NCBI GenBank assembly: GCA_001792345.1
Contig: MGGJ01000006.1
Span: 86,656-120,212, forward strand
Length of the DNA: 33,557 bases
Direction: 5' to 3'
From: Candidatus Woesebacteria bacterium RIFCSPHIGHO2_01_FULL_39_32
GTDB lineage: Bacteria > Patescibacteriota > Microgenomatia > UBA8517
Position 1 is the stretch's first letter. Each line of letters starts with the position of its first letter. Positions 1 to 33,557 of the stretch are shown one piece after another. Made by a program: the position numbers and the translations under genes. Under the pieces are notes generated by a model. It saw only the letters and a list, made by a program, of their open reading frames with translations. It did not search any database and was not told the DNA's origin.

Positions 1-2
1 CA

Positions 3-487
3 AAGAAAGAGAAGCACGAAAAAATTATTGATCTTATCGTTTCAACATTCAAATTTACAAACAATGACCTTCAGAAGGAATATAAAAATGAAGAAGTTTC
101 TTTTAAATACCCTTCCGGCTGGAAACAAACCTCCCACCGAATCCTTGGAAGCAAATCTATCTTAGAAGTAGAAGGCCAAGAAGGCCTGTACAGCTTAACA
201 TACACACAACAAGCAAATTACAAAATGGTACTTATGGACCATATCAGACTCTTCAGGAATATGCAGGTATCCCCTACTTAGAACCTTTTGAGGTTGATCG
301 CCAAGAGGCAATTCAGCCTCTTCCCAGAGCAGGTGGTGAAAATGAAAATGCTATTTATATGTTCTCAAAAGATAAAAAGTCCATTTACACATTAGAACTT
401 ACAACAAATTCAGAAGATGTGAGTCTAATAGAAGAGGGTCAAAAAATCTTCGCTCAAATCCTTTCTAGTTTCAAATTCTTAGAATAG
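3..487 (+). pseudogene. 3' part of a paralogous surface protein gene, apparently frameshifted near 221-226
   Basis: Frame 3 reads ...IVSTFKFTNNDLQKEYKNEEVSFKYPSGWKQ...YTQQANYK; homology continues in another frame as NGTYGPYQTLQEYAGIPYLEPFEVDRQE...ILSSFKFLE*. One missing A near 'caaaatgg' would explain it. Confidence 0.6.
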
Positions 488-491
488 GAAA

Positions 492-506
492 TGCTACAAT
501 AATTTA
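492..506 (+). promoter_or_regulatory. Extended -10 promoter (TGCTACAAT) abutting a GTG start; likely leaderless
   Basis: TGCTACAAT ends at 500, GTG at 507; the 22-nt stretch TGCTACAATAATTTAGTGAATA recurs at 1833-1854. Confidence 0.5.
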
Positions 507-1154
507 GTGAATATTCAAAGGGGCATTGTCCATCTTCTATTAGTAGTTGTAATTGTGATCGTTGCAATTGCCGGAGTTGGATATTGGGCATATAAAAATG
601 GGCAGACAAACTTTACTCCTTCTGAAAAACAAAATATTTCAACTACCCCAACCGCAAATCTACCGCGCGATGAAGTTTTGCGGGATTGGAAAACCTATTC
701 GGATCCTACAATTGGTTATGAGTTTAAGTATCCCCCAAAATGGAAACTAGAAGAAGTTTACGAAAATTTAGAATATCTAAACAATATTCTCCAACAAATT
801 AAACTAACTACTCCTGAAGGTAACTATGAACTAATTATTGGAGTGAAACGTTTAAATGATACCTACGCCATAACAGGACGAATGGGTGTGGGTGCAGGAG
901 AATTCTCTCTCCGTGACACCGTTAGTGTAGCAGGTAATAATATTCAAGTAAGTGAATTGATTTGGGAAGGTAAAGTCAAAGAAATTTATTATTCAAACAA
1001 ACTAGGACCAGGCACGCTTGAATTAAATAATCATCAGGTAGTTATTGAATTTAGCCCAACCGCTAAAGCTTATAATGATGAAGTCGATCTTGAAAACTTA
1101 CCTGAAACAACCACGGTTACCCAAATTCTCTCTACTTTCAAATTTACAGATTGA
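507..1154 (+). CDS. Membrane-anchored surface protein (PsbP-like/TFKF paralog family)
   Basis: N-terminal TM segment, DWKTY...GYEFKYPPKWKL motif, C-terminal ILSTFKF; similar to the neighbouring ORFs. Confidence 0.8.
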   Translation: MNIQRGIVHLLLVVVIVIVAIAGVGYWAYKNGQTNFTPSEKQNISTTPTANLPRDEVLRDWKTYSDPTIGYEFKYPPKWKLEEVYENLEYLNNILQQIKLTTPEGNYELIIGVKRLNDTYAITGRMGVGAGEFSLRDTVSVAGNNIQVSELIWEGKVKEIYYSNKLGPGTLELNNHQVVIEFSPTAKAYNDEVDLENLPETTTVTQILSTFKFTD

Positions 1155-1159
1155 AATCA

Positions 1160-1552
1160 CTACGTTATCTTATTGGAGTGTTTTCTTAGCCACGAAGAAA
1201 TTTTGCCGATCTCCGGTTTTTCATTATCAACCAAAACCATAAAATTAGCTGCTTCCATCCTTTTGGCCTTCAAATGATATCCGTTTACATATAAAAACCT
1301 TTTTGTCGATAGCCAAGATGTTCTCTTATTCCCGTCCGTGAATGGATGATTTAAACAAAGAGACTGCAGAAGGCTTGCTGCTTTAAGGAAAATAGTAGGA
1401 TATAAATCTTTTCCCGCAAATGTTGCTTTGGGACGCTCTACGGCAGAATGAAGAAGTGCAAAGTCACGGACCGAAGCCTTAGTGCCAGCCTTTTTAATCA
1501 CTGCTTCGTGAATATAATATACTTCCTCGATATCAACGTACCGCCAACTCAT
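1160..1552 (-). CDS. doc: Fic/Doc family (death-on-curing type) toxin
   Basis: Motif HPFTDGNKRTSW matches the Fic/Doc HxFxDGNKR core; overlaps an upstream AbrB-type antitoxin. Confidence 0.85.
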   Translation of the reverse strand: MSWRYVDIEEVYYIHEAVIKKAGTKASVRDFALLHSAVERPKATFAGKDLYPTIFLKAASLLQSLCLNHPFTDGNKRTSWLSTKRFLYVNGYHLKAKRMEAANFMVLVDNEKPEIGKISSWLRKHSNKIT

Positions 1553-1790
1553 CTAAAATCTCCTTATCTTCTTTGATAACTTTATCTAACCACTTTTTAA
1601 ACTCACCGCTTATTTTGTCTTTAGTGGCTTTCTTTTTCTTAGTTTCTGCTTTACTCACAACAATCCTATTGTCTGACGTTGCTTCAACAACAACCCTACT
1701 CCCCTTTTTAAGTCCTAATTTTTTGGAAATATCCTTAGGGATAGCGACGACATTACTATTACCCGCTTTAAAAACTGTTTGTATTTGCAT
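1533..1790 (-). CDS. AbrB/MazE-type (SpoVT-AbrB) antitoxin
   Basis: VFKAGNSNVVAIPKDISKKLGLKKGSRVVVEATSDNRIVV is a typical SpoVT-AbrB swapped-hairpin domain; overlaps the Doc ORF. Confidence 0.8.
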   Translation of the reverse strand: MQIQTVFKAGNSNVVAIPKDISKKLGLKKGSRVVVEATSDNRIVVSKAETKKKKATKDKISGEFKKWLDKVIKEDKEILDELAVR

Positions 1791-1832
1791 GTTATAACAA
1801 TGTTAGTACCAATTACTTTTTCTGTCAAGTGG

Positions 1833-1847
1833 TGCTACAATAATTTA
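1833..1847 (+). promoter_or_regulatory. Extended -10 promoter (TGCTACAAT) abutting a GTG start
   Basis: Same 22-nt sequence as 492-513; GTG at 1848. Confidence 0.5.
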
Positions 1848-2744
1848 GTGAATAAAAATTCAAAAGGCCTTGCCACGTTCAGTTTACATGAACGTGGCTT
1901 TGTTCACCTTTTTCTTCTTTTTGTCATCGTTTTGATTGGAATTGGTGGACTTCTCTACTACTCCTGGCAAAAGGGTTTGATTAAAACCACACCTACAAGT
2001 TCAAGATCGCCTATCCCAACGAGCAGGAAAGACGAAGCAGAAGACTGGAAAACATACTTTAGTAATGTCTGGAAATATACATTTAAGTATCCTAGTAATT
2101 GGCATCTAGCTCCCGTGAATATAGATGAGGATTACGCTGGAGCCCAAGTACTCTTAAACTACGACGATCAAGAATTAAACAAATATAGAGACGGCAATGG
2201 ATTTCTAGACCTAGATAAAGTAAAAAATCCTCTAGTAAGTATACATATAATTCCAGGTAATTTGATATTTCCTATCAGGCAAGATAGATTAACAGAATCT
2301 GGAACTTTGGCGGATGTTACAATCAACAATTTTAACGAATATATTTTATATTTGGAACACGAATATCCCAAGTTTGACCAGCAGGGAATCGGCTCGCCCA
2401 CTCTCGTACCCAATCCCGAGTTTGATTTTGGAGCAATAAAGACAATTCAATATGTATTTGAGAAGTCGGATGCGGATTACGACATTTCATTTTATGTGTT
2501 TCCAACGAAGGAAAAAAGCATTTATTTAAATATAACAGCAAATAATCTCAAAGGAGTTAGCTTTTTTGAAGCTCCTGAAAGTAATATCGTTCACCAAATC
2601 CTCTCCACTTTTAAATTCACCGGCTCTGAAAGCTCGGAAAGAAAATTCTGTGGAGGTTTTGCAGGAATTGCTTGTCCTGAAGGTTACACTTGTAAGTTGG
2701 ATGGAAACTACCCCGACTCAGGGGGTACGTGTATCAAAGAATGA
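1848..2744 (+). CDS. Surface protein paralog with C-terminal Cys-rich module
   Basis: GTG start chosen from the shared promoter/start context; TM segment, DWKTY...YTFKYPSNW, QILSTFKF, then CGGFAGIACPEGYTCKLDGNYPDSGGTC. Confidence 0.75.
   Translation: MNKNSKGLATFSLHERGFVHLFLLFVIVLIGIGGLLYYSWQKGLIKTTPTSSRSPIPTSRKDEAEDWKTYFSNVWKYTFKYPSNWHLAPVNIDEDYAGAQVLLNYDDQELNKYRDGNGFLDLDKVKNPLVSIHIIPGNLIFPIRQDRLTESGTLADVTINNFNEYILYLEHEYPKFDQQGIGSPTLVPNPEFDFGAIKTIQYVFEKSDADYDISFYVFPTKEKSIYLNITANNLKGVSFFEAPESNIVHQILSTFKFTGSESSERKFCGGFAGIACPEGYTCKLDGNYPDSGGTCIKE
1873..1897 (+). repeat. Hairpin element CCACGTTCAGTTTACATGAACGTGG inside a CDS
   Basis: Arms CCACGTTCA/TGAACGTGG; near-identical core at 30770-30794. 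Confidence 0.75.
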
Positions 2745-3796
2745 ATAAGAATTCAAAAGGCTTTGCACATTTTTTTCTAGTTGTTGTAATTGTAGTTATT
2801 GGAATTGGTGGACTTCTCTACTACTCCTGGCAAAGAGGGTTAATAAAAACAAAACCCAATCAAGAGATCTCTCCTACTCCAACTGTAAGCAGTAACGAAA
2901 CTGCAGATTGGAAAACCTACATCAATAGCGACTATGGATTCCAATTTTCATTTCCACCAAACCTTGCGGCAAATCACGATATTAAGGAAGAGCAATATTA
3001 CGACAATCTTGTAGAAATGCTCTTTGAGTCACAGCAAATATTCGTTCGTGCAATACAAAACGTTGATATTTACCAAGAAGCTGAACCAGAAATGGTCGCT
3101 AATCGTGAATTTTCTGATAGCGGATTCGAGTATGGGGTTAAATCGGAAAAAATAGCAAATTCTCCCGCGGCAGTAATTAAAACCAAAGACGAGGATTATT
3201 TTGCAGCAATAATCTCTCACCCCCTCAAAGAAAACGTATTTATTCAAATCTCAACTAACTTAGGTTCGAACACTTTTGAACAAGTTATCTCCACTTTTAA
3301 GTTCTTACCCAAGCAGTCAGATTGGAGAGTCTACAAAAACGGTAAATATGGCTTTGAGGTAAAATATCCCGGTAATTTTTTCTTTGAAGAGTCAGGTGGA
3401 TCTAACTATCCTCCTTTCGAATTTAGTGTAAGATTTGCAGAAAATCAGTATGAAGAGGCCGAATATAACTATCCTGATATATCTATTATTGTAATTGATT
3501 CTCCGCTATCGCCTAGAGATTTCTTAAATGAGAACGGTTCAGAAGATTCTGTTATAGAAGAGAAAAAAGTCGATAAAGATTACCTATATTACGGAGTCGG
3601 TAACCGTAAAGAAATAAAAATTAATAACCTTGATGCTTTACAGTTTGAATCATTAGCCGTCAGTACAGGTACTATCCACACTATGTTTAAAAAAGGAGGC
3701 TTTATTTTCGACGTTACAAACCGCCTTACTGGAGTCGGAGAGGTGCCAAAAGAAATCTATAATCAAGTCCTTTCTACCTTCAAATTTGTCGAATAA
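2741..3796 (+). CDS. Surface protein paralog with two tandem PsbP-like domains
   Basis: ATG overlaps the previous stop (ATGA). Two DW(K/R)xY...F..(S/V)(F/K)(P/Y)P...STFKF units. Confidence 0.75.
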   Translation: MNKNSKGFAHFFLVVVIVVIGIGGLLYYSWQRGLIKTKPNQEISPTPTVSSNETADWKTYINSDYGFQFSFPPNLAANHDIKEEQYYDNLVEMLFESQQIFVRAIQNVDIYQEAEPEMVANREFSDSGFEYGVKSEKIANSPAAVIKTKDEDYFAAIISHPLKENVFIQISTNLGSNTFEQVISTFKFLPKQSDWRVYKNGKYGFEVKYPGNFFFEESGGSNYPPFEFSVRFAENQYEEAEYNYPDISIIVIDSPLSPRDFLNENGSEDSVIEEKKVDKDYLYYGVGNRKEIKINNLDALQFESLAVSTGTIHTMFKKGGFIFDVTNRLTGVGEVPKEIYNQVLSTFKFVE

Positions 3797-3814
3797 ATAT
3801 GCTAAATTAAATAA

Positions 3815-4426
3815 GTGATTAAATTTCAAAAAGGTTTTATCCATCTTTTTCTACTAATAGTTCTTGCTTTAGTTGTTGTTGGAGGAATTGGGTTTTATGC
3901 ATACAAAAATGGGCAACTAGGAATTACTCCTTCTCAAAGACAAATTAGTATTTCCCCCACTCCGGATCTAACAGCTGACTGGAAAACTTATGTGGATGAC
4001 TATTTTGATTTCGAAATAAAATACCCATCTGATTGGCAATTCACTAAAAACGAAACCAACTGGGAGTATGGTATGCAATTTGTTTGGGCAATATCTCCAG
4101 ATATTATTAAGAAGGATGATGAAGGCAGAGTCATTGAAGGAGTTAGTTTCAATGTTGCCATACACGACAGTAAACAAACTGCGCTTGAAGAATTGGTTAA
4201 AGTCGTTAAAGATGGAGGCGGAATTGAATCTTCTTACACTGTAAACGGAATAAGCGGGATCTTGCTTTACCAGGAAAACTCCCCTTTCAAAAATTCTAAA
4301 AGAAAAGTTTTTGTTGCGCAAAAAGGGGAAATTGTCTATTCAGTAGAGCTGGTGTGGAGCAAACAAAAACCTGAAGCTGAAAAAGTTCTTGACCAAATCC
4401 TCTCCACCTTTAAATTTATAGAATAA
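3815..4426 (+). CDS. Surface protein paralog (TFKF family)
   Basis: GTG start; TM segment, DWKTYVDDYFDFEIKYPSDWQF, QILSTFKFIE. Confidence 0.75.
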   Translation: MIKFQKGFIHLFLLIVLALVVVGGIGFYAYKNGQLGITPSQRQISISPTPDLTADWKTYVDDYFDFEIKYPSDWQFTKNETNWEYGMQFVWAISPDIIKKDDEGRVIEGVSFNVAIHDSKQTALEELVKVVKDGGGIESSYTVNGISGILLYQENSPFKNSKRKVFVAQKGEIVYSVELVWSKQKPEAEKVLDQILSTFKFIE

Positions 4427-4471
4427 AACCACTCAACAAATCTTGCTTAAGCTGATAAAATATAGGGTGAA

Positions 4472-7165
4472 GTGGGTCATACCACAGCAAAAGATGTTCA
4501 TCTTGCCCTTAATTTAGTAAAAAAAGTCCTTAAATTGATATCAGGACTTCTTCTTTCTGTCGGTAAACCTCTATTTGTTCTTTTCTCCTATTTCTTTCTC
4601 GGAATCGTTTCTTTTTTATATATTACAGGACGGACTTGTGGCAAAATATTTGGAGTAGCGAAACCTGTCTTTAATCAACTTATTCCTTCTTCAAAAAAAC
4701 TATTCCAAAATGCAAAAGACATAAGGATTCTTTTACCAAGGATGCGGCTTCGCCGTAAGGGAGTAATTTTTGCCGCAAGTACAAAACAGGCATCAAATAT
4801 TCTTTTTTCAAGTTTTTTCAATTTAGTACGAGCAGTGTTCCTTGCCCTATTCAACCTAACTAAGGTCATTTCCAAAACTTTAGTTCTGGTAATAAATTTC
4901 ACAAAAGATAAATTTTCTCTATTAGTTTTGAAAGCAAGGCTTTCGGTTCTTTCTACAAGTCGCAACTTTTTAAAACTATTGGCTTTATTTTTCGCAACGG
5001 GATTTTTATTACTTGGAGTAGCGATATTTTCGTTTTGGGTTGTGATAATGAAAGATCTTCCCTCTCCTGAAATCTTGGCCCAAAGATCTATGCCGATGTC
5101 GACCAAAATTTATGATAGAAACGGAATTTTACTTTACACGATTTTTAAAGACCAAAACAGAACTCCTGTGCCTCTTTCCGAAATACCCATTTACGTTCGC
5201 AGCGCAACAATTGCAATCGAGGACGCGGAATTTTATTCCCACCCAGGCTTCTCCGTTCGGGGAATATCCAGAGCCTTGTTTAAAGACCTCAGGGAAGGGC
5301 AATTAGCAGGAGGCTCAACCATAACACAGCAACTTGTAAAAAATACACTTTTAACACCGGAAAAAACAGTGATAAGAAAATTAAAAGAAATAGTTTTGGC
5401 CGTGGAAGTCGAGCTAACCTATGACAAAGACGACATCCTGGAAATGTACTTGAATGAGGTTTCTTACGGCGGTACTGCTTACGGAATCCAAGAAGCAGCT
5501 CGAACATATTTTGACAAGGACGTTAAGGATTTAACTCTAGCCGAAGCATCAATCTTAGCCGGACTGCCGAAAAGTCCTTCTAGTTTTTCTCCATATGGTG
5601 AAAACCCAAAAGGAACTTTTGCCCGTCAAAAAGACGTTCTAAATCTAATGAGAATAAATGGGTTTATTACCGAAGAACAACAAAGGCAGGCCGAGAAAGA
5701 GGAAATCAAATTTGCTAAAAATCAAATTGAAATAAAAGCGCCCCATTTTGTTTTTTATGTAAGACAAATTTTGGAAGAAAAATACGGTAAAGAGGTCCTA
5801 GAAAAAGGTGGGCTAGAAGTAATAACTTCATTGGATTATCGAATTCAGGAGTTGGCAGAACAAATTGTTAAGGAAGAAGTAGAAAAACTCTCAAAATTAA
5901 ATGTGACAAACGGCGCCGTAATTATTCTTGATCCCCAAACAGGCGAGATTTTGGCAATGGTTGGTTCAAAGAACTACTTTGACACAGAGCATGACGGAAA
6001 TGTAAATATTACAACTACCCTCCAATCCCCTGGTTCTTCAATCAAGGTCGTCAATTATGCCTATGCTCTTTCTAATGGTTTAACTGCGGGAAGTGTGATT
6101 AATGATTCTCCTATTACGTTTTTGGTAGAAGGACAGCCGCCTTACACTCCCAAAAACTACGAAGGACAATACAGAGGCAGTGTTACTCTAAGAAGTGCTT
6201 TTGCAGAAAGTCGAAATATTCCTGCCGTAAAAGTACTCGCTTCTTATGGAGTTAAAAACATGGTTGAGATGGGACAAAAAATGGGTATAACAACTTGGGA
6301 AAATCCCGATAATTATGGTTTATCTTTGACCCTGGGGGGCGGCGAGGTGAGATTAATTGACCTAGCACGCGTATATGCTAGCGTAGCTAATTACGGGGTA
6401 AGGCCAGAACTAAGATCGGTTTTAAAAATTACCGATCATCAAGGAAAAATTGTAGAAGAATTTTCCTGCGAGGAAAAGGACGAACCAATGATTGCCCAAG
6501 CCTCTTCATCCGACTCCGCCACATTAAACATAAAAGAAATCTCTTCCTGCAAGGGTGAGAGAGTTATTGACGATAGAGTTGCCTTTATCATCACCGACAT
6601 TTTGAAAGATAACCAAGCCCGTTCCCCGTCGTTTGGGTCCAACTCACTTTTGATAATTCCAAAACATAGTGAGGTTGCGGTAAAAACAGGTACAAGCAAC
6701 AACTTCAGGGATAATTTGGCTATCGGTTATACCCAAAAATATGTCGTGGCGGTGTGGGTAGGTAACAACGATAATTCTGAAATGGCACGGATTGCTTCAG
6801 GTGTAACAGGGGCTACCCCCATTTGGAATAAGATTATGTCGGCACTTTTGTCAGAAGAGTTAAACAATGATTGGCCGATTCCGCCCAAACTAGTTCAACT
6901 TCCCATCTGTCCATACACAGGAACTCTAGCTTGCGAAGGTTGCCCGACCAAAAAGGAATGGTTTTTGGAGGATAACAAACCCGATAAGGCCTGTAGCCCT
7001 GAGTGGTTTGAGAAAGCCGAAGGTCCTGAGGAGGTCGGTGGAAAGAACGAAGAAGAAAAAGATAAAAATCAGGAAATAAGAGAGACTCAAATCTATAATC
7101 CCGCTTCGATCATAGACAGACTTCTGGAATCACGCTTTGGTAAAAAGAAGAAACCCAGTAACTAA
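4472..7165 (+). CDS. Penicillin-binding protein 1A (GT51 transglycosylase plus transpeptidase)
   Basis: GT51 motifs IAIEDAEFYSHPGFSVRGI, GGSTITQQLVKN; transpeptidase SSIK, SRN, KTGTS motifs. Confidence 0.93.
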   Translation: MGHTTAKDVHLALNLVKKVLKLISGLLLSVGKPLFVLFSYFFLGIVSFLYITGRTCGKIFGVAKPVFNQLIPSSKKLFQNAKDIRILLPRMRLRRKGVIFAASTKQASNILFSSFFNLVRAVFLALFNLTKVISKTLVLVINFTKDKFSLLVLKARLSVLSTSRNFLKLLALFFATGFLLLGVAIFSFWVVIMKDLPSPEILAQRSMPMSTKIYDRNGILLYTIFKDQNRTPVPLSEIPIYVRSATIAIEDAEFYSHPGFSVRGISRALFKDLREGQLAGGSTITQQLVKNTLLTPEKTVIRKLKEIVLAVEVELTYDKDDILEMYLNEVSYGGTAYGIQEAARTYFDKDVKDLTLAEASILAGLPKSPSSFSPYGENPKGTFARQKDVLNLMRINGFITEEQQRQAEKEEIKFAKNQIEIKAPHFVFYVRQILEEKYGKEVLEKGGLEVITSLDYRIQELAEQIVKEEVEKLSKLNVTNGAVIILDPQTGEILAMVGSKNYFDTEHDGNVNITTTLQSPGSSIKVVNYAYALSNGLTAGSVINDSPITFLVEGQPPYTPKNYEGQYRGSVTLRSAFAESRNIPAVKVLASYGVKNMVEMGQKMGITTWENPDNYGLSLTLGGGEVRLIDLARVYASVANYGVRPELRSVLKITDHQGKIVEEFSCEEKDEPMIAQASSSDSATLNIKEISSCKGERVIDDRVAFIITDILKDNQARSPSFGSNSLLIIPKHSEVAVKTGTSNNFRDNLAIGYTQKYVVAVWVGNNDNSEMARIASGVTGATPIWNKIMSALLSEELNNDWPIPPKLVQLPICPYTGTLACEGCPTKKEWFLEDNKPDKACSPEWFEKAEGPEEVGGKNEEEKDKNQEIRETQIYNPASIIDRLLESRFGKKKKPSN

Positions 7166-8301
7166 TTAGAAGGCTGGTTAGTTTCCATATCAAAAACCAA
7201 TTTTGATAATTCAGGAAACACACTATCAGCTTCTCTTTCGACAACGCCTTTACTCATAATTACAATTACAAATGGGTTGTCGGAGAATACAATTCCAGCA
7301 TCATTCACGACATGGATTTCTCGCCCATATTTGTGAGCTACGCGGGTTCCTTCAGGAATACCAGCTGCCAACCAATCTTCGTAGATTGTATCCGTAAGAC
7401 TTTCTAAAATTTTATCGCGCGTATTAGTCGAAACAATATTTCCTTTCATAAGTTCTTCAAAAAAGATACCAATATCCCTCGGAGTCGTCTCATTCTCCTC
7501 CAGAGAAGTGTCAACCATTCCAGTTGAACGTATTAAATCATTAATTTTTTCATCGCCAAGTAGTTTCCGGATAATATTAAACGCTGTGTTGTCGGATTGC
7601 TTTCCCATAAGTTCAACTAAGTTTCTATAAGTTACTTGATAACCCGCTGGTTTTCCGTACAAACTTCCAGACCCAGCAACTTTGTCCGATTTTTTTAACG
7701 TGTATTTATCGTCCAAATTTAAATTCCCGTTCTCGGCTTCTTTATACATCGCGGCCATGACAGGAAGCTTGATCAAGGAAGCTGCTTGAAAAACCTCGCC
7801 GTCATTCACTCCATAGAAAAATCCATTAGAGAGGCTGATAACATAAAGTCCGTAAATCCCTGACAAATCTTTTGTTTTCTCATTAAACTCCTTCTGAACC
7901 TGTTCGCTTTTTTCTTGATCAAGCCTATTTCCTTCAATAATTATTGTCTCTTCTCCCCAAAAGGGAACTGATATACTGGGTACCTTCAATCTCGGAAGTC
8001 TGGGAAGTTTCCACGAACGGGCGGACAACGCCAATATTCCCGACGTCCCGGCAGTCAGAAGGATTGCAGTCAAAACAAATAATCTTTCTTTCCTCCCCCA
8101 AGGTTTTTTTGGCTCTTTACGTTTTTTTCTGTACTCTGATTTTAAATCTTTAAATTCTCTATCACTGAGACGCCGTCTCCTTCTTCTCCCCTCATCCTCC
8201 GACCCGTCCGCCGAAGCCCTAGCGTAGGTGGAAGCTTCATCGTAGGAAGAATCTTCATCTTCATAATCTTCCACATCTTTTTTCCTTTTAAATAACGCCA
8301 T
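7162..8301 (-). CDS. Membrane-anchored class A beta-lactamase-like serine hydrolase
   Basis: SLIK (SxxK), SDN and HKYG (K[TS]G-like) motifs in the right order; N-terminal charged region plus TM. Confidence 0.82.
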   Translation of the reverse strand: MALFKRKKDVEDYEDEDSSYDEASTYARASADGSEDEGRRRRRRLSDREFKDLKSEYRKKRKEPKKPWGRKERLFVLTAILLTAGTSGILALSARSWKLPRLPRLKVPSISVPFWGEETIIIEGNRLDQEKSEQVQKEFNEKTKDLSGIYGLYVISLSNGFFYGVNDGEVFQAASLIKLPVMAAMYKEAENGNLNLDDKYTLKKSDKVAGSGSLYGKPAGYQVTYRNLVELMGKQSDNTAFNIIRKLLGDEKINDLIRSTGMVDTSLEENETTPRDIGIFFEELMKGNIVSTNTRDKILESLTDTIYEDWLAAGIPEGTRVAHKYGREIHVVNDAGIVFSDNPFVIVIMSKGVVEREADSVFPELSKLVFDMETNQPSN

Positions 8302-8367
8302 AGTTTATAGTTCATTGTAGCAAAGGAGGATTCAAAGTCGAAAGAAAAACTTAAGTTAAAGAATAGC

Positions 8368-9366
8368 TTATGAGGACCTTTGTTTTACGGCGTCAACGAA
8401 ATCCTGTCTCATCTCCCGCCAAATTGCCATATTTTTACCTACCACTTCATCTTTTATCCATCGAAGTTTACGTTCCATATGAGGTTCCACTCCCTCGAAA
8501 ACCGGTTCCATCGTGAGCTGATGACTACTTATGACGCCGGATTCACAGGACTCCCTGGCAACCAAATCTAATAAATCAAATTTTCTTTCCTTTCCATGAC
8601 TTCTTCCAGTACCAAAATTATATGTCCCAGGCATTCCCGGCATATCAACTAAATATAACGAATACCTTTCAGGATTCCCCAACAACTGTCTCAATTCAAT
8701 ATCAAGCATATTCCTGAGAGTATTGACTACTTTGGGTTTATGACTTTCTTCCTTACTCCTTACTTCGTTTGCCAAACCCCAAGCTTTCTCAACCGACAAG
8801 TCTTTTCCTTTTGCATTTTTTTCAAAATATTCTCTATACCTCTCAGAGGAAAAACCAGAAGAAGAATCAAGGTTAATAATTGAGTAACCTTCTCTGTAGG
8901 ATAAAAGACCACTCATAAACGACTTGCCGACCCCGGGTCGTCCTAACATAGCCAATGTTACGGGAATAGGCACATCTTTGTTTGGCTTTTGGTAACTTTT
9001 CAAGTCTAAATCGGTATTTAATGCTGCGTGTACTGCCAAAATGGTAGGAAGCTTTAAATCATCCAGGGCATAATCCAATCTCTCTAATTGCTCTTTTGAT
9101 AAATTTCCACGAATCACTACGTCAGATCTCCCAATATCTTTCAACACTTCGTGTCTCTTGCCCGGCAACAAATCGTCTGGACGTTCAACACTTATTCTGT
9201 AACTTGGAAAGTAAATTGGTTTTCCGTCTTTATCAGGAAGTCTTAGAATACTGGTACCATCAGGAAAGTTAACTGTCTCAAGTACAGTTACAGGAGACTC
9301 TTCTGCCACCTTCCATGTTTGAGTTGTAGCTTTATGGGTTTCAGTATCTAATTGATCTTCGCTCAT
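8368..9366 (-). CDS. P-loop NTPase/kinase-like protein of unknown function
   Basis: Walker A GRPGVGKS, possible Walker B LYLVDMPG. Confidence 0.6.
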   Translation of the reverse strand: MSEDQLDTETHKATTQTWKVAEESPVTVLETVNFPDGTSILRLPDKDGKPIYFPSYRISVERPDDLLPGKRHEVLKDIGRSDVVIRGNLSKEQLERLDYALDDLKLPTILAVHAALNTDLDLKSYQKPNKDVPIPVTLAMLGRPGVGKSFMSGLLSYREGYSIINLDSSSGFSSERYREYFEKNAKGKDLSVEKAWGLANEVRSKEESHKPKVVNTLRNMLDIELRQLLGNPERYSLYLVDMPGMPGTYNFGTGRSHGKERKFDLLDLVARESCESGVISSHQLTMEPVFEGVEPHMERKLRWIKDEVVGKNMAIWREMRQDFVDAVKQRSS

Positions 9367-10340
9367 TTTTTAACTAATTTATAACCAACATTTCTGATTG
9401 GTAATAACTCGTATGCTAAAAGCTTCTTATTCAATCTTTGAACTGTCTTCCCAATAGCTTGATCGGAATACTCGTCATAACTTCCTTTTCCCCATTTAAA
9501 ATCTGCCACCTTTTCCTTAGTAACTACTCCTTCACTTCTTAGTGCTTCTTCTATGATCAACTTCTCAACCTTTATGAATCTGGCTTTGGACAGTTCTCCG
9601 TTCTCACTATAACTTAAGTCCACATTTACCTTTATATCTAAAAGAGACCTTGATGGATGAAGTTCAAAATACCTTTTAAGGAGTTCGCTTTTAAAAACTT
9701 GAGAATCCTTTAAATTTATCTCTTTTAAAATCTCTTCATTACATCTTTTGATAACTTCAACAATTGGTGAAAGAACTTTATTAAAACTGCGATTATCTAA
9801 AATTGCATCGTAATCTTTTTCTAAAAGATCTGTGTTAATTGCAAAAAATTTGATAAACCTTCCGATTCCTCCACTTAATTTAAAAATCTCTTCAAGATTC
9901 TCTTTGCTTAGATTTTTGTTTATTTCTAGAGCAAAAATGTCAGAATCCTTCATTTCCCTTGCTTTAAAAAAATAAGTGGAATAGAGATGGCTTGAAAGGT
10001 AACTTGATTTAAAAGTCTCTTCTTCCAAAATATAGGGTGTATTAACTACTAAAGCAAACTTTTGCGAAAGTGCCGCTTTCTGAAAATACTCATCTGCTAT
10101 TTGCAAGGCATTATTTACCTTGTCGAAATTGAGATCGAGAATATTATAATTACTAGTAGTATCGTTTTCTTTGGTAATATAAGAAATTTTTAAATTCTTG
10201 TTTTTCTCCAAAAATTTTCGGATAAAGTAAGAGGCTCCCAAACCCGGAACCGTCAAAATTATAAGATTTGAAGCAAGCTTTACATTTTTTAAAAGATTTC
10301 TCTCAAAGTCTTTATAAAGTTCCTGCGAATAAAATCCCAT
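9363..10340 (-). CDS. ATPase-like regulator with C-terminal OmpR/PhoB-type winged helix
   Basis: C-terminus LIIEEALRSEGVVTKEKVADFKWGKGSYDEYSDQAIGKTVQRLNKKLLAYELLPIRNVGYKL fits Trans_reg_C; N-terminal VPGLGASYF looks like a degenerate P-loop. ATGA overlap with 8368..9366. Confidence 0.65.
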   Translation of the reverse strand: MGFYSQELYKDFERNLLKNVKLASNLIILTVPGLGASYFIRKFLEKNKNLKISYITKENDTTSNYNILDLNFDKVNNALQIADEYFQKAALSQKFALVVNTPYILEEETFKSSYLSSHLYSTYFFKAREMKDSDIFALEINKNLSKENLEEIFKLSGGIGRFIKFFAINTDLLEKDYDAILDNRSFNKVLSPIVEVIKRCNEEILKEINLKDSQVFKSELLKRYFELHPSRSLLDIKVNVDLSYSENGELSKARFIKVEKLIIEEALRSEGVVTKEKVADFKWGKGSYDEYSDQAIGKTVQRLNKKLLAYELLPIRNVGYKLVKK

Positions 10341-10390
10341 ATCTGAAAGAATATTAACACAAAAATAGTACCTTTCTCACTTAAAGCTAA

Positions 10391-10419
10391 TTTGTCCACT
10401 TTTTGTCCACTTTTTGTCG
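10391..10419. repeat. 11-bp direct repeats (TTTGTCCACTT TTTGTCCACTT TTTGTCGG)
   Basis: Read directly; lies 50-80 bp upstream of the winged-helix gene start at 10340. Confidence 0.7.
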
Positions 10420-10517
10420 GGCAAAATTTCATGCGTTATAGGATAATAACTCAACCTAAAAACAGGTAATTGCTTTAGAGGTAAATCAATTCTATTTGTT
10501 GGTTATTGGTAACTGGG

Positions 10518-10545
10518 AAAGCGCCTCTAAAAAGGCGCTTTTTTA
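10518..10545 (+). terminator. Intrinsic terminator
   Basis: AAAGCGCCT-CTAAAA-AGGCGCTTT followed by TTT. Confidence 0.8.
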
Positions 10546-10640
10546 TTAGAAAAACTAGGAAAAAAGCTTTCTTAATTTTTCCCTCGAAGCAATTTAGCAC
10601 TTTAAAATTCAGTTGTTGGAAGAAGTTTCTTTGAATTCAA

Positions 10641-10705
10641 CTCACAGGAACCCAAAGCTTATATCCGATATCTAACATCTGATATCCGTTCCGGGTTCCT
10701 GTGAG
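10641..10705. repeat. Large hairpin with perfect 13-bp arms
   Basis: CTCACAGGAACCC (10641-10653) / GGGTTCCTGTGAG (10693-10705). Confidence 0.75.
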
Positions 10706-10990
10706 AACGGAGACTAAACCTAATAGTAGGAGTCATCCCGCTACTAAATTTGAGGGAAGAATCAGCGTAATGGCTGGCCTAATCCTAGGTTTGTGTATCA
10801 CTGCGAGGCGCCCGTAACTGAGCGAATAACCTTTGCATATGGTGATATACGAAGTTGGATTGAACTCAAATTTCAGTGAGGCGGACAAGTGGGGTCGCCA
10901 ATCCCCTGCCTATTTGAAGCTAAAGTACCGTTAGCTAAATGTACCGCAAGGTGCAAATGGCACTCAAAGGAACATAGTTTTCACAAGGAG
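10706..10990 (+). ncRNA. Candidate structured RNA/long 5' leader of unknown class
   Basis: Several complementary segments: AAACCTA/TAGGTTT, AAATTTGAG/CTCAAATTT, GTGTATCAC/GTGATATAC, AGCTAA/TTAGCT, GGGG/CCCC; no good ORF. Confidence 0.4.
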
Positions 10991-10996
10991 TGAAGC

Positions 10997-12523
10997 GTGA
11001 AAAACAACCTTATTTGGCGTGTCTTAATGGCCCTTATAGTGCTGATTTCAGCACTGGCCGCGGCTGCACACCCTGCCTACGCGCAGGAAGAAGCCACTAA
11101 TGTGGTTTATTGCAGCGAGCAGGAAAATCGATCTTGCGAAGTGATTTCGGCAGAAATCATTGGCAAGTTTGAAGAAGAGGCAAACTTCTGGATGTACCTT
11201 ACCTACGGAGTGCACAACTTCCGTGTCAATGGTGTTTGGTACACCAGAACCGTTGATCCGATTCCGACCGAGATTCACATTGATCGCGACAGCTATACGT
11301 CAATCCCGCAGATGGGGATCTTCTGGCAGCAAGACAGTCTGGTTTACAACCAGGTCGGGTGGGCATACGACAATGACGTTCCACTGACCAACCCGAACGC
11401 ACAACAAGTCTTTACTGCTGATGAACTGTCCAGTGAACCAATGTTGGTCACCTATCAATGGGATGGGGCAAAGACTCTCACTTGGAACATCAACGTAGCT
11501 ATCAGCGACGAGGAGATAATCATAAGAGTCAACCAATTTATGGTCCAGTTCATGTACCCGATCAGCCAGCTACCGTCTTACGAGCGGCAAACATATACTC
11601 TCCCAGCAGATATCGAGTGGGTCTCTGGTGAAGAGTTGGAGGTGGTTGCAGTTCATAAATTCTCCCGCACTGTCCCCGCTACTTGGACCGAGACCTATCT
11701 TTGGGAGGATGTGAGCTGGATGTATGAGGACAACCTCAGTCGTCTGATCGCCGGTGGAATGAATAAAGGCCTGGCAGAGGATATTGTTCAGGCTCAGTTC
11801 GAAGCCGATGCGGATCAATATCGCGGTACCTTCCCGAACTACGAAAATACCCTATGGAGAGTAACGTGGGAATGGGAAGATGGTTATACTTTTCAGCGAC
11901 GGGATGGCTCGTTAATTAAAATCAGTGACGACAACCTGATGACCAGCCGGGCCTGCACCAAGGAAGAACATTGCTACTCAAGGGGCTTCACTCCAGAAGT
12001 CGGCCAAACGCTTTACGTTGATCCATACACCATTTGGAACATCGCGGATTGGAAGGATTATAAAGGAGGCACACGCAAAGACCTCGCCAATCTCCGGCTG
12101 ATTAACGTTAGCCCTGCTCGGGATATCCTACCTCAAGACTGGGAATTGCTACAGAAGCGCTGGCGGCACGCCGAGGTCGATCCGTTTTTCGCAACCATCA
12201 CGGGATGGGTCTATGATGGCAGCTTTATGAAGATCGAGACAGATCAAGGCCCATTGAACCTGCGTGCTAGCGTTAGTCCTCCTATCGGCACTAAGATCGC
12301 CGCCTACATTTACAACCAGAGTGCTTCTGCAAAGCACTACAACCCAGGAGAACTAACCGGTCGGGTGATGGTGTTGTTTGACGATCAGGGGAAACTCTGG
12401 TTCTTCAATAACTCCATTGAGTATGGTTTCAGCTTCGACGCTGAGACCTATTCTACCGGCGAGTGTGGAGGCCTCATGACCATCGACAACTGGGTCGATG
12501 GCTGCCAGAAACCCAACAACTGA
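10997..12523 (+). CDS. Secreted protein of unknown function, GC-rich relative to neighbours
   Basis: AAGGAG RBS, GTG start, signal peptide MKNNLIWRVLMALIVLISALAAAAHPAYAQ; no family recognised. Confidence 0.8.
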   Translation: MKNNLIWRVLMALIVLISALAAAAHPAYAQEEATNVVYCSEQENRSCEVISAEIIGKFEEEANFWMYLTYGVHNFRVNGVWYTRTVDPIPTEIHIDRDSYTSIPQMGIFWQQDSLVYNQVGWAYDNDVPLTNPNAQQVFTADELSSEPMLVTYQWDGAKTLTWNINVAISDEEIIIRVNQFMVQFMYPISQLPSYERQTYTLPADIEWVSGEELEVVAVHKFSRTVPATWTETYLWEDVSWMYEDNLSRLIAGGMNKGLAEDIVQAQFEADADQYRGTFPNYENTLWRVTWEWEDGYTFQRRDGSLIKISDDNLMTSRACTKEEHCYSRGFTPEVGQTLYVDPYTIWNIADWKDYKGGTRKDLANLRLINVSPARDILPQDWELLQKRWRHAEVDPFFATITGWVYDGSFMKIETDQGPLNLRASVSPPIGTKIAAYIYNQSASAKHYNPGELTGRVMVLFDDQGKLWFFNNSIEYGFSFDAETYSTGECGGLMTIDNWVDGCQKPNN

Positions 12524-12550
12524 AATATCAACTGGGTAATTAAACCCCAG

Positions 12551-12638
12551 AGGAGCCGGAGAAGGAAAAATCGAGAAAGTAGGCTATCGCAGCTTACATT
12601 TAAAAAATATTTTCTCGATAATCCTCTCTCCGGCTCCT
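12551..12638. repeat. Long nested hairpin downstream of the secreted-protein gene (terminator or element end)
   Basis: AGGAGCCGGAGA/TCTCCGGCTCCT perfect 12-bp arms, inner TCGAGAAA/TTTCTCGA. Confidence 0.75.
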
Positions 12639-12705
12639 TATGTACGTTCTTCAACTGAAATTCAAAGCACAAAAATATTAGAAGATATTTATTGATCGAA
12701 AATAA

Positions 12706-13692
12706 CTATTTTCTCCGCTTTTCCCAGACTTCTTCGTTAACAATATTTCCAGGTTTTTTGCCGCTTAGGGTATCAAGAATAGCGTCAACAGCCATTCGTC
12801 CCATCTTTTCTCTCGCTTCCCATGTAGCCGAGGCGATGTGGGGTGTAAGGATTACATTTTCCATTCCGACCAGCTCCGGATTAACATTTGGTTCTGTTTC
12901 AAAAACATCTAATCCCGCTCCCCCCAAACGTCCGTCTCTTAACGCATTAACTAAATCATGCTCATCAACAACTGGGCCTCTTGCAGTGTTAACCAACAAT
13001 GCTCCCTTTTTCATTTTCCCCAAACTATCTTTATTGATCATATGTGTTGTCTCATCAGTCAATGGAACATGAAGTGTTACAAAGTCGGACTCAGCCAAAA
13101 GATTATCAAACTCTGCAAACTCAACTCCGTATTTCCCTTCCGCTTCCTCATCCCTAGATCTTTTATTGTATAAAACCCGCATATTCCATCCCTTTGCCCG
13201 TTCAGCAACCATAGTACCAATTCTTCCAAGTCCGATAATTCCTAAAGTCTTGCCTGTCATATTTATTCCTAAAAATATATTCGGCTCCCATCCTTTATAT
13301 GCACCTCTTTTAACTGACTCATCTGCCTCAACAATCCTTCGAGCCAGTGCAAGCATTAAAGCCCAAGTGTGTTCAGCTACAGCCTCATTTACTTCATCGG
13401 ATGGCGTGTTGACAACCACAACTCCCCTGTCAGTCAATTCGTCAACTACAACGTTGTCAAATCCAACAGCATAATTTGACACAATCTTTAGTTGTGGTCC
13501 AATTGCATCAACTACCTCTCCGTTTATTTTGTCTGTAAGAAGTGTCAGGAGTACATCGACACCTTTACCCTTTTCCAAAAGTTCTTCTGAGGAAAGTGGC
13601 CTATCAAATCGTGATACTTCAACTTCATGACCAGAAGAATTAAGTTTATCAAGGGCTGTTCCCGGAAATTTTCTGGTTACAAAAATCTTCAT
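12706..13692 (-). CDS. gyaR: D-isomer-specific 2-hydroxyacid dehydrogenase (glyoxylate/hydroxypyruvate reductase-like)
   Basis: NAD motif LGIIGLGRIG, catalytic region TLHVPLTDET, NTARGPVVDE, LTPHIASAT. Confidence 0.9.
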   Translation of the reverse strand: MKIFVTRKFPGTALDKLNSSGHEVEVSRFDRPLSSEELLEKGKGVDVLLTLLTDKINGEVVDAIGPQLKIVSNYAVGFDNVVVDELTDRGVVVVNTPSDEVNEAVAEHTWALMLALARRIVEADESVKRGAYKGWEPNIFLGINMTGKTLGIIGLGRIGTMVAERAKGWNMRVLYNKRSRDEEAEGKYGVEFAEFDNLLAESDFVTLHVPLTDETTHMINKDSLGKMKKGALLVNTARGPVVDEHDLVNALRDGRLGGAGLDVFETEPNVNPELVGMENVILTPHIASATWEAREKMGRMAVDAILDTLSGKKPGNIVNEEVWEKRRK

Positions 13693-13701
13693 TTTAAAAT
13701 T

Positions 13702-13780
13702 GTAGCACGTAGCAAGTAGTATGTAGTATGCACACGTGTTTTACTTTAACCCATACTACTATCTACATTCTACTTACTAC
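13702..13780. repeat. Imperfect palindrome of GTAG-rich units between two genes
   Basis: GTAGCACGTAGCAAGTAGTATGTAGTATG ... CATACTACTATCTACATTCTACTTACTAC; 22 of 29 positions match as inverted repeat. Confidence 0.65.
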
Positions 13781-14790
13781 ATTTCAACAACTCCTACTTC
13801 GCTACTTTTTGCTCTCTCCAACCATTGTGGCATCTCACTCTCTCTCAATAAACCCCTTTGCGAACCTACATATCCAATAACTGAAGCTGAGTTTGCTGTA
13901 CCCCAAAGTAGAGCTGTAGCGAAGTCTTTACCTTTAATTATGGCCGAAAGACAACCTGCGCCAAAAGCATCACCCGCACCTGTTCTTTCGTAAGCATCAA
14001 CCGGCAAAACACCGGCCTTGTAATACTTATTACTCTGGCGCTCATATAGAAATGAACCATTACTCCCATCCGTGATGATTGAAATTTTTGGTCCAAGATC
14101 TGATAAATTCTGTAAAAGTTCTTTTTCTGCTCCGTGAGAATCCTCCATCCCAGTTAACTTTTCTGCCTCTTCGCGATTAACGTAAATTATATGAGTGATT
14201 TCTAAAACAGGTTTTAAAGCCTGAACCCCAGTCCTCATTTGACGGCTACCTGGATTGAATGCAAGCTTAATCCCAGAGTTTTTATGAATAAAATCAACAA
14301 GGTGATTATAAAAAGGCTGGAAACTCTCTCCCATTGAAGTTAAATAGATCCAGTCTGCTACTGGTAGTTTGACTGGAAATTCGTACGACCTGGGCGCATG
14401 ATAAGTAAAAATCGTTCTCTCCCCACCATAGTTGATTGCCGTTGAATAGTTTGTTCCGGCGGTCGGCTGTTGAACTACATATGACATGTTAACTCCCTCT
14501 TTCTCCAACTTTTCGACAATCAAATTACCCGTGCTGTCTCCTCCAAGAGTTGTAACTAGACCTACCTTTATTCCTAAACGCTTTGCACCGACCGCATTAT
14601 TTGCTGCGTTTCCACCCAAAGAATACTCAAGATTCTTAACGGGAATTTTTTCTCCGTAGCTAAAACAAATAAGACACTCCTTGTCGTCAAGTGTGCACAA
14701 TGCTTCAGATTCAGTCGGAGTTATGAATACATCCCAAGAAACATCACCAATTGAAAGTAATTCAAGTTTATTTCCCATTCTCTTCCTCAA
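13777..14790 (-). CDS. PfkB family carbohydrate kinase
   Basis: GGNAANNAVGAKRLG and RTGAGDAFGAGCLSAI signatures. Confidence 0.9.
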   Translation of the reverse strand: MRKRMGNKLELLSIGDVSWDVFITPTESEALCTLDDKECLICFSYGEKIPVKNLEYSLGGNAANNAVGAKRLGIKVGLVTTLGGDSTGNLIVEKLEKEGVNMSYVVQQPTAGTNYSTAINYGGERTIFTYHAPRSYEFPVKLPVADWIYLTSMGESFQPFYNHLVDFIHKNSGIKLAFNPGSRQMRTGVQALKPVLEITHIIYVNREEAEKLTGMEDSHGAEKELLQNLSDLGPKISIITDGSNGSFLYERQSNKYYKAGVLPVDAYERTGAGDAFGAGCLSAIIKGKDFATALLWGTANSASVIGYVGSQRGLLRESEMPQWLERAKSSEVGVVEM

Positions 14791-15829
14791 TTTCCCCTTC
14801 GTATTTTCCTGATCGGGCTAAAGAATTTAGTTTCGCTCTTTTATAAAATACCTTTTGTGCTAATTCAATATTTGCAGGATCACCTTTCCAGGCTTTCAAA
14901 ACCGGCTCTTGCAAAGCTCGGCCAAAAGAAAAAGAGAGCTGCCAGGCTACATCATCCATTTCATTCATCGCGTTTAAATGACCCGTTGACTCTTCCGGGC
15001 TGTCGCCTCCAGAAAGAAATACTATTCCCGGAACATCAGGAGGAATAACTTCTTTCAAGACTTTCAATGTTGCCTCTGCAATTTGCTTATCATTAGCTTT
15101 ATCGGGATTATCTTTTCCCTGATGAACCCAGTTGGGTTTAAGAAGCATACCGGGAAAATAAATTTTATATTCGGATAATTTTTTAAAAACACTTTTTAGT
15201 GTCTTATATGTAACTTCCTCACTTTTTTGAATATCGTGGGTTCCATCCATAAGAACTTCAGGTTCAACAATCGGAACCAGATCTGCTTCCTGAGAATAAG
15301 CAGCAAAAAGGGCGAGGAGTTCTGCATTCATATTGATACAGACGTCGGTTGGTATAGCGTCCCCCATACTTATAACTGCTCTCCATTTTGTGAATTTGGC
15401 TCCTAGTTCTTTATATTCACCAAGTCGCCCGCGAAGTCCATCCAATCCTTCGGTAATTTTTTCGCCGGAAAAGTTAACCATATCAACCGCACCTTCATCT
15501 ACCTTTATTCCTGGAATAATTCCCTTATCCGATAAATACTTAGCAAAAGGAACTCCCTCGTCTGTTTGTTGACGAATTGTCTCATCGTACAAAATTACAC
15601 CGCTTATGAATTCTTCAGCGCCATGAGTTTTAAAAAGAAGCTGCCTGTAAATTCTATGGTTTTCGGGAGTTGATTCAACTCCAATTGTGTCAAAGCGCTT
15701 TTTAATTGTTCCTGTAGATTCATCGGCAGCCAAAATACCCTTCCCAGGTGCAACAAGTTCTTTTGCAGTATCTCTTAATGCAGCTTCGTTCATATCAATC
15801 AATTTACCATGTTTAATCGTTTCCGACAA
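14768..15829 (-). CDS. Fructose-bisphosphate aldolase class I
   Basis: GKGILAADESTGTIKKRF, LLKPNWVHQG, FLSGGDSPEEST. Confidence 0.93.
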   Translation of the reverse strand: MSETIKHGKLIDMNEAALRDTAKELVAPGKGILAADESTGTIKKRFDTIGVESTPENHRIYRQLLFKTHGAEEFISGVILYDETIRQQTDEGVPFAKYLSDKGIIPGIKVDEGAVDMVNFSGEKITEGLDGLRGRLGEYKELGAKFTKWRAVISMGDAIPTDVCINMNAELLALFAAYSQEADLVPIVEPEVLMDGTHDIQKSEEVTYKTLKSVFKKLSEYKIYFPGMLLKPNWVHQGKDNPDKANDKQIAEATLKVLKEVIPPDVPGIVFLSGGDSPEESTGHLNAMNEMDDVAWQLSFSFGRALQEPVLKAWKGDPANIELAQKVFYKRAKLNSLARSGKYEGEIEEENGK

Positions 15830-15870
15830 TGTACTATTAAATCACCAAAAGAAATATAAAATATTTATCC

Positions 15871-17055
15871 GTGGACAACTTTTTTAGTCAAAAACTTCTT
15901 TTTCCAACATTGTTTCTTTTTTCGTTAGTGGTCTTCCTGTTTCACACTACATATACCAAAACTACAATCTTTGCCGATGCGAGGTTTTATTACATGACAA
16001 CGCGATCGATTATAAAAGATTTTGATATCAAATTTGCGAATGAATATGAACACTTTAATATGCAACCGGTTTATACAAATGCTGAATATGTATGGAATAA
16101 ATATCCTCCAGGAGTTTCATTTTTTTGGATACCCGCTCTTTTTGTAGCTGACGGTTTTTCAAATGCATTGAACCCTTTTGATACTTCGGGGTTTGGTATT
16201 GTTTATCAAATAGCAGTCGCAACAAGTAGCGTACTGCTTGGTTTACTGGGATTATATTTTTTGTACCAACTTTTGAAAGGCTACTTCTCTGAAAAAGTAT
16301 CGCTTTTAACCTCTCTTGCCCTCTTTGGGACCACAAATCTTTTTTTCTATATTGCGCTAGAACCAATAAACTCCCACGCTGCTTCATTTTTTGTTTCATC
16401 TATCTTTCTCTATTACTTTTTTAAACACAAAAAAGACAAATATTATTATCTAATTTTGGGATTACTCGGTGGAGTCGCAGGACTTGTCCGTACTCAGGAC
16501 GCCTTGATTCTGATAATTCCTATCTTAGAAATCTTTTTAAAATCTAAACAATCTTTTAAATTCCTTGCTACCAGCTACTTGCTACTCTCTACAGGATTTT
16601 TAATAGGATTCTTTCCTCAAATATACTTTTGGGGAAAGATTTTTGGAACATTCTGGAGTAGTCCATACTTAGAGGAAGGTTTCAATCTTGGCAATCCGCA
16701 AATATTTCATGTTCTTTTTAATGGTCAGAATGGTTTATTTACTTTAACTCCCATTATCCTTCTTTCTTTTCTCGGGCTTTTCCTTATCAAAAAAAAGTTA
16801 AAGATTATCTCTGTCTACGCAATATTTTATTTCCTTTTACAAACGTATATTATCTCTTCCTGGAGTGCTTTCTACCAGGGCGGATCTTATAGCATCCGAA
16901 TGATGATAACTACATATCCTCTTCTATCTTTTGGTCTTGCTTCAATAATCGAAAAGTCATCAAAAATAATCAAGGAAAGGTATGTAATATTGATAACTTT
17001 CTTTTTTACACTTCTTAATATGTTTTTTATAATTGATTATTTGCTTAAATACTGA
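15871..17055 (+). CDS. Polytopic membrane protein, glycosyltransferase 39/ArnT-like
   Basis: Many TM segments; early acidic DARFYYMTTRSI loop typical of GT-C enzymes. Confidence 0.55.
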   Translation: MDNFFSQKLLFPTLFLFSLVVFLFHTTYTKTTIFADARFYYMTTRSIIKDFDIKFANEYEHFNMQPVYTNAEYVWNKYPPGVSFFWIPALFVADGFSNALNPFDTSGFGIVYQIAVATSSVLLGLLGLYFLYQLLKGYFSEKVSLLTSLALFGTTNLFFYIALEPINSHAASFFVSSIFLYYFFKHKKDKYYYLILGLLGGVAGLVRTQDALILIIPILEIFLKSKQSFKFLATSYLLLSTGFLIGFFPQIYFWGKIFGTFWSSPYLEEGFNLGNPQIFHVLFNGQNGLFTLTPIILLSFLGLFLIKKKLKIISVYAIFYFLLQTYIISSWSAFYQGGSYSIRMMITTYPLLSFGLASIIEKSSKIIKERYVILITFFFTLLNMFFIIDYLLKY

Positions 17056-17102
17056 CTCCAACATTGAAAGTATTACCTAAATATATAATAATGAGATGAG
17101 AA

Positions 17103-17654
17103 ATGACGAATATTCCTTCTACCAAAGGTCCATCAGTTTTAACTCCTGACACAAAGACGCAACAGGTAAAACTTCCTGTTCAGAGGAAAAGTCCTCCTAA
17201 CTCGATCTATACTTCTATCATCCTGACCTTCTCTCTCTTGATTGTTCTTTTCGTGATAGCTTTTTTTATTGCGTATAGTGCGACTAATAAACCAAAATCT
17301 GTCACGACTTATGAGGAGTGTATAAAATCAAAAGGCAGTATAATTCGCGAAAGTTACCCTGCGGTTTGCGTAACTAAAAGTGGCCAGCAATTTATCCAAC
17401 CTTTATCTCCCGAGGAGAAAAAGCTTTTAGAATCCTCATTAGAAGAACCAAGTAATAACAATCAGAATTTGAACCAATGTATTCCGAAATTTGCAATTGA
17501 ATCCGGACCAGAGCTGACTGCCAGTGAGGCATATGCGGATGAATGTTATAACAAAACTACAAAAGAAGATTGCGAGACTGTAGATATATACAACTCTTCA
17601 ACTCAAAACTTTGGCAATGCCGATGGTACCACCGACTGCGAATGGCGTGGTTAA
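17103..17654 (+). CDS. Single-TM hypothetical surface protein
   Basis: Proline-rich N-terminus, one TM, Cys-containing exported part. Confidence 0.65.
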   Translation: MTNIPSTKGPSVLTPDTKTQQVKLPVQRKSPPNSIYTSIILTFSLLIVLFVIAFFIAYSATNKPKSVTTYEECIKSKGSIIRESYPAVCVTKSGQQFIQPLSPEEKKLLESSLEEPSNNNQNLNQCIPKFAIESGPELTASEAYADECYNKTTKEDCETVDIYNSSTQNFGNADGTTDCEWRG

Positions 17655-17659
17655 GAGCA

Positions 17660-17689
17660 TTGACAAGCATTACAATAAATACTCATAAT
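17660..17689 (+). promoter_or_regulatory. Sigma70-type promoter, probably leaderless
   Basis: TTGACA (17660-17665), 18-bp spacer, CATAAT (17684-17689), GTG at 17697. Confidence 0.6.
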
Positions 17690-17693
17690 TATA

Positions 17694-18635
17694 TTGGTGA
17701 AAATCATCGAGTGGGTTAAGCACAATAAATTTTTGACCGTAGTTCTCCTGGTAGTTAGCTACTTTCTTTTAAATCTAGTTAATATATTTTTTGGTGCGGA
17801 CACTCTTTCACTCGATGCTCCGAGCATGACCAAACAAAACGAAGGAGTAGGACTCTCACCACTCGCGGGGGCACCGGTGTCGGGAATCGGAAGAATTGGT
17901 GTACCTGATATTTACCCGCCCACAGACTATTCCCCCCAACCTGACGTTAAAGATCGGCTCGTTGTACAAGAATCAAACCTTTCACTTCTAGTTGAGGACG
18001 TTACCGATATCCGTAATAAAATTGTTTCCTACGCTCAACAAAAAGGTGGTTATATGGTTTCGTCAAATGTATCTAACCCACAGGACGCACCTACTGCAAC
18101 TGTTGTTGTCCGAGTTCCTTCAAAAGACCTAGAAGAAGCATTAGATTACTTTCATTCTTTATCCGTTAAGGTCGTTTCGGAAAATCTAGTTGGTCAAGAC
18201 GTTACAGATCAATATGTTGATATTGATACTCGAATTGCACAGCTTGAAAGAACAAAGGCAAGGCTCGAGACAATTCTTGATCAAGCAACTCAAATTACCG
18301 AAATTACAAACCTCACTCAACAAATACTGAATTATCAAAATCAAATTGATGCTCTGAAAGGCCAGCAAGATGCTTTAGAGAAAAATGCCCAACTTGCAAA
18401 ACTAACAATTTATCTTTCTACTGATGAAATAGCCCTTCCTTACCAACCAAGTGAAACCTTTAGACCCGGAGTAATCTTTAAGCTCGCAGTACGATCTCTC
18501 GTGGGAACTTTGAGGGGTATGGCGACACTCGGAATTTGGGTAGGAGTTTACGCGGTAATTTGGCTTCCAGCTCTTATCCTTTTTGTACTTCTTCGTCGGT
18601 GGTTGAAAAAAAGAAAATCGCAACCCAAACTTTAG
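17694..18635 (+). CDS. DUF4349 domain-containing membrane protein
   Basis: DRLVVQESNLSLLVEDV...GGYMVSSNVS...VVVRVPSKDLEEALDYF...VTDQYVDIDTRIAQLE, C-terminal TM. True start may be GTG at 17697. Confidence 0.85.
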   Translation: MVKIIEWVKHNKFLTVVLLVVSYFLLNLVNIFFGADTLSLDAPSMTKQNEGVGLSPLAGAPVSGIGRIGVPDIYPPTDYSPQPDVKDRLVVQESNLSLLVEDVTDIRNKIVSYAQQKGGYMVSSNVSNPQDAPTATVVVRVPSKDLEEALDYFHSLSVKVVSENLVGQDVTDQYVDIDTRIAQLERTKARLETILDQATQITEITNLTQQILNYQNQIDALKGQQDALEKNAQLAKLTIYLSTDEIALPYQPSETFRPGVIFKLAVRSLVGTLRGMATLGIWVGVYAVIWLPALILFVLLRRWLKKRKSQPKL

Positions 18636-18663
18636 GCAATAGAAATTAGGCATTAGGCACTAG
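18632..18663. repeat. Left inverted repeat of four-helix-bundle element
   Basis: TTAGGCAATAGAAATTAGGCATTAGGCACTAG. Confidence 0.75.
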
Positions 18664-19045
18664 TTTTGATCTTAGAAATCAAAGAATTAAGCATCTTCAT
18701 TACTTCTTCTAATAAAGAGTTTGCTTTATTAAAATCAACTGCAGAAATATAATTCAAATTCTTTGCTATTAACAGCTGCGTTTCTAATTCAGCACCTGAA
18801 GCAAAGGCTATTTGCAAGAACTGAATGTACTCAAGTTTTCTTTGTCTACAATAACCCTCAGCAATATTTGATGGGATAGAAATTACTGCTCTTCTCACTT
18901 GAGATGTCAATGCATATAATTCTTCTTTTGGAAAACCCTTTGTAATTTTGTAGATTAAAAGTGAAAGTTCAAAAGCCTTTTGCCAAACAATTAAATTTTT
19001 ATAAGACTTTATGTCTTGCAAGCTTTGCTTATAAGATCTAACCAT
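18653..19045 (-). CDS. Four helix bundle protein (23S rRNA intervening-sequence protein family)
   Basis: SYKNLIVWQKAFELSLLIYKITKGFPKEELYALTSQVRRAVISIPSNIAEGYCRQ is characteristic. Confidence 0.92.
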   Translation of the reverse strand: MVRSYKQSLQDIKSYKNLIVWQKAFELSLLIYKITKGFPKEELYALTSQVRRAVISIPSNIAEGYCRQRKLEYIQFLQIAFASGAELETQLLIAKNLNYISAVDFNKANSLLEEVMKMLNSLISKIKTSA

Positions 19046-19048
19046 ATC

Positions 19049-19079
19049 TAGTGCCTAGTCTCTATTGCCTAGTGCCTGA
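19049..19079. repeat. Right inverted repeat of four-helix-bundle element
   Basis: CTAGTGCCTAGTCTCTATTGCCTAGTGCCTG, inverted relative to 18632-18663. Confidence 0.75.
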
Positions 19080-19082
19080 AGT

Positions 19083-20078
19083 TTAACTATTTTTCCTTTT
19101 AATTACTTTTTTACAAGCTTCTACTATATTTTTAGACTTCATCTTGTATTTTTCCAAAAGTTCGTCGGGTTCACCTGATTCTCCAAACGAATTCGGCATG
19201 CCGATGTATTCCATCGGAACAGGGTAGTTGCGGGTTAGAACTTCAGCTATTGCCGAACCCAATCCTTCACTGATCTGATGTTCCTCTACAGAAACAATTG
19301 CCCCACACCTTCTTGCGGCTGAAATTATCGCTTTCTCGTCTATCGGCTTTATAGTGTGACAATTAATAACCTCGGATTCTATACCCGTTTCTTCAAGTTC
19401 TTTTGCAGACAAAAGGGCTTCATAGACTAGCGGGCCACATGCAATTATGGCAACTTGTGAATTTTTTGACTCCCAAAAAGTTTCTGCTTTCCCAATTTTG
19501 AAAGGAGTTTTCTCTGTTGTAAAAACAGGCGTCTTCTCACGCGCAAAGCGAATATAAGTTGGCTTTCCATTAAATGCAGCTTCATATGTCGCCTTACGGG
19601 TCTCAATTGCATCACACGGAGCAATCACAATCATATTTGGCATTGCGCGCATCAACGCGATATCCTCAAGCTGCTGATGTGTCGCGCCGTCGGGACCAAC
19701 CGAAATGCCAGCATGAGCTCCAGCAATCTTAACCGGTACATTATTTAAAGCTATTGTAGTTCTGATCTGCTCCCAATTACGTCCAGGTGAAAATGCAGCA
19801 TAGGAAGAAATAAAAGGAATTTTCCCATAATTTGCCATTCCTGCCGCAATCGTAGCGAGAGCCTGCTCTGCAACCCCAACTTCAATAAAACGATCAGGAA
19901 ATTCCTTTTTGAAATATTCCGTTCTCGTACTCTCAGTCAAATCCGCACAAAGCGCAACCACTCGTTCATCTTTCTCTCCCGCCTCTACCAGCCCCTCACC
20001 ATATCCATTTCGAGTAGGAACTTGCTCAATATCCTGAGAAAAAATCTTATTCGATAGTTTAGCTTGAGGATTTAACAT
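19083..20078 (-). CDS. Transketolase, C-terminal subunit
   Basis: RNGYGEGLVEAGEKDERVVALCADLTES, EVGVAEQALATIAAGMA, GPDGATHQQLEDIALMRAMPNM. Confidence 0.93.
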   Translation of the reverse strand: MLNPQAKLSNKIFSQDIEQVPTRNGYGEGLVEAGEKDERVVALCADLTESTRTEYFKKEFPDRFIEVGVAEQALATIAAGMANYGKIPFISSYAAFSPGRNWEQIRTTIALNNVPVKIAGAHAGISVGPDGATHQQLEDIALMRAMPNMIVIAPCDAIETRKATYEAAFNGKPTYIRFAREKTPVFTTEKTPFKIGKAETFWESKNSQVAIIACGPLVYEALLSAKELEETGIESEVINCHTIKPIDEKAIISAARRCGAIVSVEEHQISEGLGSAIAEVLTRNYPVPMEYIGMPNSFGESGEPDELLEKYKMKSKNIVEACKKVIKRKNS

Positions 20079-20601
20079 TTTTCTTCCCTGATTCCAACCA
20101 TTTTTGAAACTCAGGATTCTCGTCCAAGTCGTAATATTGTTGCGTTTCGACTAAATTGAAATCGATGTACTCTCTGTTTCCGGCTAAATAATCCAATAAA
20201 AGCTTCTTTGCATAAAAAGCAGTAAATTCCAAAGTATCCATTTTTTCAATTTCTTCTGCTGTAACCCATTTAAATGTTTTAATTCTTCCCTTTATATCAA
20301 CCTCGCCGAATACCTTCGCAACAGCAATAAACATTAAAACAGTCCTGTCGTCATGTAAAAGTTCTTCAATTCGATAAATTCCTAATGGTTCTATATCAAC
20401 TCCGATTTCTTCTTGTAATGTCCTTTTAAAAGCATCATGCAGCGACTCCTTTACTTTTGGCCTCCCACCCGGTAATCCCCAATGCAAAGGCATCCATTCA
20501 TCGGTCTCGGGTTCTTGAATAAGAAGAATCTTCTCTTCCGGATTCTCAATAATTGCTTTTACAGAATTTATTTTTTTATAAGAAAGGTCAGAATTATCCA
20601 T
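20059..20601 (-). CDS. NUDIX hydrolase
   Basis: GLPGGRPKVKESLHDAFKRTLQEEIGV Nudix box. Confidence 0.88.
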   Translation of the reverse strand: MDNSDLSYKKINSVKAIIENPEEKILLIQEPETDEWMPLHWGLPGGRPKVKESLHDAFKRTLQEEIGVDIEPLGIYRIEELLHDDRTVLMFIAVAKVFGEVDIKGRIKTFKWVTAEEIEKMDTLEFTAFYAKKLLLDYLAGNREYIDFNLVETQQYYDLDENPEFQKWLESGKKNVKSSS

Positions 20602-20604
20602 ATG

Positions 20605-20772
20605 TTAAAAGGTGACACATCTTGTTCGAAAGAAAATTTTTATAAGGCTTTTGGTTAACGATTCAGATCCAATCGTGGGAAAACAATCAATTGGAACCTC
20701 ATAAGTCAGATAGACCAATAGCCAAACAGCTAATAAAATTACCAAAATAGTTAATAGAAATTTCTTATTCAT
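20605..20772 (-). CDS. Small membrane protein, 55 aa (below the supplied ORF cutoff)
   Basis: MNKKFLLTILVILLAVWLLVYLTYEVPIDCFPTIGSESLTKSLIKIFFRTRCVTF*; start overlaps the stop of transketolase N subunit. Confidence 0.45.
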   Translation of the reverse strand: MNKKFLLTILVILLAVWLLVYLTYEVPIDCFPTIGSESLTKSLIKIFFRTRCVTF

Positions 20773-21625
20773 GTTCGCTTTTGATTTTACCTCCTAATGT
20801 CCTTAACTCATGCAATGCCTTTTTAGCCTCTTCAGGATTTGGTGGTTTTCCATGCCACTCGGGTAAATTTTCCATAAACGAAACTCCTTTTCCCGGAATT
20901 GTGTGGGCAATAATTACTGTAGGATTCTCGTATACTGCTTTTGCGTGATTGCAGGCGTCGATTACTTCCTCAATGTTATGGCCGTCGATATCTAATACAT
21001 GCCAGTTAAATGCTTCGTATTTCTCTTTCAAAGGTTCCAAAGGCATTACATCTTCTGTATAGCCATCGATTTGGATATTATTCCTGTCAACTATCGCAGT
21101 TAAATTATTTAAATTATTTTTTCCTGCAAACATCACTGCTTCCCAGTGGTTGCCCGCGTCGTGCTCACCGTCGCTACAGACACAATAAACTCTGAACTTT
21201 TTCCCATCCATCCGCGATGCGTAGGCGTATCCTGTGGCTTGAGCCAAACCGGACCCTAAAGGACCCGATGTTGTTTCAACTCCCGGAAGTCTCTCTCTTT
21301 CTGGATGACCTTGAAGTCGGCTCCCTAGCTTTCTTAAAGTCATTAACTCCGACTTTGGAAAATACCCTGCATGAGCCATAGCCGTGTATCGAACAGGACA
21401 AATATGTCCGTTTGATAGAAAGAGTCTATCTCGCTCAATCCAAAAGGGATCCTCGGGTTTTTGATTCAATATTTCAAAATATAAAGCGGTAAAAACATCT
21501 GCCATTCCGAGTGGCCCCGCAGAATGCCCGCTCCCGGCCTCAAGAAGCATTTTTATAATATCTTCCCGAATCTCATTTGCTTTGGTTTGAAGCTCTTTCA
21601 GTGTCATTGTTGATAAGGTGTCCAC
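20765..21625 (-). CDS. Transketolase, N-terminal subunit
   Basis: GSGHSAGPLGMADVFTALYF, GPLGSGLAQATGYA, CVCSDGEHDAGNHWEAVMFA, AHTIPGKGVSFME. Confidence 0.93.
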   Translation of the reverse strand: MDTLSTMTLKELQTKANEIREDIIKMLLEAGSGHSAGPLGMADVFTALYFEILNQKPEDPFWIERDRLFLSNGHICPVRYTAMAHAGYFPKSELMTLRKLGSRLQGHPERERLPGVETTSGPLGSGLAQATGYAYASRMDGKKFRVYCVCSDGEHDAGNHWEAVMFAGKNNLNNLTAIVDRNNIQIDGYTEDVMPLEPLKEKYEAFNWHVLDIDGHNIEEVIDACNHAKAVYENPTVIIAHTIPGKGVSFMENLPEWHGKPPNPEEAKKALHELRTLGGKIKSEHE

Positions 21626-21828
21626 AATAATAACAATATAATAACAAGCGCAATTACTAGTAAAACATATAGCTTTTGAGGAACAACTAATTTTTGTTTA
21701 CTATTATTGTGAATGTTTATAATTCTTGTAAGTAATCTAGCAACCAGAAAAATAATTCCTGCGACGAATATTAATAAATAAATCAGCAAAATACCTAGAC
21801 TATCTAGTAAACCATCAGGCATCAACAT
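21604..21828 (-). CDS. Small two-TM membrane protein
   Basis: Overlaps transketolase start; hydrophobic. Confidence 0.5.
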   Translation of the reverse strand: MLMPDGLLDSLGILLIYLLIFVAGIIFLVARLLTRIINIHNNSKQKLVVPQKLYVLLVIALVIILLLLWTPYQQ

Positions 21829-21837
21829 AAATTACGT

Positions 21838-22467
21838 TTACGTCATGAATGCTTTTTCTTTACAAACTTTACAATGCGCGTGGTCGATTTCGGAAAGTCT
21901 GTGTTCAAATTTGTGTATAGTCGGCATAATATCTTCCTTTCTCTCAACAATCTCAAAAACATCAAGCTCAGCTCTATCCAAATTCAAATTACTCTTTAAT
22001 GCATTTATAATATCGCGCCAGAACCTGCCGTACAAAATAAATGGTTTGTGGTGCCCGTAATAAAGTTTTGCCAAAACCCAAGCAGTCCCAAACTCACTCA
22101 TAGTTCCGCTACCTCCTTTGAAAATAATAAACATATCGGCATGTTCCAGTAGTTTAAACATTCTGTCGATATAGTTAGTTGTTACAATTTCCCTATCGGG
22201 AATATTACCAACATACCTTCCCTCGAAACCTGGTGCGTTTTCGGGATAAAAAGTCACAGTTAAAGTTTCTCCTCCTACTTCTTCCGCTCCGTGTGTTGCC
22301 GCATCCATAACTCCCGGTCCGCCACCGTTGACTATCGTGTAACCTTCGGACGCAACAAGCTTAGCCACATCAAAGGCTTGTTTATATAAAGGACTATCAC
22401 TTTTGACGCTTGCGTCTCCAAATAAAGCTATGTTTTTGATTAATGGCCTTGGTAAATGATCGTCCAT
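21838..22467 (-). CDS. LOG/TIGR00730 family Rossmann protein (nucleotide phosphoribohydrolase-like)
   Basis: VNGGGPGVMDAATHGAEEVGGETLTV and FKGGSGTMSEFGTAW (PGGxGTxxE-like). Confidence 0.85.
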   Translation of the reverse strand: MDDHLPRPLIKNIALFGDASVKSDSPLYKQAFDVAKLVASEGYTIVNGGGPGVMDAATHGAEEVGGETLTVTFYPENAPGFEGRYVGNIPDREIVTTNYIDRMFKLLEHADMFIIFKGGSGTMSEFGTAWVLAKLYYGHHKPFILYGRFWRDIINALKSNLNLDRAELDVFEIVERKEDIMPTIHKFEHRLSEIDHAHCKVCKEKAFMT

Positions 22468-22472
22468 AGTAT

Positions 22473-22544
22473 TTAGGCACTAGGCAATAGTAACTAGGGA
22501 CTAGAAGAAAAAACTAGTTCCTAATGCCTAGTCTCTAGTGCCTA
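22473..22544. repeat. Gene-less hairpin related to the four-helix-bundle inverted repeats
   Basis: TTAGGCACTAGGCAATAGTAACTAGGGACTAG - AAGAAAAAA - CTAGTTCCTAATGCCTAGTCTCTAGTGCCTAA. Confidence 0.75.
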
Positions 22545-23190
22545 ATCCGTGCGCTGCTTTTTGAAATTTCTTTAAATTCTCTGCTAAATCACCTTCGAAT
22601 ATTCTCCTTCCAATCGATACTTCATCGCTACCTACTCTGTGTACATTATAAATCGAATCCAGTGTAATACCACCGTCGTCATGAATTTTATAAGGTGTAT
22701 CGTCACGTACTCTTATCTCATCAAGTTCTCTTATTTTTCCTAGTGCACGTTTATCAAATTCCTGTCCACCAAAACCAGCTGCAACACTCATAACCAGAAC
22801 TACATCAAGGTTCGTCAAAATGGTTGGATCAATTTTGGCTACAGATGTATCGATGTCCAACCCTAAACCTACGTACAAACCCGCTTCCTGCACTTTACCT
22901 ACAAATTCAACTTGGTCGCTCATTTGTTCAATATGCCCTATTATTCTATCTGCTTGCCCCCTAATACATCTTTCAATCCAATTAACCGGTTCATAAACCA
23001 TCAACTGGTAGTCAATTTTTAAATTAGTATCTATGTCAGAAAGAGCGCTCGGATCAATTGTCTTATTGTCAGCAAACTTTCCATCAATAATGTCTACCGA
23101 CACCCGCTCAACTATTCCTTCGCAGCTGGCAATCAACTCTTTTGCCTCCTCCGGGTCGTTGGTGAGTATTGAGGGAATTATTTCAATCAT
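22528..23190 (-). CDS. rpe: Ribulose-phosphate 3-epimerase
   Basis: IIPSILTND, VSVDIIDGKF, VLVMSVAAGFGGQEFD, IHDDGGITLDSI. Confidence 0.88.
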   Translation of the reverse strand: MIEIIPSILTNDPEEAKELIASCEGIVERVSVDIIDGKFADNKTIDPSALSDIDTNLKIDYQLMVYEPVNWIERCIRGQADRIIGHIEQMSDQVEFVGKVQEAGLYVGLGLDIDTSVAKIDPTILTNLDVVLVMSVAAGFGGQEFDKRALGKIRELDEIRVRDDTPYKIHDDGGITLDSIYNVHRVGSDEVSIGRRIFEGDLAENLKKFQKAAHGLGTRD

Positions 23191-23665
23191 GGGAACTAAA
23201 TTTTTGTAAGGCCTTTATTTGTGTATCTTCAATATGCACCTCTTCCCTTTTTTCTTTTATTAATTTTACAGCATCCTCCAAGGTGTAACCTTCATATCTC
23301 ATTAAATAGGCTGCGACCATGGAGGGGCTCCGTGCGTGACCGTTTTTGCAGTGGACATAAACCTTTTTACCGTTCTTTACGGCCTCGTGCATTACCGACG
23401 TTCCAATATCAAGTTGTGTTTGTGTGGGGGCATATCCGTCAACAACCGGAAGCCAAAGGTATGTCTCTATATCTCTTGGCGGTAGTTCATTTTCCTCATG
23501 ACTCAAATTTAGCTCAACCGAAACTCCTAATTTTTTAAATTCTTCTCCATGAATCAAACAAAACCCTCCCTTACATAAGTCGGAACCGATGTAAATTTTG
23601 TCAGTAATTTTGGAGAAGTCAAACTTATGTTCGTCGTTTCTTCCTTTCGGTTCTTGCTTTAGCAT
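23183..23665 (-). CDS. Dual-specificity/tyrosine phosphatase
   Basis: HCKNGHARSPSMVAAYLM = HCxxGxxRS P-loop. Confidence 0.88.
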   Translation of the reverse strand: MLKQEPKGRNDEHKFDFSKITDKIYIGSDLCKGGFCLIHGEEFKKLGVSVELNLSHEENELPPRDIETYLWLPVVDGYAPTQTQLDIGTSVMHEAVKNGKKVYVHCKNGHARSPSMVAAYLMRYEGYTLEDAVKLIKEKREEVHIEDTQIKALQKFSSHD

Positions 23666-24795
23666 TAACTTATTCTTTTTTTAAACGAGAGTGTGATCGG
23701 ATCACTCGGAGCTTCCTTGCTATCCAACCTCTGTCCAACTCTTATCACCTGTTCGACCAACCTACTCGCATATCCCCATTCATTATCATACCAGGCAAAA
23801 ACTTTGACTAAATTTCCCGCAACCACCTGCGTCAGCGATAAATCAACAATCGCAGACTCATCTCTTCCTACTATATCCGAAGAAACCAACGGTTCATCAG
23901 AAACAGCAAGAATCCCTTTGTAAAGGAGGTTTTGGGTTGCATCTTTAAAAGCTTGATTAACTTCATCAACAGTAACCTTACTTTTGAGAACCAAAGTAAA
24001 GTCTGTAATCGAACCAGTTGCTGTTGGAACACGAAGGGCCATTCCGTCAAAAAGGCCTTTCAACTCGGGAATCGTCTCTGTTGTCGAGATAGCAGCACCA
24101 GTTGTCGTGGGAATAATATTTTCTGCAGCAGCACGGGCTCGGCGTAAGTCTTTGTGCGAGTTATCTTGCAAGTTTTGGTCGTCTGTGTAGGAATGAATTG
24201 TGGTCATCATCGCCTTCTCAATACCAAACTTAGCGTGCATTACCGCCGCAACAGGCGCAACACAATTGGTAGTACAAGATGAGTTAGATAAAACTTCGGC
24301 ATCACCTTTATACTCATTAACCCCTATTATGTAAGTTCCTACGTTTCCTCCTTTGACCGGAGCTGAAATTACAACCCGTTTTGCTCCACCTAGAGCGTGT
24401 TTTTTGGCTCCTTCCTCATCAGTAAAAACACCGGTTGACTCAATAACAACCTCAACTCCATATTTTTCCCATGGAATTTTTGCTGGATCCTTCTGAGCCA
24501 AAATAGGAATTTCCTGCCTGCCGGCAGGCAGGTCTTTGTTATCAATCTTAAGATAACCAATTAACGGATCATCATCTGAAGCCTGTTTAGAATCCTTAAC
24601 TTTCTCCGAGGTAACTTCTTTTTCATATTTACGATACATCGTGTCATAGTTCACGAGATGCGCCCAACCACCCACGTTCATACTCCCCGAAGTGTTTATT
24701 GCGGCAACCTCCAAATTATTCGTATGCTTAAGAAGTGCAATACGAAATGCGATCCTCCCAATCCTCCCAAAACCATTAATTCCTACCTTGACCAT
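23665..24795 (-). CDS. gap: Glyceraldehyde-3-phosphate dehydrogenase
   Basis: KVGINGFGRIGRIAFR, SNSSCTTNCVAPV catalytic Cys, WYDNEWGYASRLV. Confidence 0.96.
   Translation of the reverse strand: MVKVGINGFGRIGRIAFRIALLKHTNNLEVAAINTSGSMNVGGWAHLVNYDTMYRKYEKEVTSEKVKDSKQASDDDPLIGYLKIDNKDLPAGRQEIPILAQKDPAKIPWEKYGVEVVIESTGVFTDEEGAKKHALGGAKRVVISAPVKGGNVGTYIIGVNEYKGDAEVLSNSSCTTNCVAPVAAVMHAKFGIEKAMMTTIHSYTDDQNLQDNSHKDLRRARAAAENIIPTTTGAAISTTETIPELKGLFDGMALRVPTATGSITDFTLVLKSKVTVDEVNQAFKDATQNLLYKGILAVSDEPLVSSDIVGRDESAIVDLSLTQVVAGNLVKVFAWYDNEWGYASRLVEQVIRVGQRLDSKEAPSDPITLSFKKRIS
24513..24532. repeat. Perfect palindrome CCTGCCTGCCGGCAGGCAGG inside gap
   Basis: 20-bp perfect palindrome; encodes LPAGRQ in GAPDH. 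Confidence 0.85.
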
Positions 24796-24844
24796 ATCAC
24801 TTTCACTTTACTAAAATGCAGATCTAATTACAACAATATAAGTT

Positions 24845-25093
24845 TCAGTCCTTTGGTTTCGTAAGTTTAAAATTACGTAACTTCCCTTTTCTAATTTCCG
24901 CCTCCGTCCAAGTTTTACATTTAACACAAAGAGTATGAACTTCCCCGCTCATTCTTTTGTTTAAAGAAAATGTTTCTAAAACTCTTTCAACCGGATATAT
25001 CTTGTCGATAACCAGATCCTTTGACTGCCATTCAACTATCGCACCACAGTTAGGACAACCTTTATCGAGTTTAATAATGTTATACACTCCCAT
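24845..25093 (-). CDS. Small zinc-ribbon-like protein
   Basis: CPNCGAIVEW ... HTLCVKCKTW: two CxxC pairs. Confidence 0.6.
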   Translation of the reverse strand: MGVYNIIKLDKGCPNCGAIVEWQSKDLVIDKIYPVERVLETFSLNKRMSGEVHTLCVKCKTWTEAEIRKGKLRNFKLTKPKD

Positions 25094-25179
25094 AAAAATA
25101 GTTATAGCAAGATATGATTATTTTTTAACAAATGATGAAAAACTTCTTAAAATGAAATTCTTCGGAAAAACCAAAATAG

Positions 25180-26217
25180 CTAGTTCCCTCTAAGTGCTTC
25201 AATTCCGGGTAATGTACCTTTGGCTAAAAATTCAAGCATGGCACCACCGCCGACCGAAATCCAATCAAATTTATTTAGCAAGTTATACATTGTTAAGGCA
25301 GCCTCCGTATCTCCTCCCCCTGCAACTTTATATGCGGAAGAGTTTGCTACAGCTTCGAAAACTCTTTTGGTTCCCTGCCTATGTCCTTCATCTTCATACT
25401 TACCAATAACTCCGGCTAGGACTATTGTCTTTGCTTTTTTTATCTCTTCTTCAAAATTTTCAATCGAACGCATGGTTATATCTTCTTTATCCGGATTTAG
25501 TTGAGCAATTAAAACTTTCTCATCATGATAATCTTCGTCCATAAATTTAGGTAGTCGTCCTGCAACTAACACTTTATCCGCAAGATTTTTTATATTTTTG
25601 ATCATTTCAAGTTTATCTTTTTTAATTCCGCTAATAAGAAAAACCAAAGGCCTCTCTGGGTTTTCGATAACCCTGCTTAGATGTTCAACTTCTTGAACAA
25701 ATCTCATTCCTGCGGCATGAGGTAAGTACTTTGGAATTCCTACTAAAGATGCGTGTGCTCTATGTGATACGGCAAATGCTTCATTAACATAGACTTCTCC
25801 GAAAGATGCGAGTTGTTTTGCAAATTCTTCATCATTCTCTTCCTCCCTTTTGTCGAATCTTAAATTCTCAAGTAATATAATTTCCCCTTCTTTTAAATTT
25901 TCAGAGTGAGTCTTTGCATCTTCTCCAACAATGTCGCTAACAAATTCGACTTTTCTGTTTATAACTCTACCTATAACATCAGCAAGTGGTTCTAAAGAAA
26001 GCTCTTTCCACCCTTCAGGCTTGCCCGCCGAAGTCTCGACGAAGGCGGGTCTACCTTTGTGTCCAATAATTATAGTTTTTGACTTAACTTCGATCAAATA
26101 GCTCAGAGTGGATTTTGCAGTTTCTATTCTTGTGTAATCCTCAGCAACGTCTAAATCCATCCTCACAATTACTTTTTTCCCAGAAACATTCAAGTCCGAT
26201 AATTTTGGAAAATTCAT
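25180..26217 (-). CDS. pgk: Phosphoglycerate kinase
   Basis: GKKVIVRMDLDV, IIGHKGRP, LLENLRFDKREE, NEAFAVSHRAHASLVGIP, GGGDTEAAL. Confidence 0.94.
   Translation of the reverse strand: MNFPKLSDLNVSGKKVIVRMDLDVAEDYTRIETAKSTLSYLIEVKSKTIIIGHKGRPAFVETSAGKPEGWKELSLEPLADVIGRVINRKVEFVSDIVGEDAKTHSENLKEGEIILLENLRFDKREEENDEEFAKQLASFGEVYVNEAFAVSHRAHASLVGIPKYLPHAAGMRFVQEVEHLSRVIENPERPLVFLISGIKKDKLEMIKNIKNLADKVLVAGRLPKFMDEDYHDEKVLIAQLNPDKEDITMRSIENFEEEIKKAKTIVLAGVIGKYEDEGHRQGTKRVFEAVANSSAYKVAGGGDTEAALTMYNLLNKFDWISVGGGAMLEFLAKGTLPGIEALRGN
26018..26053. repeat. Palindromic element inside pgk
   Basis: GGCTTGCCCGCCGAAGTCTCGACGAAGGCGGGTCTA with CCCGCC/GGCGGG arms; encodes RPAFVETSAGKP. Confidence 0.75.
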
Positions 26218-26241
26218 AATATTGATAGGTTATTTTATTAC

Positions 26242-26478
26242 TTATTCTAACCAGATGTACGTAGTTACACCGTAGCATGAGCATCGATTAATCCCTTTGT
26301 CATCTACGAAATATTCCTTCAATCCCAGACATCCGCAATCTACTGCCCATGTTTTGGGAAAACCAATCCTCCAGGGCAGTTGAAAAAACAAAATAAATCC
26401 AAATAGAAATAAAGTTATGAATAATAGAAGTGAAATTCTCTTTATACTAATTTTTTGTTTTCCTGTTTTCTGAATCAT
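26242..26478 (-). CDS. Small single-TM Cys-containing protein
   Basis: TM segment followed by VDCGCLGLKEYFVDDKGINRCSCYG. Confidence 0.5.
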   Translation of the reverse strand: MIQKTGKQKISIKRISLLLFITLFLFGFILFFQLPWRIGFPKTWAVDCGCLGLKEYFVDDKGINRCSCYGVTTYIWLE

Positions 26479-26481
26479 AAT

Positions 26482-26973
26482 TTAATTATTGGCTTCTATC
26501 TTTTTAATATCGGAAAGTCTTTTTTTATAACGTACTTTTTCTGAAAACTTGGTTTCCAGGAAAACTTTCAACATTTTTTTTGCCTCTTCCTCTTTTGTAA
26601 AATCAGAGGCAATTACCAAAACATTCATATCATCATCATTTCTTCCTGCTTTAACTTGCCCAACCGTCTTTCCAATCGAGGCTCGCACTCCATCAAATTT
26701 ATTTGCAACAACATCAACCCCCACACCACTCCCACACAAAAGTATTCCCTTGTCTGCCGTTGCTTTGGCAAAGGAAGATCGGCTCACAATCGAAGCTACC
26801 CTTTCAGCATAAACAGTATAGTCATCGCTCGGATCCAAACGATCCGCACCCATGTCCTCAAATTCGTATCCCCAATCAAATAACCACTTCGCTATTTTTT
26901 CTTTTAAAACAAAGCCTCTGTGGTCAGCACCTACGTAAACCTTCATACTCCTTTTTGATAATCTTTGTACCAC
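26482..26973 (-). CDS. rpiB: Ribose-5-phosphate isomerase B
   Basis: VYVGADHRGFVLKEKI, GILLCGSGVGVDVVANKFDGVRA. Confidence 0.92.
   Translation of the reverse strand: MVQRLSKRSMKVYVGADHRGFVLKEKIAKWLFDWGYEFEDMGADRLDPSDDYTVYAERVASIVSRSSFAKATADKGILLCGSGVGVDVVANKFDGVRASIGKTVGQVKAGRNDDDMNVLVIASDFTKEEEAKKMLKVFLETKFSEKVRYKKRLSDIKKIEANN
26748..26776. repeat. Palindromic element inside rpiB
   Basis: CCTTGTCTGCCGTTGCTTTGGCAAAGGAA; encodes SFAKATADK. Confidence 0.7.
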
Positions 26974-27137
26974 CAGATAACAGGAATGATGATTAATATA
27001 AGACCTAAGGCTAACAATATGTAGCCTGCAATAAAACCTTCTCCCAAAAATTGGCCGCCCACAATTCCAGTGAGCGTCAACACGATACCTATCATTGCCA
27101 TAAAAGCCCGAATATATTGTTTAGTTCCTCCGCTCAT
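26943..27137 (-). CDS. Small two-TM membrane protein
   Basis: Hydrophobic ORF overlapping both neighbours. Confidence 0.5.
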   Translation of the reverse strand: MSGGTKQYIRAFMAMIGIVLTLTGIVGGQFLGEGFIAGYILLALGLILIIIPVIWWYKDYQKGV

Positions 27138-27793
27138 TTAAACCCCTCCACCAAATCCAAAATCTCTTTTCTTGGATCTTTGGCAGTAACAATGTCAGAT
27201 GCTACAGCAACCCCAACTGCACCCAACTCCAAACTTTTTTTAACATCTTTAGCCGATTTTATACCTGCTCCAACCACAAGAGGAAGCTCTTTTTCGCGGG
27301 TTTTCGCAACAGCTTTCGCTATAATTTCAGGTTTAGTTTCCGAAACAGAGGTAGTTTTACTACCGACTAATTCGGGAGGCTCATAAGAAACATATGTGGG
27401 TCTAAGTTCAATAACCCTTTCTAATTCTCTGAGATCCCCAGCGAAAATTAAAGTTTTCAAACCGACTTCAAGGGCCCTTTGGTTGGCACGTCTTAAATCC
27501 TCAAAATTTTTAAATTTATACTCGGAGTGATTTAAAAAAGTTCCAATGGCACCGTCTTCTAAAACTGCTTCAGGTAAAACCGCTCCGGTATGGGCACCAA
27601 ACTCATATGGGTCTATATGTTGAACCCAAATTTCTAACTTTGAAATTTGAATGACTTCTTTTACATCTCCTGATTGAATAACGGGAATTATCTTAACTTG
27701 AGTTTCATGAGCGATTTCTTCTAAAATTCGCACCAACTCCAAAGCAGCAACACCGGTTCCTTGTTCGTAAGTTTTAAAATTAACGAAGATCAT
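27134..27793 (-). CDS. tpiA: Triosephosphate isomerase, archaeal-like short form
   Basis: VNFKTYEQGTG, QHIDPYEFGAHTGAVLPEAVLEDGAIGTFLNHSEYK, YVSYEPPELVG, VVGAGIKSAKDV. Confidence 0.9.
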   Translation of the reverse strand: MIFVNFKTYEQGTGVAALELVRILEEIAHETQVKIIPVIQSGDVKEVIQISKLEIWVQHIDPYEFGAHTGAVLPEAVLEDGAIGTFLNHSEYKFKNFEDLRRANQRALEVGLKTLIFAGDLRELERVIELRPTYVSYEPPELVGSKTTSVSETKPEIIAKAVAKTREKELPLVVGAGIKSAKDVKKSLELGAVGVAVASDIVTAKDPRKEILDLVEGFK

Positions 27794-27799
27794 ATTAGG

Positions 27800-28051
27800 C
27801 TAGCTAATACCCAACATTTCATTCACTCTATTTTTGTCAAAACCGATTATAGTTCCTTTTGTACCATCATCCTTAACTACCAATGTAAAAGGTACTCCTA
27901 AAAACCCACCCGAGACTTTAGACATTTCTTCTCTCGCTACATCATCCTGATCGACCAGTTTCTCCGAATAGGTAATATTTTTACTCTCCAAATAGTCCTT
28001 TAACATTTTACAATAAGGACAAGTTACGGTTGTATAAACAATCACTTGCAT
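27800..28051 (-). CDS. Glutaredoxin-like protein
   Basis: VIVYTTVTCPYCKMLKDYLESKNI with CPYC; internal ATG at 28051 is the likelier start. Confidence 0.85.
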   Translation of the reverse strand: MQVIVYTTVTCPYCKMLKDYLESKNITYSEKLVDQDDVAREEMSKVSGGFLGVPFTLVVKDDGTKGTIIGFDKNRVNEMLGIS

Positions 28052-28084
28052 AAAAGTCACCACCTCTCGAAAATAAACTTTAAT

Positions 28085-28156
28085 AACTACCAATAAGTAC
28101 CAATTTCAAATAAATACCAATTTCCAAAGAATTTTCATTGGTCATTGGACTATTGG
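28085..28156. repeat. Imperfect inverted repeat of ACCAAT/ATTGGT units
   Basis: ACCAATAAGTACCAATTTC...ATACCAATTTCC...CATTGGTCATTGGACTATTGGTTTATT. Confidence 0.5.
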
Positions 28157-28157
28157 T

Positions 28158-28592
28158 TTATTCTACCTCTAAACTTCCTTCCATACCTTGAGCTCTATGA
28201 TTTCCTACGCTGCAATAGAAATTAAATGTCCCGCTCTCGCTTGCAGTAAATTCTACAGTTGTACTCTCACCTGGTGAAATTGTATCAGAAGCAACGTTAA
28301 GTCCATCGAAAGTTATGTTGTGAGGAAAACTACCGGCATTTGTAAAACTTACTCGGACTTTTTCCCCAGCTTTAACAGAAATACTTGAGGGTGTAAATGA
28401 AAATTCTTTACCCTCAAGCTGTACTGCTCTAACGCTCGTCACGACTTCACCTCCATTGAAAGGTACCTCTCTCGTAACGGAACCAGGAGCCGGCAAAGTT
28501 TTCGTTCTACCGACAAAAAGAAAGTATCCTCCTACGAGTAAGACTACCAAAATAATTATTATTAACAGTCCTTTATTTTGCATTAGCATCAC
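28158..28592 (-). CDS. Exported cupredoxin-domain protein
   Basis: N-terminal TM, FPHNITFDG and FYCSVGNHRAQGMEG copper ligand motifs. Confidence 0.85.
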   Translation of the reverse strand: MMLMQNKGLLIIIILVVLLVGGYFLFVGRTKTLPAPGSVTREVPFNGGEVVTSVRAVQLEGKEFSFTPSSISVKAGEKVRVSFTNAGSFPHNITFDGLNVASDTISPGESTTVEFTASESGTFNFYCSVGNHRAQGMEGSLEVE

Positions 28593-28600
28593 CCCCCATT

Positions 28601-29332
28601 TTAAGTAAACAAGAAACTAATATATTTAAACCAACCCGGAGCTTCCAAATCTAGCACTTCTCCGGTTGATGCCGAAACAAAAAGCGTTACGGGTATAGAA
28701 TAATCATATGTCTTAAAGAGACTAAACACCTTTTCTCCTTGAATTGAATATTGGAGTTCCTGTTCCTTTTCGAATACTTCGATTTTCGGCTCGGTAATTC
28801 GATTCATTAAATTCGTACGTAGTGCCGACTCTACTGCTTCAATAGGAAAAACCGAAATGAACTTAGCTCCACTCGGAGTTTCCAAGGAGATTTGCGCTCT
28901 TTCAGAGTCAACGCTTACTGGATAAGTGGTTTCCGCACTAACTCCCTTTTGACTTAGAGTAAACTTATCGTCTCTTATTCCAATTACTAATTTTTGAACT
29001 TCAGCTCTTTCCTCTATCTCAACAAGGTTATTGCGCCAACCGGTGACGTCCAATTCTCTGGTTTCATTATCCGAAGAAACGAGAAGGCTAACTTTTCCAT
29101 CAGTCCTTTCCAGGCTCACCACAGACGATGAAGGAGGAGTTGTTTCCGCAGCTTTCTTAACTTCAATTGAGGAATGGCGAGGAATATCAAGAGCAAGACC
29201 GTCTTTTTCAGACAGTACATTCCAAACAACCTTGCCTGTATTGTCTATGACTATTAAGGATGCATAAGAAAGAGCCGTGCTAGAAACAAAAATTAAAGAA
29301 GATAAAATTAATATGGCAGCTATTCTTTTCAC
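28601..29332 (-). CDS. Exported hypothetical protein
   Basis: Signal peptide; full ORF in a co-directional run. Confidence 0.6.
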   Translation of the reverse strand: MKRIAAILILSSLIFVSSTALSYASLIVIDNTGKVVWNVLSEKDGLALDIPRHSSIEVKKAAETTPPSSSVVSLERTDGKVSLLVSSDNETRELDVTGWRNNLVEIEERAEVQKLVIGIRDDKFTLSQKGVSAETTYPVSVDSERAQISLETPSGAKFISVFPIEAVESALRTNLMNRITEPKIEVFEKEQELQYSIQGEKVFSLFKTYDYSIPVTLFVSASTGEVLDLEAPGWFKYISFLFT

Positions 29333-29356
29333 TTAATTCAAGGATATCACAAACAA

Positions 29357-29860
29357 CTAGAAGTTTCCCTCTATAATGACTTTTTCAGGAGTATTATCAG
29401 CCTTCTTTTCAAGTGTGATAATTACTTTACTGTGGTCGGAATAATCTACCTTTGATTCAAAACTAAGAGTCCAGCCACCTTTGGTAAGTTGTGGACGTCC
29501 TGTGGAAATAACCGAATAATTTTCAGAACCTTCTTCGCCTCTAACTAACCAAGCTTGATAAAAAGTTCCATCTTCAGGATCCACCAAGTCTGATATTATT
29601 GCGTGAGTAAATGTAGAATTTTCAAATTTGCGAGTCGCGATTCCTGAAGCAGTTCCCCCTAAAACGTCCTTCAATTCAGCTTTATCGATATCTTCAGGTA
29701 TCTCTATTTTAAATTTATCCTCCAGTGTTTCCTCGACTGATTTGGTGAGAGTCTCGGGAACCTTTAATTCCTCTAAACGTCGATTTCTTCTATTCCAGTA
29801 AATTACACCCACAAGTAAAAGAAGTATCACTGAACCAATTACTATATCCCTTCTTTTCAT
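29357..29860 (-). CDS. Membrane-anchored protein with RskA-like (anti-sigma K) extracellular domain
   Basis: Single TM; DPEDGTFYQAWLVRG...STGRPQLTKGGWTLSFES resembles the RskA C-terminal domain. Confidence 0.55.
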   Translation of the reverse strand: MKRRDIVIGSVILLLLVGVIYWNRRNRRLEELKVPETLTKSVEETLEDKFKIEIPEDIDKAELKDVLGGTASGIATRKFENSTFTHAIISDLVDPEDGTFYQAWLVRGEEGSENYSVISTGRPQLTKGGWTLSFESKVDYSDHSKVIITLEKKADNTPEKVIIEGNF

Positions 29861-29938
29861 TGAATTTAAAATACCAAATCAAACACTATATGTCAAACAA
29901 TTTTTTTCCCGCATTATCTCCGCACTATTTCCGCAGCA

Positions 29939-30112
29939 TTAACTCGTCTTTAAATACAAACCAAATAAAGAAAGGACAGCCGCAACCAAGAGCCACTGAG
30001 TTGAAGCAAGCCAAATGTCAGTCCCTAAATAGCCTACTCCCGCAAGTGCAACAGCAACTACTGCCCCACCCATAAGCACTTGAGAGAACATTCGCATATC
30101 CTTTTTGGCCAT
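29939..30112 (-). CDS. Small membrane protein, 57 aa (below the supplied ORF cutoff)
   Basis: MAKKDMRMFSQVLMGGAVVAVALAGVGYLGTDIWLASTQWLLVAAVLSLFGLYLKTS*; fits the gap between neighbours. Confidence 0.6.
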   Translation of the reverse strand: MAKKDMRMFSQVLMGGAVVAVALAGVGYLGTDIWLASTQWLLVAAVLSLFGLYLKTS

Positions 30113-30126
30113 AAATATTCACCCCC

Positions 30127-30651
30127 TTAACTTAGAACAAAATTTCTAAGTAAATAACCCACCGTAAATGCTACAAAAGACGCAAAACCCCCTACTGTGA
30201 ATGTTTCAACTCCACTTTGGAAAACATTCCTTTTAGTGTAAATAGTTCGAAGAATCCCGACTAAGAAAAGTGAAAACCCAACTAATATTGTTGAGGCGAT
30301 AAAAGGAGATTGAATATGAAATAAAAACGGAACCAAGGGTATCAAACCAGCGATGTCGAACGCGAAAAAAGTTACAAACCCATGCTTTAAGGGAGACCCT
30401 TCCTGGCTTCCATCTTTTCCCTTAGTCTCTTCGTATTGAATTTCACTTTTTACTCCTAAGTAATTGCCTGCTGACATCGAAAAACCGTCAGCAAAAAGGT
30501 TGGCAAATCCCAAAATTAAAACTATGTTAGGATCCAAGCCTGCTCCAGCCGAACCAGCGACAACTGCAAATGTTGTTACAACGCCATCGCTTGCTGCAAA
30601 AACTGCATCTGAAAGATATTCTCCCCTTTCATGAATAGTCAAACGCGCCAT
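30127..30651 (-). CDS. VIT1/CCC1 transporter family protein
   Basis: DAVFAASDGVVTTFAVVAGSAGAGL, GFANLFADGFSMSAGNYLGVKSE. Confidence 0.88.
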   Translation of the reverse strand: MARLTIHERGEYLSDAVFAASDGVVTTFAVVAGSAGAGLDPNIVLILGFANLFADGFSMSAGNYLGVKSEIQYEETKGKDGSQEGSPLKHGFVTFFAFDIAGLIPLVPFLFHIQSPFIASTILVGFSLFLVGILRTIYTKRNVFQSGVETFTVGGFASFVAFTVGYLLRNFVLS

Positions 30652-30714
30652 CGTATATCATGTTAGCATAAAATTCCTCTTGCAATGAATAAGGCTTTAT
30701 TTAATAATGATTTC

Positions 30715-30850
30715 AGAGATTGTGTTTAAGGAAATGGGTGTAACTCCCACGCTGTGCCGCAACTGTAAGGTACGTTTAGTTTACATGAACGTACTAAAGC
30801 CAGAAAACTAGCAATCTATAGCCCTGAACAAAGTCGAAGGGTATCCCGTA
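30715..30850 (+). promoter_or_regulatory. Cobalamin riboswitch
   Basis: AAGGAAATGGGTGTAACTCCCACGCTGTGCCGCAACTGTAA ... AAGCCAGAAAACTAGC matches the cobalamin aptamer core. Confidence 0.85.
30770..30794 (+). repeat. Hairpin element GTACGTTTAGTTTACATGAACGTAC in the riboswitch variable arm
   Basis: Core ACGTTTAGTTTACATGAACGT differs at one position from 1875-1895. Confidence 0.75.
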
Positions 30851-30860
30851 GCAGGAAAAC

Positions 30861-31292
30861 ATGAATAAAAAATTCTTTCTTTTCGTTCTCGCAGCCGCAG
30901 GAGTTATTCTCACAGCTTTCTTTCTCATACCTAAATATCAACCAACACAACTTCCTGTTGCTACACCAACCCCTGAAATTAGTTTGAAAAGTGCAACGTT
31001 GGTTATAGATTATGGCGAAGACAACCCTTCAACTTACTCAATAGAATTAACAAACGATTCAACCGCCCTTAGCGTACTCAAGAGTATTTCTGAAAAAGAA
31101 AATGTTCCTCTTGAAACTCAGCAATATGACTTCGGGGTATTCGTAAAATCAATCGGGGGTAAAGCATCCTCTGCCGAAACGGCTTGGATTTATTTCGTAA
31201 ATGGTGAGTCGGGAACAATTGCTGCCGATCAAATGAAAATAAATCCAGCTGATACAGTCGAGTGGAAATACATCCTTCTTTCGGAGGAATAG
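30861..31292 (+). CDS. DUF4430 (transcobalamin C-terminal-like) lipoprotein/surface protein
   Basis: ALSVLKSISEKENVPLE...FGVFVKSIGGKAS...AWIYFVNGESGTIAADQMKINPADTVEWKY. Confidence 0.85.
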   Translation: MNKKFFLFVLAAAGVILTAFFLIPKYQPTQLPVATPTPEISLKSATLVIDYGEDNPSTYSIELTNDSTALSVLKSISEKENVPLETQQYDFGVFVKSIGGKASSAETAWIYFVNGESGTIAADQMKINPADTVEWKYILLSEE

Positions 31293-31295
31293 TCA

Positions 31296-31838
31296 ATGAA
31301 AAAACTATCGTTTCTTTTTATCTTATTTTTTCTTGCTTTCGGTGAAAGAGTCCTTTTCGACTTCGGACCAAACATCGAGTTGGTAACTACGGCGCTTATT
31401 CTCTCCTCTTTTTATGTCGGAAGAAAAAAGAGCTTTTGGCTCATTTTTGCCATCATGCTTTTTTCTGACTTAATAATTGGAAATACTAATATTTTTATCT
31501 TTACTTGGACTGGATTTCTTCTTCCTGCTTTCGTAATACGATATTTTTCTATACCTAAGAGTTCATCTAGAACAAAAGCTACAACAGGCACCATTGCTGG
31601 AATCTTATCAAATGGATTTTTCTTTATCTGGACGAACTTTGGAGTATGGCTTCTTTCAAGTATGTATCCAAAAACCGCACCAGGATTATTAATGTCCTAC
31701 ATTAACGCTTTACCATTTTTACGATATCAACTAACAAGCACTCTTATCTTTGTACCTCTTGGTTTTATTTTAACCGAAACCACAATTAGCTTAATAAAAA
31801 ATTATCGAGCACGGATCCGTGTTCAAGGAATTGGTTGA
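31296..31838 (+). CDS. ECF transporter S component-like/DUF6580 membrane protein
   Basis: Polytopic; FSDLIIGN, FIWTNFGVWLLSSMYPKTAPGLLMSYINALPFLRYQL. Confidence 0.7.
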   Translation: MKKLSFLFILFFLAFGERVLFDFGPNIELVTTALILSSFYVGRKKSFWLIFAIMLFSDLIIGNTNIFIFTWTGFLLPAFVIRYFSIPKSSSRTKATTGTIAGILSNGFFFIWTNFGVWLLSSMYPKTAPGLLMSYINALPFLRYQLTSTLIFVPLGFILTETTISLIKNYRARIRVQGIG

Positions 31839-31900
31839 AATTACCAAACTGTCTCGCAACCGTCATAGTCGGAAAACTAGCGGATTCGAAGTATCCCGAA
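31808..31900 (+). promoter_or_regulatory. Second, compact cobalamin riboswitch
   Basis: AAGGAATTGGTTGAAATTACCAAACTGTCTCGCAACCGTCATAGTCGGAAAACTAGCGG matches the core with almost no P8 arm. Confidence 0.82.
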
Positions 31901-31909
31901 GAGGTGAAA

Positions 31910-32776
31910 ATGCTTACCGAATCCGAACTGCCATTCGTAAGAAGTGTTCTAGCAAATCCTCCCAAGCAAAGGGTCGAAGAAGTTGCTTCGCAAAGCCTAG
32001 AAACCAATAGAATTCCCGATACCTACATTTATAAAGTCGTAGGCGGAAAGTTTTATACTCCAGGGGGAGTGCTTATCGAAGAAAAAATTGATAAAAGTAC
32101 TATTTTAGGACAAACAGAATTCGTCGCTTTTCAAGAAATACAAAAATGGGCGGATGGACAAAATGGTGGATTTTGTGTCTGGTTTTCTCCTCCCTACCCC
32201 GAAATCTATCCTGTTTCTAAAATCATCATTCAGGAAATAGGAAATTTCGATAACCAAAAAATGGTAATAAATAGAGCGATTGTCCTAGACAATGATTCCG
32301 AAGAGCTTCTTGATTTAGCACAACAACTGACACAAGATAGAATCGAAAATTCAGAATATCTCAGGATCACACCAATATTTCCGGATAGAGATAAATTCAT
32401 CTCCTGGTTTCAAAACCTAGCCCTTTATACCAACCAAGTAGATCTAATCAAAAACGGAGTGGATGTTGATGTTAAAACTGATACTTACGCCAAGCTGTCT
32501 GATATAGAAAAATCGGTATCAATTGCTGGACAAAACCAAATACAAGATCAAATTTACCAAGTTGCTTATAAACAAGGTTTAATTGGAAGCGCTTCCGAGA
32601 GTTGCCCGAAAATTTTAAAAACTGTATTTAACGCCGTCTACGAGGATTCAATTGTTTTAAATCCGGGTGAATCAAAATATGTTAAAAATTGCGGTAACTG
32701 CGGAACAACCATCGAATCAGTAATTTCAAAAGGATATCGTTGCAAATCCTGTGGCGGTGAATATAAGGGGTGTTGA
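31910..32776 (+). CDS. Uncharacterised protein with C-terminal zinc ribbon, downstream of a cobalamin riboswitch
   Basis: ATG at 31910 after GAGGTG; C-terminus CGNCGTTIESVISKGYRCKSCGGEYKGC. Confidence 0.75.
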   Translation: MLTESELPFVRSVLANPPKQRVEEVASQSLETNRIPDTYIYKVVGGKFYTPGGVLIEEKIDKSTILGQTEFVAFQEIQKWADGQNGGFCVWFSPPYPEIYPVSKIIIQEIGNFDNQKMVINRAIVLDNDSEELLDLAQQLTQDRIENSEYLRITPIFPDRDKFISWFQNLALYTNQVDLIKNGVDVDVKTDTYAKLSDIEKSVSIAGQNQIQDQIYQVAYKQGLIGSASESCPKILKTVFNAVYEDSIVLNPGESKYVKNCGNCGTTIESVISKGYRCKSCGGEYKGC

Positions 32777-32821
32777 GACTATGGATTAGATCGCACGAGA
32801 TTGATATAATATGCCTTGCGA

Positions 32822-32843
32822 TTCCGATTTTTGAAAATCGGAA
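32822..32843. repeat. Short palindrome in the tRNA leader
   Basis: TTCCGATTTTTGAAAATCGGAA, 10-bp arms. Confidence 0.6.
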
Positions 32844-32868
32844 ATTGTAAATTGAAAATTAAATATAT

Positions 32869-32943
32869 TCCCCTGTAGCTCAATGGTAGAGCGTCCGACT
32901 GTTAATCGGCAGGTTGTAGGTTCGAGTCCTACCGGGGGAGCCA
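32869..32943 (+). tRNA. tRNA-Asn (GTT)
   Basis: Cloverleaf TCCCCTG...CGACTGTTAATCG...GGTTCGAGTCC...CGGGGGAGCCA; encoded CCA; TATAAT at 32805-32810. Confidence 0.95.
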
Positions 32944-33557
32944 GATTGTATGTTGTGAGTTTGTTGCCTCGGCGCTTCGCGCCTCGGCAGGCAGGTTGTA
33001 TAGTATTTGCCAAGATTTTTTGGGTTCAATCGCCACCTTTTGCGAAAGCAAAACGCGGTTCGAGCTAATCCTTTTGATAAAATCCCGCCCCGCGACGGGA
33101 TTTTCTTGCAAAGCGATAATTTTGGCTTGTTGAGCCGCTAAAATGAATTGTCTGGCTGGTTCGAGCCAATGATTGCCGTTTCGCTCAAAATCCTTCAGTT
33201 TTTCGGAAAGCTCGGCTTTTTCGGTGATGATTTTTTCCTTTTTGGCGATGTATTCCTCGCGGGAAATTGTGCCGTCTAAATGAGCGTCCAAAAGCAAATC
33301 GAGCTTTCCTTCAAGCTCTTTTATTTTGTCTTTGAGATTTTGAGCGAAAACGGCTCCGCTTTGGGCGGCTTCTGCTTCTTCTTTGTTTAGCTCACCCAAC
33401 ATCCACTCCGCCCAAGCGGAAGACAAAGAAACTTTTTGAAGCTCGTTTGCGACTTCCTCGGCCAAAACTTCCTCACGGATATATTTTTGCGAACATTTTT
33501 TATCCCGCTTTTTGGTGCAACGATAATAGCTATGTCCTTTTTGTGTTTCGGAAGTGA
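32929..33557 (-). CDS. Serine recombinase C-terminal part (zinc ribbon plus coiled coil), truncated by the window edge
   Basis: Reads TSETQKGHSYYRCTKKRDKKCSQKYIREEVLAEEVANELQKV... from the right edge in the frame of the 178-aa ORF. Confidence 0.78.
   Translation of the reverse strand, partial: TSETQKGHSYYRCTKKRDKKCSQKYIREEVLAEEVANELQKVSLSSAWAEWMLGELNKEEAEAAQSGAVFAQNLKDKIKELEGKLDLLLDAHLDGTISREEYIAKKEKIITEKAELSEKLKDFERNGNHWLEPARQFILAAQQAKIIALQENPVAGRDFIKRISSNRVLLSQKVAIEPKKSWQILYNLPAEARSAEATNSQHTIWLPR
32965..32992. repeat. Palindromic element at the recombinase 3' end
   Basis: TGCCTCGGCGCTTCGCGCCTCGGCAGGC; GGCGC-TTC-GCGCC with outer GCCT/AGGC. Confidence 0.65.

Follow-up and report, generated by a model that had tools for sequence, protein, structure and literature searches.

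How do tiny-genome Patescibacteria import the vitamin B12 required by their ribonucleotide reductases (RNRs)? Class-wide, a B12-dependent RNR is present in most of the genomes searched, yet neither CbiQ/EcfT nor FecCD was found in the genome studied here (G000; 1.17 Mb, completeness 95%), which was searched family by family. The stretch of 33,557 nt that we analysed, hereafter the window, corresponds to contig positions C6:86656-120212. A sequence-only reading had placed at 30715-32776 of this window two cobalamin-aptamer leaders, the first preceding a DUF4430 gene and the gene of a DUF6580 membrane protein with an S-component-like fold. It had interpreted them as encoding a surface B12 binder working with an S component. 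The locus is real. Its coordinates were off by no more than about 12 nt, aptamer 1 beginning at 30703; both leaders scored above the Rfam gathering cut-offs with covariance models; both genes lie in the predicted order behind leader 1 and have Pfam matches; the S-component-like fold was recovered with an AF2 model and Foldseek. The order riboswitch-DUF4430-DUF6580, whose conservation had been proposed as a check, is kept in relatives from several families. Thus, none of the outcomes that would have refuted the reading (no Infernal match, no such folds, order not kept) came true. The interpretation itself is supported, with binding and transport still inferred, and the locus provides a concrete candidate for B12 import in these organisms that can be put to the test.

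The host, which the earlier reading had expected to be a B12 auxotroph, does contain users of B12. Two different class II (B12-dependent) RNRs (NrdJ), both above the cut-off, and one PduO adenosyltransferase (PF01923) are encoded in a single gene run, C6:73107-81260 (L248:1108-9261), located 36-42 kb from the B12 locus. No B12-binding domain was found in the genome, and the class II RNRs are the only B12 enzymes found there. On the transport side, our search of the genome revealed neither CbiQ/EcfT (PF02361) nor the FecCD-type permease that marks a BtuFCD importer. The EcfAAT module that the same reading had suggested looking for is thus not documented, EcfT being not found and EcfA lying outside the scope of the search. 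Among 95 genomes, the class II RNR model was matched in 87, above the cut-off in 78. DUF6580 was above the cut-off in 24, and NrdJ is present in all 24; this co-occurrence is not significant, given how widespread NrdJ is. Since only about a quarter of the NrdJ-bearing relatives have the DUF4430-DUF6580 pair, the group must possess at least one more B12 route, and most relatives have to rely on such an alternative for import.

The gene run holding the reductases also encodes a 123-aa protein and a 778-aa TrwB/HerA-type ATPase-like protein (type IV secretion coupling type), the latter identified by its likeness to the protein of relatives. ATPases of this type also occur near B12 genes in other families. 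A protein of about 787 aa found near many loci was suspected to be a reductase; this was rejected, as it is a TrwB/HerA-type ATPase, and separate genes encode the reductases. In G074, the class II RNR (L082:5633-9145) shows an intein match, and several other relatives have an RNR match that is split at one and the same position of the model, about 282.

All features of the B12 locus described below lie on the forward strand. Aptamer 1 (RF00174, 30703..30830) scores 32.8 bits against a gathering cut-off of 31.5, and aptamer 2, an AdoCbl-II riboswitch (RF01689, 31814..31886), scores 38.1 bits against 36.5 and overlaps the final 25 nt of the DUF6580 gene. No further cobalamin riboswitch was found anywhere in the 1.17 Mb genome. 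We read about 50 homologous leaders side by side. In nearly all of them a short hairpin, P13, directly precedes the start codon, its 3' strand being the ribosome-binding site. The consensus triplets are UGC in L5 and GCA in L13, the latter at the end of the P13 loop. In riboswitch 1, the L5 triplet UGC, read from the sequence, is at 30755-30757 and P13 at 30844..30856; the stem pairs UCC (30844-30846) with GGA (30854-30856), the ribosome-binding site, and the loop CGUAGCA carries the L13 triplet GCA (30851-30853), complementary to L5. Relatives keep this stem with covariation. In riboswitch 2, P13 (31894..31905) pairs UCC (31894-31896) with GGU (31903-31905) around the loop CGAAGA. Its L13 triplet AGA (31900-31902) pairs with the L5 triplet UCU (31852-31854), a compensated version of the consensus kiss.

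L5 and L13 are fully complementary in 45 of the 51 leaders. When L13 was shuffled among leaders, 38.9 +/- 0.9 matched on average and 45 was reached in 0/20000 trials; this gives no true probability because the leaders are related. The real support for the kiss comes instead from independent, fully compensated variants: UCU/AGA in riboswitch 2, UAC/GUA in G031, which is the closest homologue of the window's DUF4430-DUF6580 pair, and GGU/ACC in G061. Compensated changes also occur across leaders in the P13 stem beside the start codon. The stem counts are biased because the hairpin search rewarded stem pairing; it ignored the kissing triplet. This anatomy implies that cobalamin binding, itself inferred, would conceal the ribosome-binding site, by analogy with known cobalamin riboswitches. 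The leaders share with known L5-L13 kissing-loop riboswitches the aptamer core, the kiss and the ribosome-binding site in P13, but their platform is very short and lies directly at the start codon, and element 2 is unusual in its UCU/AGA kiss and its overlap with a coding region.

Between aptamer 1 and P13 lies an imperfect palindrome, CCCTGAACAAAGTCGAAGGG (30822..30841), present as a single copy in the window and not seen at the equivalent place in the relatives' leaders that were read. Resembling sequences of the type GAGCGTAGTCGAAGG sit inside the aptamers of relatives G050 and G058. It looks as if a small repetitive palindrome might insert into leaders of this kind, which we mention as a possibility only.

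The first gene behind riboswitch 1 (30861..31292) encodes a 143-aa DUF4430 protein (PF14478, E 1.1e-15, 58.2 bits against a cut-off of 23.8). Because it has one N-terminal hydrophobic segment (residues 3-26), a membrane anchor, and lacks a lipobox cysteine, the protein is probably anchored in the membrane and exposed outside the cell. A profile built from 15 homologues gave four matches in the PDB at E values up to 10, including transcobalamin-2 (E 0.36, weak) and the bacterial DUF4430-like structure 3u7z (E 0.55). The same Pfam domain has been reported at the C-terminus of transcobalamin (TCN)-like proteins (PMC4350170). The window's protein differs from transcobalamin and intrinsic factor in consisting of this single small domain on a membrane anchor, without the alpha-barrel domain. 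We predict that it is a surface cobalamin-capture protein, for which there are no binding data.

The second gene (31296..31838) encodes a DUF6580 membrane protein of 180 aa (PF20221, E 5.9e-23), the predicted cobalamin S component. In Foldseek searches with its AF2 model (pLDDT 89), the best PDB neighbours were the S components CbiM (top), RibU, PanT and ThiT, with TM scores of 0.5-0.64 and probabilities of 0.97-0.99 for the best five matches. The protein thus meets the test for a six-helix S-component fold by TM score and probability, though all E values exceed 0.1 (0.2-4). Searching the PDB by profile at E values up to 10 gave a sole match, 6fnp_A (E 0.0024). Entry 6FNP is that of the B12 transporter ECF-CbrT of L. 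delbrueckii (PMC5997447), and by length (182 aa) and alignment the matched chain is likely the S component CbrT. This B12-specific system therefore provides the only significant PDB profile match of DUF6580. CbrT however uses EcfA/A'/T, whereas no EcfT was found in the window's genome, and the gene layout differs by the DUF4430 partner and the two riboswitches. Since EcfT was not found, the locus does not encode a complete ECF transporter, and DUF6580 is at most a solitary S component. BtuM of Thiobacillus denitrificans is a solitary cobalamin S-component homologue (PMC6072759); DUF6580 resembles it in being predicted to carry B12 although no EcfT was found in its genome. The invariant cobalt-ligand cysteine of BtuM has no counterpart, no invariant Cys being present among 16 DUF6580 homologues. 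That DUF6580 acts as a solitary S component is probable, the absence of a motor, the ligand and transport all being inferred.

The pairing of the two genes is conserved, DUF4430 and DUF6580 being adjacent in all 15 relatives' loci examined. A recognisable cobalamin riboswitch precedes the pair in the genome itself (G000) and in G002, G003, G013, G053, G061, G073 and G087. In G031, G017 and G005 it was identified by inspection, their Rfam scores being low because of inserts in the leader. None was seen at the pair in G012, G026, G044 or G066, and in G009 the called riboswitch lies downstream of the pair, upstream of the third gene. We extended the comparison to 80 named DUF6580 loci, of which 73 were classified; they are not an unbiased sample, because they are the best matches to this query. 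DUF4430 adjoins DUF6580 in 41 of the 46 loci from Patescibacteria (23/28) and Actinobacteria (18/18) and in none of the 27 diderm loci. Conversely, a TonB-dependent receptor adjoins DUF6580 in 12 of the 27 diderm loci and in 0/46 of the others, and the two partners never occur together among the 73. Strong cobalamin riboswitches are present at many diderm DUF6580 loci (L184, L189, L190, L194, L196, L199, L208, L217 and others). Diderm B12 uptake operons, formed of a riboswitch, a BtuB-type TonB receptor and DUF6580, thus have the same S-component-like family under cobalamin-riboswitch control, but an outer-membrane receptor replaces the DUF4430 protein. This suggests that the surface-capture part has been swapped between monoderms and diderms while the carrier was retained. 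The locus also connects two uncharacterised domains with B12 uptake far outside this group.

The sequence-only reading had mentioned a third gene separately and made little of it. This gene, behind riboswitch 2 (31910..32776), turns out to represent a B12-linked family in its own right. It encodes a soluble protein of 288 aa, starting probably at ATG 31910 and not at TTG 31835, with an alpha/beta N-terminal domain, a helical middle, a C-terminal zinc ribbon (C261, C264, C278, C281) and a terminal Cys288. No family was above cut-off in Pfam, NCBIfam or PHROGs. The AF2 model is confident (pLDDT 89), and none of its fold matches is, central domain included: apart from zinc-ribbon matches, PDB profiles and Foldseek (PDB and viral models) returned nothing beyond weak PAS/longin-like folds. 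HypA was considered and rejected, as the match (E 0.002) fell below the HypA cut-off and covered the ribbon region alone. Reading the SPP motif as that of a deaminase was also rejected because the domain holding it has no zinc-binding residues.

Searching relatives with the third protein retrieved homologues in 20 other genomes. A cobalamin riboswitch lies directly upstream of the gene in all 20 testable genomes, own genome counted and one case at a contig edge left out. The family is essentially confined to this class (287 genomes of the phylum searched). The riboswitch is also directly upstream in the new strong matches G299 and G308, just before the reading frame in G082, and several hundred bases upstream in G357; in the weaker homologues G062 and G086 the aptamer core was recognised by eye. 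In many genomes this is the only gene found behind a cobalamin riboswitch, while in G053 a single riboswitch precedes three consecutive genes, for DUF4430, DUF6580 and the third protein in that order. Divergence within the family is very high (mean column identity 16%), but the four ribbon cysteines, C232, E31 and an SP motif are kept. A terminal cysteine follows the CxxC..CxxC ribbon in 28 of 40 members, which is the layout of the NrdJ tail in 10/10 relatives listed. The tail of NrdJ, a class II reductase, is redox-active. We regard this resemblance as a lead rather than a demonstration.

In other families, large unrelated-looking genes replace the third gene behind the same riboswitch (L077:6077-7705, L090:5080-6774, L097:5242-7179, L114:5223-6788, L121:5163-6380). 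Conceivably they are very divergent members of the third family.

Taken as a whole, the locus is likely a B12-responsive scavenging system, in which DUF4430 and DUF6580 would form a capture and uptake pair serving an RNR-dependent user of B12. When adenosylcobalamin is scarce, both riboswitches would leave the ribosome-binding sites open and the three proteins would be produced. DUF4430, facing outwards on its single N-terminal helix, would capture cobalamin in the manner of the transcobalamin/intrinsic factor C-terminal domain and hand it to the six-helix DUF6580, which would carry it through the membrane. This step would probably not require an ECF motor, as has been suggested for BtuM; the energy source is unidentified. 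The PduO adenosyltransferase would then convert it to adenosylcobalamin for the two class II reductases. Made under the same condition, the third protein may be a cytosolic zinc-ribbon factor for B12 handling or for the reductase, a role that is inferred only. Once adenosylcobalamin is sufficient, L5 would kiss L13, P13 would lock the ribosome-binding site and translation would be switched off; this direction of the switch is likewise an inference. Such a locus would explain the B12 supply of the B12-dependent RNR in these microbes.

Four alternatives deserve consideration. The first is that an ECF motor serving DUF6580 exists but went unrecognised or is shared (a divergent EcfT/EcfA), in which case the locus would encode a standard group II ECF B12 transporter supplemented by a surface protein. 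In its favour, DUF6580 most resembles ECF S components, including CbrT, which works with a full ECF module (PMC5997447), and a gene could be missing from a genome that is 95% complete. However, this genome lacks CbiQ/EcfT, as do 91 of the 95 searched, and among pair-bearing genomes only G078 has it. Moreover, diderm DUF6580 genes lie in operons with a TonB receptor, without EcfT among the neighbours checked, and a solitary S component for B12 has a precedent in BtuM (PMC6072759). We consider this alternative unlikely.

A second alternative is that the third protein helps the class II RNR when adenosylcobalamin is short, through a redox-active tail or by holding the enzyme, and is not a factor for B12 uptake or processing. 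Its gene adjoins those of NrdJ and the adenosyltransferase in several families, and the 28/40 members with a terminal Cys share the NrdJ-tail layout. Yet the ribbon likeness is one of layout only, without demonstrated homology; several members lack the terminal Cys; the central domain has no confident fold match; in G053 the gene follows the uptake pair behind one riboswitch. We consider this view unlikely as well. That the substrate of DUF6580 and DUF4430 is not cobalamin itself but a different corrinoid or form of cobalt (cobinamide, pseudo-B12, Co2+) appears very unlikely: although the top Foldseek match, CbiM, is a cobalt S component, and cobalt transporters are also controlled by cobalamin riboswitches, no corrin-synthesis context was seen in the vicinity of the locus, the sole identified sink is the AdoCbl-dependent RNR with its adenosyltransferase, and diderm homologues neighbour TonB receptors. 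Finally, that the leaders have no function, being chance matches or decayed aptamers, is practically ruled out, since, although their scores exceed the cut-offs by 1.3-1.6 bits only, they have a compensated kissing loop and P13 beside start codons, are the genome's only two matches, each ahead of B12-type genes, and have counterparts before the same genes in relatives.

In the literature searched, we found no paper on DUF6580, none joining a cobalamin riboswitch with Patescibacteria and none tying DUF4430 to bacterial B12 uptake. Within the scavenging locus that we favour, the parts of the uptake pair are familiar and only their arrangement is new. The greatest novelty lies in the third gene, which points to an uncharacterised protein family with expression coupled to adenosylcobalamin. 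A bolder joint reading remains possible, though less likely than not, in which this new Patescibacteria family, always or nearly always under AdoCbl-riboswitch control, would be an AdoCbl-starvation factor for the class II RNR, such as a partner carrying a redox tail like that of NrdJ, or a cytosolic B12 handler, and would accompany a motor-less capture-carrier importer.

Two further observations concern the surroundings of the locus. A divergent VIT1-family gene (window 30127-30651) adjoins it, as it does in some relatives (L117:4795-5316, L075:5111-5632). Elsewhere in the window, at 507-4426, four small secreted or anchored proteins are encoded in a run; they look paralogous and have an N-terminal anchor of the type G-F-[AVI]-H-L/F-F-L.
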